Source: Haloarcula halophila
Lineage (GTDB): Archaea > Halobacteriota > Halobacteria > Halobacteriales > Haloarculaceae
Assembly: GCF_029278565.1 (NCBI RefSeq)
Contig: NZ_CP119559.1
Span: forward strand, 2,108,001 to 2,172,000
Direction: 5' to 3'
DNA: 64,000 nucleotides
In this document: positions 1 to 64,000 of the stretch, one piece after another
How positions within the stretch are numbered: the first letter of the stretch is position 1
Layout of the letters: each line of letters begins with the position of its first letter
Notes under the pieces: model-generated
What the model saw: only the letters and a program-made list of their open reading frames with translations
Told to the model about the DNA's origin: nothing
Databases searched by the model: none
Translations under genes and position numbers: made by a program

Positions 1-759
1 GATATCTCCGACGCCACTGGACAGGTCGAGGACCTCATGGATCGCATCGACGAACGGGTCGCCCGTGACGAGCGGGTGCTGGTGACGACGCTGACGAAGC
101 GAATGGCCGAGGACCTCACCGAGTATCTGGAGGAAGCGGGTGTCGACGTGGCCTACATGCACGACGAGACGGACACGCTCGAACGCCACGAACTCATCCG
201 CTCGCTGCGACTCGGCGAGATCGACGTGCTCGTGGGTATCAACCTCCTCCGGGAGGGACTGGACATCCCCGAAGTGAGTCTCGTCGCGATCCTCGACGCC
301 GACCAGGAGGGCTTCTTGCGTTCGGAGACGACGCTGGTCCAGACGATGGGGCGGGCCGCCCGCAACGTCAACGGCGAGGTGGTGTTGTACGCCGACGACA
401 CTAGCGCGGCGATGGAATCGGCCATCGAGGAGACCCAGCGCCGTCGCGAGATCCAACAGCAGTACAACGAGGACCACGGCTTCGAACCGACGACCATCGA
501 GAAGGAGATCGGCGAGACGAACCTTCCGGGCAGCGAGACCGACACCAGCGACGTTGCGGGGGACGGCCCCGACGACGCCGACGCGGCCGCCCGGCAGGTC
601 GACCGCCTCGAGGCGCGCATGGAGGAAGCCGCCAACAACCTGGAGTTCGAACTGGCCGCCGACATCCGGGACCGGATTCGCGAACTCCGCGAGGAGTTCG
701 ACCTGGCGGGTGGTGGAGAAGACGACGGCGGCGTCCCGGCACCCGGACCCGAGTTCTGA
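1..759 (+). CDS. uvrB: Excinuclease ABC subunit B, C-terminal part (5' end outside window)
   Basis: This is the C-terminal third of the UvrB DNA-damage-loading helicase of nucleotide excision repair. The reading frame is open from base 1, so the gene begins upstream; the first Met in frame (37) is internal. The visible part starts in the second helicase lobe (ATGQVEDL). It continues with [10 protein letters not shown] and the MGRAARN motif that belongs to helicase motif VI. It ends in a UVR coiled-coil motif ([27 protein letters not shown]-type, roughly the last 60 residues), which contacts UvrC. uvrC lies about 37 kb downstream in this window on the other strand. Family assignment is firm; only the N-terminal part is missing. 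Confidence 0.96.
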
Positions 760-850
760 GCGGCCGTGTGTGGTGTCCGAACCCGGGCAACTGTTTTCAG
801 CGTCCGTCACAACTACTGTTCACGCCGCGGGTGCGGACCCGTGACATTTC

Positions 851-2380
851 ATGTATCCAGACGTGACACGCCGACTCTCGCCGACCGGGCTCGTCGTCGC
901 AGTGCTCGGATTCTTGCTGACCAGGTTCACCGTCACGTTAGCCGCCGCGGACGCCCCGATGCAGTTCGTGCTGGCCGGTATCGCACCGCTGCTCCTGGGA
1001 CTCGGGCTGTCGGCGTTTGGTATCGCCCTGACAGTCGGTGAGTTCGAACCCCGGTTCGTCCGTACGGTCACGCTGTGGTGTCTCGCGGGGACGGCCTCGA
1101 TGTTCGTCCTCGTCGCTTTGACCCTCGTGGGCAACGACGGGATGGCTGAGATGGCATCCGTCCAGTCACGGACGTACCTCTCGAACTTCCTCATCGGCGG
1201 GGGCGTCGGCGGCGCGCTCACCGGCGTCTACGCCGGGCGAGCCAACAGACAGCAGCGGGACCTCCAGCAACAGGCCGCCCGCCTCGACATGGTCAACCGT
1301 ATCCTCCGTGATCGGGTGCTGAACGCGCTGACGGTCATCAGGGGCCGCTCGGAGGTCGCGAAGAACCGCGAGGACGTGCCCCCCGAGCAGACCTTCGGCG
1401 TCATCAGCGAGCGCTCGGACGCCGTCCGGACCACCGTCGAGAACGTGAAACATATCACCTGGCACGGCCGGGCCGAGTCGCCGCTGGAACCGGTCGCAGT
1501 GGCACCCGCCGTCGAACGCGCCCTCGAACGTGTGCGCTCGGACTACCCCGACGCCGCCTACGACCGGTCGCTCGACGTCGCGTCGGACGTGACGGTGGCC
1601 GCGAACACGCTCTTGACGGACCTCGTCGCCCACCTGATCGAGAACGGCGTCGTCTACAGCGACGCAGCGACCCCGCGCGTCTCGGTATCGCTGTCGGCCA
1701 CAGCGGAGACGGTCACCCTCACGGTCGCCGACAACGGCCCGGGACTCCCCGAGCGTCAGCGGGACCTCCTCGACCGTGGCGTGATCGGGCAGTACGACGA
1801 CCGTTCGACCGGCTTCGGTCTCGACCTCGTCCGGCTACTCGCCGATAGCTACGGCGGGACGACCGATGCGACCGTCTCCGAGGACGAGACGACGATCGAA
1901 CTCCGACTCCCGCGGGTGAGCGAGGCCGACGACCACCCCGATCTCGTCGAGGAGACCGTCTACGGGATCCCGCCCCGACGGCTCGCCATCGCCGTCGGCG
2001 CATCGCTGTTGGCAGGTGTCGTGATGGGAGTCCCCCTCCAGTTGCTGGCGGGATCGGTCCCGGTGATCGGTGCGCTGTACGGCGTCACCGACATCTGGGT
2101 CGGCTGGATCACCCACGAGTTCCACAGCATCGTCTTCGGACTCGTCTACGGCGCACTGGTCACCGCCCTCCCCGTCGAAGACGACCCGCTCCGGTACGTC
2201 GGTGTCGCCGTCGCCTGGGCACTGGTCCTGTGGTTGTTCGCCGCTGGCCTGGTGATGCCGCTGTGGCTCGGATTGCTAGGGTTCACGGCGTCACTGCCGT
2301 CCCTTTCGATGATGTCCCTGTTCGGGCATCTCGTCTGGGGGGTCTCGCTGGGAGGCGCATACTGGCTCGGGACTCGCTGA
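851..2380 (+). CDS. Membrane histidine-kinase-like protein lacking the phospho-acceptor His
   Basis: A 509-residue protein with about four N-terminal membrane segments (residues 12-125), a dimerisation-type helix, an HATPase_c domain (about 245-360) and about four more membrane segments after it (about 375-505). The ATPase lobe has recognisable G1 (DNGPGLPE) and G2 (STGFGLDLVRLLADSYGG) boxes. Haloarchaeal kinases usually read LRHDIRN in the dimerisation helix; here residues 151-158 read ILRDRVLN, so Asp154 stands where the phosphorylated His should be. Autophosphorylation in the usual way therefore looks impossible, although ATP binding may persist. No response regulator is adjacent. The C-terminal membrane block after the catalytic domain is unusual. 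It could be a pseudokinase sensor or a partner of a true kinase; function is inferred only. Confidence 0.75.
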   Translation: MYPDVTRRLSPTGLVVAVLGFLLTRFTVTLAAADAPMQFVLAGIAPLLLGLGLSAFGIALTVGEFEPRFVRTVTLWCLAGTASMFVLVALTLVGNDGMAEMASVQSRTYLSNFLIGGGVGGALTGVYAGRANRQQRDLQQQAARLDMVNRILRDRVLNALTVIRGRSEVAKNREDVPPEQTFGVISERSDAVRTTVENVKHITWHGRAESPLEPVAVAPAVERALERVRSDYPDAAYDRSLDVASDVTVAANTLLTDLVAHLIENGVVYSDAATPRVSVSLSATAETVTLTVADNGPGLPERQRDLLDRGVIGQYDDRSTGFGLDLVRLLADSYGGTTDATVSEDETTIELRLPRVSEADDHPDLVEETVYGIPPRRLAIAVGASLLAGVVMGVPLQLLAGSVPVIGALYGVTDIWVGWITHEFHSIVFGLVYGALVTALPVEDDPLRYVGVAVAWALVLWLFAAGLVMPLWLGLLGFTASLPSLSMMSLFGHLVWGVSLGGAYWLGTR

Positions 2381-2464
2381 CCCGACGGTTCGGCGCGCTG
2401 GGAGCACTTCCGGGCGGTGAGTCGGGTCTGTGTCGCTGTGGGATTCGGTATCATTCCCAATTCT

Positions 2465-2476
2465 ATATCGCGATAT
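2465..2476. promoter_or_regulatory. 12-nt perfect palindrome in promoter gap
   Basis: ATATCGCGATAT lies in the 173-nt gap before the alpha/beta hydrolase gene, in an AT-richer patch with a possible TATA element (TTTATCC) just after it at about 2481-2487. It may be an operator, but a palindrome this short can occur by chance. Confidence 0.25.
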
Positions 2477-2553
2477 GAGATTTATCCAGTCTCACGGCCG
2501 AACCGCTCACGCTCGCCCAAACGCTTCTGTAGCTGGCCTCCGAGCGCCCGAAT

Positions 2554-3402
2554 ATGACCGCAGACGCGGTTGTCAGCGTCGATTCGAACCGGATCCACTA
2601 TCTCGAAGCCGGCGCCGAGACCGACCCGACGGTCGTCCTGCTCCACGGCGGGATCATCGACGCCGCGGGGGTCACCTGGTCACCGGTCATCGAGCGTCTC
2701 GCGACCGACTACCACGTCCTCGCCCCTGATCTGTTGGGGTACGGCGCGAGCGACGTGGCGCCCGGGTCGTGCTCGATCGAACGACACGCGACAGTCGTCG
2801 GTGACTTTCTCGCCGAACTCGGCCTGGATGGCGTCACGCTGGTCGGGCACTCGATGGGCGGGGGTATCGCGATCCAACTCGCGCTGGACCGGCCGGCCCT
2901 CGTCGGGACACTCGTCCCGATCGACGCCTACGGCCTCGGGAGCACGCTCCCGAACGGCGGGCTCTCCTATCTCCTCGCCCGGGTCCAGACGTTCAACCGG
3001 CTCTCGATCGCGCTGTTCCGGCGGAGTCGGCGGTTCACCAGGGCCAGCCTGGGCGGAATCGTCCACGATCTCGACTCACTCCCGGCGGACGCGGTCGATG
3101 CGGTCTACGAGGAGGTCCAGCGGCCGACCGCCGGGGTCGCGTTCCGGCGCTTCCGCGAGGCCGAAGTCTCCCGTGAGGGCTACCGGACGGTCTTCGTCGA
3201 TCGGTTCGGGGAGGTCTCGGTTCCGACGCGGTTCGCCCACGGTGCCCACGACGAGTTGTTCCCCGTGGAGTGGGCACAGCGGGCGGCCGACCGGGTTCCG
3301 GACGGCTCGCTCCGGGTGTTCGACGACTGTGCCCACTGGGCACCCCGGGAGAACCCCGACGCGGTCGCCGACCACATCAGATCGGCGGTAGCAGGCGTGT
3401 AG
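2554..3402 (+). CDS. Alpha/beta-fold hydrolase
   Basis: A 282-residue soluble protein of the alpha/beta hydrolase superfamily. It has the oxyanion HGG motif (VVLLHGGIID, about residues 27-36), the nucleophile elbow GHSMGG (Ser about 99), a late acid strand (FAHGAHDELFP, Asp) and the catalytic His region (DDCAHWAPRENP). The order and spacing match C-C hydrolases, haloperoxidase-like esterases and epoxide hydrolases, so substrate cannot be named. A same-strand overlapping 273-aa open frame (2570-3391) is a Ser/Arg-rich shadow. The gene appears to be transcribed alone; the next gene (dabA) converges on it. Confidence 0.88.
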   Translation: MTADAVVSVDSNRIHYLEAGAETDPTVVLLHGGIIDAAGVTWSPVIERLATDYHVLAPDLLGYGASDVAPGSCSIERHATVVGDFLAELGLDGVTLVGHSMGGGIAIQLALDRPALVGTLVPIDAYGLGSTLPNGGLSYLLARVQTFNRLSIALFRRSRRFTRASLGGIVHDLDSLPADAVDAVYEEVQRPTAGVAFRRFREAEVSREGYRTVFVDRFGEVSVPTRFAHGAHDELFPVEWAQRAADRVPDGSLRVFDDCAHWAPRENPDAVADHIRSAVAGV

Positions 3403-3516
3403 GCGGCCGAAACGGCTAATTCGGTGGCATCGGAGAGTTCCCGTTGAACGCCAGTGATAAACCGATAACTGCTATATCGAACCACGGTGAGCGTGGTGTG
3501 GCCGGCTCCGAGCCGA

Positions 3517-5916
3517 TCAGTCGTCGGCGACCGCTGGCGTCTCCGGCGTCGCGGTCACCGGCGGCTGCTCGTCGACTGGCGCCCACTCCAGGTCGCCGTC
3601 GTAGTGGAACGCGCGGTGGTCCTGCTCGGGGTCGACGACGGTCAGCGAGAGCCAGCCGTTGTCGAGCAACTGCGCGAGTTGGTCGGCCTCGGTCAGGATG
3701 TCGGTCACCCGGTCGACTGGCGCGTGGATCACCGTCGAGAGCCGCAGCGGCTGGTGGTACGGCTCGTCGTCGGCCGCGTGGACCGACTGCAACGGGAGGC
3801 CGGTCAGCAGGTCGCCGCCGTTGCCCTGGTAGACGCCGACGTTCCCGACCGGGTTCTGCGTGACCTTCGAGCCGCTCCCGTAGACGGCGGGGTCGACCGT
3901 CGAGAAGTAGTACTGGGTGTTGATCCACTGGGTGACGACCATCGGCCCGGTCATGATCGCTTCGAGGGCGTCGCCCTCGGCGTCGGTCGCCCAGTCGTAG
4001 GAGTGGAGGAACGAGCGGCCGTCCAGGTCCAGGCCCTCGGTGAGCTCCCGCGGGCCGATCACGAAGCCGGCGTTGCCGGCCAGTCCCCACTCGGGGCGGG
4101 TCTCGGCCCAGTCGGCCGCGCGGCGCTCGGTCTCGCGGACGCTGTCGCCGTCGGCGCCGGTCCGTTCGGCGGTCGCACGCGACTGTGCGGTGTCGAGGTC
4201 CGCTTCGAGTTGGTCGAGGTCGGCCGCGTGACTCTCGGGGACGTGCTCGTCGTACAGGGTCACGTCGTCGGTCGTCGTGTTGTGCTCGGCGGCGACGAAG
4301 ACGGTGTCCTCGGGGACGTCGAACCCGCGCTCGCGGAGGTCGGCTTTGACCGCCGCGTCGTTACAGATCGCCGCGAGCACGCGGGCGCTCGGACCGCCGG
4401 GGTTACCGGCACAGGCGCCACAGTCGAGGCTCGCGTCGTAGGGGTTGTTCGCCGTCTCGCTGGCGTGGCCGGCGAAGACGACCACCCGGGCGAACTGCTC
4501 CCAGCCCATCAGGTCGAAGGCCGTCTCGGCGTACTCGACCTGCTCCTCGTGGGTGAGCCCCTCCCGGAGTTCGCCGACGGCGTCCGGGTTGTAGTCGACC
4601 GTCGGCTCACAGAACTCCCGCTCGGCGGGTGCGTCGTCAGCGGCCGTGAGCGCGTCCGAGACGCGACCGGGCAGGAGGGTCCGCGCCGCCAGCGCGGCCC
4701 CGTAGCCCGCGCCGACGCTCTCGACGAAACTGAACGCGGTCGCCGCGTTCGATTTCAGCGCCTTGAGCACCTTCTTCCCGGTACCGACGGAGTGGTGGTG
4801 GCGATCGTGTGCACGCCGTTTGGCGTCCTCGTCGGTGCTCGGACGGTCGGCGATCCGGTGCTGGGCGTCGACGATGGGCGGACACGCGTCGACGGCCACG
4901 TCGTCGTCGTACCCCTCGTAGCGCATCGGGACGCCGAAGAAGCCGGCGTAGCCGTGGGTCTCGTACTCCCCCGTCGCCTCGATGTGGCGGCGGATGACCT
5001 CCGAACGGGTGTCGATACAGAAGACGAACTGGGCGTCGGGCCGGCCGTCGTCGGTCTCGCGCATGGCACTCTCCGCGGCGACAGCGTCGACCAGTTCCGC
5101 CCGGTACGTCGCTTCCCAGGCGCTCAACCACGCCTCCGCGATCGCGACGGCGTCGTCGCCGTCGTCGCCGTCGTCGCTCTCGGCCGGTGGCGTCAGCGGT
5201 GCCCCGAACGCGTCGGTAACCGCCAGGCGGGCGGCGAGATACCCCGCGAGCGTGATCGGGTACGTCGACTGCCACTCGCCGCCGTCGGCGGCCCGCTGTT
5301 TGATGTAGCCGGTCCAGCCCGGCAGCGCGGTCAGGTGGGACTCGAACAGCTCCTCCCACTCGCCGGGCGGGACCTCGCCGAGCAGGCGGTGGAGCGCGTC
5401 GATGGGGTCTTCGGGGAGTTCCGCCACGGCACTGGGGTCGGGGAGCTGGTCGTCGTACTGTGCGGCCGCGCGGAAGGCGGCGTAGAACCCCTCCTCGCGG
5501 TTGGGCATCGACCACGTCGCCTGCCCCTCGTCGACGAACGCCGCGAGCCACTTCGTCACCACGGCGTCGACGCGGTCAGTCGGGGTCTCAGCGTCGGTCG
5601 CCGGGGTCTCGGACTCGGCGGCGCTCATGCGCTCCAGGGTGGCTTCGGGATCGGCTTGACAGCCGTGTTCGGCCAGGGTGTCGGTCAGGACCGCCGTGTC
5701 GATCTGCCCGTTCTCCCAGGCCGCCTCGAACATCTCGGGGCTGGGATAGCCGTCGCCGCCGAAGCGGTCTGCTCCTTTCCGGACGGCGTCCGGGAACGGG
5801 TCGTCCTCGAAGCCCGCGAGCGGGTTCGCGGTCACGAAGGAGTGCAGCGGCCACACGCGGCCGATCGGCTTTGCTGCGCGCTCGATACTCTCGCGGATCG
5901 CTGGGTCAGTACTCAT
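3517..5916 (-). CDS. dabA: DabA, zinc subunit of the DAB inorganic-carbon transporter (DUF2309/UPF0753)
   Basis: A 799-residue protein of the DUF2309 family. The bacterial member DabA, with DabB, accumulates dissolved inorganic carbon and contains a beta-carbonic-anhydrase-like zinc site. The zinc ligand pattern is visible: Cys300 and Asp302 in FVFCIDTRSE, His484 in FAGHASETANN and Cys499 in DCGACAGN. The His-to-Cys spacing of 15 equals that of the characterised Halothiobacillus protein. It is expected to sit on the cytoplasmic face bound to DabB. Its start overlaps the end of dabB by 11 nt, so the two are cotranscribed. A large antisense open frame (3487-6120) is a composition shadow. Confidence 0.93.
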   Translation of the reverse strand: MSTDPAIRESIERAAKPIGRVWPLHSFVTANPLAGFEDDPFPDAVRKGADRFGGDGYPSPEMFEAAWENGQIDTAVLTDTLAEHGCQADPEATLERMSAAESETPATDAETPTDRVDAVVTKWLAAFVDEGQATWSMPNREEGFYAAFRAAAQYDDQLPDPSAVAELPEDPIDALHRLLGEVPPGEWEELFESHLTALPGWTGYIKQRAADGGEWQSTYPITLAGYLAARLAVTDAFGAPLTPPAESDDGDDGDDAVAIAEAWLSAWEATYRAELVDAVAAESAMRETDDGRPDAQFVFCIDTRSEVIRRHIEATGEYETHGYAGFFGVPMRYEGYDDDVAVDACPPIVDAQHRIADRPSTDEDAKRRAHDRHHHSVGTGKKVLKALKSNAATAFSFVESVGAGYGAALAARTLLPGRVSDALTAADDAPAEREFCEPTVDYNPDAVGELREGLTHEEQVEYAETAFDLMGWEQFARVVVFAGHASETANNPYDASLDCGACAGNPGGPSARVLAAICNDAAVKADLRERGFDVPEDTVFVAAEHNTTTDDVTLYDEHVPESHAADLDQLEADLDTAQSRATAERTGADGDSVRETERRAADWAETRPEWGLAGNAGFVIGPRELTEGLDLDGRSFLHSYDWATDAEGDALEAIMTGPMVVTQWINTQYYFSTVDPAVYGSGSKVTQNPVGNVGVYQGNGGDLLTGLPLQSVHAADDEPYHQPLRLSTVIHAPVDRVTDILTEADQLAQLLDNGWLSLTVVDPEQDHRAFHYDGDLEWAPVDEQPPVTATPETPAVADD

Positions 5917-7393
5917 TGTAGTCCTCCGTTGCAGTCAGCAGGGTTCCGGACGGGGGCTGTGCGGCGTTCAGCAGCGCCACGTAGAGGCGCTCGCTGCGCT
6001 CGTAGACGCCCGTCTCGACGGCGAGGTACGCGGCGGCGAAGGCAGCAGCGACGACACCGTGGACGGGCGTCAACTCGGTTGGGGGCGACCCCAGCGGGAG
6101 TGGTGCTAGAAGCGCCGTGACGGCAGTGTACACCGCGGCGTAGCCCGCGATAGCGGCCAGGAAGATCAGCGGGGCGACCACGTAGCGGACGGTCGCCGGG
6201 AGCCCGCGCTGTCCGACGGCCGTCCGCGTCGCGTGCAGGGTCGTCAGCGCGACCAGGCCGGCCAGCAACAGCCCGCTATCGAGGCTCGTTCCCTTCCCGG
6301 TCAGCAGCGCGAACACCGCGCCGCCGGCCAGGGCGGTCACGACGGTCACCGCGACGCCGAGGACGCCGGAGTCGGTCGGGTGGCTCGCTGTCGTCGGCGC
6401 GGTCTGTTCGACCTGGTCGCCCGCCGAGAGGAACTGGTAGGCCTTGTAGAAGCCGTGCAGGAGCAGGTGGGTGATCGCGGCCCCGAAGAAGCCGAGGCCG
6501 GCCTGGAGGATCATGAAACCCATCTGCCCGACCGTCGAGCAGCCGAGTTGCCGCTTGACGTCGGTCTGGACGGTCTTCAGGAGCTTTCCGAGCAGTGCGC
6601 TGGCCGCCCCCACGACCACGATAGCGAGCATGACCGTGGAGTCGAGGGCGACGACGGGGGCGAACCGGACCAGCAGGACGCCGCCGGCGTTGACGAACCC
6701 GGCGTGCATCAGCGCCGACGCGGGCGTCGGCGCGGTCATCGACGAGAGGAGCCAGGAGTGGAACGGCACCAGCGCCGACTGGATCATCGCCGCACCCACG
6801 AGCCCCAGCACCGCGACGAGCCAGGGGCCGGTCGGGATCGTGTCGACGGCCGCGACGATACCCGAGACGGTAGTCGCGCCCGTCGTCCAGGCCAATACTG
6901 CCAGTGCGATCGCTAGGAGGCCGCTACTGGCCAGGAAGTACCGGCGGGCCAGCGTCGCGGCGGCCTCTGCCTGGGGCCACCCGTTCGCGTAGCCGATGAG
7001 CGCCGCCATCGTCAGTCCCATCGCCAGCCAGGCTGCCCCGAACAGGGCGACGTGGTCGGCGGCTACCAGGACCAGCACTGCGATCGTGAACCCGAACACG
7101 CGCGTGAAAAACCGGTCGAGGTCCCGACTACCGGCCATGTAGCGGCGGGAGTAGCTGTGGACGATACCGCTGAAGAAGGTCACGACGACCCACAGCAGCA
7201 CCGTCAGTCCGTCGACGGCGACGACGCCGCCGAACTCCCAGGAGGCGCCGGTAAAGAGCCGGGCGGCCAACACGCACAGACTCGCTACCCACAGGACCCA
7301 CACCGCTCGTGTGAGTGCCCGGGATATGGTCTGGGTCGATTCCGTCGGTTCCGGGAGCGGTGCGATCGTCGTCGAGCGGTCGTGTTCTGTCAT
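5906..7393 (-). CDS. dabB: DabB, NuoL/antiporter-like membrane subunit of the DAB transporter
   Basis: A 495-residue polytopic membrane protein with roughly 13-14 hydrophobic helices, homologous to NuoL/MrpA-type proton-translocating subunits. The conserved core is visible around PFHSWLLSSMTAPTPASALMH-type sequence and the following LGKLLKTVQTDVKRQL loop. In the DAB system this subunit is thought to couple ion flow to CO2 hydration by DabA. I chose the ATG at 7393 (MTEHDRSTT) because the longer frame from 7486 reads an unlike, basic leader through the AT-rich promoter. Immediately downstream dabA overlaps by 11 nt. An Lrp/AsnC regulator gene lies upstream in the same orientation, after a 374-nt gap. 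Confidence 0.92.
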   Translation of the reverse strand: MTEHDRSTTIAPLPEPTESTQTISRALTRAVWVLWVASLCVLAARLFTGASWEFGGVVAVDGLTVLLWVVVTFFSGIVHSYSRRYMAGSRDLDRFFTRVFGFTIAVLVLVAADHVALFGAAWLAMGLTMAALIGYANGWPQAEAAATLARRYFLASSGLLAIALAVLAWTTGATTVSGIVAAVDTIPTGPWLVAVLGLVGAAMIQSALVPFHSWLLSSMTAPTPASALMHAGFVNAGGVLLVRFAPVVALDSTVMLAIVVVGAASALLGKLLKTVQTDVKRQLGCSTVGQMGFMILQAGLGFFGAAITHLLLHGFYKAYQFLSAGDQVEQTAPTTASHPTDSGVLGVAVTVVTALAGGAVFALLTGKGTSLDSGLLLAGLVALTTLHATRTAVGQRGLPATVRYVVAPLIFLAAIAGYAAVYTAVTALLAPLPLGSPPTELTPVHGVVAAAFAAAYLAVETGVYERSERLYVALLNAAQPPSGTLLTATEDYNEY

Positions 7394-7767
7394 CGTTGGG
7401 GGTCGTCGACGGACCGTGTGGAGCAGTGTCGCACCACAGACGGGGATCCGGTCGACTTCACCCGCTAGTACGAACAAACTGTGCATTAAATATTTCTATT
7501 CGATCAATCTGTTCGCATAATCTGGTATTATAGAACATTATGTTCTCAAAGCTACGACTCGCCGCGGGACAGTGTCGGACTGCGTTCGATAGCGGTTCTA
7601 CGCGAAATTCCGCGTGTCCGGGACCGAGACTGCTGTCGCTCCGTCCCGTTCACGATCCGGTCGGATATCGCAGAGAAGCCAAGAGTCGGTCTCGCGTTTG
7701 GCCGAGAACGTGGAACCGGGGGCATCAGGGATGTCTCAGGCCCCGGGGCGGCACTGCCGACGGGCGC
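7394..7767. other. 374-nt promoter gap upstream of dabB
   Basis: There is no convincing gene here; open frames through it are shadows. The part nearest dabB is AT-rich and holds a candidate TATA element on the minus strand (AATATTTAATGC, 7485-7495), which would give a leader of about 65 nt. GAACA/TGTTC half-sites recur at 7471-7476, 7510-7515 and in the dyad at 7532-7546. The remainder (about 7550-7767) is GC-rich and featureless to me. Confidence 0.6.
7532..7546. promoter_or_regulatory. 15-nt dyad, candidate Lrp-type operator upstream of dabB
   Basis: AGAACAT-T-ATGTTCT is an inverted repeat with 7-bp perfect arms, located about 40 nt upstream of the candidate dabB TATA box. Length and symmetry fit Lrp/AsnC-family sites, and an Lrp/AsnC gene is the next gene upstream. 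Binding is inference. Confidence 0.5.
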
Positions 7768-8232
7768 TCACTCGGGGACGAACTCGCCGAACGGTTCGGT
7801 CTCGTGGCTCCGAACGAGCACTTCGTCGGCGACGGTCACGCCCATGTCCAGCAGTTCCTGTGCCACCGGGGTGATGTCGCTGTCGGACTCGCCGACGACG
7901 GTGACGAGCAGGTTCTGTTCGCCGGTGACCAGTTCCTGCACGGAGACGACGCCGTCGATATCCAGAATGTCCGGGATGAGGTCGCCTCGGTCGGGAATCG
8001 CGGCGGTACAGAACAGCAACATCCGCAGAGGGTAGCCCGACCGCTGGTAGTCGATGTCGGCGCTGTAGCCTTTGATCATCCCGTCGGATTCCAGCCGCTG
8101 AATCCGTTTCCGGACGGTACTGTCCGACGTCCCGGTCCGCTCGGCGATGTCCCCCGAAGACATGTTGCGTGCGTCTTCCTGGAGCGCGTGGAGGATCGCC
8201 CGGTCCACGTCGTCGATGGCTTCGTCTGTCAT
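7768..8232 (-). CDS. Lrp/AsnC-family transcriptional regulator
   Basis: A 154-residue DNA-binding regulator. The N-terminal winged helix (residues about 5-60) has the family opening DDVDRAILHALQEDAR and the recognition region GTSDSTVRKRIQRLESDGMIKGY. The C-terminal half is an AsnC/RAM ligand-binding domain (about 70-150) with VQELVTGEQNLLVTVVGES. It lies upstream of dabB in the same direction and divergent from the GT2 gene at 8433, so it is a candidate controller of either. Proximity to dabAB and the dyad at 7532-7546 suggest it may control inorganic-carbon uptake. The effector is unknown. Confidence 0.92.
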   Translation of the reverse strand: MTDEAIDDVDRAILHALQEDARNMSSGDIAERTGTSDSTVRKRIQRLESDGMIKGYSADIDYQRSGYPLRMLLFCTAAIPDRGDLIPDILDIDGVVSVQELVTGEQNLLVTVVGESDSDITPVAQELLDMGVTVADEVLVRSHETEPFGEFVPE

Positions 8233-8432
8233 ACGAACACGTCACGCGTCCGTGACAAAGGCACTTTGGCTCCGCCGGTGATCGGCCGATTCGGGGACAC
8301 GGTCGTCCGAACGGGCCGTCAGATCCGCCACTCGGACAGTCCGATCACCGTACTCGGTTTCGGGTACGAAAAATAGATACTTACTTGCCGATCGGAGTCG
8401 TCTTGGGGAGTATCAGAGACGTTGGAGGGTGG

Positions 8433-10208
8433 ATGGCCGAGACACAGACACATCAATCGGAGGGGATATCGACGACGAAGTCACTCGCCGCAGCCACTGG
8501 TGGCACCCGGCTAGTGACGCTGACGGTCCGGTCCGAGCGGGACGACACGATGTTCGTCAGACTCGCCGACCGAATTCAGGCCCAGCACTCTCTCGTCGAC
8601 CCGTCCCGTGGCTCGAACCGGTCCGACGGGACGAGGTACGACGACGGTCGGCTCGTCGTCGAGCGGGTACTCCGTCCGGGCGAGGAAGTGACGATCGGCT
8701 ATCTACTCGCGGGGGAGGCCGCGGAACTACCCGAACTGGTCACCGAACGGGTCACGGAGGTGACTTCGAATACCGACCGGACCGGGGTGACGGTCGTCCT
8801 GTGGGAGCGCGCCGACGGGTCGACGGTCCCGCTTCGACTCTCCCGTCCCGAGGAGGCATCGACGGGCATCGAACGCGACCTCCCGCTCGTTCACTTAGAC
8901 GAGGGCGTCACCGAGAGCCACTCGCTCCCGGCGATCGGGATCGTCCTCTCGGAGCGAAACGAGGACGCCGTCTACCGGACGGTCATGCGGGCGAAACGGC
9001 GCGGCCACCCGGTCATGGTGACCTACCCGGTCACACTTGCCGGTTCGGAGACGGTCGAGACGCTCGACTCCCTCGGTGTGACCATCGTCGAGCCGTCGTC
9101 CGACGAGCGCACCGTCGTGGCGCTTCACAGAGCGCTCTCGACAGCCGCCAGGGAGCGCGGATTCCCGGGACTCGTCCTCCAGACGCGGGACTGTCCGCGC
9201 ATCGACTACGAGCGGACGCTCGACGCGCTGGAACGGAGCGATTTCGAGACCATCGCGATCCCGGAATCCTGGCAGAAGTCCTCTCAGGGGCCGGCCGTCG
9301 TCGTCGGGATTCCGGCCTACAACGCCGCCAACAGCATCGGTCGAGTCGTCGAACAGGTCACGGCGTTCGCCGACGAAGTCGTCGTCGTCGACGACGGGAG
9401 TCGCGACGACACGGCTGGTGCCGCCAGAGCCGCGGGAGCGACGGTCGTCGTCCACGAACGAAACCGTGGGTACGGCGGCGCGCTCAAGACGGTCTTCCGG
9501 GAGGCCGACGCTCGCAACGCCGCCCATCTGGTCGTCATCGACGCCGACGGACAGCACAACCCCGCCGACATCCCGATGCTCGTCGCCACGCAGGACGACA
9601 AGTCGGCCGATATCGTGATCGGGAGTCGCTATGCCGCTGGCTCGCAGACAGCCATCCCGTTCACCCGCTCGATCGGGCTGGCCGTCATCAACAACCTGAC
9701 GAACGCCAGCCTCGGGAACCTCCGCCCCAGCGGCTGGATTCGGGACACACAGAGCGGCTACCGAGCGTACAACCACCGGGCGATCCGCTCGCTGGCCGGC
9801 GACGACGCCATCGGCGAGAACATGGGGGCAAGCACCGACATCCTCTATCACGCTCACCGGAACCGCCTCAGCGTCACGGAGGTCGGGACGACGATCTACT
9901 ACGACGTCGAGAACAGCAGCTCACAGGACTCACTCAGCCACGGGATCGATCTGGTACGTAACATCGTCTGGACGATCGAGTACGGCCGGCCGCTGTTGAT
10001 CGTCGGGCTCCCGGGCGTCGTGAGTACGGTCACGGGCGTCCTCGTCACGGTTCTGCTGATGACACAGTACGTCCAGGGCGGGCAGTTGGCTTTCATCCCG
10101 CTGGTGACGAGCGTCCTGTTCGCACTCGGGGGAGTGTTGCTCTGTTTCGCCGCGATCCTGATGCACGTTCTCAACAACCATCCGACGTTCAGACGGTTCT
10201 CGTCGTAG
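8433..10208 (+). CDS. Family 2 glycosyltransferase with an extra N-terminal region
   Basis: A 591-residue membrane-anchored GT2 enzyme. Residues about 280-500 form a dolichyl-phosphate-sugar-synthase-like domain: VVGIPAYNAANSI, VVVVDDGSRDDT, the NRGYGGALKT loop and the DADGQHNP metal-binding motif. Two membrane helices end the protein (about 520-585). The first ~280 residues are not glycosyltransferase-like; they include a beta-rich segment (to about 140) and an alpha/beta segment beginning LPAIGIVLSERNEDAVYRTV. The ATG at 8433 follows GGAGGGT at 8425, so I prefer it to the upstream in-frame start at 8385. It opens a long region of surface-glycan genes; donor and acceptor sugars cannot be read from sequence. 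Confidence 0.88.
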   Translation: MAETQTHQSEGISTTKSLAAATGGTRLVTLTVRSERDDTMFVRLADRIQAQHSLVDPSRGSNRSDGTRYDDGRLVVERVLRPGEEVTIGYLLAGEAAELPELVTERVTEVTSNTDRTGVTVVLWERADGSTVPLRLSRPEEASTGIERDLPLVHLDEGVTESHSLPAIGIVLSERNEDAVYRTVMRAKRRGHPVMVTYPVTLAGSETVETLDSLGVTIVEPSSDERTVVALHRALSTAARERGFPGLVLQTRDCPRIDYERTLDALERSDFETIAIPESWQKSSQGPAVVVGIPAYNAANSIGRVVEQVTAFADEVVVVDDGSRDDTAGAARAAGATVVVHERNRGYGGALKTVFREADARNAAHLVVIDADGQHNPADIPMLVATQDDKSADIVIGSRYAAGSQTAIPFTRSIGLAVINNLTNASLGNLRPSGWIRDTQSGYRAYNHRAIRSLAGDDAIGENMGASTDILYHAHRNRLSVTEVGTTIYYDVENSSSQDSLSHGIDLVRNIVWTIEYGRPLLIVGLPGVVSTVTGVLVTVLLMTQYVQGGQLAFIPLVTSVLFALGGVLLCFAAILMHVLNNHPTFRRFSS

Positions 10209-10232
10209 TTACAGCGATCACGCCTGCTACCA

Positions 10233-10772
10233 ATGCTCCCCTGGACTCACCTCGCGTTCGGGTACGTGCTCTTCCTGGCGGTCCTCGTCGTCTCGCGGCG
10301 GGCGGTCTCCCGGACGGAACTCCTCGCACTGCTCGCGGGCACACAGCTCCCCGATATCGTCGACAAGCCCCTTGCCTGGTGGGTCCACCTCCTCCCGTCG
10401 GGGCGGTCGCTGGCACACTCGCTGTTGTTTGCCGTCCCGGTCGTCGTGCTCGTCGCTGTCGTCGCTCGCCGGTACGACCACGGGGAACTGGGGCCGGCGT
10501 TCGCGCTCGGGTACGCGAGCCACCTCCTGGGCGATATCTACGTCGAGGTGTGGTACTGGCGGACCGAGGAGTTGACCTTCCTGTTATGGCCGGTGTTGCC
10601 ACCCTACCCCTACGACGATTTCACTGGTTTCCTCGACTTCGCGCTCCGGGCCGAAGTGACCACCGGGCTCGTGATCCAGTCGGCGGTCGCAGCCGTCGGG
10701 CTCGCGGTCCTGGCAGTCCAGTTCTTCCGGGCACCCTGGTGGCGCCCGCCAGCGGACAGACCCGCCGGGTAG
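10233..10772 (+). CDS. YdjM/DUF457-type membrane-bound metal-dependent hydrolase
   Basis: A 179-residue membrane protein with about four helices. Candidate metal-binding residues occur where the family has them: His near the N-terminus (MLPWTHLAFGY), PDIVDK, HSLLFAVP and the SHLLGDIYVE motif. The family is named for E. coli YdjM and is predicted to hydrolyse an unknown substrate at the membrane. It starts 24 nt after the GT2 gene and is probably cotranscribed. Biological role is not known. Confidence 0.8.
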   Translation: MLPWTHLAFGYVLFLAVLVVSRRAVSRTELLALLAGTQLPDIVDKPLAWWVHLLPSGRSLAHSLLFAVPVVVLVAVVARRYDHGELGPAFALGYASHLLGDIYVEVWYWRTEELTFLLWPVLPPYPYDDFTGFLDFALRAEVTTGLVIQSAVAAVGLAVLAVQFFRAPWWRPPADRPAG

Positions 10773-10779
10773 GGCCGGC

Positions 10780-11205
10780 CTACTCGACGACGACGGTCCC
10801 GACCATCCCGGACTCGTGTGGGATACAGAAGTACGGGTACTCTCCGGGAGTCTCGAAGGTGTGGGCGTACGTCTCGCCGGGGCCGACGCTTCCATCGGGA
10901 TAGCTCCCCCTGGCCGCCGACTCCGTGTCGAACTCGCCCGAGGCGAAGAACGCGGCCCCCTCGGGGAGGTCGCTCTCGTAGGCGGTGACACTATGAGCGA
11001 CCGAGCCGACCGTCTCCCAGACGACCGTGTCGCCGACACCGATCTCGACTGTCTCCGGGACGAACTTCAGCGAGTCGGTCATCTCCACTAGCACCTCGGC
11101 CGGGCCGGTCGTCGGGGTGGCGGTCGCGGCCGGATCGGCGTCCGAACAGCCCGCTAGACCGACGGTGCCGGCACCAACGAGTTGCAGCAGTGTCCGTCGT
11201 TGCAT
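10780..11205 (-). CDS. Halocyanin-type blue copper lipoprotein
   Basis: A 141-residue cupredoxin, a membrane-tethered one-electron carrier at the outer face of the cell. A short Tat-like signal (QRRTLLQLVGAG) ends in the lipobox LAGC, so Cys20 is the expected lipidation site. The type I copper ligands are visible: His in VAHSVTAY, then Cys, His and Met in YFCIPHESGMVG. A single cupredoxin domain follows a short Thr/Pro-rich linker. The gene stands alone between a convergent membrane-hydrolase gene and the flippase gene on its own strand. A respiratory or copper-handling role is inferred from the family. Confidence 0.93.
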   Translation of the reverse strand: MQRRTLLQLVGAGTVGLAGCSDADPAATATPTTGPAEVLVEMTDSLKFVPETVEIGVGDTVVWETVGSVAHSVTAYESDLPEGAAFFASGEFDTESAARGSYPDGSVGPGETYAHTFETPGEYPYFCIPHESGMVGTVVVE

Positions 11206-11262
11206 ACGGCTATCTGGACCCCCGCGCGATTAAGGCTGTCTCCGCTCGGTCGTGCCGTCGAC

Positions 11263-12747
11263 TCACTCCTCGCCGAAGCGCGCGACGTTCGCCCGGGCCT
11301 TCCGGCGCAGCGACGGCGAGAGGAGGGCGACGCCGAGATAGACGACCCCGCCGAGGACCACCTGTCCCAGCAGACGCGGGAGCGTCGTCGGTGGGAGGAC
11401 CGTCCCGACGGCGACGAGCGTTCCGGCCATCGCCCCCGCGGCCCCGACGCTCCAGCCGATGTCGCCCAGCGCGAATTCGAGGGGGATAATCCGCCGGAGG
11501 AACACCCCGAGAGCGACCGTGTGGATCGCCATCGAGAGCCCCGTCGCGACGGCCCCGCCCACCAGACCGTACCGGGGGACGAGCACCAGGTTCAACACGA
11601 CGTTCAGCGTCAGCGAAACGACGGTCGCGCCGGCGCCGATGTCGGGCCGATCGACCGCCCGGACCGCCGCGTCCAACACGATGTTGACGGCGGCGACGAC
11701 TTTCTCGCCCATCAGGACGACGAACGCGGCCGCCGCCAGGACGTACTCCGGGCCGAAGACGAGCCCGAGCAGTTCCTCCGAGAGCAACGCGACGCCGGCG
11801 AAGGCCGGGATCACGAGGAACAGCGAGGCGGTCGTTCCCTCCCGCAGCGTCGTCCGTATCTGCTCGTACTCGCCGCTGGCGTTCCAGGCGCTCAACTGGG
11901 CGAAGACGGTGTTGGCGACGACCCCGCCGACCACCGCGGTCATCAGGGTCACGCGCCAGGCCAGTTCGTAGCCCGCGACGTGGGCCGACGAGAGGAAGAA
12001 GCCGATGACCAGCAGGTCCATCGTGTTGTAGACGTGCCCGCCAAGCCCCCAGATCCCGTTGAACTTCGCGTAGTCGACCAGCGTCCGGACGTGCTCCCAG
12101 GCCGGCCGGGCCGGGTGGATCGAGACCCGCGAGACGCCGGCCACCAGCAGGACGACGTAGCCCGCGACGACGCCGTACAGGAGCGCCCGGACGCCGAACC
12201 CGAACTGCAAGAGGGAGACGGCGACGACGACGTAGGTGACCAACCGCAGGAAGTACAACAGCGCGGTCTCGTCGGTCCGGAGTTCCGCACGGAGGACGTG
12301 GACGGTCAGCGTCGACAGTTCGTACAGCACCGTCGTCACGATCAACAGGAGCGCGATGTCGGCCCCGACGTAGCCGTTGACGAGGTCCCGGAACAGGAAG
12401 ACGACGACACCGAGGGTCCCGATGAGCGCGAGTTTCAGGACGAGTGCGGCACCGAGTATCTGGCTCGGCGCGGCCCCCTCACTGATGCGCTTCTCGACGG
12501 CACCCCGGAGACCGAAGTCGCCGAACGTCGCCAGCGTACTTAGTACGGCCTCGAAGAGGAAGAACACGCCCAGCCGTGCCGCCCCGAGTTCCGTCGCGAA
12601 GTAGACGGTACTCAGGAAGCCGACGACGGTCCCGAACAGTTCGAGCCCGAGGAGAAGTCCACCGGCCCGGGCGAAGTTCAACCGCCTCGGGACCGTTGTC
12701 CGGGACGCCGGCCGGACGGGGTCGGGACCGCGGCGCTTTTCTTCCAT
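11263..12747 (-). CDS. Polysaccharide/oligosaccharide flippase (Wzx/MATE-like)
   Basis: A 494-residue polytopic membrane protein with about 12-14 helices and the PST/Wzx pattern: an N-terminal helix with LNFARAGGLLLGLELFGTVVGF, FFLFEAVLSTLATFGDFGLRGAVEKR, and paired helices to the end. Family members move lipid-linked sugars across the cytoplasmic membrane. The neighbouring glycosyltransferases fit a glycan-export or N-glycosylation role. The ATG at 12747 gives a basic cytoplasmic N-terminus (EEKRRG). It is transcribed towards the halocyanin gene, with a 57-nt gap. Confidence 0.87.
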   Translation of the reverse strand: MEEKRRGPDPVRPASRTTVPRRLNFARAGGLLLGLELFGTVVGFLSTVYFATELGAARLGVFFLFEAVLSTLATFGDFGLRGAVEKRISEGAAPSQILGAALVLKLALIGTLGVVVFLFRDLVNGYVGADIALLLIVTTVLYELSTLTVHVLRAELRTDETALLYFLRLVTYVVVAVSLLQFGFGVRALLYGVVAGYVVLLVAGVSRVSIHPARPAWEHVRTLVDYAKFNGIWGLGGHVYNTMDLLVIGFFLSSAHVAGYELAWRVTLMTAVVGGVVANTVFAQLSAWNASGEYEQIRTTLREGTTASLFLVIPAFAGVALLSEELLGLVFGPEYVLAAAAFVVLMGEKVVAAVNIVLDAAVRAVDRPDIGAGATVVSLTLNVVLNLVLVPRYGLVGGAVATGLSMAIHTVALGVFLRRIIPLEFALGDIGWSVGAAGAMAGTLVAVGTVLPPTTLPRLLGQVVLGGVVYLGVALLSPSLRRKARANVARFGEE

Positions 12748-12847
12748 CGCCGCAGTTACGCCCCCGACCCGTTCGCGTTGTCACTACCGGGACGATACAT
12801 ACCTCGTTGTCGACGATTACCGACTTAAACGTACGGATCGCCGCCGG

Positions 12848-13747
12848 TCACGACTCCGTGACGGTCACCTGAAGGTGGACCTGCCGGTCGGGCGGTCCCG
12901 CCGGCTCGCCACCGAAATACACCGCATACGTCAGCCGCAGCTCCCCGGACACGGTCGGGGTGATCGTGTGTTCGACCTGTGCAGTCCCGCTCGCGGGGTC
13001 GTCGAACGTGAGCCGACGAAGTTCCGTCTGCTCGCTGACGGTCCCGTTGTCGAGTCGTTGGAGCGTGACGACCGCCGTGACCGGCGTCTGGCGGTCGGTC
13101 CCGCTTTCGGCACCGAGTATCAGTGTCGTCGGCTCGCCCTGTTCGAGCCGACTCGGGTAGTCGTCGGCGACCGCTCCGTCCGCCCCGGGCGTCAGCAGAT
13201 ACGCCTCGGCGGGCGTCCCGTCGGCCGCCGGCAGGCCGTAGACGGCACCGGCGGCGAGGACGAGCGAGAGACAGACGGCCGCTGACAGTGCGAGGTCGGT
13301 CGGGCGTTCGCCGACCGCTCCCCGGAGTTGCTCGCGTGCTGCCCCGAGCGAGACGCCGGCCGGCGACGCGACTCGACGCCGTCGGACGACGGCGACCGCG
13401 ATCGCGGCCAGCGTGAGTACGGTTGTCCCGGCGAGTACGGGGAGTTCCCCGAAGCCGAAGACGCTGAAATCGAGCCCGATCCCCACGACGAGGACGACCC
13501 CGACGCTCGCGCCGAATCCGAGGACGAGTCGGCCGAGAACCGAGAGGCTCCGGTCCGCCGAGAGCCGCTCGGGGAACAGCGCCGCAACGACGGCGTAGCC
13601 CGGGCCGACGAGCAGGAACGGGACCACGAGGATCGGCCGAAGGACGCTCTCGCTCAGTACCGGGAGCAGGACGGCCGCGTTGACAAGCCCCAGCCAGCAA
13701 CCGACCGCGAGGAGGTCCCCATGGTGTGATCCCCGATCCATGGCCAA
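12848..13747 (-). CDS. DUF1616 membrane protein
   Basis: A 299-residue protein with four to five membrane helices in residues 10-165 (containing LVVPFLLVGPGYAVVAALFPE) and an extracellular beta-rich C-terminal part ending in ...YAVYFGGEPAGPPDRQVHLQVTV. That arrangement matches DUF1616, a family common in archaeal S-layer-glycan gene clusters; biochemical function is not established. Start may be ATG 13747 or 13741. It is divergent from the membrane protein at 13880 and runs in the same direction as the flippase, 100 nt before it. Confidence 0.82.
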   Translation of the reverse strand: MAMDRGSHHGDLLAVGCWLGLVNAAVLLPVLSESVLRPILVVPFLLVGPGYAVVAALFPERLSADRSLSVLGRLVLGFGASVGVVLVVGIGLDFSVFGFGELPVLAGTTVLTLAAIAVAVVRRRRVASPAGVSLGAAREQLRGAVGERPTDLALSAAVCLSLVLAAGAVYGLPAADGTPAEAYLLTPGADGAVADDYPSRLEQGEPTTLILGAESGTDRQTPVTAVVTLQRLDNGTVSEQTELRRLTFDDPASGTAQVEHTITPTVSGELRLTYAVYFGGEPAGPPDRQVHLQVTVTES

Positions 13748-13879
13748 CCTTGCTCCGGCGGCGATGAAAACCCTATCGGTGGTCGCAACAGCAGTACTAA
13801 GTCGGTCCGTCGCCTCCCGTCAGACGAATGAACTGGGACGACAGGAGTAGTCGGAGTCCGACCGCAGTGGTGTGGCCCG

Positions 13880-14656
13880 ATGCGTAGGACCGCAACCGAG
13901 CGCTCACTCCGAAGGTGGCCGTCGATCCCGACGGCGCTGTTGCTCGCACTCGGTCTCGTCGGGCTCGCGGTCCGGTTCCAGACCGCTGTACTCCCGATCA
14001 CACCGACCGACGACGGGCTCTACCTGTTACTGGCGCTGTCCGGGACCCTGCTGGTCGGTGGCGTCGCCAACCACGTTCTCACTGCCGGTCGTGACCTACC
14101 GCTCGCGGTGACAGCCAGTACTGCGGCTGCCGCCGGGCGGACCGTCGAGTCACTCCTCGCCCAGCGGGACCTCGACGACAGGCGTGTCTACCTCCCGCCG
14201 ACGGCCGACCGGGGTCCCCGGTTGGTCGTCCCCGACGGCGAGGGTGACCCGATAACCCACGCTGAACGGGCTGTCGACGACCAGACTGCAGCGATCGTCG
14301 TCACTCCGACGGCGGCCGGGATGGTCACGCGCTTTCGGGAGCACCGGACCGACGCCGTGGCGACCGACGCGACACATCACGTCGACGCGCTCTGTGACGG
14401 GGTCACGGCGGTGTACGACCTCGCAGCCGACGCGAGCGGGACCGTCGACGGTCGGCAGGCGACGGTGTCGGTCCGTGGCTGCCCGCTGGGGGAACCCGAG
14501 CGGATCGACCACCCGGTCCCCTCGTTTCTCGCGACCGGACTCGCGGCGGCACTGGACCGACCGGTCGAACTGACCGAGGTCCGGGATGACGGTGGTGAGC
14601 AAGCCTACGCGTTCACGGTCGAACTGCGCTGGCCGGCCGGCGAACAGGAGTCGTAA
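13880..14656 (+). CDS. Uncharacterised membrane-anchored protein
   Basis: A 258-residue protein with two N-terminal membrane helices (about 18-38 and 45-65) and a soluble domain of about 190 residues. I do not recognise a catalytic motif. The soluble part has a VVTPTAAGMVTRF segment, a VSVRGCPLG segment with a single Cys, and a late VPSFLATGLAAALDRPVEL helix. Such proteins occur among haloarchaeal surface-glycan genes, which is the context here, but no role can be given. Confidence 0.72.
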   Translation: MRRTATERSLRRWPSIPTALLLALGLVGLAVRFQTAVLPITPTDDGLYLLLALSGTLLVGGVANHVLTAGRDLPLAVTASTAAAAGRTVESLLAQRDLDDRRVYLPPTADRGPRLVVPDGEGDPITHAERAVDDQTAAIVVTPTAAGMVTRFREHRTDAVATDATHHVDALCDGVTAVYDLAADASGTVDGRQATVSVRGCPLGEPERIDHPVPSFLATGLAAALDRPVELTEVRDDGGEQAYAFTVELRWPAGEQES

Positions 14657-14673
14657 TCGGCGGTTACCGACCC

Positions 14674-14958
14674 TCACAGCCCGCGAGCAAACAGTTCCGT
14701 CGCGGTCCGCCAGACCTCGACGGTGACGACGACGACGAAGACGGAGATCCCGGCGAGTACCAACACACGGATGCCCCGGCGCCAGGGAGGGCTCGCGTAC
14801 AGTGCGGTCGTCCGCTGTATCGCGACGAGCGCACCCAACAGCGTCAGAACGAACCAGTGTGTCCCGGTGAGTGCGCCCACGGCGGCGAGACCGACCACGA
14901 CGGCGAGGGACCACCCGACGAGCAGGCGGATCAGGCGGCGCTGGCGGCGGGTGGGCAT
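14674..14958 (-). CDS. Small three-helix membrane protein
   Basis: A 94-residue hydrophobic protein with an Arg-rich start (MPTRRQRRLIR) and three membrane helices: about 12-30, 34-48 and 62-82. No known domain is recognised. It is antisense to the gap between its neighbours and converges on the 13880-14656 gene with a 17-nt gap. The hydrophobic pattern and positive-inside basic loops support a real gene, although it is short. Confidence 0.6.
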   Translation of the reverse strand: MPTRRQRRLIRLLVGWSLAVVVGLAAVGALTGTHWFVLTLLGALVAIQRTTALYASPPWRRGIRVLVLAGISVFVVVVTVEVWRTATELFARGL

Positions 14959-15095
14959 ATGCTCTCTCCGCCGGCGGCCGGCAAAAGCGTGGCGCCGTCC
15001 AGTACAGTTTTGCCCACCGGGCGTCTGCGTGTGAATATGATGAGAACCGAGCCCGTCGGACGCCGATTGGTCGCCGCGTCCCGCTCTGGGCGCCG

Positions 15096-17105
15096 ATGAC
15101 AGCCACCGATCGAGTCACCCTGGTGGGGGGAGCAGCCGTCGCACTGACGGTCGCTGCGCTCGGCGGCGTGGTCGCGCTCGGTGTCCTCGAAGTCGCTTCG
15201 GCGATCAGAGCCGGCTACGCCGTCATCGCGGCAGTGGTCGCGCTGGCCCTCTACGTGTTGACTCGTGGCGACGGGACGCCAGCCGGTTCGCCGCCGATCA
15301 CAGCGGCCCAGACGGCCAAACTCGTCGTCGTCCTCGGTGCAGTGGCCGTCGCCGTGACTGCCTGGACCGGGAACCGGCTCGCGGCGTTGCTCGTGGTCCT
15401 CCCAGCCGGGTATCTCTTGGTTGGAACACAGGTTCGTCACGACGGGGCACCGGTCCCGACGCTGGTGGCGACGACCGTCCTGTTCGCGGTGCCGCCGATC
15501 TCGAAGCATCTCACGACCGGCTTCTACTTCGGCGGCACCGACACGTTCGCCCACGTCGACAGTCTCAACCGGCTGTTCGCGGCCGGCTACACGACCGTGT
15601 TGCCCCACGGCTACGACTTCTTCCCCGGCTTTCACCTCTTCGTCGGCGCGGCCTCGTTACTCGGGGGACTCTCGCCGTACGACGCCCTCGTCTGGGTCGG
15701 GATCGGCGTCTCCGCGCTGCTGGTCCCGACGATGTATCTCGTCGCGACCCGTCTCTTCGAGGGGACGCGGCTCGCCCTCGGGGTGGCGCTGGCGGTCACT
15801 GCCGTCGAGTGGGTCGGCTACCACGCCGTCTACTTCTTCCCGCAGACGCTCGCGGTCGTCCTGCTCGGCGTCGGGTTCTACGTGGCGACGTCGCTCTCGA
15901 CGGCGGGAACGACCCGCCGCTACCGCCGCTACGGCGCCTACACGCTCGGACTGGTCGTCGTGCTCGTCTCCGTCCACCACCTGACATACGTCGTCGCGCT
16001 CGTCCCCGTCGGTGCGGTCGCGGCCGTGACCTACGCGGTCCCGTTCGTGGCCGGGCGCGTCGACCACCCCGCACTCCAGCCGCTGGCCGACGCCCGGCGT
16101 CGGCTCCGCTTCCGGTGGAGCTTCCCGGTCGTCGTCGTCGCCGCCGCGGTCGTGAGCTATCTCGTCTTCTCGGGCAGCATCATCGTCTACGGGATCTTCG
16201 GGCTCGCGTTCGGCATCGGACGGGAGGTCGCCGGTAGCGGCGCGTTCTCGACGTTTCTCTACGGCGTGACCGTCCCGCCCGACACCGCCGAGCGCGCGCT
16301 CTCGTGGTTCGCTCGGCCGACGGGCATCTACTACAGTCTCTTCGGTGCCGTCGCGTTGGTCGGGCTCTACGAGATGCTCGCCGCCGGCCGGCGGTACGCC
16401 CACCGTGGACCCCTACTGGCCGTCGCCGTCGGGACGGTCCCGCTGTTCCTCCCGTTGCCCGTCCAGATCCCGCAGGTCGAGCGGATCACCGTCGTCGTGG
16501 TCCTGTTCGCGGTGCTCCCGTTGGGGATCGGGATCGCCCGCACGCTCGGCGGGTTCGGACCCCGTGCCGGCCGGACCGCCGCCGTCGTCGGGCTCGTCCT
16601 GGTCGCGACACTGGGCACTGCTGGGGCGCTGACGACGCTGACCGCGGACGACATCGAGGCGGTCGACGTCCCCGATCGCGACGTCCAGACGGCGATGTCC
16701 GACCGGGAGTACGCCGCCACCGTCGAAACTGCGACGTTCATCGATCGATACGGCACCCAGCCGGCCGCGTCGGATCAGATCACCGCCCGGGCGTTCGCTT
16801 CGGCCCCGTTCGCCGGCAGCGACCAGCTCGTCAGACAGCAACAGGGGTTACGAGCCGGCCCGGACGGGCTCTCGGCACCGACGGGGTACCTCGTGGTGCG
16901 TGACAGTTGGGCCGACTCTGTCGTCCCGGTAGCGTCCGGACGGGGGCTGCTCTCGTCGGAGGTCGCCTTCTTTGCCGTCTCGGAGTCACGGTATCGAACG
17001 GAGACGGCGCGTCACAGCGTCGTCTACTCGGCGGGCGAGACTCGTGTCATCTACGACGGGGAGCGCTACGACGGCCTGTTCGGCGAGGGCGGTGATTCCC
17101 GGTGA
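15096..17105 (+). CDS. GT-C-like multi-spanning membrane protein
   Basis: A 669-residue protein with about 13 membrane helices over residues 8-520 and an extracellular C-terminal domain of about 150 residues. The first large outside loop carries FGGTDTFAHVDSLNRLF and GYDFFPGFHLF. Acidic and aromatic residues so placed are typical of GT-C-fold enzymes, which use lipid-linked sugar donors. I use ATG 15096 (MTATDRVTL); the longer frame from 14871 runs through the promoter of the opposite-strand gene. Its stop overlaps the next gene's start by 4 nt (GTGA), so the two are translationally coupled. A polymerase or transferase role in glycan assembly is inference. Confidence 0.75.
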   Translation: MTATDRVTLVGGAAVALTVAALGGVVALGVLEVASAIRAGYAVIAAVVALALYVLTRGDGTPAGSPPITAAQTAKLVVVLGAVAVAVTAWTGNRLAALLVVLPAGYLLVGTQVRHDGAPVPTLVATTVLFAVPPISKHLTTGFYFGGTDTFAHVDSLNRLFAAGYTTVLPHGYDFFPGFHLFVGAASLLGGLSPYDALVWVGIGVSALLVPTMYLVATRLFEGTRLALGVALAVTAVEWVGYHAVYFFPQTLAVVLLGVGFYVATSLSTAGTTRRYRRYGAYTLGLVVVLVSVHHLTYVVALVPVGAVAAVTYAVPFVAGRVDHPALQPLADARRRLRFRWSFPVVVVAAAVVSYLVFSGSIIVYGIFGLAFGIGREVAGSGAFSTFLYGVTVPPDTAERALSWFARPTGIYYSLFGAVALVGLYEMLAAGRRYAHRGPLLAVAVGTVPLFLPLPVQIPQVERITVVVVLFAVLPLGIGIARTLGGFGPRAGRTAAVVGLVLVATLGTAGALTTLTADDIEAVDVPDRDVQTAMSDREYAATVETATFIDRYGTQPAASDQITARAFASAPFAGSDQLVRQQQGLRAGPDGLSAPTGYLVVRDSWADSVVPVASGRGLLSSEVAFFAVSESRYRTETARHSVVYSAGETRVIYDGERYDGLFGEGGDSR

Positions 17106-18850
17106 CACCCACCGAACGGGACGGTTCCGCTCCGGACGACAGCGATCCGATCCGGGTCGCCGTTGCCTGTTCGGGGCTCGAACTCCCGTCCTGGCAAGCA
17201 CGGGTGATCCAGTCGTTGCGTTCGGTCGACTCCGTGGCGCTCGTGTTGCTCCTCGACGAATCACCGGCCACGGGCCGGCCCGCCTCAGCCCACCTCGATC
17301 CGGGTCGGCGGCTGTCGGCAGTCCCGGACGCGACGACTGATCCGTCCTGGTCGGTGTGGGACAACTGGCAGCGGCTTACCCCCAGGCCCGGTGCCAGCAC
17401 GATCGTCGATCTGACCGACGAACTGGGTGGCGTCGAGCGGGTCCCGATCCAGGGCCGCCGCGATGACGGCGCGGTCGAGGTGGGCGAGCGAGCACGGCGG
17501 GCGGTCTCGCTGTCTGACCTCGACGTGTTGGTCCGGCTCGGTGGGCTCGCACTCAAGGACGAGGCGGTTCTGTCGGCCCCGACCTACGGGGTCTGGGAGT
17601 TCCGGTACGGCGGCGACGGCCAGGGTGGAACCTGGCCCCCCTGTGTCGACGAACTCCGTGCCGGCCATCCAGTCACACACGCCGCGCTCTGGCGAGTGAC
17701 CGGCCCGAACACCGGCGTTCCGTTGCGCCGTGGGACGTTCCCGACGGTCGGCCACTCCTGGCCGGCGACCGTCGACCGGCTCTTCGCGGGGAGCGCGCGC
17801 TGGCCCGCCGCCGTCGCCGTCGACATCGCGATCGGCGAGGCGGACTACCTGGACGGCGAGTCGGTCCCGATCGACCGTGAGGCGGGTCGGGAACCCGGCG
17901 TCGGCGGCGTCGCCGGACTGGCGTTCGCACAGATCCGGGCAGCGTGGGACCTCATGACGAGCGGCAGCGGCGTCTGGAGTATCGGGGTCACCGACACGCC
18001 GATCGAGGCCGTCGTCGCCGATCCGGCGGGGACCGACTTCGAGTGGTTCCCGCTCCCGGACAGCCGGCGGTTCGTCGCGGACCCGTTCCCGGTCCGGATC
18101 GACGGCGACCCGTATCTCCTCTTCGAGGACTTCCCCTTCGACACCTCGAAGGGAGTCATCTCGGCGCTCAGTCTCGACGACGACCTCTCGTTTGCCAACA
18201 CCGAAGTCGTGTTCGAACAGCCGTTCCATCTCTCCTACCCGTACGCGTTCGTCCACGACGGCTCGACCTACGTCACGCCGGAGATGGCGGAGGGCAACGA
18301 GATCAGCCTCTACGAACTCCACGGCCCGGCCGAGTGGGAACACGTCGAGACGCTCGTCCCCGACGTGATGGGGATCGACCCGACCGTGATTCAACACGAC
18401 GGGCGCTGGTGGCTGTTTTGCACGCTGCTCGACGAGCTTCCGGAGACCAACCTCCACGTCTACCACGCCCCGTCGCTGCGTGGCGACTGGGTCCCCCACG
18501 CCAACAACCCCGTCAAGAGCGACGTTCGCTCGGTTCGGCCCGCGGGGACGCCCTGGACCGAGGACGGGACGCTCTATCGACCCGGCCAGTACTGTGCCGG
18601 CGGGTACGGGAAACGCGTCGTCGTCAACCGGGTCGACCGGCTGACGCCGACGGCCTTCGAGGAGACCGTCGTCGGTGAACTCGTGCCCGATGCGGACGGT
18701 CCCTACGCCGGCGGCCGGCACACGCTCGCGGCCAACGAGGACGTCACGGTGATCGACGGCTACCATTCCGTCGTCGATACCTACCACACGCTCCGACGTG
18801 CTCGGATCGTCCTGCAGGGGCTCTCGAACCGCCTGCCACGGTTCCCGTAG
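17102..18850 (+). CDS. Formyltransferase-like / beta-propeller (GINT1-type) fusion protein
   Basis: A 582-residue soluble protein in two parts. Residues about 15-240 resemble the formyltransferase fold; DVLVRLGGLALKDEAVLSAPTYGVWEFRYG is the kind of segment seen in methionyl-tRNA-formyltransferase relatives acting on sugar nucleotides. Residues about 270-570 resemble the five-bladed propeller of glucosamine inositolphosphorylceramide transferase N-terminal domains and GH43-like proteins (RRFVADPFPV, LLFEDFPFDTSKGVIS, LSYPYAFVHDG, YVTPEMAEGNEISLYE, WWLFCTL). It starts with GTG inside the stop of the preceding gene. It probably modifies or transfers a sugar in the local glycan. The reaction is not known. 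Confidence 0.7.
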   Translation: MTPTERDGSAPDDSDPIRVAVACSGLELPSWQARVIQSLRSVDSVALVLLLDESPATGRPASAHLDPGRRLSAVPDATTDPSWSVWDNWQRLTPRPGASTIVDLTDELGGVERVPIQGRRDDGAVEVGERARRAVSLSDLDVLVRLGGLALKDEAVLSAPTYGVWEFRYGGDGQGGTWPPCVDELRAGHPVTHAALWRVTGPNTGVPLRRGTFPTVGHSWPATVDRLFAGSARWPAAVAVDIAIGEADYLDGESVPIDREAGREPGVGGVAGLAFAQIRAAWDLMTSGSGVWSIGVTDTPIEAVVADPAGTDFEWFPLPDSRRFVADPFPVRIDGDPYLLFEDFPFDTSKGVISALSLDDDLSFANTEVVFEQPFHLSYPYAFVHDGSTYVTPEMAEGNEISLYELHGPAEWEHVETLVPDVMGIDPTVIQHDGRWWLFCTLLDELPETNLHVYHAPSLRGDWVPHANNPVKSDVRSVRPAGTPWTEDGTLYRPGQYCAGGYGKRVVVNRVDRLTPTAFEETVVGELVPDADGPYAGGRHTLAANEDVTVIDGYHSVVDTYHTLRRARIVLQGLSNRLPRFP

Positions 18851-18958
18851 ACGAAACGTCCCGTCCGTCACGAATTTCGGTGTACCGACGGACGGCCGAA
18901 CTACCGGGGGGACGCCCCCTTCTCGACCGATCAGAGAAAGTCCGGGAGCGGGCGCCGT

Positions 18959-19228
18959 TCAGGCGGATTCGTGGCCACGCGTCCAACCGGGGTCGTGGCC
19001 GGTGCGGTCTATCACGTCGGAACGGCACGCCGGGCAGTAGTCGGGGGTGACGGATCCGCTTCGAGGAACGTACACAGCGCCGCCGCATTTCACGCACGCA
19101 TCCGCGACGATGGTCGCACAGTCAGCACAGACGTTGAAGTCGTCGGCCGTGAGCTCGCGCAGGGGTTCGAGTCGTTTGTTCAAGAGATACTCGTCGATAA
19201 CCGTCTGGCAGCTGTGACACGGTTGCAT
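18959..19228 (-). CDS. Small zinc-ribbon protein
   Basis: An 89-residue protein with four CxxC pairs (CHSC, CADC, CVKC, CPAC), enough for two structural zinc sites. It has no enzyme motif. Divergent from the cold-shock gene, with a candidate TATA element on its strand at about 19259-19269 (AAGTATTTACC). Small zinc-finger proteins are numerous in haloarchaea and mostly uncharacterised. Confidence 0.78.
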   Translation of the reverse strand: MQPCHSCQTVIDEYLLNKRLEPLRELTADDFNVCADCATIVADACVKCGGAVYVPRSGSVTPDYCPACRSDVIDRTGHDPGWTRGHESA

Positions 19229-19408
19229 GACGATGCGGATTACATCTCGCGACCACGGGGTAAATACTTGCCTCCGAAAACGGGGTGGCTCCTGTGATTC
19301 GAACGAACCGAACTCCCGACGCCCATCCCACAGGCGTCGGAACGGAAGCGCCGTGGTACCCCGACTCTCGGAAGTGTTATCCGCGGGGCGGGGTTACATT
19401 TGTTTGTA

Positions 19409-19615
19409 ATGGCAAACGGTAAGGTTGACTTTTTCAACGACACTGGCGGCTACGGTTTCATTTCGACTGACGACGGCGACCTCGACGACGACGAAGACGT
19501 GTTCTTCCACATGGAGGACGTCGGCGGTCCGGACCTCGAAGAGGGGCAAGAAGTCGAGTTCGACATCGAATCATCCCAGAAGGGACCCCGCGCGACGAAC
19601 CTCGTCCGCAACTAA
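19409..19615 (+). CDS. Cold-shock domain protein (CspA-like)
   Basis: A 68-residue single-domain nucleic-acid-binding protein of the cold-shock family. The RNP1-like segment GYGFIS and RNP2-like DVFFHMEDV are present, within an unusually acidic haloarchaeal version (DDGDLDDDEDV). It is expected to bind single-stranded RNA or DNA and act as a chaperone. The ATG at 19409 gives MANGKVDFF, the standard haloarchaeal start; the TTG nine bases earlier is less likely. A TATA-like GTTATC lies about 30 nt upstream, suggesting a leaderless transcript. Confidence 0.93.
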   Translation: MANGKVDFFNDTGGYGFISTDDGDLDDDEDVFFHMEDVGGPDLEEGQEVEFDIESSQKGPRATNLVRN

Positions 19616-19747
19616 CGACTGAGCCTGCCCGTCGTTCGTAGCGATGGTCGGCGATTCGTTCTTCCGGATATCTACGCCGTAGCGAATGGTCTCGTCTCCT
19701 TCGTACTGACCGTCCCGAAAGCACCGGTCGTGTTCACCGACACGCTG

Positions 19748-20527
19748 TCAGGGGAGATACTTCGCGACCAGACTCCGACAGAGGTACGCCGCGGTGAACG
19801 GATGCGGGGAGAGCCGCAGGGCTCGGACGTAGTAATCGATCGCCCGGTCGTAGGCACCGGCCTCGTGGCAGGAGACGCCGGCCTGTGTGAACGACTGGAC
19901 GTAGTAGGGCTCGACGTACGGCTGTGCCTCGGGGACCCGCTGGCTCACCAGATAGGCGAACCGCTTGTCGACCGCGACGTAGTCGGTGACGGGGAGTTCG
20001 GTCGCGGTGACGCTCCGGTCGTGGGACCGCCGGGTGTACAGGTCCGGACAGAGGCAGACGCCCGCTTCCGTCGCGGCTTCGAGGATGAACAGCAGGTCCT
20101 CCCCCCGCGTCAGTCCTTCCTCGAAGGTAGTCGACACCTGCTCCGTATCGAGCAGGATCGACGGCGTCAGCGCCGCCATGTCGCCGAGCAACACCCGATA
20201 GACGAAGTCGTCCATCGACATCGGGTCCCCCTCGACGCAGATGCCCGCACCCGTCTCGGTCATCCGGTCGAGTTGCCGCGTGAGCTTCTCCGGTTCCCAG
20301 AGGTCGTCGGCGTCCAAGAACGCGACGTACCGGGTGTCGGCCCGTTCGAGCCCGTGGTTGCGCGCCCACGCCGGCCCGCGGTGGTCGGTGTCCTCGACGA
20401 CCAGACACTCCGTGGGGACCGACTGGGCAGCGACGGTCTCGCGGGCTTCAGCCAGCATCGACTCGGGGGTAAACTTCGGTCCGTACGGGATGACCACGGA
20501 GACAGTCGGGTAGTCGTCGCCCGGCAC
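19748..20527 (-). CDS. Family 2 glycosyltransferase
   Basis: A 259-residue soluble GT2 enzyme (GT-A fold). It has the opening strand PTVSVVIPYG, CLVVEDTDHRGPAWARNHGL, and YVAFLDADDLWEPEKL, in which the DAD motif binds the metal and nucleotide sugar. The C-terminal ~55 residues look like a TPR-type helical hairpin (GAYDRAIDYYVRALRLSP), an uncommon ending for this family. It lies 3 nt after the next GT2 gene on the same strand and is the last gene of a four-gene glycosyltransferase operon (24022 to 19748). Confidence 0.88.
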   Translation of the reverse strand: MPGDDYPTVSVVIPYGPKFTPESMLAEARETVAAQSVPTECLVVEDTDHRGPAWARNHGLERADTRYVAFLDADDLWEPEKLTRQLDRMTETGAGICVEGDPMSMDDFVYRVLLGDMAALTPSILLDTEQVSTTFEEGLTRGEDLLFILEAATEAGVCLCPDLYTRRSHDRSVTATELPVTDYVAVDKRFAYLVSQRVPEAQPYVEPYYVQSFTQAGVSCHEAGAYDRAIDYYVRALRLSPHPFTAAYLCRSLVAKYLP

Positions 20528-20530
20528 GGG

Positions 20531-21481
20531 TTACCGACCCCCCGCTGCACCGGCCCGCTTCAGCCGGCTCCGGGTGCCTATCACTGCCCACCAGGCCAGC
20601 CGGACCCAGTTTTTCGGCTCCAGCAGGGCGTCCGGTCGCAGATACGCGAGTCCGTCGCGGAACCGGCCGTTCTGGAAGAAGACGGCGACGATGTGGAGCC
20701 GGTGGACCCGGTTGATGTGGGTACCTTCGGCTTCGAACTCCCGGATCAGGTCGGCGTGGCGGGAGAGAAAGCGGCGTTTGTTGTCGACGAGTTCCTCCGG
20801 CGACGGGTCCCCGCCGGAAGACGGAACGACCACGAGCGCCTCGTCGACGTGGGCGATCTTCCCACGAGCGAGCAACTGGAGGACCAGATCCCAGTCCTCG
20901 TGGTCGACGAGTTCCTCGTCGAAGCCGTCGGTCGCCAACAGTGCCTCGCGCTCGACCAGCAGCGTCGAGCCCGGACCCATGAGGACGTTGACGGTGAGGA
21001 TCTCCCGTGCCAGTTCGCGCCCCCCCTCCAACGCGTTGGGGGCTGCGAACACCTCCCGGGAGAGCCAGTCGACGGTCCGCCCGAGCGCCGACGGCTTGGG
21101 GGTCAGGAACTCACAGTAGACGCCGATCCACTCCGGCGAGCGCCTCGATAGTTCGTCGAGTTGCCGTTCGAGTTTCCCGGGAAGCCAGTGGTCGTCAGAG
21201 TCGAGGAAGGCGACGTACTCGCCGCGTGCGGCGTCGATACCGGTGTTTCGTGCCACACTGCGACCACGGTTTCCTTCGTGGCCGATATATCGGACCCGCT
21301 CGTCGTCGATCCCGGCCACGACTGCCGCGGTGTCATCGGTGCTCCCGTCGTCGACGACGACGACTTCGATGTCGGTGACCGTCTGTGCGAGCGCGCTCTC
21401 GATCGCGCGCCGGACCGTGTCGGCGCGGTTGTAGGTCGGGATGACGACGCTGACGCGGGGCGGGCTGTCGGCCCCGGTCAT
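20531..21481 (-). CDS. Family 2 glycosyltransferase
   Basis: A 316-residue GT2 enzyme. RVSVVIPTYNRADTVRRAIES, VVVVDDGSTDDT, GRSVARNTGID and YVAFLDSDDHWLPGKLERQ give the full GT-A nucleotide-sugar-binding set. I prefer the ATG at 21481 (MTGADSPP); the ATG at 21493 is four codons upstream. Spaced 16 nt after the GT4 gene and 3 nt before the next GT2, it belongs to the same operon. It may add one sugar of the local surface glycan; sugar specificity cannot be read. Confidence 0.9.
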   Translation of the reverse strand: MTGADSPPRVSVVIPTYNRADTVRRAIESALAQTVTDIEVVVVDDGSTDDTAAVVAGIDDERVRYIGHEGNRGRSVARNTGIDAARGEYVAFLDSDDHWLPGKLERQLDELSRRSPEWIGVYCEFLTPKPSALGRTVDWLSREVFAAPNALEGGRELAREILTVNVLMGPGSTLLVEREALLATDGFDEELVDHEDWDLVLQLLARGKIAHVDEALVVVPSSGGDPSPEELVDNKRRFLSRHADLIREFEAEGTHINRVHRLHIVAVFFQNGRFRDGLAYLRPDALLEPKNWVRLAWWAVIGTRSRLKRAGAAGGR

Positions 21482-21497
21482 CGCTCCTGGCACGCGA

Positions 21498-22727
21498 TCA
21501 TCGGAACGCCTCTTTGTGGATGTCCGTGACCTGTTTAGCGTGGTGTTGCCAGGTCCACTGTTCGTCGAGCAACCGCTGGAGGGCCGCCTCGCCCATCTCC
21601 TGCAACTGTTCGGGGTCGTCGGCCATGCGATCGATGGCTCGCCGGAGTGCCTCCACGTCTCTGGACGGGATGAGTTCCCCGGTCACGCCGTCCTCGACCA
21701 TCTCCGGGATGCCGCCGACGTTCGTCGCGAGCGACGGGGTCTTCGCGGCCATCGCCTCGTAGATCACCGTCGGCCGTGCCTCGGTCCAACTCGGGTGGAC
21801 GAGCATGTCGGCGGCGACCTGCCAGCGGCGGAGCGCGACCGGATCGAGCCGCCAGAAGGAGTGGGCCGGGTGTGTCAGCTCGCCCAACTGGTCGAGCAGC
21901 CACCACCGCATGTCGCCCTCGTGGCCGACGGTGACGAGGTAGACGTCGTCCCTGTCGAGCCGTCGCATCGCCTCGATCAACTCCCTGAGGCCCTTCTGTT
22001 CGTAGTAGGCGCCGACGAACAGCAGGAGTGTGGTGTCCTCGTCGATGCCGAGTTCGTAACGGATCTGTTCGCGGCGGTCGGTCGGGAACTTCCGGGGGTC
22101 TTCCCCGATCGGGACCGTCTCGATCTTCTCGGGGGCGGTCAGCCTCCGCGCGATGTCGTTCAACTCGTCGCTGACGGTCAGGACCTTCGACGCGTAGCTC
22201 AGGGTCTCCCGGATGTGAGCCTTCGCATCGTCGGTGAACGTCTCGTAGTTTTTCAGTTCGGAGGCGTGGCTGGTCACGACGAGCGGGATGTCGTGGCGCC
22301 GGCAGTAGGGTAACATCCCGTAGCCGTCGAGGTAGATATCGCAGGTGTGGACCACGTCGTGGGGTGTCTCGAAGGTCCGCTCGACGTACCGGGGGACCCG
22401 CTTCTGCATCGACCGGCCGGAATAGTGGTAGAACCGGTTTTTCGGGATCGCGTACAGGAACCGGGGATAGTGGACGCGGTAGGTCCCCCAGCGTTCGGTC
22501 TGTGGGATGTTCCCGTACTCGGAGTTCGGACCGATCGGCGGCGCGAAGGGGGTCGGCGACACCACGTCGATCTCGGCGGCCGTCCGGTTGATCGCGTCGA
22601 GCGAGCGGTGGTTGAACGGCGTCCGCACCTGGAAGACGTGGTTCTGGTGGTGGGCCGAGGAGACCATCGCCCGGTACTGTACGTCGTTGGCCGACTCGAA
22701 GCTGGGGACCGACGAGAGATCCGTCAC
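21498..22727 (-). CDS. Family 4 glycosyltransferase
   Basis: A 409-residue GT-B-fold enzyme of family 4. The N-terminal lobe lacks the usual Gly-rich start but includes VVHTCDIYLDGYGMLPYCR and VVTSHASELKNYE. The C-terminal donor-binding lobe has LLLFVGAYYEQKGLRELIEAM, VHPSWTEARPTVIYEAMAAKTP and NVGGIPEMVEDGVTG, which holds the E-x7-E-type donor motif. Its start overlaps the stop of the upstream GT4 by 4 nt (ATGA). It is part of the four-gene operon ending at 19748. Confidence 0.9.
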   Translation of the reverse strand: MTDLSSVPSFESANDVQYRAMVSSAHHQNHVFQVRTPFNHRSLDAINRTAAEIDVVSPTPFAPPIGPNSEYGNIPQTERWGTYRVHYPRFLYAIPKNRFYHYSGRSMQKRVPRYVERTFETPHDVVHTCDIYLDGYGMLPYCRRHDIPLVVTSHASELKNYETFTDDAKAHIRETLSYASKVLTVSDELNDIARRLTAPEKIETVPIGEDPRKFPTDRREQIRYELGIDEDTTLLLFVGAYYEQKGLRELIEAMRRLDRDDVYLVTVGHEGDMRWWLLDQLGELTHPAHSFWRLDPVALRRWQVAADMLVHPSWTEARPTVIYEAMAAKTPSLATNVGGIPEMVEDGVTGELIPSRDVEALRRAIDRMADDPEQLQEMGEAALQRLLDEQWTWQHHAKQVTDIHKEAFR

Positions 22728-23998
22728 CGGTGCCCTCCCGTGGTCGCGACGAGGTCACGCAACATCCCGGCGAGTCGCTCCCCGAGGACGCGCCGGTCGT
22801 AGTGTTGTTCGACGTGCTCGCGGGCCTGTCTCCCCAGTCGCTCGCGCTGGTCGGGATCGGCGAGCAGTTCGTCGAACGCGGCGGCCAGGGCCTCGGGGGA
22901 GTTCCCGACGGCGAGCCCCCCCTCCGAGGCGTCGATGAGATCGCTGAACGCCCCCATGTCGGTCCCGACGACCGGGAGGCCACTCGCCATGTACTCGTAG
23001 GTCTTCAGCGGGACGGCATAGCGCAGTCCCGGCGTGTCTTTCAACGGAGCGACCCCGATCGAGGCCGAGGCGAGCAACCCGGGCACCGCGTCGCGTTCGA
23101 CGGGGCCGTGGATCTCGACGCGGTCCTCGACGCCGAGTTCGGCGACCACCGCCTCCAGGCGCGATCTGGTGTCCCCGTCGCCGACGAGTTTCAGCGTCGC
23201 GTCGTGCTCGATCAGCGCCATCGCCCGGATACACGCTTCCAGGTCCTGGGCGTGACCGAAGATCCCCGTGTAGATGATCGTCCGGCCGTCGTCACCGGTC
23301 CCGCGATCCGGGCCGAACCGCTGGACGTCGACGGCGTTGGGTGCGACGAGGAACCGTTGCGCGATCGCGGGGCCGTGGGCGCGTTCCAGCAGGCGACTCA
23401 TCTCCTCGGTCGTCGTCAGAATCCGGTCGGCCCGCAACAGCAGCAGGTGTTCGTAGCGCCGACTCAACCGTGTCGAGAGGCTCGTCTCGCGGATGAACCC
23501 GAGCCCCGCCGCGGCGTCGATCCAGAGGTCGCCCACGTCGACGACCAGGGGCTTGCGGGTGAGTTCGCCGAAGACGAGCCCCGGAATCCCGGTGAACACC
23601 GGCGGCGTGGTACAGACGACGGCGTCGAACTTCCGGCGGTGGTACAACAGCCACAGCGTCGCGTGCAGTGCGAACAGAAAGTAGTACGCGAGCCGTTCGA
23701 GCGCGTTCGGGTCGACGCGGCTCGGTTGCCAGGCCCACAGCCGGTGGACGTCGATATCGCCGTCGGTCGTCCGCTCGTGGCGCCGCCAGCTCCGGGCGTA
23801 CGTCTCCGGGGGATACGACAGGGGCGGTGCGACCACACTCACCTCGACCCCGTCGTGTGCGAGCTGCCGGGCCGTGTCACCGACGCGTGACGCGTTGCCA
23901 CCCAACTCCGGCGGATACTGCTGGCTGACGAGCGCGACCCGGACGGGTCCCGAGTCACCTCCGACCTCAGAACTGCCTCTTCGGGAACCAACTGACAT
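22724..23998 (-). CDS. Family 4 glycosyltransferase
   Basis: A 424-residue GT-B enzyme (432 if the upstream ATG at 24022 is used). VALVSQQYPPELGGNASRV opens the acceptor lobe; PLVVDVGDLWIDAAAGLG sits in the linker zone. The donor lobe has TIIYTGIFGHAQDLEACIRAM, GVAPLKDTPGLRYAVPLKTYEYMASGLPVV and EGGLAVGNSPEAL. The lobe order resembles WcaI/colanic-acid-type glycosyltransferases. It is first in the GT operon; the beta-helix lipoprotein gene ends 30-55 nt upstream on the same strand. Confidence 0.9.
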   Translation of the reverse strand: MSVGSRRGSSEVGGDSGPVRVALVSQQYPPELGGNASRVGDTARQLAHDGVEVSVVAPPLSYPPETYARSWRRHERTTDGDIDVHRLWAWQPSRVDPNALERLAYYFLFALHATLWLLYHRRKFDAVVCTTPPVFTGIPGLVFGELTRKPLVVDVGDLWIDAAAGLGFIRETSLSTRLSRRYEHLLLLRADRILTTTEEMSRLLERAHGPAIAQRFLVAPNAVDVQRFGPDRGTGDDGRTIIYTGIFGHAQDLEACIRAMALIEHDATLKLVGDGDTRSRLEAVVAELGVEDRVEIHGPVERDAVPGLLASASIGVAPLKDTPGLRYAVPLKTYEYMASGLPVVGTDMGAFSDLIDASEGGLAVGNSPEALAAAFDELLADPDQRERLGRQAREHVEQHYDRRVLGERLAGMLRDLVATTGGHR

Positions 23999-24052
23999 CT
24001 GTCTGCGTATCAAATGCAGCACAGAACGCTTAGCCTTTCCGGCGTCGGCCGG

Positions 24053-25252
24053 TCACAGCCCCGTCCCGGCGTCGCCCAGTGCCCTGAGTCCGCCGGTGGT
24101 GTCCGAACCGTGTGAGACGGTGACGTCCCCGGCCGTCCCGAGATAAAAACACGGCCGAGCACTGTCTCCGGCCGCGGCCAGTTCGACGACGCCACGGGTC
24201 AGCGTGGGTGAATCGCCAGCGGGGTCGTACGGTCCGAGGAACTTCTGTGCCGGGTCGGCCCCGACGACCTCGTCGCCCGAGAGGCGGTAGGCAAACTCGG
24301 CGGTCCCGGTGACGTGTTTGACCGTTCCGATGCGGGCCGGCCGGCCACCGCTCAGATCGACGATGGCGGTCGGGACGGTCTCGGCTTCGTGGGGCTCCCA
24401 GTGGACGTGATCGATCTGGAGGTTGGCGTCACCGGTCTGTTCGACGGCGGTTCCGGCGGTCCCGCCCATCGTGAGATACTCGATCCGCTGGCTCCCGCCC
24501 CGGGAGAAAAACACCGTCGAGTCGGTCCCGCTGTACCCCGATCGGGGGTAGATAGCGAGGGTCCCGAACCAGTTGGCCGGGCCGTAGTAGGAGCCGAAGT
24601 CGAAGAGGCCGTCCTCGCTGCCGGCGTCGCACTCGTAGACGGTCAACTGCCGGTGGCGACACTGGAAGGGGCCGACGCCCTGGTCGACGCGGTACACCGA
24701 GTTGTTCCAGCCCCACAACAGCAGGTGGCCGACGATCAACTCCTGGGTGTCGCCCTCGCGGTGGTGGATGGCGGCGCCGGAGTCGGCGTCCAGTCCCGGC
24801 CCGTTGAGCGCGAACTGGTCCAGGAGTACGCGATCGATACCGTCCGGATCGGCGAAGACCAGCCCGTCGGTCTCGGGCGTCGTGATGTCCAGTTCGGACA
24901 CGTCGGGGCCGAACCCGACGACCGAGGTGTTCGACCGGAGTCGGATCGGTCCCTCGTCCCGGACCCGCCCCGGCGGGAGACAGATCGTCCCGCCAGCCGC
25001 ACCGAGGGAATCGATGGCGTCCCCGACTGGCGTCGTCGTCTCAGCGGGATCGACGAGGGTCGGCTCGTCGGTGTCGGCACTCAGGACGACTACTGTCCCC
25101 GACAGCAACGCGGTCGTGACGTCGTCGGTGCCGCCACCGAGTCCGACACAACCTGCTACCGCAGCTAGCCCGACGGCGCCGGCACCGAGGAGGTAGTCCC
25201 GCCGTGAGACGCCACGTTCCCCGGCTCCGTCACCTGTCGGGTCGTTCGTCAT
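24053..25252 (-). CDS. Tat-exported beta-helix lipoprotein (pectate-lyase-like)
   Basis: A 399-residue surface lipoprotein. The start holds a twin-Arg signal (SRRDYLLGAG) ending in the lipobox VAGC (Cys about 35). The body is a right-handed parallel beta-helix of the pectate-lyase-3 type: AIDSLGAAGGTICLPPGRV, then short repeats of alternating hydrophobic strands with VVGFGPDVSELDI. No obvious pectate-lyase catalytic Lys/Arg/Ca triad can be assigned by eye. It is paralogous to the neighbouring protein at 25365-26687 ([21 protein letters not shown] occurs in both, near-identical in DNA). It is third in the LamG/beta-helix operon after a 112-nt gap. Confidence 0.78.
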   Translation of the reverse strand: MTNDPTGDGAGERGVSRRDYLLGAGAVGLAAVAGCVGLGGGTDDVTTALLSGTVVVLSADTDEPTLVDPAETTTPVGDAIDSLGAAGGTICLPPGRVRDEGPIRLRSNTSVVGFGPDVSELDITTPETDGLVFADPDGIDRVLLDQFALNGPGLDADSGAAIHHREGDTQELIVGHLLLWGWNNSVYRVDQGVGPFQCRHRQLTVYECDAGSEDGLFDFGSYYGPANWFGTLAIYPRSGYSGTDSTVFFSRGGSQRIEYLTMGGTAGTAVEQTGDANLQIDHVHWEPHEAETVPTAIVDLSGGRPARIGTVKHVTGTAEFAYRLSGDEVVGADPAQKFLGPYDPAGDSPTLTRGVVELAAAGDSARPCFYLGTAGDVTVSHGSDTTGGLRALGDAGTGL

Positions 25253-25364
25253 AGCGGCCGTTGTGTGGCCACCGTCATAGCCTCACCGACTCTGCCGACG
25301 ACTGGGAGCCGCTCCCGGGCTGACCGGTGACCCGGCTTCGGGACTACCGGGCCGGCGAACCGGG

Positions 25365-26687
25365 TTAGAATCCCGTCCCGGCGGTTCCGAGCGCCCGGAA
25401 CCCGCCGGTGCTTCCCTGGCTGTGCGTGACGGCCACGTCGTCGGGCGATCCCTGGTACAACGAGGGCGCCGTGGGGTCGGTCGGGTGGGCGAGGTTGACG
25501 ATGGTCTCGCCCAGCGACGCCTCCTGGCCGAGTTCGATGTACGGCCCCAGGATCTTCCTGTTGGGTGCGTTCCCGAGGTAGGAGTCGTAGTCCAGTTCGT
25601 AGACGTAGTCCGGCGCACCGGTGACGTGTTTGACCGTGTCGATGGTCGCCGTCCCGTGGCCCCGCAGGCGGACGATCGCCGACGACTCGGCGACCTGACC
25701 GACCGGTTCGTAGTGGACGTTGCCGAACTCGATGACGCTGTCCCAGGTCTGATCGATCGCGTAGCCGGTCGACCCGCCCATCGTGAGGTAGTCGACGGTC
25801 TGGGTCCCGCCCCGGGAGTAGAACACCGTCGAGTTCTCGCCGCTGGAATCCGGGATGGGATAGACGGCGATGGTCCCGAACCAGTTGGCCGGGCCGTAGT
25901 ACGACCGGAACTCGAAGAGGCCGTCCTCGGCGCCGGCGTCACAGTCGTAGACGATCATCTGTTCGTGGCGGCACTGGAAGGGGCCGACGCCCTGGTCGAC
26001 GCGGTACACCGAGTTGTTCCAGCCCCAGAACAGCAACCGCCCGATACGGAGGTTCATCGTGTCCCGGTTGGTGTGGTGGATGGCGACGCCGGTCGGATCG
26101 GTCCCGCCCGGCCCGTTGAGCGCGAACCCGCCGAGGCTGACGTCGGGCGTCCCGCTGTCGCGGTCGAACACGATCCCGTCGGCCGTCTGCTCGGTGATAT
26201 CGAGTTCCGTCACCTCGGCCCCGAAGCCGGTCATCGTGGTGTTCTCGTAGGGGCGGATGTTCCCAGGGGTCGAGATCCGGCCCGGCGGGAGGCGGATCTC
26301 GCCCCCGTCGTTGGCCCCCAGAACGTCGTAGGCGTCCTGGATCGGCGTGTTCGTCCCCGACGGCGTGACGACCTCCGGCGACGAGAGGTCCCGGGCGAGG
26401 ACGACGATGTTCCCGGCGATCAGCTCCGCCTCGATGTCGGTCCCGCCGCTGGCACCGCCGCTGTCGATCGTTCCGAGTTGGACCCAGTTCCCGCCGTCGC
26501 CGATGTAGACCGCGCCGGTGTCGGTCGCCAGGAACTTCGCCCCCGACTTGGCGGCGTAGTTCGAGCGAGCGTCGTCGGTATCGCGGATCTCGACGTCGGT
26601 GTCGATGCGTTCGAAGTTTCTGTTCAACGGTTCGTGCCAGTCCAGCGTCCCCGCTGACGGCGTCTCGTATTGGTGGTTGTCTGTCAT
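25365..26687 (-). CDS. Beta-helix protein without a signal peptide, paralogue of 24053-25252
   Basis: A 440-residue beta-helix protein. There is no signal sequence; it begins [20 protein letters not shown] and has a tail-fibre-like start ([37 protein letters not shown]) before the helix ([19 protein letters not shown]). The C-terminus ([13 protein letters not shown]) closely matches its paralogue's (GGLRALGDAGTGL). Its ATG overlaps the stop of the LamG gene by 4 nt. Export without a signal would need a partner or a non-classical route; alternatively it works inside the cell. Function unknown. Confidence 0.75.
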
Positions 26688-28684
26688 TGGTCTGGATCGA
26701 TCCCGCCGTAGCCGTAGTCCCCGTAGCCGCGTTCGCCGAACTCGTCGTTCGGGATCGGTGTCGGAGTCGCTGTCTCGGTGGGAGTCGGTGTGGATGTCGG
26801 CGTCGCAGTCGGTGTGGGGGTTGGCGTTGCGGTCGGCGTGGACGTAGGTGTGGGCGTAGGTGTTGCCGTCGGCGTCGGGGTTGGGGTAGGCGTTGGTGTT
26901 GCCGTTTGCGTCGGTGTAGGCGTGGGTGTCGGCGTCGGTGTTGGTGTTGCCGTCGGTGTCGGCGTGGGCGTCGGCGCTGCCGTCTCACCCTCGACGACCG
27001 ACTGCACCTGAGTCGGTGTCAGCGCCTCGTCGTAGAGCCGCAGATCGTCGACGCGTCCGTCCATGGCGTAGTAGGAGGCGAACCCGTTGTCCCCGCGGCC
27101 GACGGTCAGCGGGCGCGAGGAGTGGACGACCGACCCCGCCTGGCTGGCGTCGCGGTCGATCTCCTCGCCGTCGAGGTACAACACCAGGTCGGTCCCGTCC
27201 CAGGTGAGACAGACGTGGTGCCACTGGCCGTCGTGGGTCGCGTAGCCCCAGGGGTTGACCGTCGCGTGGCCGCTCTCGACGTGGACCGCCGCCCGCAGGC
27301 TGTTGTTCGTCTGCACGTCGAGGCTGTAGCCGGGATTTTCGAACCGTGGAACCCCCTTCTGGACGATCGTCTGGCTCGTCTTCCCGCTGGTGGTCCGGTA
27401 CCACCCGGCGATGGAGAGTTCGGCCGGACGCAGCGTCGACGCGTCGGCTATCTCGACGTAGTTGCCGTCACTGGCGCCGAAATCGATCGCCGACGCACCG
27501 ACCGTCCCGTCGACGGCCAGGTCGGGCGTTCCCTGGAGCGTTCCGTCGTTACCGCCGACGTCGTCGGCCACGACCGAGCCATCCGTCTCCTCGAACCGCC
27601 AGTGGGCGACCGGCGACGGGAGCGTTGGGGTCACCGTCTCGGTCGGTGTCGGCGTTGGCGTTGGGGTGGCTGTTGGAGTAGGCGTTGGTGTGGGCGTGGG
27701 AGTTGGGGTCGGCGTTGGGGTGGCCGTGGGAGTTGGCGTTGGAGTAGGCGTCGGGGTTGGTGTCGCCGTGGGAGTCGCCGTGGGAGTCGGCGTCGGCGTC
27801 TCTGTTGCTGTCGGTGTCTCGGACACTCCCTCGTACAGCCCGCCCACATCGCCGGCAGAGAGTGCCCGGTCGTACACCCGGACGTCGTCGATCCCGCCGT
27901 CCATGGCGTAGTAGGAGGTGTAGCCGTTGTCCCCACGGCCGATGAACAGCGAGCGGTCGGAGCCGACGACGGCACCCGACTGCGAACTGTCCCGAGCGAC
28001 CTCCTGCCCGTCCAGATAACAGACCAGGACCGCGCCGTCCCAGGTGAGACAGACGTGGTGCCACTGGCCGTCGTGGGTCGCGTAGCCCCAGGGATTGACC
28101 GTGGCCTGGCCGCTCTCGACGCCGACGTGAGCGCGGATGCTGTTGTCGGTCTGGACCTCGACGGCGTAGCCGGTGTCACCGAACCGGGCGTCGGCTTTCT
28201 GGACGATCGTCTGCCCGGTCTTCTCGCTGGTGGTCCGGTACCACGCGGCGACGGAGAGTTCGGCCGGGCGAAGGACCGACGCGTCGGCCACTTCGACGTA
28301 GGTGTCGTCGCCGGTCCCGAAGGAGTACGCTGTCGAGTCGTAGACGCCGTCGACGCCCTGGACCGGTGTCCCGCGGAGCGCGCCGTCGTTGCCGCCGACT
28401 GCGTCGGTCGCGGTCGCGCCCGTCCCGTCGAGGGGCCAGTGTGCGACCAACCCGTCCTCGGGGCCGACTACTGCCGGCGCGACGACGGTGTCGATCATCG
28501 ACACCGGCACGTCTAACGGAACGCCGCCGTAGCCAAGTCGCGCCGTCGTCGGGTCACCGCTCCCGAGACAGCCCGCGACCGACGGCAGTGCCGCCGCGCT
28601 CAGTCCCGTCAACTTGAGGACCGTCCGTCGTGACAGTCCGGAACGATCCGTGTCTTCGCCGGCTGGTGGTGGTTCGCCGCCCAT
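26684..28684 (-). CDS. Tat lipoprotein with two LamG domains and Pro-Thr linkers
   Basis: A 666-residue exported protein. [22 protein letters not shown] gives a twin-Arg signal and lipobox. Two concanavalin-A-like LamG domains follow (about 75-285 and 355-570), each with [47 protein letters not shown] and [15 protein letters not shown]. Each is followed by a Pro-Thr repeat linker, and the protein ends in a Gly/Tyr-rich tail ([12 protein letters not shown]). Such domains bind carbohydrate in surface proteins. First gene of an operon with the two beta-helix genes. The long antisense frame (26687-28516) is an artefact of composition. Confidence 0.85.
26757..26983 (-). repeat. Low-complexity Pro-Thr repeat (second linker of LamG protein)
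   Basis: About 225 nt of 6-nt-like units encode Pro-Thr pairs with occasional Ala, Ser, Gln or Glu. It is within the coding frame and reads as a mucin-like spacer, a likely O-glycosylation or flexible linker region. It is prone to length variation by slippage. Confidence 0.85.
27625..27820 (-). repeat. Low-complexity Pro-Thr repeat (first linker of LamG protein)
   Basis: About 195 nt of the same type as the 26757-26983 repeat, lying between the two LamG domains and in frame. It separates lectin-like modules. Confidence 0.85.
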
Positions 28685-28965
28685 CGTGGTCTCTGTTCGC
28701 TAGCAGCAAATATGACCTTTTCTGCCGAATTATCAACACGAATACCCGGAATTACCGACGGATTCTACTACGTACGTCGATCTATCGGCCGAAACCGTGG
28801 CACAATATCACGGGCGATAGACAGCGATAGCCGAACCGCAGCCGAGGATACCCGACGAATCGACGCTCAGATCGGGTCGCTCACCTGTCGAACACCGTTC
28901 CGCGGGGCCGACCGCGTCGCCACGGGAGAAAGAACGATTAACTGCCTACCCGCCGTCCGGGACCT

Positions 28966-30393
28966 ATGGACACCCCCGACGATAGCTCCACTTCTCCCGA
29001 CTCGTCGCGGTCCCGCCGCTCGTTTCTGGCGTCGCTGGCCGCTGTCGGCCTCACTAGTGCCGTCGCCGGCTGTTCGTTCGACCGGCGCAACCGCGTCGAT
29101 CCCGGCGACGAGACGCCGACCGAGCAGCCGACGGAGACGCCGACGGCCCCGCCGACGACCGTCGACGAGCCCGACCCGTACTTCGATCCCGGGCCGACGG
29201 TGGCCGTCGAAACGGTCGCGACCGGCCTGGTCTCCCCGAGTTCGATGGCGACCGCGGACGACGGGACCGACAGGCGGTTCATCGTCGACCAGGCAGGACA
29301 GGTCCACGTCCACGGTCCCGACGGACTGGCATCCGAGCCCTTTCTGGACCTGACCGACCGACTCGTCGCCGTCGGGCAGGGACTCCCGAACTGGGTAGCC
29401 TACGACGAGCGCGGGCTGCTCGGGCTGGCCTTTCACCCCGAGTTCGCACAGAACCGCCGGTTGTACGTCCGGTACAGCGCGCCGGCCGACGACGACGAAC
29501 TCGACCACCGGGAGCGGCTCTCCGAGTTCACCGCGACCGCCGACGGCACCGCCGTCGACCGCTCGACCGAGCGAATCCTGCTGGATCTGCCGTGGCACCG
29601 CCCGATCCACCAGGCGGGGACGCTGGAGTTCGGTCCCGACGGCTACCTCTACGCGGCGCTTGGCGACGGGCTGAACCCGTTCAACGGACAGGACGTCACG
29701 AACAACTTCAAAGGAAGCGTTCTCCGGATCGACGTCGACAGCCGGACCGACGACAAACCCTACGGCATCCCCGCCGACAACCCGCTCGTCGGGAGCGACG
29801 GGTTGGACGAACACTACGCCTGGGGGTTGCGAAACCCCTGGAAGATGGCGTTCAGCGGTGACCGCCTCATCGTCGGCGACGTGGGCCAGGCGACCTGGGA
29901 GGAAATCAACGTTGTCCGGAAGGGCGCGAACTACGGCTGGCCGCTCAGAGAGGGCTTTCACTGTCACGACCCCCAACTGGGGACCAGTTCCGACGGCGAG
30001 TGTGTCACCCAGTCCGACCGCGGCGAACCGCTCGTCGACCCCGTCCTGGAGTTCCCCCACTTCACCGAAGACGGTGACGCGGTCGGCTTCGCGGTCATCG
30101 GCGGTCACGTCCACACCGGCTCTATCGACGCCATCCGGGACGAGTACCTCTTCGGGGCCTTCACCCGCTCGTTCACCGAGCCAGCGGGCCGGTTACTCGT
30201 GGCGACGCCCCAGTCGTCCGGCCGCTGGCCGGTTCGCGAGGTTCAGTTCGCCGACCGCGAGGAACTGGGGATCCAGGTACTTTCCCTCGGTGTCGACGGC
30301 GACGAGAGCTACGTACTGGGGACGACAGCGTCGCTCTCCGAGCAGCCACTGACGAAACAGCAGGGGGTCGTCTACCGGCTGACGCCGGCCTGA
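28966..30393 (+). CDS. PQQ-type aldose/sorbosone dehydrogenase, Tat lipoprotein
   Basis: A 475-residue secreted oxidoreductase of the GSDH family (six-bladed beta-propeller that typically uses PQQ to oxidise aldose sugars outside the cytoplasm). SRRSFLASLAAVGLTSAVAGC provides the Tat signal and lipobox, followed by a Thr/Pro linker. Family segments are clear: GLVSPSSMA, ERGLLGLAFHPEF, GTLEFGPDGYLYAALGDG, GSVLRIDVD, WGLRNPWKMAF, VGDVGQATWEEIN, GANYGWP. The catalytic His and cofactor contacts are expected in HQAG (IHQAGTLEFG). It diverges from the LamG operon across a 281-nt gap. A role in surface-sugar oxidation is inferred; PQQ synthesis genes are not visible here. Confidence 0.88.
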   Translation: MDTPDDSSTSPDSSRSRRSFLASLAAVGLTSAVAGCSFDRRNRVDPGDETPTEQPTETPTAPPTTVDEPDPYFDPGPTVAVETVATGLVSPSSMATADDGTDRRFIVDQAGQVHVHGPDGLASEPFLDLTDRLVAVGQGLPNWVAYDERGLLGLAFHPEFAQNRRLYVRYSAPADDDELDHRERLSEFTATADGTAVDRSTERILLDLPWHRPIHQAGTLEFGPDGYLYAALGDGLNPFNGQDVTNNFKGSVLRIDVDSRTDDKPYGIPADNPLVGSDGLDEHYAWGLRNPWKMAFSGDRLIVGDVGQATWEEINVVRKGANYGWPLREGFHCHDPQLGTSSDGECVTQSDRGEPLVDPVLEFPHFTEDGDAVGFAVIGGHVHTGSIDAIRDEYLFGAFTRSFTEPAGRLLVATPQSSGRWPVREVQFADREELGIQVLSLGVDGDESYVLGTTASLSEQPLTKQQGVVYRLTPA

Positions 30394-31317
30394 CTACAAC
30401 AGGCCGACCGACTCGTACCAGTCGACGGTCTCGGTCAGGGCCGACTGCCAGGAGCGCTGGCGGACCGGTGCGCGTTCGGTGAGTTCGGGCCGAACTGTCC
30501 CGAAATCGCCGCGTTCGAGGAACCCTTCGCCGGGCACCGGCGAGACGCCGACGCGGTAGAGCACGTCTAGCGTCGGCTTGATGCCCCACCGGGTGAGGCC
30601 GAACGGGACGTCGATGACCCGACAACGCCCGGGCGTGTGGTGGGCGATGGTCCCGAGCACCTGGCCGTTGGTGAGGTTCGGTCCCGTCACGAGGTGGCGC
30701 CCGTCCGCGCCCGCCGAGAGACAGTGCTGGATGCTGCCGACGACGTCGTCGACGTGGACGATGTTGTACTTGTCGTAGGTGTACAGCGGCGGCACCAGCA
30801 CCCGATTGGACGCGATCGGGCGCACCAGATCGTAGCGGGCCAGCCGGTAGTCCAGCGGGCCGAAGATGTACGTCGGGTACAGCACCGAGACGTCGAAGGG
30901 GTGGTCCCGCCGGAACAGTAGTTCTTCCGCGGCGACCTTCGACTGCTGGTACGTCGAGTTCGGGTCGCTCGGTACCTCGGGGTGAGCACCGATCGTACTG
31001 AGGAACACGACCCGCTCGACGCCGTGTTCGGCCGCCGCCGCGACCAGCCGCTCGGTCCCGCCGACGTTGGTTGACTGCATCTCGGTCTCGGCGTAGGTCG
31101 CGGCCCCCAGATGGACGACGGCGTCGGGTTCCGTGGTCGCGACGGCCGCGTCCAGCGAATCGTCGGTGAGGGTGCCCTCGACGACTGTCACGCCATCGGG
31201 AATCCGGGCGGTCGAGGCCGCGGGTCGGACGAGCGCGGCGACGTCCTCCTCCTCGGCTATCTCGGTCAGGAGGTTCAGGCCGATAAAGCCCGTCGCGCCG
31301 GTGACGAGCACCGTCAT
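30394..31317 (-). CDS. NAD-dependent epimerase/dehydratase (extended SDR)
   Basis: A 307-residue short-chain dehydrogenase of the extended type, commonly a nucleotide-sugar epimerase or reductase. The N-terminal Rossmann motif VTGATGFIGLN, the middle VVHLGAA, the Ser of FLSTIGAH and the catalytic YQQSK (Tyr-x3-Lys) are in place, followed by PTYIFGP. The ATG at 31317 is used because it overlaps the stop of the upstream oxidoreductase by 4 nt (ATGA). Longer frames run into that gene. It would make a modified sugar nucleotide for the surrounding glycosyltransferases, an inference from context. Confidence 0.9.
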   Translation of the reverse strand: MTVLVTGATGFIGLNLLTEIAEEEDVAALVRPAASTARIPDGVTVVEGTLTDDSLDAAVATTEPDAVVHLGAATYAETEMQSTNVGGTERLVAAAAEHGVERVVFLSTIGAHPEVPSDPNSTYQQSKVAAEELLFRRDHPFDVSVLYPTYIFGPLDYRLARYDLVRPIASNRVLVPPLYTYDKYNIVHVDDVVGSIQHCLSAGADGRHLVTGPNLTNGQVLGTIAHHTPGRCRVIDVPFGLTRWGIKPTLDVLYRVGVSPVPGEGFLERGDFGTVRPELTERAPVRQRSWQSALTETVDWYESVGLL

Positions 31318-32312
31318 CGCTGCACCCCCGCCTGCTCGTAGGCCGTATCGAGTATCTCGGCGATCGCGACCCCGCGATCGACCGGGGCGGCCGTGTCGGT
31401 GTCGCCCGCGGCGGCGTGGTCGGCGAAGTCGTGGATTCGGGCAGTGTGTGGGTCCTCCGTCCCGGCCGGGTAGAGGTCGGCGACACCGACGTCGACGATC
31501 GGGAGGTTCCCGTGTTCGAAGGCCAGCGGGCGGCCGTGGACCTCGCCCGACAGCCGGTCGGGTGTGATCTCCAGCCAGCCCTCGGTGCCGACGACGAGGA
31601 AGCGAGAGACGCCGTCGGTCTGTGTCCAGGTCGCCGAGAACTCGGCGGGGACGCCGGCAAACGACAGCGACAGCCGGGCGGCGTCTTCGACCGGCCGGTC
31701 CTGGAGGTGCCGGACGCTCGCGTCGGTCACGGTCGGCGCGCTCTCGAAGAGATCGAGGACCACGTCGAGCGTATGCGGGAAGAGGTCCCGGGCGACGCCA
31801 CCGCCCGATACGGACGGGTTGTAGTACCACCCCTGTCCCGGCGCTGCCGAGTGGTTCGCGACGGACACCTCGACGAGGTCGCCAAGCAACGCGTTCGACA
31901 GGAGTTCCAGCGCCCGCTGATAGTTCTCGTAGTACCGGTTGAGGTAGCCGACCTGCGTGACGACGCCGCGGTCGTGGGCGGCGTCGCGCATCCGGACCGC
32001 GCTCTCGGCGTCGATCGTCAGGGGTTTCTCACAGAGGACGTGACAGCCGGCCTCGACCGCCGACAGGAAGATCGATTCGTGGGTCGCCGGCGGCGTACAG
32101 ATCGACACCACGTCCAGTTCAGTCTCGGCGAGCATCGTCGTCACGTCCGGGTAGCCCGGCAGCGAGAACTCCTCGGCGGCCGCGGCGCGTCGCTCGTCGT
32201 CGCGTTCGGCGACGGCGGCGACCCGGGTCCGGGGGTGGCTCTCGAAGGCGGGGATGTGGTAGTCGGTCGCCATCCAGCCGGCGCCGACCACACCGACAGC
32301 CAGTGTCGTCAT
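31314..32312 (-). CDS. Gfo/Idh/MocA-family oxidoreductase
   Basis: A 332-residue NAD(P)-dependent oxidoreductase. The Rossmann motif is VGVVGAGWMATDYHIPAFE, followed by ELDVVSICTPPATHESIFL and the signature CEKPL (HVLCEKPLTID), whose Lys is catalytic. The C-terminal substrate domain shows GYLNRYYENYQRA and GGGVARDLFPHTLDVVLDLF. Start at 32312 gives MTTLAVGVVGAG, the usual family beginning; the frame from 32360 adds 16 unlike residues. Coupled to the epimerase gene, it probably works on the same sugar nucleotide. Confidence 0.9.
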   Translation of the reverse strand: MTTLAVGVVGAGWMATDYHIPAFESHPRTRVAAVAERDDERRAAAAEEFSLPGYPDVTTMLAETELDVVSICTPPATHESIFLSAVEAGCHVLCEKPLTIDAESAVRMRDAAHDRGVVTQVGYLNRYYENYQRALELLSNALLGDLVEVSVANHSAAPGQGWYYNPSVSGGGVARDLFPHTLDVVLDLFESAPTVTDASVRHLQDRPVEDAARLSLSFAGVPAEFSATWTQTDGVSRFLVVGTEGWLEITPDRLSGEVHGRPLAFEHGNLPIVDVGVADLYPAGTEDPHTARIHDFADHAAAGDTDTAAPVDRGVAIAEILDTAYEQAGVQR

Positions 32313-32409
32313 GCTGTCTCCGTCGACAGCCGTGGAGATAAACATAGGGATGCCGTTCACCGGTCGAGTCTGGGATAGAGTTAGGAGTCATGGCCGTGAA
32401 GGGGTCGTG

Positions 32410-33468
32410 ATGACCGATCTCACGACCTCGGTCCACCGGTCGATCACCGAGGTCAAACAGGGGGAGTGGAACGCGATCGTCGCCCAGCAGTCCCGTACCG
32501 GGAGCGTCTTCGAACGCTACGAGTGGCTGTTGGCCTACGAGCGGGGGACCGACGCCGTCGGCCACCACGTCCAGGTCCGCAAGAACGGGACGCTCGTCGG
32601 AGTCCACCCCTCGTTCGTCCGCTCGCTGCCGGGGACGCCGGTTCGGTTCCTTGGCCCGGCGATGCCCGGCTCGAACGGCGCGCTCGTCGCCACCGACGAG
32701 GCCGCCGTCTTCGACGCGATCGCCGACGAGATGGCCGCCGCGACCGGCGGACGGACCATCGGCCACCTGCTCAAGCCGGCCTCTCCCCGATCGCTCCGAT
32801 ACGCGACCCGGCTCCAGGCGCGAGGATACGTCCCGTCGGTTCGAGACTGTCAGTTCGAACTCGACATCGACAGGGACTGGGACGCGGTCGCGGCCGATCT
32901 GGCCCAGAAGAAACGCCGGAACCTCCGGAAGGCCGACGAGATGGGCGTCACGGCTACCGAGCTACCCGTCACCGACGCGTCCATCCGAACCTTCGCCCGG
33001 GACCACGAGACACATATGGAACGGATCGGCGGTCAGGGGACGACACCGTCGTTCCTCCAGGCGCTCCTTTCGACAGCAGGCGACCGGATCAAACTGTTCT
33101 CGGCCCAGGTCGACGGGGAGTCGGCGGGCCAACTGCTCGCTGTGGTCGGGCACGAACGGGACTGTCTGTACCTCCTCTTTCCGGCCTACGACGCCGACTT
33201 GTTCCGGTACTACCCGTCGGAAGTCCTCTACCGGGGTGCTATCCAGTGGGGCATCGACGAGGGACTCAGCACCTGCAACTACGGCGACACCCACCCCGAC
33301 ATCGACGACGGGACCTATACGTTCAAGTCCGACTTCGGCGGCGAACCGGTCGCGACGGTCCGCTGGGAACGGATCGGCTCGCGGGCGGGGAAGCTCCTCT
33401 ATCTCCTCGGCGGCGACCGCATCGTCGACAGAATCAGGCGGCCGATCGCCCGTCTGGTCGGCGCTTGA
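32410..33468 (+). CDS. FemAB/GNAT-like transferase
   Basis: A 352-residue protein of the FemAB-like (BioF2 acyltransferase, PF13480-type) group. Early residues TEVKQGEWNAIVAQQ and FERYEWLLAYE match the opening of that fold. A basic QKKRRNLRKADE segment (about 160-175) follows, then the second GNAT-like lobe with GESAGQLLAVVGH, LLFPAYDADLFRYYPSEVLYRGAIQWG, CNYGDT and TFKSDFGGEPV. Members use aminoacyl-tRNA or acyl-CoA to modify cell-envelope components. The ATG at 32410 gives a clean N-terminus. It diverges from the oxidoreductase gene across 97 nt. The substrate is unknown. Confidence 0.82.
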   Translation: MTDLTTSVHRSITEVKQGEWNAIVAQQSRTGSVFERYEWLLAYERGTDAVGHHVQVRKNGTLVGVHPSFVRSLPGTPVRFLGPAMPGSNGALVATDEAAVFDAIADEMAAATGGRTIGHLLKPASPRSLRYATRLQARGYVPSVRDCQFELDIDRDWDAVAADLAQKKRRNLRKADEMGVTATELPVTDASIRTFARDHETHMERIGGQGTTPSFLQALLSTAGDRIKLFSAQVDGESAGQLLAVVGHERDCLYLLFPAYDADLFRYYPSEVLYRGAIQWGIDEGLSTCNYGDTHPDIDDGTYTFKSDFGGEPVATVRWERIGSRAGKLLYLLGGDRIVDRIRRPIARLVGA

Positions 33469-33514
33469 CACAGCCTCGCCACCGTTTTTACGGGCTGGTC
33501 CGAACGGCACCACG

Positions 33515-34438
33515 ATGAGTCAGATCCCGCACCACTGTCGCGTCGAGACGGCACTCCCGGCCGCCACGGACGACTACTTTGCGGCCGAGCGGGAGACGCT
33601 CGACGCCTACCTGGATCTGGTCCCCGATAGCGTCGACCACACCGGTGACGCCGCCGTCGGGCCAATCGACGCCCTCCCCTGGCTGTACGTCGCGGACCTG
33701 ACCGGCTGGCGCGGGGCGACGCTCGCTCGGCTGCTGGCTGCACAGCGGGACTGTCCGTGCTACCAACTCTCGGCGATGGCCCGCGATGCGGTCCCGACGC
33801 TGTGGGAGGTCCTCCGGGCCAGCGCCGACGGGCCGGTCGTCGTCCACCTAGAACTGCGCGGTGACTCCGGACAGGTTCCCGGGACGCTCCGGGAGGCCCT
33901 CCGCCGTGGGTTCCGACAGCCCGAGCGGCAGGTTCCCGACGGACGCGACCCCGTCGCCGGCGAGGCGGCGAACACTGTCGTCGTGTTCACCGACACCCGG
34001 CCCTCGAAACGGCTCGCGTCGCCGCTGCCGGCCGCGACGACCCCGTACACCGGGGCCGTCCTCTCGTACGCGCCCCGACGGAGTATGCTCCCCGAACAGC
34101 CCGACGGGACGACCTACCTGGCCGAGCCGCCGGCGATCCACGAGCGGGAGGCGAAACTGGAGTCGTTCCTGCTGGAGACGATCCCTGACGCCCCGGACAG
34201 TGAGCAGTTCGTCGGTGCGGCCGTCGACGCGCTGTCGATCACCCACTCGGTGATCGGGAAACGGGACCTGCTGTTCGACGTGTCGCCGCGGCTCGCGCTG
34301 AAGTACGGCCGTCACCTGGAGACGCTGTCGCTGTCGGCCGCGCTCGATCGGTTCCGGGCAGACATCCTCGGGCAGGTCCCCCAGAGTCCGGGCAGCACCG
34401 ATCTCCGTGAAACGCTGGCGGATCTGCTTCGGGAGTAG
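33515..34438 (+). CDS. Uncharacterised protein, possibly a degenerate AAA+ ATPase
   Basis: A 307-residue acidic soluble protein following the FemAB-like gene by 46 nt. LYVADLTGWRGATLARLLAA sits where a P-loop could be but lacks the Lys (GAT instead of GKT). PVVVHLELRGD resembles a Walker B strand without its DE, and TVVVFTDTRPSKRL...GAVLSYAPRR is laid out like a sensor/arginine-finger zone of MoxR-type ATPases. This resemblance is read by eye only and could be coincidental. Starts at ATG 33515. If the reading is right it cannot hydrolyse ATP conventionally. Confidence 0.6.
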   Translation: MSQIPHHCRVETALPAATDDYFAAERETLDAYLDLVPDSVDHTGDAAVGPIDALPWLYVADLTGWRGATLARLLAAQRDCPCYQLSAMARDAVPTLWEVLRASADGPVVVHLELRGDSGQVPGTLREALRRGFRQPERQVPDGRDPVAGEAANTVVVFTDTRPSKRLASPLPAATTPYTGAVLSYAPRRSMLPEQPDGTTYLAEPPAIHEREAKLESFLLETIPDAPDSEQFVGAAVDALSITHSVIGKRDLLFDVSPRLALKYGRHLETLSLSAALDRFRADILGQVPQSPGSTDLRETLADLLRE

Positions 34439-34514
34439 CGACGGGGATCGCTTGCGGGGCTGTTCGTCTACAGGCGGAACAGGCCGAGCGCTTCGGGGCT
34501 CGACCCACGGCGGC

Positions 34515-35447
34515 TCACCGGGGCCTGGACTCCCGGTGTCGGGCCTGCTCGCGCAACCGTTCGATCCGCTCGTCCATCGGCGGGTGCGTCGACAGCAGCC
34601 GGGACAGCTCGTTTTCGTCGTCGCCGTGGACGTACAGCGGCGTCAGCGGCCCCAAGTCGGGTTTCGCGGCCCGCTCGATCTTCCGGAGCGCGCGGGCCAG
34701 CGCCAGCGGATCGCCGGTCACCTCGACGGCCCGGTCGTCGGCAGCCCACTCGCGGTGCCGGGAGTAGGCGAGGACGAGCAGCGTCACTGCGATTCCCAGC
34801 AGGCCGACGAGATACAGTGCGGTCCGCTGGGTCCGGGCGAACCACGAGCGCGACCAGCTCTCCGGGGCACCCCTGAGCAGCGCCAGCGCCCGAGCGATGC
34901 CGCCGGTCAGGACGACGACCGGCAAGACGACGAGACTCACCAACCCGACGAGACTACGGGTGAGGCTGTAGGCCAGCGTCTGGACGAGCGCGTCGCGGCT
35001 CTCCAGATGTGCGAGCTCGTGTGCGAGCAGCCCTTCGAGCTCCGCACCGGAGAGGTAGCCAAAGAGCCGCCGGTCGACGACAATCGCGGCACCGGCCCCG
35101 CCGACGGCGAAGGCGTTGGGGACCGGGAGCCGGGCGATCAGTACCTGTGGGCGACCGACATCCATCACCGAGAGCAGCCGATCCAGCCGCCGGTACACGC
35201 CCGGCGCGCGTATGGGTGGCAACTCGACGGCGTCGAGCGAGCGCTTGAGCTGTGTGGTCCCGGCCCAGTAACTCACCAGCCCGAAGACCACCGCGGTCCC
35301 GACGACGGCCGCCGCCGCGACCGCCGGTGACGGCCGCAGGCTCCAGAGCGCAGCCAGCAACCGGTAGCCGAGCCATGCCGCCAGGAGGTAGACGACGAGC
35401 GTGGAGAGCCCGACCACGGACAACACGAGACGGCGACCCACGCTCAT
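34515..35447 (-). CDS. M48-family membrane zinc protease (HtpX-like)
   Basis: A 310-residue membrane metalloprotease. Two N-terminal helices (about 8-27, 37-60) precede the catalytic zone: FAVGGAGAAIVVDRRLFGYLSGAELEGLLAHELAHLESRDA holds the HExxH motif (HELAH). The third zinc ligand is expected in EWAADDRAVEVTG. Two further helices sit between. HtpX-type enzymes degrade misfolded membrane proteins. I use ATG 35447; the frame from 35540 adds 31 residues of promoter sequence. It is divergent from the nifU-like gene. Confidence 0.92.
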   Translation of the reverse strand: MSVGRRLVLSVVGLSTLVVYLLAAWLGYRLLAALWSLRPSPAVAAAAVVGTAVVFGLVSYWAGTTQLKRSLDAVELPPIRAPGVYRRLDRLLSVMDVGRPQVLIARLPVPNAFAVGGAGAAIVVDRRLFGYLSGAELEGLLAHELAHLESRDALVQTLAYSLTRSLVGLVSLVVLPVVVLTGGIARALALLRGAPESWSRSWFARTQRTALYLVGLLGIAVTLLVLAYSRHREWAADDRAVEVTGDPLALARALRKIERAAKPDLGPLTPLYVHGDDENELSRLLSTHPPMDERIERLREQARHRESRPR

Positions 35448-35710
35448 ATCGGTCGTTCGATCCGGACTGTGGAAACCGCTTCGGTGGGTGTGGGTCGCTG
35501 CTGGCGTTGCTTCCCAGGGGCGGGGTCCGATCACCGGCACGGTGTCGACTGTCTGCGTAGCCAGATCTAGGCCACGCGAAAAGTAACAGATTCGGTAGGG
35601 TAAAGGTTGTTAGCACGACCTAAAATCGGTTTAGAGTGCCCAAAAGTCGCATATTTAGGACATCCTAATCGATCAGTTTTATTATAGTTGGGGCCGAAGT
35701 ACCGATCGTC
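35448..35710. other. 263-nt divergent promoter region, htpX-like and nifU-like genes
   Basis: AT-rich in the right half. It contains TTAGGA-CA-TCCTAA at 35655-35668, a weaker related element TTAG-N6-CTAA at 35610-35623 with the same 14-nt length, and a TATA-like TTTTATTA (35677-35684) that would give a leaderless nifU-like transcript. No gene is present. Confidence 0.65.
35655..35668. promoter_or_regulatory. DtxR-type dyad upstream of the nifU-like gene
   Basis: TTAGGA-CA-TCCTAA has perfect 6-bp arms carrying the TTAGG half-site of iron/manganese repressors (DtxR/IdeR/SirR type). It lies just upstream of the candidate TATA box at 35677-35684. A related perfect dyad lies at the DtxR-family gene 0.9 kb away. 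Confidence 0.6.
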
Positions 35711-36037
35711 ATGAGCGCAGAAGGACTCGAACGACAGACCCGGAACTACCTCAGTAACAACGTGCCACAGATCCAGCAACACGGCGGCTCCTTCGAAGTG
35801 CGGGACGTCGACGAAGCGGCCGGGACCGCGACGGTCGCGATCGGCGGTGCCTGCTCTGGCTGTGGCATCGCACCGATGACGATGAAGGCGATCAAACAGC
35901 GGCTTCCCGAGAGCGTCGACGGACTGGAAGACGTCGAGGTCGTCCGTGCGGGCGGACCGCGTGCCGCCGTGATGCCGTCGAAGACCGACGAGATGGAAGG
36001 GATGGACGAGTACGAGGACTACAGTCCACCCTTCTGA
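35711..36037 (+). CDS. NifU-like (C-terminal domain) iron-sulfur scaffold protein
   Basis: A 108-residue protein equal to the NifU C-terminal domain. The Fe-S-binding pair is in GGACSGCGIAPMTMKAIKQRL (CxxC at about residues 48-51). Such proteins assemble or carry [4Fe-4S] clusters. The acidic C-terminal tail (about 25 residues, EMEGMDEYEDYSPPF) is extra to the family core. A TTAGGA-type dyad and TATA box immediately upstream suggest iron-dependent control. Confidence 0.9.
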   Translation: MSAEGLERQTRNYLSNNVPQIQQHGGSFEVRDVDEAAGTATVAIGGACSGCGIAPMTMKAIKQRLPESVDGLEDVEVVRAGGPRAAVMPSKTDEMEGMDEYEDYSPPF

Positions 36038-36105
36038 GTCGGAGACGTCTCGACTGACCCGCGACGACGGACTCGGTCACGCCGTTCTCGATTCCCCTGT
36101 CCGGG

Positions 36106-36486
36106 CTACTCGCCCGCTCGGTCGTCGAGTTCGTCCTGGAGGAGTGTCGCCGCCAACTGCTCGCTGACGACCGTGCTGACATCGTTGGCGAGTCGCATCG
36201 CTTTCAGTTCGTGCTCTTCCAGGTCTAGCGCGTCACGGAAGAACCACGACAGCGTCACGTACGTCTCGTGAAGCTCTGCGGCCCGTTCCCATCCGTCCTC
36301 GGTGAGCGTCGCGCCCTCGTAGGGCTCGTAGGTGACGAGACCATGTCCGGCCAACCGCTGGAACGTCTCCGAGGTTGTCGCTCCTGATCGACCGAGCATC
36401 TCCGCGACGGTTCCCGACGAGATCGGCGGTTCGTCCCGGTGTTGGGCGATGTAGAGCGCGAGCAGATACTGCGGTGCCTGTGTCAT
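36106..36486 (-). CDS. DtxR-family winged-helix regulator, metal ligands not conserved
   Basis: A 126-residue DtxR-type protein. The winged helix covers residues 1-65 (YLLALYIAQH, SSGTVAEMLGRSGATTSETFQRLAGHGLVTYE) and the helical dimerisation domain follows (LTEDGWERAAELHETYVTLSWFFRDALDL). The usual metal-ligand stretch of DtxR (EACR.EH) reads KAMRLAND here, so by my alignment the Glu and His ligands are Ala and Asn. No SH3 domain follows. A perfect palindrome at 36532-36545 sits between its TATA box and expected start site, so autoregulation is likely. Confidence 0.85.
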   Translation of the reverse strand: MTQAPQYLLALYIAQHRDEPPISSGTVAEMLGRSGATTSETFQRLAGHGLVTYEPYEGATLTEDGWERAAELHETYVTLSWFFRDALDLEEHELKAMRLANDVSTVVSEQLAATLLQDELDDRAGE

Positions 36487-37061
36487 CAGTTGTCGACTGC
36501 GTGTTCCGGTGTCGTTGCGCTGCCCATACTTTTAGGCATGCCTAATAAATTAAAACGGTTCTGGTTTCAGACAACCCGAACCCGGCCGGTCGGCCGAACG
36601 GACCAGCCGCCAACGGGTTGACGGGCGATCGAGTGTTCTCTATCGCGATTATCGGTTTACAGCGGGGGACTGGTGATCGGGACAGATCGAACGAGAACCC
36701 ACGGGAACGGCCGCTCTGCCGGGGCTGTACCGGGAGTTTCGGTCCCAGTCCGCTCACGCGCCGGGGTAGTCGACCCGCGGGGGCACCTGAAATCGGCGGA
36801 CCGTCCGAGCGAACCGTACCGGGCAGGCCACGACCTTCGAGCCTCGATGTCTCGGCGGGCGGTGGATACTCGACCGCCGATCGTTCGCCTGTTCTCCAGA
36901 CGGTCGGTCTGCTATCGGGGGGTTACGACACCGCGTCCGCCCCGCCGGTTTCACGGACCCGACACCGTACAGAGCACACACAGGGGAGTCACAGCCCGCC
37001 GCAGTTGATCACCGTCAGATCGCGCTCCTCCGGGTAATATATCGCTGGCCGCTATATCGAA
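36487..37061. other. 575-nt gene-free stretch between the DtxR-family gene and uvrC
   Basis: Besides the promoter elements at 36532-36555 I see no gene here. Open frames (such as 36618-37037) lack ribosome-site, hydrophobic or haloarchaeal acidic character. The 3' side near the uvrC stop has two TATATCG direct repeats (about 37038-37059). A small RNA could be hidden here, but I cannot recognise one. Confidence 0.5.
36532..36545. promoter_or_regulatory. Perfect DtxR-type palindrome at the DtxR-family gene promoter
   Basis: TTAGGCATGCCTAA is a perfect 14-nt palindrome with TTAGGC half-sites as in DtxR/IdeR boxes. For the minus-strand gene it lies immediately downstream of an AT-rich TATA candidate (36546-36555), i.e. 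in a repressing position. Confidence 0.7.
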
Positions 37062-38798
37062 TCAGTTCAGCCGGGTCCGGATCGTCTCGGCGGTTCGTTC
37101 ACCGATGCCGTCGACAGTCCGGAGCTCTGTCAGCGAGGCCGAGCGAACGCCCTCGACGCTGCCGAAGCGTCGGAGCAGTCGCTTCCGCGTCTCGGGGCCG
37201 ATGCCCGGCACCTCGTCCAGCGCGGTCGACACCTCGTCCCGAACGGTCTGGTGGTACTGAACTGCAAAGCGGTGGGCCTCGTCGCGAATCCGCTGGAGGA
37301 GGTGGAGTTGGGGCGCGTCGTCGGGCCAGTCGTAGACGCCGTCGGGGGTGACGACCAGTTCTTCGTCCTTGGCGAGTGCGATCGCCGGTACGTCCCAGCC
37401 GACCTCGGTCAGCGCGTCACGAGCAGCACCCAACTGTCCGTCCCCGCCGTCGATCACCAGCAGGTCGGGGTCCGGGCGGTCGTCCCGTCCCTCGACCGCG
37501 CGTGTGGCCCGCCAGCGGACGAGTTCGCGCATGTTGGCGTAGTCGTCGTTTCGCTCACTGAGCTTCTTTCGTCGGTAGTCGGCCTTCTCCGCTTTCGTAT
37601 CCACGAAGGAAACGTTCGAGCCGACGACGGCACGCCCCTGTGCGTGGCTCACGTCGAACCCCTCGATCCGGTCGGGGCGGTCGATACCGAGCGCGTCGGC
37701 GAGTGCGCCGAGTTCGTCGTCGGCGCCACCGCGGCGGCGTGCGTTCTTGAGCGCGAGGTCGACGAGTGTCGCCTCCCGGCCGGCACCGGGAACCCGGAGG
37801 TCGACGCCCTCGGCGGCGAGCCACGCCTCGATGTCCGCGTCGGCGGGGTCCTCGGCACAGAGGATCCTGTCGGGGAATTCCCGCTCGGCGTAGTACTGGG
37901 GGATGAACGCGCGGTAGACGGCGTCGGTCCCCTCGCCGTCGGGGACGGCCAGCGTGTGCCGGTCGCGTTCGACGAGTTTCCCGCCCTCGGCGTGAAGTCG
38001 GGCGACGACGGCCGTCTCTCCCTCGAAGGCAGCACCAAGTACGTCGGTCGTCGCGCGGGCGCTGGCGTCGCTGACCGCGGTATCGCTCTCCCCGACGAAC
38101 GCCTCGACGGCGTCGAGTTTGTCCCGGAGGTTGGCCGCTCGCTCGAAGGCCTGCTCGGCCGCCGCCCCCTCCATAGCACGCCGGAGCGGATCAGTGAGGA
38201 CGCCGGTCTCGCCCTCGAAGAACCGCTCGACGTTCTCGACGTCTTCGCCGTAGTCGGCTGCCGATATCTCCCCGGTACAGGGGGCCGAACAGATCCCCAT
38301 CTCGTAGTCCAGACAGGGACGGTCCCGGTTCCGGTACTTGTGGTCCGAACAGCCACGGAGCCCGTAGATCTCCCGGAGCGCCTTCAGGACGACCTCGACG
38401 CGGCCCTTGTCGGTGAAGGGGCCGTAGACGGTCGCTCCCTCGGCAGGATCGCGGGTCACCTCGATCCGTGGAACCGCGTGGTCGGTCAACTGGACCAGCG
38501 GATAGGACTTGTCGTCTTTCAGCCGGACGTTGTACGGGGGCCGGTGGCGCTTGATGAGGTTCGCCTCCAGCAAGAGCGCCTGTGTCTCCGTGTCGGTCAC
38601 CGAGAAGTCGATCGTCCGGGCGCGTTCGACCATCGCAGCGATGCGGTCACTGCGCGGGTCGGCGTAGGATCTGACACGGTCCCGGAGATCGACGGCCTTG
38701 CCGACATACAGTACCCGCTCGTCGGTATCTTCGAACTGATAGATTCCCGGCTCACGCGGCAGGTCGGCGGCACGTGTTCGGACCCCGTCGGTGTCCAT
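37062..38798 (-). CDS. uvrC: Excinuclease ABC subunit C
   Basis: A 578-residue dual-incision nuclease of nucleotide excision repair. The N-terminal GIY-YIG domain starts [30 protein letters not shown] Cys-rich segment ([25 protein letters not shown]) follows, then the UVR motif ([18 protein letters not shown]), the RNase-H-like C nuclease domain ([31 protein letters not shown], and [10 protein letters not shown]) and two helix-hairpin-helix motifs ([35 protein letters not shown]). It acts with UvrB, whose C-terminal end is at the start of this window. Length is normal. Confidence 0.97.
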
Positions 38799-38831
38799 CG
38801 CCTCCCGGTTAGCGCCGCGCGGAGTTGAACG

Positions 38832-39452
38832 TCACGCTGGCGAGTCTTCCGGCACTCGCTCCCGATCGGGGTCCGGTGGCCCCTCACCGGGAAACAGTGC
38901 GGTCCGAAGCTGATCGAGGGCGTGGTCCTCCTCCGGGGCTGTCAACTCGATATCGTCCTCGCCGGCCACCGAGAAGACGAGCAGCGACTCCCGCGACCAG
39001 GCGTAGACGCCCAACACGACGGCGGCAAACGCCAGCGCGAGCCCGCCGAACAGCTGCATGAGATCGTCGAGCTGTGCCAGCAGGGTCAGCATCGACCCGA
39101 GCAGCCCCATCATCCCGCCGAGACCGAGTTGTCCCGAGGCTCCAGCGCTGTCCAGTGAGATACCGCCGACCAGACTGTCCAGGCTGATGAGCCGCCCGGC
39201 TACGATCAGGACGATCCCGGCCACCAGTGCCTTCAGCCCCTGTTCGAGAAACGCCCAGTCTCCGCTGGTGGTGTGGTCGACGCCCTCGACGTTCGGGCGG
39301 TCGACGGTTCGGTAGTTGGGGCCGTCCCGATCGGGGGTAAACGCCAGCACACGGTGGGTCGTGACGACCACGCCGCCGTCGCCGACGGCGACCTGGGTTT
39401 CGATCGTCTCGCCGTCGAACAGGAGATCGTCCGCGCGATCGACCCAGCGCAT
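38832..39452 (-). CDS. Membrane protein with a PH-like N-terminal domain
   Basis: A 206-residue protein. Residues 1-55 look like a bacterial-PH-like strand set (DDLLFDGETIETQVAVGDGGVVVTTHRVLAF). The rest has two to three membrane helices (about 70-90, 105-150) with a Gly-rich loop, and an acidic tail. I chose ATG 39452; the longer frame starts in an upstream gene region of different composition. Divergent from the zinc-ribbon membrane gene at 39538. Function unknown. Confidence 0.72.
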   Translation of the reverse strand: MRWVDRADDLLFDGETIETQVAVGDGGVVVTTHRVLAFTPDRDGPNYRTVDRPNVEGVDHTTSGDWAFLEQGLKALVAGIVLIVAGRLISLDSLVGGISLDSAGASGQLGLGGMMGLLGSMLTLLAQLDDLMQLFGGLALAFAAVVLGVYAWSRESLLVFSVAGEDDIELTAPEEDHALDQLRTALFPGEGPPDPDRERVPEDSPA

Positions 39453-39537
39453 ACGGACGCTTAGCGGGCAACCGATTTCAACCCTCGCCCGCAGACACCC
39501 ACAACGGCTAACACGACGCCACCCCTCAGTTCGAACG

Positions 39538-40029
39538 ATGCGAACTGATCCCCGCTGTCCCCACTGTAACGAGAAGGTCAGCGCCACGGCCTCCTGGTGT
39601 ATGCACTGCGGACAGGATTTCGACGAGCCACGGGAGGCGGGTAGTGGTGAACTCACGGAGGCGCTCGCACGTGGTGACAGCGACGCCGTCGCCGGTCGCC
39701 TCACCGACAGCGAACACGGGCCGGGCGCGATCGGCGTGGGGGTGGCGATCGTGGCGCTGGTCACGCTCCCGACCGTCGCCCCGCCGGGGCTGACCTTCTT
39801 CTACCTCGCGGCCGTCGTCGCCGTCGGCTACCTGGCCGCCCAGCAACAGGGTACGAGCGACGCGCTCTCCCGTGGCGCGCAACTGCTCGCGCTTACCCCT
39901 CTCCTGTTGTGGTTGCTCTCTGCCGCACTGTACGCTGTTCCCCCGATCACTGCGCTGCTCGGTCCGATCGTCTACGCCGTGCTCGTCCTCCTCCTCGCCC
40001 GCCGGATCGACAGCTCTCTCGTCGGGTGA
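39538..40029 (+). CDS. Zinc-ribbon membrane protein
   Basis: A 163-residue protein beginning with a zinc ribbon (CPHCNEKVSATASWCMHCG, two CxxC) and ending in three to four membrane helices (about 65-155). The acidic linker (FDEPREAGSGELTEAL) is typically haloarchaeal. The ATG at 39538 is chosen because it places the zinc ribbon immediately at the N-terminus. No specific function is recognised. Confidence 0.75.
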   Translation: MRTDPRCPHCNEKVSATASWCMHCGQDFDEPREAGSGELTEALARGDSDAVAGRLTDSEHGPGAIGVGVAIVALVTLPTVAPPGLTFFYLAAVVAVGYLAAQQQGTSDALSRGAQLLALTPLLLWLLSAALYAVPPITALLGPIVYAVLVLLLARRIDSSLVG

Positions 40030-40082
40030 CGCGGTCGTATCAAAACTACCATGCCGCCCGGTTTCGAAGACCCGCCTAACAG

Positions 40083-41201
40083 ATGGTCACACAGCGAGAG
40101 AAACAGGAGTACACGGACGACTATCCCGAAAAGACACTGTACCTCCCCGGCCCGACCGAGGTCCGCGAGGACGTGATCGAGGCGATGGCCCAGCCGATGT
40201 TCGGCCACCGGATGGACCGGATGACCGACCTCTACACCACGATCGTCGAGGACACCAAGGAGTTCCTGGGCACCGACAACGAGGTCATCATCCTCACCGC
40301 CTCGGGAACGGAGTTCTGGGAGGCGACGACGCTGAACCTCGTCGAGGACGACATGCTCGTGGCGACCTCGGGCGCGTTCAGCGAGCGCCAGGCCAACGTC
40401 GCCGACCGCCTCGGAAAGAACGTCGATCGGGTCGAGTACGCCTGGGGCCAGGCGGTCAAGCCCGCGGACATCCGGGACGCCCTCGAAGCGAGCGAGGACG
40501 GCTACGACGCCGTCGGTGTCGTCATGAACGAGACCTCCACGGGCGTGCGCAACCCCGTCGAAGAGATCGGCGACCTCATGGCCGACTACCCGGACACCTA
40601 CTTCGTCGTCGACGCCATCTCCTGTCTGGGCGGCGACCGGATCGACATCGAGGCCCACAACATCGACGCGCTGTTTACCTCTACGCAGAAAGCGTTCGCG
40701 ATGCCGCCGGGGCTGGCCGTCTGTACCGTCAGCGACGCCGCCTACGAGCGGGAACTGGAGAAGGAGTCCGCGTCGTGGTACGGCGGCTTCCAGCGCACGC
40801 TCGACTACTACGACCGGAAGGGCCAGACCCACTCGACGCCGGCGATCCCGATCATGCTGGCCTACCGCAAGCAGATGAAACACATGCTCGACGAGGGTCA
40901 CGACGCCCGCGACCAGCGCCACCGCGAGATGGCCGAGTACACCCGCGAGTGGGCCCGCGAGCACTTCGGCCTCTTCCCCGAGGAGGGGTACGAGTCCCAG
41001 ACTGTGACCTGCATCGAGAACACCCGAGGTATCGACGTGGCAGAGACCGTCGAGGCCGTCTCCGAGGAGTACGACATGGTCTTCTCCAGTGGGTACGGCG
41101 ACCTCAGCGAGGAGTCGTTCCGCATCGGGCACATGGGCGAACACACCGTCGAGTCGATCACGGAACTCACCGACGCTATCGAGGACGTCGCGGATCTGTA
41201 A
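40083..41201 (+). CDS. Class V PLP-dependent aminotransferase (serine/alanine-glyoxylate type)
   Basis: A 372-residue fold-type I enzyme. PGPTEVREDV (about 23) opens the family fold, FGHRMDRM the active site, TASGTEFWEATTLNL the phosphate-binding turn, and FVVDAISCLGGDRIDI the Asp that binds the pyridine nitrogen. The PLP Lys is in TSTQKAFAMPPG (about residue 203). The C-terminal part includes the GRIGHMG-like FRIGHMGEHT. Family members transfer amino groups between serine or alanine and glyoxylate or pyruvate. No partner pathway genes adjoin it. Confidence 0.9.
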   Translation: MVTQREKQEYTDDYPEKTLYLPGPTEVREDVIEAMAQPMFGHRMDRMTDLYTTIVEDTKEFLGTDNEVIILTASGTEFWEATTLNLVEDDMLVATSGAFSERQANVADRLGKNVDRVEYAWGQAVKPADIRDALEASEDGYDAVGVVMNETSTGVRNPVEEIGDLMADYPDTYFVVDAISCLGGDRIDIEAHNIDALFTSTQKAFAMPPGLAVCTVSDAAYERELEKESASWYGGFQRTLDYYDRKGQTHSTPAIPIMLAYRKQMKHMLDEGHDARDQRHREMAEYTREWAREHFGLFPEEGYESQTVTCIENTRGIDVAETVEAVSEEYDMVFSSGYGDLSEESFRIGHMGEHTVESITELTDAIEDVADL

Positions 41202-41345
41202 CCTATCTGACTAGTGTGTGCCGGGTCCGTGCAGGGCACCTGGTTGTCTCTCGGGAGACGACGGCTCCGTGTGCTTTCCAGCGGTGTAACCGGATGTGTA
41301 CGATCTATCACATTAATTATCAGAATTTGAACTGCGGGGCGCAGA

Positions 41346-41352
41346 TATAAAT
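41346..41352 (+). promoter_or_regulatory. TATA box of the transducer-opsin operon
   Basis: TATAAAT lies 25-31 nt before the transducer ATG at 41377, which is the usual haloarchaeal placement for a leaderless transcript. It is the only promoter-like element seen for both genes. Confidence 0.6.
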
Positions 41353-41376
41353 CCGCTTTTCCATTTCCGTCCGTAT

Positions 41377-42969
41377 ATGAGTACGACACGGCTTTCCGGG
41401 CAGATCACTGCCCACTACAGCAGGCGGATCGGCGCGGCGTTGCTCGTCACGCTCGCCGTGACCCTCGCGTTCGGGACGCTCTTTGCAGTCCACGCGGCGA
41501 ATACGGGAGCGGGGACGGCGTCGGTCGCCGGGACACTGTTCGTCGTGGTACTGAACATCGGCCTGCTCGGGATCGTCCTCGGCGGGAACGCCGCCGTCGC
41601 GCTCCGTCGGCTGACCGACGCCGCGGAGGCGATCGAAGACGGCGACCTCGAAGCCAGTCCCGAGGTCGAACGCAGCGACGAGTTCGCCGATCTCGCAACG
41701 GCGTTCGACAACATGCGTGAGTCACTCGGCGAGGCCTTAGAGGAGTCGGAAGCCGCCCGCCAGGACGCCGAAGCCGCCCGCGAAGAGGCCGAGACCGCCC
41801 AGCGGGAGGCGGAAGCGTTCAACGAACGGCTCATCGAGCACGCGACAGAGATCGGCGACGCGATGACCGCGGCCGCCGACGGTGACTTCACTCGCCGGTT
41901 GGAGACGGACGTCGACGTCGACGCGGTCGAACGGATCGCCGTGGCCTACGAGGAGATGAGCGGCGGGCTCTCCGAGACGGTCGAGGAGATCCGTGAGTTC
42001 GCCGCCGTCGTCGAGTCCGCGAGCGACTCCGTCGCGGCCGACGCGGCCGACGTCGAGCGACGGAACCAGGCCCTCGCCGACGACATCCGGGAGTTGGCCA
42101 CCGATATCGAACAGCAGGCGGATCGACTCGAAACGGCGATCGCGGAGACGAACGACCTCTCGGCGACGATCGAGGAGGTGGCCTCGACGACCGACGAGGT
42201 CGCACAGCAGTCCAGCGAGGCGGCCGACGCCGGGACGACCGGTGCCGAACGTGTCGAGGAGGCGATCGACGCCATCCAGACCGTCGAGGACGCCGTCGCA
42301 CAACTAGACGCGCTCGTCGCGGAGTTGGACGACCGGATGGGTGAGGTCGAGGCGACGACCGGACTCGTCGACGACATCGCCGAACAGACGAACATCCTCG
42401 CGCTGAACGCCAACATCGAGGCGTCACACGCGAGCGAGGCCGGGTCCGGGTTCGCCGTCGTCGCCGACGAGGTCAAACAGCTCGCCGAGGAGACCCAGGC
42501 CGCCATCGACGAGATCGAGACGATCATCGCCGGCGCACGGGCCGACGTCGACGACGTGACCGACGAGATGGACGCGACCAGCGAACGCATCGACGCCAGC
42601 GTGGAGACGATCACCGCTGCGGGCGAGACGCTCGCGCAACTCACCGATACCGTCGACGACGTCGACGACGCGATGGGCGAGATCGCACGGGCGACCGACG
42701 ACGCCGCGGCCGCGACGGAAGAAGTAGCTGCGACGATCGACACCGTCGGCGAGGCCGCGGCCGACGTGGCCGACCGTTCGCACAGTCTCGCCGACACCGC
42801 TGCCGAGACGGCAGAGACGATGAGCGACGTACGGAGACAGGCCGACGACCTCTCCGACCGGACGGCCGAACTCATCGACCGGCTCGCGGCGTTCGAGACA
42901 CGTTCGGGGAGCGGCGAGTCGGCAGGGACTGCCGGAGCGGCGACCGCAGTTGGTGATGCCGATGATTAG
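41377..42969 (+). CDS. Haloarchaeal chemotaxis transducer (Htr-type, no extracellular domain)
   Basis: A 530-residue membrane receptor. Two N-terminal helices (about 18-40 and 50-75, separated by only ~10 residues outside) mean no ligand domain, as in opsin-coupled transducers. HAMP region follows (RRLTDAAEAIEDGDLE, about 77-125), a coiled coil, a second HAMP-like stretch (about 150-205) and the methyl-accepting signalling domain. The hairpin tip (336-365: DIAEQTNILALNANIEA...GFAVVADEVKQLAEE) binds CheA/CheW. The usual ARAGE of the tip reads SHASE here. TM2 carries Asn60 and Asn71. The opsin-like gene starts inside its last codons, so the two are coupled; this gene order is that of the known htr-sop pairs. 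Confidence 0.92.
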   Translation: MSTTRLSGQITAHYSRRIGAALLVTLAVTLAFGTLFAVHAANTGAGTASVAGTLFVVVLNIGLLGIVLGGNAAVALRRLTDAAEAIEDGDLEASPEVERSDEFADLATAFDNMRESLGEALEESEAARQDAEAAREEAETAQREAEAFNERLIEHATEIGDAMTAAADGDFTRRLETDVDVDAVERIAVAYEEMSGGLSETVEEIREFAAVVESASDSVAADAADVERRNQALADDIRELATDIEQQADRLETAIAETNDLSATIEEVASTTDEVAQQSSEAADAGTTGAERVEEAIDAIQTVEDAVAQLDALVAELDDRMGEVEATTGLVDDIAEQTNILALNANIEASHASEAGSGFAVVADEVKQLAEETQAAIDEIETIIAGARADVDDVTDEMDATSERIDASVETITAAGETLAQLTDTVDDVDDAMGEIARATDDAAAATEEVAATIDTVGEAAADVADRSHSLADTAAETAETMSDVRRQADDLSDRTAELIDRLAAFETRSGSGESAGTAGAATAVGDADD

Positions 42970-43684
42970 CGAAACGACGGTCTACGGATCAGCCGCCGCC
43001 GTCAGTGCGATCGCGACGGTCGCCTTTCTCGTCTGGATCCGCCGGGTCCCGGCTCGAAAGCGTCCGTACTGCTATCCGGTCGTCGGTGTCGTCGGCCTCT
43101 CGGCAGTCCTAACCGCACTGGTGGCGCTGGATGGGTTCTACATCGCCGGAACGGGACAGACGCTCCCCGGTGTGATCGACGACTTCGTCGCCTACACCGT
43201 GTTGTGGGTCGCTGCCGCCGCCATCGCCGGCGAATCCCGCCGAATGCTTGCGCTCCTCGCAGTGATCCCGATGGTCCAGGTCGTTGCGTTCAACGTCGCG
43301 GCGGTCGTCGGCGGTCTCGTCGGCCTCGTCGGGTTGGCTCTCCTCGTGGTCGGGCAGGTCCTGATCGCGTACCTCTTTCTGGGTCCGATCTGGGAACGGA
43401 CCGACTCGCTGCCCGACGGACAGCGCCTCCTCCACTGGAAGTCCCGGAACCTCCTGTTGTTCCTCATCGGGATGCTCGTGGTCTTTGCGCTCCTGTCGGT
43501 CGGTCAGATATTCGACACCTTCGTCACCGCCGTCCTCAGTGAGTATATGGGGCTGTTGATCAGGGTCGGGTTCGCCGGCTTCCTGCTCGCCAACGTCGAC
43601 GCGATCGATCCGGCGGCGATCGAACTGTTCGGTTCGTCCGCCGATCGGCCTGCGGCCGAGCCCACCGGGAGCGGCGCCGACTGA
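42962..43684 (+). CDS. Opsin-like 7-TM protein lacking the retinal-binding Lys
   Basis: A 240-residue microbial-rhodopsin homologue with seven helices. Helix G reads EYMGLLIRVGFAGFLLANVDAI, aligning with sensory rhodopsin II Y199...K205VGFGFIALDAA: Tyr195 matches Tyr199 (which contacts the transducer), but Arg201 replaces the Schiff-base Lys. In helix C my alignment puts Ala77 at the counter-ion Asp. Helix F starts RNLLLFLIG, like RNLTVVLW. So covalent retinal binding looks impossible. A class of lysine-less haloarchaeal opsins has been reported and proposed to sense non-light stimuli. ATG 42962 overlaps the transducer stop by 8 nt; an ATG at 42956 and earlier TTG/GTG starts are alternatives. 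Confidence 0.88.
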   Translation: MISETTVYGSAAAVSAIATVAFLVWIRRVPARKRPYCYPVVGVVGLSAVLTALVALDGFYIAGTGQTLPGVIDDFVAYTVLWVAAAAIAGESRRMLALLAVIPMVQVVAFNVAAVVGGLVGLVGLALLVVGQVLIAYLFLGPIWERTDSLPDGQRLLHWKSRNLLLFLIGMLVVFALLSVGQIFDTFVTAVLSEYMGLLIRVGFAGFLLANVDAIDPAAIELFGSSADRPAAEPTGSGAD

Positions 43685-43727
43685 CGCGAGCCACCCCATG
43701 AGAACCGGCGTGCGGAGGATCCCATAG

Positions 43728-46840
<3,113 letters not shown>

Positions 46841-46844
<4 letters not shown>

Positions 46845-47764
46845 GCCTCGACCTCCTCCCGACTGGTGTAGGCCGCGAACACGTCGTCCAGCGACGCCTC
46901 CTCGGTGTCGAAGTTGTCGACCGCGAAGCCTGCCTCTTCGAGGGTATTCAGGACCGTCATCTTCTCGCTGGCGTCACAGGTGACTCTGATCCCGTTTCCG
47001 GCCCCGGCGACGCCGGTTCCGATGCCGGCGTCCTCGATGATCGTGACCGCCTCGTCGATGTCGGCGCCGTCACCGAACGTGACTTCCAGGGTCGTGTCGC
47101 CGGCAGCGGCCTCCCGCAGGCCCTCGATAGTGTCTTTCGCGATGAGTTCGCCGTCCTGGAGAATCCCGACGGTGTCACAGACGGCGTCGACCTGGCCGAG
47201 GATGTGACTGGAGAAGAAGACGGTCGCGCCCCGCTCGTTCTCCTCGCGGATGATCTCGCGCATCAGCCGCGCGCCGTTGGGGTCGAGCCCGCTGGTCGGC
47301 TCGTCGAGGATGAGCAGTTCGGGTTCGCCGACCAGTGCCATCGCCAGGACGAGTCGCTGTTGCATCCCCTTGGAGTAGCCGCCGGCCTTGCGGTCGATGG
47401 CGTCCGGGATGCCGACCCGTTCGGCCAGCGTGTCCGGGTCGGCGTCGGCGTCTTTCGATTCGATCACGAACTTCAGGTGTTGCCGGCCGGTGAGCCGGCC
47501 GTAGACGTCGAACCCCTCCGGGAGGACACCGGTCCGGTCACGGATCCGTTTGGACTCCTCGTGGGCGTCCCGACCGAGGACCGTCGCCGATCCGTCGGTC
47601 GGACGGATGAAATCGAGGAGGACGTTGATCGCGGTCGATTTCCCCGCGCCGTTGGGACCGAGGAAGCCGAAGATCTCCCCTTCCTCGACGGTGAGGTCGA
47701 CCCCGTTCAGGGCTGTTACGGAGCCGAACTCCTTTCGGACCCCGTCCAGTTCTATCGCTGTCAT
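46841..47764 (-). CDS. ABC transporter ATP-binding protein
   Basis: A 307-residue ATPase. Walker A is FGPNGAGKST-like (GFLGPNGAGKSTAIN, about 34-46), the signature is YSKGMQQRLVLAMAL, Walker B is LLILDEPTSGLDP and the switch His is in FFSSHILGQVD. The ~80-residue C-terminal tail is the small regulatory domain usual in this ABC-2 family. Partner of the permease at 45852-46844. Confidence 0.94.
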
Positions 47765-47815
47765 ACGCCCGGCTTGTACCGGCCTCGGGTATAGTCTTTC
47801 GTATGACGAGTCGAC

Positions 47816-48088
47816 CTACACCTCCTCGTCGGGACCGTGCTCGTCGGCCATCCGGCTCGCTTCGGTCGCGTACCGCTCGCGGGTCGCCTCGTCGTCGACG
47901 GTCTCCAGTCGGTCGGCCTCGGCCTCGATCGCGGCCGTGACCCGCTTTTTCATCAGGAGGTTCGTCGAGAACTGCTTCTGGAGGTACCGCTCGCCGTCCG
48001 GCGTCGCGTAGACGAGTGTGACCATCCGTTCGTCGCCGTAGCTGGAGCGCTCGACCAGCCAGCATTGGACCGTCTCGGCTGCTGTCAT
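47816..48088 (-). CDS. Small conserved-looking acidic protein
   Basis: A 90-residue soluble protein, beta-rich in the first half (TVQCWLVERSSYGDERMVTLVYATPDGERYLQKQFS) and helical and acidic in the second. No known motif. The ATG at 48088 is preferred to 48172, whose extra 28 residues are promoter-derived. It is 51 nt upstream of the ABC ATPase gene on the same strand and may be cotranscribed. Confidence 0.65.
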   Translation of the reverse strand: MTAAETVQCWLVERSSYGDERMVTLVYATPDGERYLQKQFSTNLLMKKRVTAAIEAEADRLETVDDEATRERYATEASRMADEHGPDEEV

Positions 48089-48198
48089 TGCCCGTTCGTT
48101 GTTCCCGGGTGCGTTTGTATCCTCGGAGACGAATGGACGCGTCAGTCCCCAACGTGTGTTACCGGCCCACACGGGGAGAGTATTGCCGTAACTCGTGG

Positions 48199-48205
48199 TT
48201 ATAGA
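48199..48205 (+). promoter_or_regulatory. TATA element of metY
   Basis: GTTATAG lies about 27-33 nt upstream of ATG 48232. This placement fits leaderless transcription from 48232 and argues against an earlier start. Confidence 0.5.
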
Positions 48206-48231
48206 TGCCTAGGGATATATGCATACCACAC

Positions 48232-49518
48232 ATGACCGATCAGTACGCGTTCGGGACACGCTGTGTACACGCCGGGCAGGAAGAGCCCGACCCGGCGACG
48301 GGCGCGTGTGCACCCCCGATCTACCAGACCTCCTCGTACGTCTTCGAGGACGCCGAGACCGCCGCCCAGCGGTACGCGCTCGAAGACGACGGCAACGTCT
48401 ACTCCCGCTTCGACAACCCGACCGTCCGGATGCTCGAACACCGCCTGGCCTCCCTGGAGAACGGCGTCGACGCCGTCGCCACCGGTTCCGGGATGGCCGC
48501 ACTGGACGCCGGGACGCTCGTGTTGGCCTCGGCCGGCGACAACGTCGTCTCTTCCTCGTCGATCTACGGTGGCACCCACAGCTATCTGACCAGCACCGCC
48601 AGTCGCCGCGGGATCGAGGCCCGCTTCGTCGACACGCTCGACCCCGACGCCTACGCAGCGGCGATCGACGACGACACCGCCTACGTCCACGTCGAGACCA
48701 TCGGCAACCCCTCGCTCGTCGTCCCGCCGATCGAGGAGATCGCCGACGTGGCCCACGACCACGGAGTCCCGCTGTTCGTCGACAACACGTTCGGGACGCC
48801 GGCGCTGTGTAACCCCCTGGACCACGGTGCCGACGTCATCTGGGAGTCGACGACCAAGTGGATCCACGGCTCGGGCTCGACGGTCGGCGGCGTCCTGGTC
48901 GACGGCGGTTCCTTCCCTTGGGCGGAGTACCCCGAGAAGTTCCCCGAGATGGGTGGCGACAACCCCGCCTTCGACGTGAACTTCGCCGAGCGGTTCGGCG
49001 ACCGGGCGTTCGCGATGGCCGCCCGTCAGCGGGGACTGCGCTCGCTGGGTGACGGCCAGAAACCGTTCGACGCCTGGGCGACCCTCCAGGGGACGGAGAC
49101 GCTGGCCCTGCGGATGGAACGGCACTGCGAGAACGCGATGGCCGTCGCGGAACACCTCCAGGACCACCCCAAGGTCGCCTGGGTCACCTACCCGGGACTG
49201 GACGACCACGAGACCCACGACCTCGCCAGCCAGTACCTCTCCGGCGGGTTCGGCGGCGTCGTCACGTTCGGGCTCGAAGGCGGGTACGACGCCAGCCGGC
49301 AGTTCTGTGAGCGGACCGATCTGGCGAAGTTCCTCGCGAACATCGGCGACGCGAAGACGCTGGTGATCCACCCCGCCTCGACGACCCACGCACAGCTTTC
49401 CGAGGCCGAACAGCGCGAGAGCGGCGTCCGCCCGGACCTGGTCCGCATGAGCGTCGGCATCGAGGACCCCGCGGACGTGATCGCCGACATCGACACCGCG
49501 ATCGACGAGGTGAGCTGA
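48232..49518 (+). CDS. metY: O-acetylhomoserine sulfhydrylase (Cys/Met metabolism PLP enzyme)
   Basis: A 428-residue PLP enzyme that makes homocysteine (or cysteine) from O-acetylhomoserine and sulfide. [32 protein letters not shown] is the family N-terminus. [20 protein letters not shown] and [10 protein letters not shown] follow; the PLP Lys is in [23 protein letters not shown] (about residue 208). The length exceeds cystathionine gamma-synthase (about 380-400), matching the sulfhydrylase subgroup. It is 1 nt from metX, so both form a two-gene methionine operon. Confidence 0.93.
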
Positions 49519-49519
49519 G

Positions 49520-50722
49520 ATGACCGTCGACCACGAGACCGTCTCGCTGGGGGCGTTCGAGTTCCAGTGTGGCGAGACCATCCCGGACCTGGAACTGGCC
49601 TACGAGACCTACGGCGAGTTCGAGGGCGACAACGCCGTGTTGGTCTGTCACGCCCTGACCGGCAGCGCCCACGTCGCCTCCCAGGGCCGCTTCGAGGACA
49701 GCGACCAGGCCTACGCCTGGTGGGACGACATCGTCGGGCCGGGCAAAGCCATCGACACCACCGAGTACTTCGTCGTCTGCGTCAACGTTCCCGGCTCCTG
49801 TTACGGCTCCAGTGGCCCGCCGAGTCCGAACCCCGAGACGGGCGAGCCCTACGGGCCGGAGTTTCCCCCCGTGACGGTCGCCGACTGGACCGAGGCCCAG
49901 CGCACACTGCTGGACGAACTCGGCGTCCCCCACCTCTACGCGGTCGTCGGCGGTAGCGTCGGCGGCATGAACGTTCTGGAGTGGGCCAAACGCCACCCCG
50001 ACCACGTCGAGAAGATCGTCCCAATCGCCGCGGCGGGCCGCCTCGACTCCCAGTGTCTTGCCCTCGACGGCATCGCCCGGCGAGCGATCACCACCGATCC
50101 GAACTGGAACGGCGGCGACTACTACGACGGGGACCATCCCGACGAGGGACTGGCGCTGGCCCGCGAACTCGGCCATGTCATGTATTTCTCGAAGTCCAGC
50201 ATGGACCGCCGGTTCGGCCGCCGGGCGGCGACCCGTGAGGCCGAGCGGGCGTTCCCGGTCGACCCCGCCGGCCGCTTCTTCCCGTACCGGGACGTCGAAT
50301 CCTATCTCGACTACAACGCCTCGAAGTTCGTCGAGCGGTTCGACGCCAACAGCTACCTCTATCTGACGCGGGCGATGGACAACTACGACCTCGCGAGCGG
50401 CTTCGAATCCGACGCCGACGCCTTGGCTGCCTTCGACGGCGACGCGCTCGTGATGTCCTTTACCGGGGACTGGCACTTCACGACCCAGCAGTCCGAGGCC
50501 CTGGCCGACGCGCTCCGGGAGACCGACACCGACGTTGCCCACCACGTCGTCGACTCCGACTACGGCCACGACGCCTTCCTGGTCGAACCGGACAGCGTCG
50601 GCCCGCCGGTTTCGGATTTCCTCGCGGAGGGCATCGGGGGCAACGCCGTCTCGGACACCGTCGAGGTCGAGACCGAGGAGTCCGACTTCGCGCCGGTCCA
50701 CAACAGCCTCTTCTCGCAGTAG
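49520..50722 (+). CDS. metX: Homoserine O-acetyltransferase
   Basis: A 400-residue alpha/beta-hydrolase-fold acyltransferase. [12 protein letters not shown] is the oxyanion region, [22 protein letters not shown] holds the nucleophile Ser (about residue 149) and [15 protein letters not shown] is a family hallmark. The acid is in [17 protein letters not shown] and the catalytic His in [10 protein letters not shown] (about residue 354). Converts homoserine to O-acetylhomoserine, the substrate for MetY directly upstream. Acetyl versus succinyl use was not checked. Confidence 0.93.
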
Positions 50723-50771
50723 CCGAGGAGTAGTTTCAAGGACCGAACCCGCCTCTCTCGGAGCAGAGTCG

Positions 50772-50915
50772 ATGGACGACCCGACGCTGGGGATCGGACT
50801 CGCGATGCTCGCCGCTGTCGCGCTCGCGGTCCAGAGTCTCGCGGTCCGCGTCAGCGCGCGGACCCGGTCGCTCGCCGACCTCGTCGCCGGCGTCGCCCTC
50901 GTCGTCAGCGGGTGA
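50772..50915 (+). pseudogene. Short membrane reading frame resembling the start of an EamA/DMT transporter
   Basis: A 47-residue frame (MDDPTLGIGLAMLAAVALAVQ-type start, one clear helix then a second helix cut by the stop). Haloarchaeal DMT (EamA) transporters start with such a helix followed by a basic loop. No continuation in any frame is seen in the next 80 nt, so it may be a decayed remnant, or a genuine micro-protein. The TATA for the following gene begins at 50967, after the stop. Confidence 0.4.
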
Positions 50916-50966
50916 GTCCCGACCCCGACGGTCGTCGCATCGACGGCCGACAGGCTCGGACAAGCC

Positions 50967-50972
50967 TTTATC
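50967..50972 (+). promoter_or_regulatory. TATA element of the 50999 gene
   Basis: TTTATC, within AAGCCTTTATCAC, lies 27-32 nt upstream of ATG 50999. It fits a leaderless haloarchaeal promoter. Confidence 0.5.
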
Positions 50973-50998
50973 ACCACACGGATTGTCACTGATACTGT

Positions 50999-51301
50999 AT
51001 GTCAGACATGTCAACAAACGCCGAGGCCGACGAAGTCTCCTTCGGCCAGACGGTCTACGACGAGGACGGGACGGCTCTGGGGACGATCCGCGGGTTCGAC
51101 GAACACGGGTTCTACGTCACGGCCGACGAAGGGATCGAGGCCCTCTCCAGCGAGCACATCACGACCGGATCGGCCGGGGAGGCCGAACTGATGTGGCGCT
51201 GCTGGAAGTGTGGTGAGATGGGACAGATCGACGAACTCCCCGAGTCCTGTCCCGCCTGCGGAGCGGCCAAAGAGGAGATCTACTACTGGCAGGAAGACTG
51301 A
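50999..51301 (+). CDS. Small protein with a PRC-like part and a rubredoxin-type zinc ribbon
   Basis: A 100-residue protein: a beta-rich N-terminal half (FGQTVYDEDGTALGTIRGFDEHGFYVT) resembling a PRC-barrel strand set, then a C-terminal zinc ribbon (WRCWKCGEMGQIDELPESCPACGA, two CxxC). Rubredoxin-like domains of this type are found in many haloarchaeal small proteins without known function. Transcribed from its own TATA element. Confidence 0.75.
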   Translation: MSDMSTNAEADEVSFGQTVYDEDGTALGTIRGFDEHGFYVTADEGIEALSSEHITTGSAGEAELMWRCWKCGEMGQIDELPESCPACGAAKEEIYYWQED

Positions 51302-51337
51302 GCCGGACTGTCGTCGCTCGGCTGGGTCTGGCCCCGG

Positions 51338-51844
51338 TTACCCGCGCTCGCGGACGATCCGGTCGACGACCGCGGGTGCGAGCTGTCCGGCGGCGTCCTC
51401 GTATCCCGTCTCGGGGAGCGCGAACCGGACGGTCGTCCGGGTCCGCCGCTCGACGATCGCACGACGGTTCCCGTCGAGAGCGACTGCGTGTGTGAGCGCG
51501 TCGCCGGGGAGTCGCGCGAGCGCGTCGACGGTCGCTACCGTTGCCGGTGCCGTCCCCCTCGTCCGGTCGGAGCCGGCGGTCACGCCCGGATTTGCTGCCA
51601 GTCGCTCCAGTGCCGTCTGTCGGTCGCCCGTCAACGTGTCCCGTCGACCGAGTTCGATATCGACGACGACGGTCTCGGGTGATCTGGGCGTCAGATCGAG
51701 CACCGTCGCGAACACGTCCATACCCACGGGCTCGTCCGGCTCAGTCAGTTCGAGGCGGTAGCGTCCCTCGGCTTCGGGCCAGGCCGATCGCCCGTCGATA
51801 GCCTCGGTCAGACGCTCGGCCTCGTCCGCGCCGTCCTCGTCCAT
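51338..51844 (-). CDS. Uncharacterised acidic haloarchaeal protein
   Basis: A 168-residue soluble protein without recognised motifs. Features seen: GRYRLELTEPDEPVGMDVFATVLDLTPRSPETVVVDIELGRR, a strand-rich middle with DALTHAVALDGNRRAIVERRT and a basic C-terminus. Start at ATG 51844; the longer frame overlaps the divergent ketopantoate reductase gene. The protein converges on the zinc-ribbon gene with a 36-nt gap. Confidence 0.65.
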   Translation of the reverse strand: MDEDGADEAERLTEAIDGRSAWPEAEGRYRLELTEPDEPVGMDVFATVLDLTPRSPETVVVDIELGRRDTLTGDRQTALERLAANPGVTAGSDRTRGTAPATVATVDALARLPGDALTHAVALDGNRRAIVERRTRTTVRFALPETGYEDAAGQLAPAVVDRIVRERG

Positions 51845-51931
51845 ACGAGCCGTTGGACGTCGCCGGCGAAGTGACTGACGGTCGCGGCCGGCGAGCCGTA
51901 CTGTTTTGACCCGACCGCTCCTTGCCCGCGT

Positions 51932-52819
51932 ATGGACATCGTCGTCGTCGGGGCCGGCAGTCTCGGCAGCCTGCTCGGGGGGTTGCTCGCCCGCGAACAC
52001 GACGTGACACTCGTCGGGCGCGAGCCACACGTCGGGACCGTCACCCGGGAAGGGTTGGCGGTGAGGGGCGTCGAGCAGTTCCAGGCCCACCCGGCCGCCC
52101 GGACCGACCTCCCGTCCGGCGGCGACCTCGCACTGGTCGCGGTCAAAGCCTACGACACGGCCGACGTGGCAGCGGATCTTGCCGACTGTGCCTTCGACGC
52201 CTGTCTCTCGGTCCAGAACGGGCTGGGCAACGAGACGACGCTGGCCGAGGCCGTCGACTGTCCGGTACTCGCCGGGACCTGCACGTACGGCGCTCGACTG
52301 CTTGATCCCGGCGTCGTCGAGTTCACCGGCCGAGGCACGGTGACACTCGGTGACCCGGACGGCGGGCGTTCCGCTGTCGCCGACGACGTGGCCGAGGCGT
52401 TCCGGGCGGCCGGCGTCGAATCGGTCGCCGTCGCGGACATGCCGACGCGGCTCTGGGAGAAGCTGGCGGTCAACGCCGCGGTCAACGCGACGACGGCGCT
52501 GGCCCGCGTCGAGAACGGCGCGCTCGCGGCGACACCGGGGGACGGTCTCGCCGCCGCTGCCGCCCGGGAGACCGCCCGCGTCGCCCGTGAGGTGGGCGTC
52601 GACCTCCCGACGGACCGGGCGCTGTCGCTGACCGAGCAGGTGGTCCGGGAGACGGCGGCCAACCGCTCGTCGATGTTACAGGACGTCGAGGACGGCCGGC
52701 GGACCGAGATCGACGCCATCAACGGGGCCGTCGTCGACCGGGCGAGCGAGCCGGTCCCGGTCAACGAGACGCTCGCCCGGCTACTCCGGACCTGGGAACG
52801 GGGGCGTGACCGCCGTTAG
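51932..52819 (+). CDS. 2-dehydropantoate 2-reductase (ketopantoate reductase)
   Basis: A 295-residue NAD(P)-dependent enzyme of coenzyme A synthesis. MDIVVVGAGSLGSLLGGLLA is the Rossmann motif. LALVAVKAYDT follows, then SVQNGLGNE and the catalytic Lys in LWEKLAVNAAVNATTAL (about residue 180). The C-terminal domain includes SSMLQDVEDGRRTEIDAINGAV, a hallmark. Its last 4 nt overlap the stop of the AglD-like gene on the other strand. PanE/ApbA family; length is as expected. Confidence 0.93.
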   Translation: MDIVVVGAGSLGSLLGGLLAREHDVTLVGREPHVGTVTREGLAVRGVEQFQAHPAARTDLPSGGDLALVAVKAYDTADVAADLADCAFDACLSVQNGLGNETTLAEAVDCPVLAGTCTYGARLLDPGVVEFTGRGTVTLGDPDGGRSAVADDVAEAFRAAGVESVAVADMPTRLWEKLAVNAAVNATTALARVENGALAATPGDGLAAAAARETARVAREVGVDLPTDRALSLTEQVVRETAANRSSMLQDVEDGRRTEIDAINGAVVDRASEPVPVNETLARLLRTWERGRDRR

Positions 52820-53844
52820 TTCCGCTTGATGACGTACAGTGCTGCCCCGCCGCCGACGACCAGCGCGAACACGTAGCTGGCGACTCGATAGAGGATGGCG
52901 ATGGCGGTCGCGCCGACGGGGTCGATCGGCGTCAGCGTGTAGACGAGCAGTCCCAGCGTCGCCTCGACGGCCCCCGAGCCGCCGGGCGAGGGGACCAGCC
53001 CCGCGAGCGTCGAGGCGGGGACGATAAAGAAGACGAGCAACAGCGGGATCGACTCGCCGACGGCCATCGCGGCGGCGTACAGCGGGAGCGCGAAGAAGAC
53101 CCAGCCGACGTAGGAGAACGACAACGCTTTGACGAGCGCCCGACGGTCGCGGGCGATGCGCTGGAACGCCGCCTCGGTCTCGTGGAGCCGCTCGCGGAGC
53201 CCGTCAAGCGTCAGCAATCGGGTCCGGCGGGCGACCGGCGCCGCGAGCCCGAGCAGTCCCCGCTTCAGCGGTGCGCGAAACCGCCACCCGACGGCGGCGA
53301 CGACCGGGACGCCGACCGAGAGGACGACCAGCCCGCCGGCCAGTGGTTCGATCGCGGCCGGGAGCTGTGCCTGATAGAGCAACGCGGCGAAACCGACGCC
53401 GGCGAAAGTGACGAACGGAAAGAGGTTCAGCAGGTCCGCGGTGACGACGCTCGCGAGGCTGTCCTGGTAGCTGGCGTCGGTGTCCCGCGAGAGGACGTAC
53501 GCGATGAACGGCTCGCCACCGGCCTGGCCCAGCGGGGTGACGTAGTTGGCGAAGGTCGCGGCGAAGTAGGTGACCACGAGCCGCGAGAACCGCTCGTTGA
53601 TGCCCGCGACCGAGAGGACGATCTGCCAGGCTTTCCCCCAGGCGATCAGACAGAGCGCGGTCGAGAGACAGCCCACGGCCAGCCATCCCCACTCGGAGCC
53701 GGTCAGCCGCGCCTGTACCTCGGCCGTCCCGACGAAATCCACGAGGAGGTAGAGGACGACCGCCGCGACGCCGAAGCCCAGCAGTATCTGTCCGACGGTG
53801 CGGCGGTCGACGAACTCCAGGGAGCCGGCGTTCTCTCCGGTCAC
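52816..53844 (-). CDS. AglD-like / LPG-synthase-TM-type membrane protein (UPF0104)
   Basis: A 342-residue polytopic protein with about eight helices. Family signatures are present: TYFAATFANYVTPLGQAGGEPFIAYVLSRDT (the polar motif before the second half) and VPSPGGSGAVEATLGLLVYTL. This is the membrane module shared with lysyl-phosphatidylglycerol synthases and haloarchaeal AglD. It starts with GTG at 53844, 7 nt after the sulfatase-fold gene stop; upstream frames overlap that gene. With the preceding enzyme it probably modifies lipid or glycan at the envelope. Confidence 0.85.
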   Translation of the reverse strand: MTGENAGSLEFVDRRTVGQILLGFGVAAVVLYLLVDFVGTAEVQARLTGSEWGWLAVGCLSTALCLIAWGKAWQIVLSVAGINERFSRLVVTYFAATFANYVTPLGQAGGEPFIAYVLSRDTDASYQDSLASVVTADLLNLFPFVTFAGVGFAALLYQAQLPAAIEPLAGGLVVLSVGVPVVAAVGWRFRAPLKRGLLGLAAPVARRTRLLTLDGLRERLHETEAAFQRIARDRRALVKALSFSYVGWVFFALPLYAAAMAVGESIPLLLVFFIVPASTLAGLVPSPGGSGAVEATLGLLVYTLTPIDPVGATAIAILYRVASYVFALVVGGGAALYVIKRN

Positions 53845-53851
53845 GGTCGTT

Positions 53852-55357
53852 TCAGTCGATGTACCCCAGGTCCTGGAGTCGGTCTTTCGTGTCGTCGTCC
53901 ATCTCGTCCAAGACGTCGCCGTCGGCACCGTCGGCCTCGTCGGGCCAGTCGGCGTCCACGTCCTCGACGAACGCCCAGAGTGCATCCCGCAGCGCGTCGA
54001 TCTCGGGGTCGTCCGCGTCGGCGACGTTGTCGGTCTCGCCGGGATCGGTATCGAGGTGGTAGGCCTCGTCGGGGATGCGCGTACAGTGGATGAACTTGTC
54101 CTCGGGGGTGCGTGCGGCCCCCATCCGGGAGTAGAAGCGGGACTGTTCGTCCAGTTCGATCCCCGCCGCACTGGCCTTCCCTTCCAGTTGGCGCAGTTCC
54201 ACGACGGGCTGGTGATACTCGACGAAGCCCACGTCGGCCCGGTCGTGGCCGCCCACGTCGTCGGCGAACTCCCGGTAATCCGCCGAGAGGAGCGACCGGG
54301 TGGCCGCCAGGGGTTCGCCACGGCCGGTCGCACCGGCAGCGTCCAACACGGTGTGATAGAGGTCGACGAGTTCGACCGTGGTCTCCGCGTCGTGTCCGGG
54401 TTCGATCTCGGGGTGTTTCACCATGAGCGGGACGTTCACGAGCGGGTCGTAGATGCCGAACTCGTGGCCGTAGAGGCCGTGTTCCCCGTGGAGTTCACCG
54501 TGGTCGGCACAGACGACGATGGTGGTGTCCTCCCACTGGCCGGTCTCCTTGAGATGCGAGAACAGGCGGTCGAGTTGGTCGTCGATGTGGGCCAGTTCGG
54601 CGTCGTACAGGCCCGTGATCGCGTCCCACTCCTCGTCGTCGATTTCCCGAGCCCCGCAGTTGTACTCCTTGGAGTTCTGGCACACTTCGGTCGAGTCGAC
54701 CCCGGGCGCGAACTCCTCGGCGTACTCCTCGGGCGGGTGGTAGGGGAGGTGAGCGTCCATCAGGTTGATGAAGGCGAAGAAGTCGTCGCTGTCGTCGATA
54801 AAGTCGATGGTCTTGTCGATGACCTGCGGGGTCTTGGTGTCGCCGCCACCGCCCTCCGCGAGGTGTTCGTGGATCTTGTTGCCCATCTGGACGAGGCGGT
54901 CGGCGACCGACCGGAGGGTGTCGTTGTCGTTCATCGTCCTCCAGACGCTCGCCAGCGGGCCCGAGAGCAGTTCGCTGGGCATGATCTGGAAGAAGTTGTC
55001 GTGGTCGTCGAAGCCCGCCGTCAGATTGGTGTAGCTGGTGATCCAGGCGTTCGAGGAGTAGCAGGCGGTGTCGTAGCCGGCCGCCGACAGCGACTCCGCG
55101 AGCGTGGTCGCGCCCGCCAGGTAGGGATCTTCCTGGGTCGCCTCGTGTTCGCTGGGGTAGAGCCCGGTGAACATCGAGGCGTGGACCGGCAGCGTCCAGG
55201 GGGCCGGTGCGACGGCGTTGTCGAAGACGGCGGCCTCCTCGGCGAACGCGGCGAGGTTCGGCGTGGTCTCCATCTCGGGGTCGTAGACGGACAGCCGGTC
55301 CTTTCGGACCGTGTCCAGGACGACGAACAGCACGTTCGACCCGTCGGCGTCGGTCAT
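53852..55357 (-). CDS. Sulfatase-fold hydrolase/transferase with Thr at the nucleophile position
   Basis: A 501-residue enzyme of the alkaline-phosphatase/sulfatase superfamily. NVLFVVLDTVRKDRLSVY holds the first metal Asp; PAPWTLPVHASMFTGLYPSEH is the nucleophile zone. Sulfatases have C/S-x-P-x-R there, which becomes a formylglycine; here the residue is Thr, and His replaces the Arg, so a Thr nucleophile as in phosphoglycerol or phosphoethanolamine transferases is more likely. VVCADHGELHGEHGLYGHEFGIYDPLVNVPLMV has the other metal ligands and the active-site His. There is no signal peptide or membrane helix. Seven nt from the AglD-like gene. Confidence 0.88.
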   Translation of the reverse strand: MTDADGSNVLFVVLDTVRKDRLSVYDPEMETTPNLAAFAEEAAVFDNAVAPAPWTLPVHASMFTGLYPSEHEATQEDPYLAGATTLAESLSAAGYDTACYSSNAWITSYTNLTAGFDDHDNFFQIMPSELLSGPLASVWRTMNDNDTLRSVADRLVQMGNKIHEHLAEGGGGDTKTPQVIDKTIDFIDDSDDFFAFINLMDAHLPYHPPEEYAEEFAPGVDSTEVCQNSKEYNCGAREIDDEEWDAITGLYDAELAHIDDQLDRLFSHLKETGQWEDTTIVVCADHGELHGEHGLYGHEFGIYDPLVNVPLMVKHPEIEPGHDAETTVELVDLYHTVLDAAGATGRGEPLAATRSLLSADYREFADDVGGHDRADVGFVEYHQPVVELRQLEGKASAAGIELDEQSRFYSRMGAARTPEDKFIHCTRIPDEAYHLDTDPGETDNVADADDPEIDALRDALWAFVEDVDADWPDEADGADGDVLDEMDDDTKDRLQDLGYID

Positions 55358-55421
55358 GATCGGATTAACTCCGTCGTGAGATTAAAAGACCGTGCTTTCG
55401 ACTCCAGTCCGGCCGCCCGCC

Positions 55422-57563
55422 TCAGTGCCGCTCGAAGGACACCGTCGTCGTCCCCGGACGGGCGGTGAGCGCGAGCGTTTCCGTGCCGTCCGCCGTGGCT
55501 CCGTCGGGGTGGGTCCATCCGTCGGGAACTGCCAGGATGAGTTCCTGGGGCGTCTCGACGTCGACCGACAGCGTCAGTCGCCCGCCAACCTCGTCGGCGT
55601 CCCAGGCGACCCGTTCGAGGCGGTCGCCGAGGCCACCGAGGTGGTCGGTCCCGAGTAGATGGGGGCGATCGAGTGCGGGGACGACGTGGACGAGCAGACA
55701 GCCGTGTGCGGGCACCGTCCGTTCGACGGTCCCGCCGGCGGCGATCGGTTCGCACTCCAGCGCGTCCCAACCGCGCTCGTCTTCGTCGAGGGACAGCGAG
55801 AGCGTGTCGGGTTCGTCGCTCCAGTTGAACCGCGCGACGGCCCGGCCGGCGTCGGCGGGCCGTTCACAGACCACTCGCTCGGGGAACTCCGTCCGTCCCA
55901 CGCCCGAGACGGTCCCGCTCTCGACCGGCGGCAACGACCGTTCGAGGAGGTCGCGGCCGGCGGCACCGATCTCGTCGATCCTGTCGCTGAAGACGTTCGA
56001 ACCGCCGGTGAGCGCGACGATAGCCGCGAACGTCTCCCGCTCGGCCATCGAGAGCTCCGTCGTCTCCCGGACCAGTTGACAGTCGGGGTCGTTGACCCAC
56101 CACCGGCGGTGGAGGTAGTCACGGTTGAGGACGTTCCGGATGGCGTTCTCGTGGGCCGGCTCGCTGGCGGATTCGCCCTCCCTGACCCAGTACTCGGCGG
56201 TGTCCGGGCCGACCCGCATCGCGTCGACGAGGCCGACACTCTGGCCCTGTGGCGCCCCACAGCCCAGGATGTACGTCTCCTCGCCGACGGCCTGGCGGAT
56301 CGTCGCCAGGCCCTGCCTGTAGGCCTCGGCTCGGGTCACGTCGGCGAACCGTTCACCGGGCAACGCGCCCGCATAGAGGAAGTCGAGCTTGAGGTAGTCG
56401 AAGCCCCACTCCTCGGTGATCGTTCGGAACGTCTCCCGGAGCCACGCCTGAACCCCGGGATGGGTCAGGTCCAGCCCGTACATCTCGCCGTGGCGTTCGC
56501 CGGCGGGGACGAACTCCCCGTCGCCGTCGGTCAGCAGCCATTCGGGATGGTCGTCGACGAGGGCGGCGTCCTCCTGGACGAAGAAGGGTGCGAGCCACAG
56601 TCCGGGCGTGTGGTCGGCGTCGTCGATGTCCGCGACCAGCGACGCCATGTCCTCGAACCCCTCGGCCAGCGTCCGCCAGTCGCCGAAGGCGGTCTGGTAG
56701 CCGTCGTCGAGTTGGACGACCTCGACTGGGAGCCCCCACTCGTCGAGGGCGGCGCGGTTCGTCCGCACGTCGTCGGCGGTGACCCCGGTGAAGTAGTGGT
56801 ACCACGAACACCACCCGGTCGGCACCCACTCACCGATCCGGGCATCCATCCGGGTTCCGGTCCGCTCGGCGATCGCGGTCAGTGCCTCGTCGACCGGGCG
56901 AGCGGCGTCGAGTCGGAGGGGCGCGCTCGTCGCTGTCTCCCCCGGCGCGAGTTCGACCCCGTCGCCGGGACAGACCGCCGACAGTGACTCGATCCCGTCG
57001 CCGTGCTCGTAGTCGAAGCGGGTGACGAACGCCGAGTGGTCGAGAAAGCCGGCGGTCAGATGACTGTCCCCCTCGGTCAGCCCGATCTGGCAGTGACTCG
57101 TTGCCGTCGGAGCGGCCACGTCGGTCATCATCGGTACGTCGACCGGGTCGACCGCTGGGAACGCCTCGCCCACGGGGAGTGTCGCCGTCGGCGTCCAGGA
57201 CTGGTAGCCGTGGCGGTACACCCCCGTTTCGGGACCGAACGCCAGTTCGTCGGCCGCCAGCGGACAGAGCCGACCGACCGGCTTGGGTTCCCCGTCCGTG
57301 TTCGTAACTGCCACCGACACGTGGACGCCACCGTCGGCCGTCGTGAGCATGACCGTCGTCTCCGCGCCGACGCCGTCGTACCGAACCCGGACACTGTCCC
57401 CGTCGCTGGAGAGCGCGTAGCTGTCGGTCGCCGGGACCGTCTCGTCGCCGAGTTCGGCACGGACGGTCCCGCTGGCGAGTTCGTCGCTCCCCTGTCGGAC
57501 TGTCAGGCGTGCCGTCTCGGGCGCGAACCGGACGGTCGTCTCGCCCGCGTCGAGTCGAACCAT
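55422..57563 (-). CDS. Alpha-galactosidase (GH36-type)
   Basis: A 713-residue cytoplasmic glycoside hydrolase, a (beta/alpha)8 barrel with a large N-terminal beta domain (about 1-250). GWCSWYHYFTGVTADDVRTN and VVQLDDGYQTAFGDW mark the barrel. The nucleophile Asp is in FDYLKLDFLYAGALPG and the acid/base Asp in MRVGPDTAEYW. CGAPQGQSVGLVDAMRVGPD is typical of GH36. The C-terminus (about 570-713) is a beta domain. It removes terminal galactose from alpha-galactosides. Its neighbours are a galactose-type regulator, sugar transporter and galactonate dehydratase, which fits. Confidence 0.9.
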   Translation of the reverse strand: MVRLDAGETTVRFAPETARLTVRQGSDELASGTVRAELGDETVPATDSYALSSDGDSVRVRYDGVGAETTVMLTTADGGVHVSVAVTNTDGEPKPVGRLCPLAADELAFGPETGVYRHGYQSWTPTATLPVGEAFPAVDPVDVPMMTDVAAPTATSHCQIGLTEGDSHLTAGFLDHSAFVTRFDYEHGDGIESLSAVCPGDGVELAPGETATSAPLRLDAARPVDEALTAIAERTGTRMDARIGEWVPTGWCSWYHYFTGVTADDVRTNRAALDEWGLPVEVVQLDDGYQTAFGDWRTLAEGFEDMASLVADIDDADHTPGLWLAPFFVQEDAALVDDHPEWLLTDGDGEFVPAGERHGEMYGLDLTHPGVQAWLRETFRTITEEWGFDYLKLDFLYAGALPGERFADVTRAEAYRQGLATIRQAVGEETYILGCGAPQGQSVGLVDAMRVGPDTAEYWVREGESASEPAHENAIRNVLNRDYLHRRWWVNDPDCQLVRETTELSMAERETFAAIVALTGGSNVFSDRIDEIGAAGRDLLERSLPPVESGTVSGVGRTEFPERVVCERPADAGRAVARFNWSDEPDTLSLSLDEDERGWDALECEPIAAGGTVERTVPAHGCLLVHVVPALDRPHLLGTDHLGGLGDRLERVAWDADEVGGRLTLSVDVETPQELILAVPDGWTHPDGATADGTETLALTARPGTTTVSFERH

Positions 57564-57833
57564 ACGACACCTGCCCCAGCCAAGCGTAATAGCTGTTTGG
57601 TAGACGCTAGAGGGAACTAATACGCTAAACCTTACATGAAAATATCCGCCGGCCTATCTTCATATTGTTTAGTATAGGAAAACAAAACGTTCGAAAAGCT
57701 ATCGGTTGCTCATCGAACAGGTTGCAAAAGCCGACTATTGACGGATGAGAGCGGTCTTAAGCACATATTCATTCATACTAAACAACCCTCGAAACGATCG
57801 CCATTTAGCGGCAATTTTTCACACTACTACGGT
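57564..57833. other. 270-nt AT-rich gap between the alpha-galactosidase and IclR genes
   Basis: It holds an inverted repeat TTGTTT-N8-AAACAA at 57665-57684, similar to a TTGTTC-N9-GAACAA dyad at the iclR promoter. A TATA-like element for the alpha-galactosidase is at about 57585-57590 on the minus strand. No gene is seen. Confidence 0.55.
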
Positions 57834-58583
57834 TCAGAACAGATCAACGGAAATACTATTCGCACTGCTGACAACAAGGCCGGTGATATCCTCCTCCAAG
57901 CGTTTCCCTGTCATCCGGTTGGCCGGGCCCGTGACACACACCGCGCCGACGGCACGCCCCTCGTCGGTCGTCAGGGGTGCAGCGACGCTTCTGGTCCCGT
58001 CGGCCTGCTCCTCGCGGTCGAAGGCGACGCTCTGTTCGCGGACGGTTCGGAGGTCGTCCAGCAGCGCCGTCTCGGTGGTCGCTACGCGGTCGTCGTCTGT
58101 CGGCCACTCGCTGTCGGTGAGCAGTGACCTGATCTCGTCTTCCGGCCGGTGTGCCAGGATCGCTCGCCCCGCGGCGTCGGCAGGCAAGGGCCGACGTATC
58201 CCCTCCCGGACAGCGGTTTCGCCCGCTTCGTCGCCTTCCACCAAGATGTACGCTGCCGCGTCGTGTTCCTCGACGACGAGGGCCGCGACCTCGCCGCTGG
58301 AGCGCGCGAGGCGGGCGACTTCCGACCGCGCAGCCTGGTACACTGGCATCGTCTCGCGCGCCCGCGCGCCCAAGTCGAGGAACCGCGATCCGACGCGGTA
58401 CTGGCGACCCTCGCGGACGACGAACTCCAACTGATTGAGGGTCTTGAGGTGGTTGTGTACCGCTCCCTTCGAGAGGTCGAGTTCCCGCGCGAGTTCCGTC
58501 ACACCCGCCGTTCCACGGTCGAGTAGCTCCTCGACGACTCGCATCGTCGTCGCAGTGGCCTGTACCGGATACGATTCGTCCAT
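57834..58583 (-). CDS. IclR-family transcriptional regulator
   Basis: A 249-residue regulator. The winged helix (about 10-65) contains GVTELARELDLSKGAVHNHLKTLNQLEFV, and the C-terminal IclR effector domain (about 75-245) has ETMPVYQAARSEVARLA, ALVVEEHDAAAYILVEG, LPADAAGRAILAHRPEDE and GAVCVTGP. IclR-type regulators control sugar-catabolism genes in haloarchaea. It diverges from a sugar ABC transporter; a TTGTTC-N9-GAACAA dyad lies by its own promoter. The ATG at 58583 is used because a TATA element at 58605-58613 makes it leaderless; the frame from 59081 overlaps the neighbouring gene. Confidence 0.93.
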   Translation of the reverse strand: MDESYPVQATATTMRVVEELLDRGTAGVTELARELDLSKGAVHNHLKTLNQLEFVVREGRQYRVGSRFLDLGARARETMPVYQAARSEVARLARSSGEVAALVVEEHDAAAYILVEGDEAGETAVREGIRRPLPADAAGRAILAHRPEDEIRSLLTDSEWPTDDDRVATTETALLDDLRTVREQSVAFDREEQADGTRSVAAPLTTDEGRAVGAVCVTGPANRMTGKRLEEDITGLVVSSANSISVDLF

Positions 58584-58612
58584 ACTCGACCATCGGCCCC
58601 GAGATGTATATA

Positions 58613-58633
58613 TTGTTCGTGAGGAGTGAACAA
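58613..58633. promoter_or_regulatory. Inverted repeat TTGTTC-N9-GAACAA at the iclR promoter
   Basis: Six-bp perfect arms with a 9-nt spacer, abutting the iclR TATA element. It is a candidate operator for autoregulation. A related dyad lies at the transporter promoter. Confidence 0.5.
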
Positions 58634-58837
58634 ATTGTGAGTGGCGCTTGGAACGATTTCTGTGAGAGGATGCGTGAAAGCGCCGTCTACAGCGTTCTAT
58701 CGCTGGATAATTCTTTACTGACGGTATCTCGGCCGCGAGCGCGTTTAGATATAGTGAACGACACCAATAATAAGAAAAATTATCTATACGCGATATTCTG
58801 ACTCCAAATTTCGGGAAAACCGCAAGAAGGAGTCGGT

Positions 58838-58858
58838 ATTGTCTGACCACCCGACAAT
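58838..58858. promoter_or_regulatory. Inverted repeat ATTGTC-N9-GACAAT upstream of the transporter operon
   Basis: Six-bp perfect arms, 9-nt spacer, 11 nt upstream of the TATA element at 58870. The TTGT core and spacer length match the iclR-side dyad, so one regulator may bind both. Confidence 0.5.
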
Positions 58859-58866
58859 TGGCAAAA

Positions 58867-58880
58867 CCATTAAATAATGG
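58867..58880. promoter_or_regulatory. Palindromic TATA region of the sugar transporter operon
   Basis: CCATTA-AA-TAATGG is a perfect dyad that contains TTAAATAA. It is 26-39 nt upstream of ATG 58906, consistent with a leaderless transcript. Confidence 0.5.
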
Positions 58881-58905
58881 ACTTTCATGTATTGACATAG
58901 CGCCG

Positions 58906-60294
58906 ATGACTGATTCCAACCGACGACTCGACCGACGACGCATCTTGCAACTGAGCGCGGCCGGCCTCGCGGGCCTGGCCGGCTGTGGAACCGGTAGCCA
59001 GCCAGCAACGGACAGCAGTGGCTCCGGTGACGGCGGCAGCGGTGACGGCGGCAGCGGTGGCAGTTCGACAGAGACAGCCACCGACGGGAGCTCCGGTCAG
59101 CAGATGGCTTCCTCGGTAACGGCCTGGAGCTGGGACGTTGCGGCCAAGTCGCTCGACCTCATCGACGAGCCCTACGAGGAAGCCAACGGCGGCGACGTCA
59201 CCGTCGAGCAGTTCGGCCGCTCGAACATGAAAGACAAGTTCAAATCGCGCATCCTCTCGGGGTCGGGCGCGCCGGCCATCGCGACGATGGAGAGCGTCGA
59301 CGCGGCCGCCTGGGTCGATACGGGCGGACTGCGCGACATCAGCGGCTGGATCGAGGACGCCGGTATCAAGGACGGGTTCGTCTCCGGGAAGTGGGGTCCG
59401 CTCACGAAAGACGGCGCCACGTACGCGCTCCCGTGGGACCTCGGGCCGGTCGGGATGTTCTATCGCAACGACGTCGCCAACGAACACGGGCTCGATCTCG
59501 AAAGCGTCGAGACCTGGGACCAGTTCATCGCCGAGGGGGAGAAACTCCCGGACGACACCGCACTGATGAACCTCCCACCCAACGACTACGACGGCGTCTG
59601 GCGGATGATGTTCCGTCAGCTCGGTGGGCTTCCGTTCACCGACAGCGGCGCCGTGAACATCCACTCCGAGAAGTCCCTGCGGGTCGCACGCCAGATGAAG
59701 CGGGCTCACGACGCCGGGGTCACCTCAAGCGTCGCCTCTTGGTCCAGCGAGTGGTTCAACCGCTTCGCCGACGGCTCCATCACCGGGCTGTACGGCGGTG
59801 CCTGGATCGAAGGGACGCTGAAAGCCGAGATCGGTGACACTTCCGGCAAGTGGCGTGTCATGAAGCCCCCGGCCTACGAGAGCGGCGGCAACCGCGCGAC
59901 TAACTGGGGCGGCTCGAACCTCGTCATCGCCGACCAGGTCAGCGACGCCAAGGCCCGCCGTGCCTTCGACTACATGCAGTTCGCGCTGGCGAACAAGGAG
60001 ATGCAGCTCAAGATGTACAGAGAGAACGGGCTCTTCCCGGCGTACAAACCGGCCTACGAATCGGACGCGTTCGACCAGGGCTCGGAGTTCCTCGGCGGAC
60101 AGGCCGCCGGCCGGATGTTCGCCGAGATCGCGCCGAACATCCCGAGCTACACCTACACGACCGACACGCCCGAGATCACGAAGGCGATCAACAGCGAGTT
60201 CAAGAAGATGATCTCCGGCGATCTCACGCCGAAGGAAGCCGTCGACAGCGCGGCCAACCAGGTCGCCGACCGGACGGGTCGGGAGCTCGCGTAA
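58906..60294 (+). CDS. Sugar ABC transporter substrate-binding lipoprotein
   Basis: A 462-residue exported binding protein (extracellular solute-binding family 1). A Tat-type signal (RRLDRRRILQLSAAGLAGLAGC) ends in the lipobox LAGC, followed by a Ser/Gly/Asp-rich linker. The mature part has two lobes: VTAWSWDVAAKSLDL, then YALPWDLGPVGMFYRNDV, VASWSSEWFNRFADG and GLYGGAWIEG, AKARRAFDYMQFALANKEMQ. The closest group binds oligosaccharides (MalE/UgpB-like). Start at 58906 sits 29 nt after a TATA element; an earlier in-frame start at 58858 is before it. First gene of a five-gene operon. Confidence 0.92.
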   Translation: MTDSNRRLDRRRILQLSAAGLAGLAGCGTGSQPATDSSGSGDGGSGDGGSGGSSTETATDGSSGQQMASSVTAWSWDVAAKSLDLIDEPYEEANGGDVTVEQFGRSNMKDKFKSRILSGSGAPAIATMESVDAAAWVDTGGLRDISGWIEDAGIKDGFVSGKWGPLTKDGATYALPWDLGPVGMFYRNDVANEHGLDLESVETWDQFIAEGEKLPDDTALMNLPPNDYDGVWRMMFRQLGGLPFTDSGAVNIHSEKSLRVARQMKRAHDAGVTSSVASWSSEWFNRFADGSITGLYGGAWIEGTLKAEIGDTSGKWRVMKPPAYESGGNRATNWGGSNLVIADQVSDAKARRAFDYMQFALANKEMQLKMYRENGLFPAYKPAYESDAFDQGSEFLGGQAAGRMFAEIAPNIPSYTYTTDTPEITKAINSEFKKMISGDLTPKEAVDSAANQVADRTGRELA

Positions 60295-60315
60295 CACCGT
60301 TTTCCCTCTCTTCAC

Positions 60316-61440
60316 ATGTCGACCAGCTCCTCAAACCCGGTTAGAGACAAGCTCACTGCGGTCCGCGAACGGGCGGGCGAGGCCGTCGCACCGGTCTGGC
60401 AGGCGTTCATCGACGTCGTCCGGCCGGTCCGACAGCGTCAGATCCGAGCGACCCGGTCGGTCGCCGCCCGGCTCCCGTTCTCGGTGAGCGCGCCGTATCT
60501 CTTCCTAGCACCGTTTTTCGTCCTGTTCAGCTCCTTTCTCGCCTTCCCGATCCTCTATACGGTGTACCTCTCTTTCCACACCTACCAGGGGATCGGCAAC
60601 GCGACGCTGCTGTGGATCGACCTCGGTCCGATCCAGTTCGAGCTGACACGCATCGCCCAACTGGAGTACGTCGGGATCCAGAACTACCAGCGGTTGCTCG
60701 GTGACACGCTGTTCCAGAACGCACTGGCGAATACGACCTTCATCCTGCTCGTGCAGGTCCCGCTGATGATCGTTCTCGGCTTAGCACTCGCGCTGGCGCT
60801 GAACGCCTCCTGGATGCGGTTCAAGGGGCTGTTCCGGACGACGATCGCCCTGCCTGTCGCCGCCAACCTGGTCGCGTACGCGACCGTGTTCCTGTTGCTG
60901 TTGCAGGACAACGGGCTCGTGAACACGCTGTTCCAGATGCTCGGGTTCCCGACGGTCCCGTGGCTCAGCGGCGGGACAGCATTGATACCCGGCCCGCTGA
61001 AGTCGGTTCTCGGAACGGGGTTCTGGCCGCGCATCTCGCTGGTCGGCGCGGTCACCTGGCGCTGGACCGGTTACAACATGATCATCCTGCTGGCCGGACT
61101 CCAGAGTGTCCCCCAGCAACTGTACGAGGCCGCCGAGATCGACGGGGCCAGCCGCTGGGAGAAGTTCCGGTACGTCACGCTCCCGCAACTGCGTCCGGTC
61201 CTGCTGTTCGTGGTCGTCACCTCGACCATCGGGACCTTCCGGCTGTTCTCCGAGCCGCTGATCATCTCGGAGGGCGGCGCGTCGCTGTCGGCGACCCGCA
61301 CCCTCGTGGTGTACATCTACAACATCGCCTTCCAGCAGTTCCAGCTGGGGTACGCCAGCGCGATGACCGTCGTGCTGGTCGCTATCGTCGCGGTCCTCTC
61401 GATCGTCCAGCTCCGGATCGGAGGTGAGTCGGATGCGTAA
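60316..61440 (+). CDS. Sugar ABC transporter permease (MalF-like)
   Basis: A 374-residue inner-membrane permease. An N-terminal ~55-residue cytoplasmic part precedes six helices (from SAPYLFLAPFFVLFSSFLAFP). The EAA loop that contacts the ATPase is EAAEIDGASRWEKFRYVTLPQLRPV (about residues 270-295). The region between helices 1 and 2 is longer than the core family. It follows the binding protein by 21 nt and overlaps the second permease by 8 nt. Confidence 0.93.
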   Translation: MSTSSSNPVRDKLTAVRERAGEAVAPVWQAFIDVVRPVRQRQIRATRSVAARLPFSVSAPYLFLAPFFVLFSSFLAFPILYTVYLSFHTYQGIGNATLLWIDLGPIQFELTRIAQLEYVGIQNYQRLLGDTLFQNALANTTFILLVQVPLMIVLGLALALALNASWMRFKGLFRTTIALPVAANLVAYATVFLLLLQDNGLVNTLFQMLGFPTVPWLSGGTALIPGPLKSVLGTGFWPRISLVGAVTWRWTGYNMIILLAGLQSVPQQLYEAAEIDGASRWEKFRYVTLPQLRPVLLFVVVTSTIGTFRLFSEPLIISEGGASLSATRTLVVYIYNIAFQQFQLGYASAMTVVLVAIVAVLSIVQLRIGGESDA

Positions 61441-62278
61441 GTCCACGCGCGACGAGGCGATCTGGCGGTTCCTCGGCTACACCTTCGTCCTGCTCGTAAC
61501 GTTGCTGATGGTGGTCCCGATCTACTGGATCATCGTCGCTTCGACGCTGCCCGAGCAGGCGTTCCTTACCGCGGGGACCGACATCCAGTTACTCCCCGGG
61601 TCGCACTTCTTCGCGAACTTAGAGGCCCTACAGGCCCGGGAGAGCGTCGACTTCATCCAGAGCATCGGAAACTCCGTGTTCATCGCTATCGTCTACACGC
61701 TGCTGTCGCTCGTGCTGTGCTCGATGGGCGGGTTCGCCTTCGCGAAGTACGAGTTCACGTTCAAGGAGCCGATCTTCTACGCGATCCTGGCGACGCTGAC
61801 CCTGCCCATCCAGTTGCTGGTCATCCCCCTGTTCCTGCTGATCTCACAGATGGGGTTGACCAACTCCTACTGGGCGATCATCCTGCCGTGGGCGGCTAAC
61901 CCGCTGGGCATCTTCCTGATGCGCCAGAACATGAAACAGATCCCCGACGCCTTGCTGGAGTCGGCCCGCATCGACGGTGCGACCGAGTTCCAGCTGTACT
62001 ACCGCATCGCACTCCCGACCATGAAATCGTCGCTGGCGGCGCTCGCTATCGTCCTGTTCCTCTTCCAGTGGAACCTCTTCCTGTTCCCGCTGGTCGTGTT
62101 GAACCAGGGCAAGTACACCATCCCGGTGGCGATCAACGAACTGGTCGGCGCCCAGCGTGTCTACTACGACCAGATCATGGTCGCGGCAGCGCTCAGCATC
62201 ATCCCGCTGTTCCTGGTGTTCCTGTTCCTGCAGCGGCACTTCGTCAGCGGGATCCTCGCAGGCTCGGTCAAGGAGTAA
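61433..62278 (+). CDS. Sugar ABC transporter permease (MalG-like)
   Basis: A 281-residue permease with six helices (from FLGYTFVLLVTLLMVVPIYWI). The EAA loop is ESARIDGATEFQLYYRIALPTMKSS. The ATG at 61433 follows GAGGTGAG (61421-61428), a good ribosome site; an alternative start lies three codons upstream (61424). Partner of the preceding permease. Confidence 0.93.
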   Translation: MRKSTRDEAIWRFLGYTFVLLVTLLMVVPIYWIIVASTLPEQAFLTAGTDIQLLPGSHFFANLEALQARESVDFIQSIGNSVFIAIVYTLLSLVLCSMGGFAFAKYEFTFKEPIFYAILATLTLPIQLLVIPLFLLISQMGLTNSYWAIILPWAANPLGIFLMRQNMKQIPDALLESARIDGATEFQLYYRIALPTMKSSLAALAIVLFLFQWNLFLFPLVVLNQGKYTIPVAINELVGAQRVYYDQIMVAAALSIIPLFLVFLFLQRHFVSGILAGSVKE

Positions 62279-62281
62279 CCC

Positions 62282-63406
<1,125 letters not shown>

Positions 63407-63407
63407 T

Positions 63408-64000
63408 ATGATTATCACTGACTACGATCTCTACGAAGTACCGCCACGATGGCTGTTCCTGCGACTGGAGACGAGCGAGGGCATCGCTGGCTGGGGCGAA
63501 CCAGTCGTCGAGGGCCGCGCTCGCACCGTCCGGACGGCCGTCGAAGAACTGCTCGACACCTACCTGCTGGGCAAGGACCCGATGCGTATCGAGGACCACT
63601 GGCAGACGATGTACCGCGGCGGGTTCTACCGCGGCGGGCCGGTCCTGATGTCCGCGATCGCCGGCATCGACCAGGCGCTGTGGGACATCAAAGGGAAACA
63701 CCACGATGTGCCGGTCTACGAACTGCTCGGCGGGAAGGCCCGCGACCGGATGCGGGTCTACCAGTGGGTCGGCGGCGACCGGCCCGAAGGCGTCGCCGAC
63801 GCGGCCCGTGAGAAGGTCGAGGAGGGCTTTACGGCCCTGAAGATGAACGCCACCGCGGAACTGCGCCGGATCGACTCCCCGTCGGCGGTCCAGGCCGCCG
63901 AGGACCGCATCGCAGCGGTCCGTGAGGCCGTCGGCGACGAGATCGACATCGGCGTCGATTTCCACGGCCGGGTCTCGAAGTCCATGGCCAAGCGCCTGGC
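63408..64000 (+). CDS. dgoD: Galactonate dehydratase-like enzyme (mandelate-racemase/enolase superfamily), 3' end outside window
   Basis: The first 197 residues are present and the frame is open to the end of the window. [25 protein letters not shown] and [22 protein letters not shown] match the N-terminal capping domain of D-galactonate dehydratase. [37 protein letters not shown] leads into the barrel. [14 protein letters not shown] and [11 protein letters not shown] give the first barrel strands, with the first metal-ligand Asp. This fits the De Ley-Doudoroff galactose route: transport, galactose release, oxidation to galactonate, dehydration. The preceding gene is 1 nt away. Confidence 0.9.

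Follow-up and report, generated by a model that had tools for sequence, protein, structure and literature searches.

A perfect IdeR/DtxR-type palindrome with a class-wide haloarchaeal distribution lies upstream of a DtxR-family gene lacking the canonical metal ligands

Palindromes flanking a DtxR-family gene

The window (the whole 64,000-nucleotide stretch of Haloarcula halophila DNA analysed here, to which all unprefixed positions refer) carries on its minus strand, at 36106..36486, a gene for a 126-aa DtxR-family protein, hereafter C. Protein C has a PF01325 helix-turn-helix match of 39.7 bits (cut-off 26) and a predicted two-domain DtxR fold, in which alignment finds the canonical metal ligands replaced. 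Convergent with gene C, on the plus strand at 35711..36037, is a gene for an Fe-S protein with a NifU C-terminal domain (Nfu-type), which neighbors C in many relatives.

Read directly, positions 36532..36545 spell TTAGGCATGCCTAA, a strandless, perfect 14-bp palindrome, exactly where the first-pass annotation had reported one. The same annotation ascribed its half-sites to the DtxR type, and this agrees with the published record: the palindrome conforms to the 14-bp consensus TTAGGNNNNCCTAA, proposed as a one-dimer IdeR/DtxR site in PMC8464063. A 19-bp two-dimer site was rejected for 36532..36545, as the bases outside the 14-mer break the consensus TTAGGTTAGSCTAACCTAA on both sides. On the minus strand, TTTTAATTTA is followed by the palindrome, which only AAGT separates from an ATG 4 nt on. 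The first of these elements (36546..36555, minus strand) is an AT-rich, TATA-like box that directly adjoins the palindrome; similar geometry recurs at other targets in this genome, and the haloarchaeal TATA-box consensus is given as TTWT in PMC4983044. The annotation placed the palindrome between the likely TATA box and transcription start of the DtxR-family gene; the order of box, palindrome and ATG bears this out, but the nearest ATG opens a predicted 13-codon leader ORF, MGSATTPEHAVDN (36486..36527, minus strand), rather than gene C. The stop codon of this leader overlaps the next start as TGATG, and the ATG of gene C lies 45 nt beyond the palindrome. A weak candidate partner site, TCAGACAACCCGAA (36567..36580, no strand), has three mismatches and may be due to chance; its distance of 35 bp from the palindrome is the spacing of paired operators elsewhere.

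A second perfect palindrome, TTAGGACATCCTAA (35655..35668, no strand), was missed in the first-pass annotation. It lies 42 nt before the start of the nifU-like gene, upstream of a TTTTATTAT box, and is accompanied at a distance of 45 bp by a one-mismatch operator-like site, TTAGCACGACCTAA (35610..35623, no strand). In six related stretches (L027, L028, L033, L037, L040 and L056), the distance from a perfect or one-mismatch site to the nifU start is likewise exactly 42 nt. Since the nifU site is upstream of the presumed TATA box, its effect could be activation rather than repression.

A motif at iron-gene promoters, present throughout the haloarchaea sampled

The pattern TTAGGN4CCTAA occurs at two places in the window, 35655 and 36532, where 100 dinucleotide shuffles gave an expectation of 0. 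The first-pass annotation had proposed a genome-wide motif search, holding that random scatter of the motif would speak against its reading. That search returned 23 places across the 4,041,616 bases of the four contigs, against 0 for the backwards pattern, and these places are not scattered at random: most lie shortly before a start codon, with iron genes among the targets. Three of the 23 fall inside repeats of 99.8-99.97% identity near contig ends; these near-identical stretches are probably assembly redundancy, leaving approximately 20 distinct places. The stretch pairs in question, at the ends of contigs C1 and C2 (L001/L007 and L008/L010), share 99.97% identity across 6.0 kb and 99.8% across 7.8 kb, and are probably untrimmed circular overlaps of the assembly; the copies at the C2 ends differ by small gaps.

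Beyond this genome, the motif is present in all 145 near-complete haloarchaeal genomes sampled, with a total of 1747 occurrences against 157 for the control pattern; it exceeds the control in 141 genomes, equals it in three and falls below it in one. The palindrome also contains GCATGC at its centre, a common restriction site, and could in principle be a chance palindrome, or a restriction or recombination site without regulatory role. We regard this as very improbable given its absence from shuffles, the 23 to 0 genomic count, its placement at iron-gene promoters and its class-wide enrichment; chance origin in its strong form is ruled out by the shuffle, genome and class-wide counts.

The genes beside the other 21 genomic motif places were inspected, and ten target proteins were scanned against Pfam (targets near L002:4005, L004:9125, L004:11931/11966, L004:16396, L006:6513 and the two L008 places lie outside these ten). 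Six of the ten are Peripla_BP_2 proteins, that is, iron-siderophore-type substrate-binding lipoproteins, and the remaining four comprise SBP_bac_6, a GMC oxidoreductase, gluconate-2-dehydrogenase subunit 3 (gluconate-2-dh3) and a DUF5059-plastocyanin protein. Together with the NifU-like protein and C, these targets form an iron-centred set, and the iron link claimed for the motif is thereby upheld; like IdeR/DtxR operators, the motif stands at promoters of iron genes. The DUF5059-plastocyanin protein (818 aa, L006:4021-6477), encoded after an operator, is an unexpected copper-binding member of the iron regulon.

The placement of the motif relative to start codons is also regular. At 15 of the 20 distinct places in this genome an ATG follows 4-16 nt after the site, and six promoters, five of them of Peripla_BP_2 genes and one of the C leader, have a T-rich stretch ahead of the operator and an ATG exactly 4 nt after it. 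The interval is 39-42 nt at L002:6171, at the nifU site and at the outer site of a pair in L004, and 25 nt at L008:4001, while at L008:5268 operator and predicted start overlap. According to PMC4983044, 72% of coding transcripts in Haloferax volcanii are leaderless. Given a TATA-like box, a close ATG and the commonness of leaderless transcripts, the operator most likely spans from just below the TATA box to the transcription start, a position that would suit a repressor. Sites also occur in pairs: in the loci examined (counted without L007, L010, L013 and L032, which repeat other stretches), a perfect site has a second one, perfect or with one mismatch, no more than 100 bp away in 31 cases, and in 28 of these the spacing is 34-37 bp. 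In Haloarcula relatives, two sites at a distance of 35-36 bp bracket a conserved TATA-like box. Such an arrangement suggests that two dimers clamp the core promoter.

The palindrome at 36532..36545 is very probably a genuine operator of a haloarchaeal iron regulon and stands where a bound protein would repress. This regulon resembles the Actinobacterial IdeR/DtxR regulon (PMC8464063, PMC1382209) in its TTAGG/CCTAA half-sites, its 14-bp TTAGGNNNNCCTAA and its iron-uptake targets. It differs in the archaeal core promoter and in the use of a single 14-mer instead of a 19-bp two-dimer site.

Ligand loss in C and candidates for the occupant

Three DtxR-type proteins of this genome, A, B and C, were studied; two more PF01325 matches above the cut-off, at C1:2669112 and C1:1055037, belong to longer frames. 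Only gene C has a perfect site of its own among the three, as none was found at A or B in the locus stretch examined. Paralogue A (C1:186878) combines PF01325, PF02742 and FeoA, lies beside a GDT1 transporter, and retains the classical ligands. It is not favoured as the reader of the motif: its recognition helix differs, and only a two-mismatch site precedes its own gene.

Protein C has no Pfam match to the PF02742 metal-binding/dimerisation domain. Its predicted structure (mean pLDDT 86) nevertheless matches DR2539, IdeR, DtxR and MntR over 112-126 columns. The metal-ligand positions (H79, E83, C102/E99, E105, H106) were read from an alignment with paralogue A. Among 36 C sequences, which include the window protein (L032) and count L028 and L040 separately despite their identical C protein, H79 is replaced by Y and E83 by S in all 36, C102/E99 by M in 33, E105 by A in 34 and H106 by G in 32. 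The window protein itself has Y, S, M, A and N at H79, E83, C102, E105 and H106. The canonical metal ligands of the DtxR family are hence missing from protein C and from most of the 36 sequences. The predicted fold of C is that of two-domain MntR/DR2539-type DtxR proteins (PDB 8pvt, 2f5c, 4hv6), whose metal ligands are not conserved in C; relative to Actinobacterial IdeR/DtxR, C is without both the metal ligands and the SH3-like domain.

The occurrence of C was catalogued by a homology search of the 145 genomes, which supplemented a peptide-pattern genome scan that gave only six C relatives. At a threshold of at least 95 bits, set within a gap between 98.5 and 82.4 bits, C homologues have a patchy distribution over 46 of the 145 genomes; G075 and G122, at 82 bits, were counted as lacking C. 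The motif regulon is present in the 99 genomes without a C homologue above this cut-off, and another protein must therefore read the motif there. Genomes with C carry a mean of 17.7 motif copies, compared with 9.4 in those without, and the within-genus excess is +5.07 (p ~1e-4 from 20,000 permutations over 14 mixed genera; p = 0.39 for the control pattern). C is thus dispensable for the motif but accompanies larger regulons.

The loci of C are likewise rich in the motif. Of 36 C loci, 30 taken from the genome homology search and six from a related-locus search, 24 show a perfect site in the 1600 bp preceding C; the chance expectation is approximately 0.5% per 1600 bp (arithmetic from 1747 sites in 145 genomes). 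A perfect site occurs somewhere in the sequenced stretch examined for 30 of the 36; the 12 homologues without one in the upstream 1600 bp include six with none in the whole stretch examined. Six annotated plasmid regions with C, drawn from the 14 haloarchaeal matches listed, contain ABC substrate-binding proteins (6 of 6), DpsA (three), NifU-family proteins (two) and a VIT1/CCC1 transporter (one).

The first-pass annotation expected the product of 36106-36486, activated by iron or manganese, to repress its own gene. This expectation does not sit with the replacement of the ligands in the 36 sequences or with a regulon that also occurs in the 99 genomes, of 145, where no C passed the cut-off. 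Without the canonical ligands, C is unlikely to repress its own gene in a metal-gated manner by the DtxR mechanism. Autorepression by C in a broader sense, metal-dependent or constitutive, seems doubtful to us, albeit conceivable from the sequence. Protein C does have a DtxR fold and a helix-turn-helix, and its recognition-helix region RSGATTSE aligns with the DNA-contacting helix of IdeR, QSG(P39)TVSQ, where S37, P39, T40 and Q43 contact DNA according to PMC8464063. The presence of C also tracks a greater number of sites, and 30 of 36 C loci carry one. However, the loss of ligands in the homologues compared and the C-independent regulon weigh against it, and the location of C in iron-uptake clusters could by itself explain the higher site count.

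Protein B is a stronger candidate. This DtxR-family protein of 144 aa (C1:1260228, L012:1489-1923) has relatives at E < 1e-50 in 141 of 145 genomes, the exceptions being G001, G007, G021 and G133. Its gene is preceded by a 160-aa ORF without Pfam match. Cys77, Cys121, Cys124 and Cys132 are invariant in 25 of 25 sequences (its own, four from the same genus and 20 from other genomes), and plausibly form a metal or iron-sulfur site. B retains the E83 and E105 positions and is without the H79, C102/E99 and H106 ligands, for which reason iron sensing by B is something we infer. B is putatively TroR-like (TroR being Haloferax HVO_0863), a naming that draws on its near-universality. On present evidence B appears a likelier iron-dependent occupant than C, while autorepression by C is possible. 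Several observations count against the B reading: the ligands missing in B itself; the greater motif richness of C-bearing genomes, which would also fit C as a main binder; the recognition-helix region of C, whose likeness to IdeR is no less than that of the B region; the existence of site-less C homologues; and the nifU site, with its possible activating role.

Both proteins might act at the site. B and C would then share it, either by competing for it as separate homodimers or by pairing in a heterodimer, with C as a metal-blind modulator; such joint control, which overlaps with our preferred reading, is quite possible, if somewhat short of even chances. B and C have in common a helix signature, S-P/G-A-x-x-x-E, that differs in A, and the loci of C lie within the regulon. 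A network of several DtxR factors governing iron has precedent, since PMC6978704 and PMC11349517 name Idr1, Idr2, SirR and TroR in Halobacterium and Idr, SirR and TroR in Haloferax volcanii; the present genome is alike in its several DtxR paralogues. Our literature search met this haloarchaeal network only in passing mentions, and we claim none of the features described here as unpublished. In Haloferax volcanii, TroR is reported to be the chief regulator of iron and to repress another DtxR gene, Idr. By analogy, this TroR-Idr control would be the same circuit logic as B acting on C. Archaeal DtxR metal regulons were also the subject of a comparative-genomic study by Leyn and Rodionov in 2015, which possibly covers the present motif.

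The leader ORF and a proposed iron circuit

Seventeen C loci have a site within approximately 400 nt whose first following ATG precedes C, and in nine of these the leader ORF ends on the C start (exact ends being ATGA/GTGA or TGATG), against 2.0 of 17 expected when the sequences are shuffled and the frame is random. Among short leaders, seven of eight end on the C start against 1.9 expected (P ~2e-4), although the relatives are non-independent, the eight short leaders come from five genera and the C starts were chosen by homology. A leader ORF that begins soon after the operator and stops on the C start is seen at 36486-36527 in the window and in L028, L030, L040, L043, L046, L051, L054 and L061. 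The leader peptides are not conserved among relatives; the overlap rather than the peptide thus seems to be what is kept. Overlaps of the ATGA and TGATG kinds are discussed as translational coupling in archaea and bacteria in PMC6728339.

We consider it probable that the palindrome is a one-dimer operator of the class-wide iron regulon, at which B, as the likeliest occupant, represses the C promoter when iron is plentiful. A DtxR-family dimer on the operator would cover the DNA from the TATA box to the transcription start and so shut the promoter under these circumstances. B suits this role as a near-universal protein whose four cysteines resemble a metal site that has taken the place of the usual one. 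Under iron scarcity, the departure of B would let a transcript begin close to, or at, the leader ATG that follows the operator by 4 nt. This transcript would bear the 13-codon leader ORF, and C would be made by stop-start coupling through the TGATG. Since protein C keeps an IdeR-like recognition helix while its metal ligands are gone, it may in turn occupy sites of this class and so add a second layer of control that is blind to metal. The palindrome, its regulon, geometry and conservation and the ligand loss are direct observations, from which the occupant, the iron response, the transcription start and the coupling are inferred.

More speculatively, C may represent a widespread metal-blind DtxR family that travels with iron-uptake clusters. 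Its members would be induced by iron loss via a Cys4 master regulator, and their translation from a leaderless mRNA would depend on stop-start coupling to a leader peptide that is not conserved. They would then bind the same operators irrespective of iron, as a second layer that dampens the master regulator or takes its place. We hold this extended scheme only tentatively.

Overall, these data connect a single palindrome, whose promoter is laid out with unusual clarity, with an iron regulon that is class-wide, and they separate the operator from the protein to which the first-pass annotation had assigned it. The less ordinary features here are the DtxR family without metal ligands and the leader ORF with its putative coupling. 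Two testable oddities follow: a DtxR family that lacks the classical ligands, and a DtxR-type protein, nearly universal in the class, that seems to have rebuilt its metal site from four cysteines.

Follow-up and report, generated by a model that had tools for sequence, protein, structure and literature searches.

The window analyzed in this study, a 64,000-nucleotide stretch of the 4.04-Mb genome of Haloarcula halophila, carries two overlapping genes on the forward strand, to which all coordinates below refer. The first (41377..42969, stop codon included) encodes a 530-residue transducer of the HtrII type, and the second (42962..43684, stop included) a 240-residue opsin-related protein (ORP) of group A with seven transmembrane (TM) helices. 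By direct reading, the ATG of the ORP gene lies over the transducer stop in an 8-nt overlap, ATGATTAG (42962..42969). This same-strand, transducer-first arrangement agrees with the original prediction of htr and opsin-like genes overlapping in the htr-then-sop order. Long open frames had raised the suspicion of an opsin-transducer fusion, but the transducer was seen to occupy its own frame upstream, overlapping the long one. The pair is flanked upstream by an aminotransferase gene and downstream by ligA. A TATA-box-like TATAAAT (41346..41352; direct reading), ~25-31 nt 5' of the transducer ATG, is the putative promoter of a leaderless htr transcript. The closest relatives have an AT-rich element at the equivalent position; a loose TATA-like pattern occurs in only 12 of 55 relatives and is therefore not a family-wide signature.

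The transducer has Pfam matches well above the cut-offs (MCPsignal, 8.8e-34; HAMP, 3.8e-13). Its first HAMP domain comprises residues 75-117 (41599..41727; PF00672) and its MCP signalling domain residues 295-457 (42259..42747; PF00015), which include IAEQTNILALNANIEAS, the hairpin that contacts CheA/CheW. In PDB, NpHtrII of Natronomonas pharaonis is the best match for the N-terminal 211 residues (E 1.3e-18, first 141 residues matching). Alignment to 2f95_B places TM2 at approximately residues 49-72 (41521..41592) and, within it, Asn60 (codon 41554-41556) at the position of NpHtrII Asn74. Thus, the features of HtrII-type proteins, i.e., two TM helices, the TM2 Asn74, HAMP and the MCP signalling domain, are all present. 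The two helices are separated by a very short outer loop, shorter than that of NpHtrII, and there is no outer domain, as had been predicted when an extracellular ligand domain was reported missing. The genome encodes 22 MCPs over the family cut-off, of which only this transducer and that of sensory rhodopsin II (SRII) match the TM1-TM2-HAMP profile of group-A transducers strongly. It also encodes a CheW-domain protein of the size of CheA, and there are additional matches to the CheW domain.

Opsin fold and altered retinal pocket

The ORP was recognized neither by Pfam, including its rhodopsin model, nor by NCBIfam; weak CysZ-like and permease matches were dismissed as membrane-protein noise. 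In a phmmer search of PDB, the only entries below E 0.01 were those of Natronomonas pharaonis sensory rhodopsin II (NpSRII; E 3.6e-5, residues 1-215), and a profile of 31 ORP relatives matched NpSRII at E 2.8e-21. An AlphaFold2 model built from 33 sequences (pLDDT 90.2, pTM 0.84) has the seven-helix type-1 opsin fold, and its best fold match is again NpSRII (TM 0.81/0.88, rmsd 2.1-2.3 A, 23-24% identity). With the HAMP and MCP domains of its neighbor, these matches bear out the assignment of the two genes as a transducer and an opsin homologue.

Alignment to NpSRII puts Arg201 (AGG, 43562..43564) at the position of the Schiff-base Lys205, and Tyr195 (43544..43546) at that of Tyr199, the transducer contact in helix G; both residues had been called correctly. 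No alternative Lys was seen on inspection of helix G, the only Lys residues of the ORP being K33 and K160. One residue of the original prediction did not hold. Ala77, proposed to replace the counter-ion Asp, falls at the position of Thr79; the counter-ion itself, Asp75, is retained as Asp73, which with the following Asp74 (43178..43183) corresponds to NpSRII Asp75 and Trp76. Tyr78 (43193..43195), at the position of Thr80, is found in 52 of 52 members of our first group-A set.

Most of the retinal pocket is altered. The changes from NpSRII to the ORP include W76 to D74, T80 to Y78, W171 to I169, Y174 to L172, P175 to V173, W178 to A176 and T204 to I200. The ORP thus has none of the pocket aromatics of a canonical SRII (W76, W171, Y174, W178), and it is without Lys205. 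Also absent is the Y174-T204 photo-relay, which is essential in SRII (PMC3274258). Other positions map as T189 to D185, V108 to Q106, F127 to L125, R72 to G70 and Y51 to T51.

Placement among haloarchaeal opsin-related proteins

With the P0001 query, 104 of the 392 genomes in the order proved to contain relatives. A single-sequence scan of genome contigs recovered no ORP relatives; an alignment query gave 34 loci, and further searches and removal of duplicates led to an alignment of 182 opsins. By NpSRII position, these include 63 proteins with R205 and Y80, 23 with R205 and T, G or another residue at 80, 54 whose residue 205 is hydrophobic, nine with His, 28 with Lys and five with S, T or Y. 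Every lysine-less opsin aligned has Tyr at position 199. In a quick tree, the window ORP falls within a 66-row clade (SH-aLRT 100) that contains the Halorubrum Arg-type ORPs, is separate from the Lys opsins and has R205 and Y80 in 63 of its 66 rows.

Group A, as described by Becker et al. 2016 (PMC4915679), has Arg at 205, D76, L174 and A178, with conserved Y199 and D189. The window ORP shares the replacements of Lys205 by Arg, W76 by Asp, Y174 by Leu and W178 by Ala, the retained Tyr and Asp (Y195, D185), the loss of R72 and Y51, and an adjacent HAMP/MCP transducer, which that study reported in 15 of 16 cases. It differs at position 108, where it has Gln (Q106) whereas Met was reported for group A, and at position 127, with Leu (L125) in contrast to the T/S of most ORPs; the paper gives both Met108 and Thr/Ser127 as observed residues, not as definitions. 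Gln108 is the usual residue in the Haloarculaceae branch, where, by its aligned residues, the window ORP sits. These features and the clade match the published description, and the pair, judged by sequence, is therefore a new member of group A, a class already described; Haloarcula and Halomicrobium members even appear in the tree legend of PMC4915679. The membership proposed originally, in the reported class of lysine-less haloarchaeal opsins, was confirmed residue by residue and by the tree. In all, the earlier observation is real and its interpretation is supported except for the counter-ion.

The residue at 205 is associated with the presence of an acid nearby. Of the 86 lysine-less opsins that have Arg205, 85 carry Asp or Glu at 75 or 76, the sole exception (L117) having Asn-Asn with its Arg. 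With a hydrophobic residue, S, T or Y at 205, no acid occurs at 75/76 (59/59), and with His it occurs in four of nine. Within the group-A clade, the three members without Arg205 are also without the acid. On the tree, only two tree-independent supported pairs were available and the sign test was not significant; few independent changes have occurred, so the association is without significance there. The pattern fits a replacement of the Schiff base and counter-ion by an Arg-acid pair, as read from aligned residues. That the Arg-Asp pair acts as a switch is a tentative idea that we hold with less than even confidence. Neither this association nor the transducer-side Asn/His74 described below was found in the text of PMC4915679, and the two are our additions to that study.

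Several subsets of the alignment have features of their own. The group-A members without Arg205 are L056 and L301 (Ser205) and L302 (Tyr205). Six ORPs with His at 205 (L075, L076, L077, L078, L304, L311) have the transducer downstream, i.e., in reversed order, and the L075 transducer has ~300 residues ahead of HAMP; the text of PMC4915679 names only Arg and hydrophobic groups at this position. A separate Arg205 clade of 23 rows (e.g., L057, L059, L060, L062, L266, L270, L314-L316, L318-L320) retains R72, D/E75, Y174 and mostly T204, and overlaps its transducer by 4 nt in 23 of 23 cases. To judge from its residues, it looks like a sensory rhodopsin altered mainly at Lys and at W178 (Gly). Finally, three group-A ORP copies (L121, L035, L058) have a possible in-frame stop or frameshift, and no transducer adjoins L035 or L121.

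Association with the transducer and with retinal synthesis

Sufficient flanking DNA to show a transducer was available for 62 group-A loci, and in 60 of these the transducer lies directly upstream of the ORP. The overlap between the two genes is 8 nt in 44 of the 60 pairs and 4 nt in 13. An arrangement this uniform argues that the association is not due to chance. Position 74 of the transducer, aligned in 60 of 60 group-A pairs, is Asn in 47 and His in 13, against N (16), S (6) or G (3) among light-sensing pairs. A hydrogen bond between Tyr199 and Asn74 is documented in the NpSRII/HtrII complex (PMC3274258, PMC5292967). With contact residues retained on both sides (Tyr195 and Asn60), the predicted coupling of the opsin homologue to the transducer is supported.

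The two genes also come and go together. We compared the orthologous site, aminotransferase-[htr-orp]-ligA (window 40083-45857), with loci L325-L354 of the genus: seven genomes have both genes, 20 have neither and none has a single gene, with three more loci lacking a visible aminotransferase. In related genera of the family, aminotransferase and ligA also flank the pair. It follows that htr and orp behave as a single unit, whether retained, lost or moved. The neighbors were rejected as a clue to the stimulus, since aminotransferase and ligA are conserved in place with no obvious functional relation.

Such a distribution, patchy within the genus (7 of 32 genomes), and the stops or frameshifts in some relatives (L032, L035, L058) might suggest that the pair is the decaying remnant of a sensory rhodopsin. 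We regard this as highly improbable: both frames are intact in the window, the clade is large and old with invariant residues, the genes are retained or lost together, and the ORP is under purifying selection, with dN/dS below 1 in 10 of 10 close pairs (0.19-0.56 by a simple count method).

Another reading makes the ORP a structural partner that folds or holds the transducer, the signal entering elsewhere, i.e., through the cytoplasm, the membrane state or methylation. It would suit a transducer without an outer domain. The best-conserved ORP residues, which include the transducer-contact Tyr and a cytoplasmic K-R-N motif while the outer part and core vary, are in line with it, as is a divergence faster than that of SRII (within-genus identity of ~60% for ORP versus 75-92% for SRII). 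A mere scaffold, however, needs neither the invariant core Tyr78 nor the near-invariant Arg201 with its adjoining acid, and we find this reading unlikely.

Among 54 genomes with a group-A protein, seven (G393, G191, G098, G104, G136, G269, G336; 99-100% complete) have no canonical rhodopsins, and all seven are also without the BCD retinal synthase. In G336, the sole Pfam rhodopsin match is the ORP itself, and G393, which belongs to the genus of the window, retains the pair at the syntenic site. The same had been reported by Becker et al. for eight species (PMC4915679) and is reproduced here with a new sample. In a further genome, G347 (L120, L031), a group-A ORP occurs along with one canonical rhodopsin match, and BCD retinal synthase was not found.

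The window genome itself has two BCD matches, i.e., it makes retinal, and four canonical rhodopsins at G000:C1:2227053-2230730 (L001), G000:C1:1363223-1366885 (L002), G000:C1:770908-774558 (L003) and G000:C1:537285-540959 (L004). Two are pump-like with D75, one has Thr75 (halorhodopsin-like), and L003 is an SRII adjoining its own transducer. In this SRII-HtrII pair (L003/L176), the transducer likewise matches the TM2-HAMP profile strongly; the pair differs from that in the window in that Lys205 is retained and that TM2 of the L176 transducer is preceded by a large N-terminal segment.

A retinal-making host with four rhodopsins and the retained counter-ion Asp would be compatible with an ORP that has remained a photoreceptor and binds retinal, or a different polyene, with no Schiff base involved. 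Bacteriorhodopsin deprived of its Lys can function, though less efficiently, with aminated retinylidene compounds (work cited in PMC4915679). Nevertheless, such a photoreceptor is quite improbable in view of the lost pocket residues (W76, W171, Y174, W178, P175) and relay, the seven genomes above and published spectroscopy. Becker et al. 2016 (PMC4915679) saw no absorption band with retinal for two ORPs from other species, one belonging to group A; their report of a missing band covers the ORP of Halorubrum distributum. The loss of most pocket residues and the pair's presence in rhodopsin- and BCD-free genomes support the proposal of a retinal-independent receptor.

Proposed mechanism of a two-protein receptor

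The best explanation, which we consider fairly probable, is a two-protein, retinal-independent taxis receptor with the ORP as the sensor and the htr product as its dedicated transducer. That the two form a functional retinal-independent sensor is likely. The pair is similar to NpSRII/HtrII in fold, gene order, overlapping genes, Tyr199-Asn74 contact residues, and HAMP and signalling domains, and differs in that its ORP has no Schiff-base Lys, retinal pocket or Y174-T204 relay. In SRII/HtrII, the signal proceeds from a tilt of helix F through rotation of TM2 and HAMP to CheA.

By analogy, the ORP would dock on TM2 of the transducer through an SRII-type contact, Tyr195-Asn60. The stimulus would be something other than light, probably a small molecule or an ion; on reaching the former retinal cavity, it would shift helices F/G so that TM2 is turned, and this turn would alter CheA activity via HAMP and the signalling hairpin. 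We infer the physical binding of the two proteins and the direction of signalling; the action of the stimulus near the old retinal site and the role of the pair in taxis are likewise presumed. Signalling via the SRII-type interface is most likely, perhaps with gating by the Arg-Asp pair: Arg201, facing Asp73/Asp74, would replace the Schiff base and counter-ion, possibly as a lock that responds to a ligand, to pH or to voltage. The chance that the stimulus is specifically a small molecule is about even. No stimulus, binding or taxis phenotype of a haloarchaeal ORP was reported in the literature found, and the titles and abstracts of post-2016 opsin papers citing Becker et al. describe no functional test of haloarchaeal ORPs. 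Also against this explanation, MS of native cells did not detect ORP protein (PMC4915679).

If the proposed mechanism is true, type-1 opsins would not be confined to light reception and could also work as general membrane receptors, much as the type-2 opsins form a branch within the GPCRs. A bolder and rather doubtful extension is that the haloarchaeal rhodopsin-transducer complex was turned into a family of GPCR-like chemoreceptors, with an Arg205-Asp75/76 ion-pair switch in place of the protonated Schiff base and counter-ion, and a Tyr199-Asn/His74 signal contact; its several parallel versions (with Arg at 205 and Arg72 either present or absent, with His, or with a hydrophobic residue at 205) would then be receptors for different stimuli. 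In this genome, the pair is intact, a chemotaxis system is present, the SRII pair provides an internal control, and the site has natural presence/absence variants, which makes the ORP stimulus directly testable in a genome of the Haloarcula group. In the closest relative, G395 (L326), the site holds ~760 bp without the pair.
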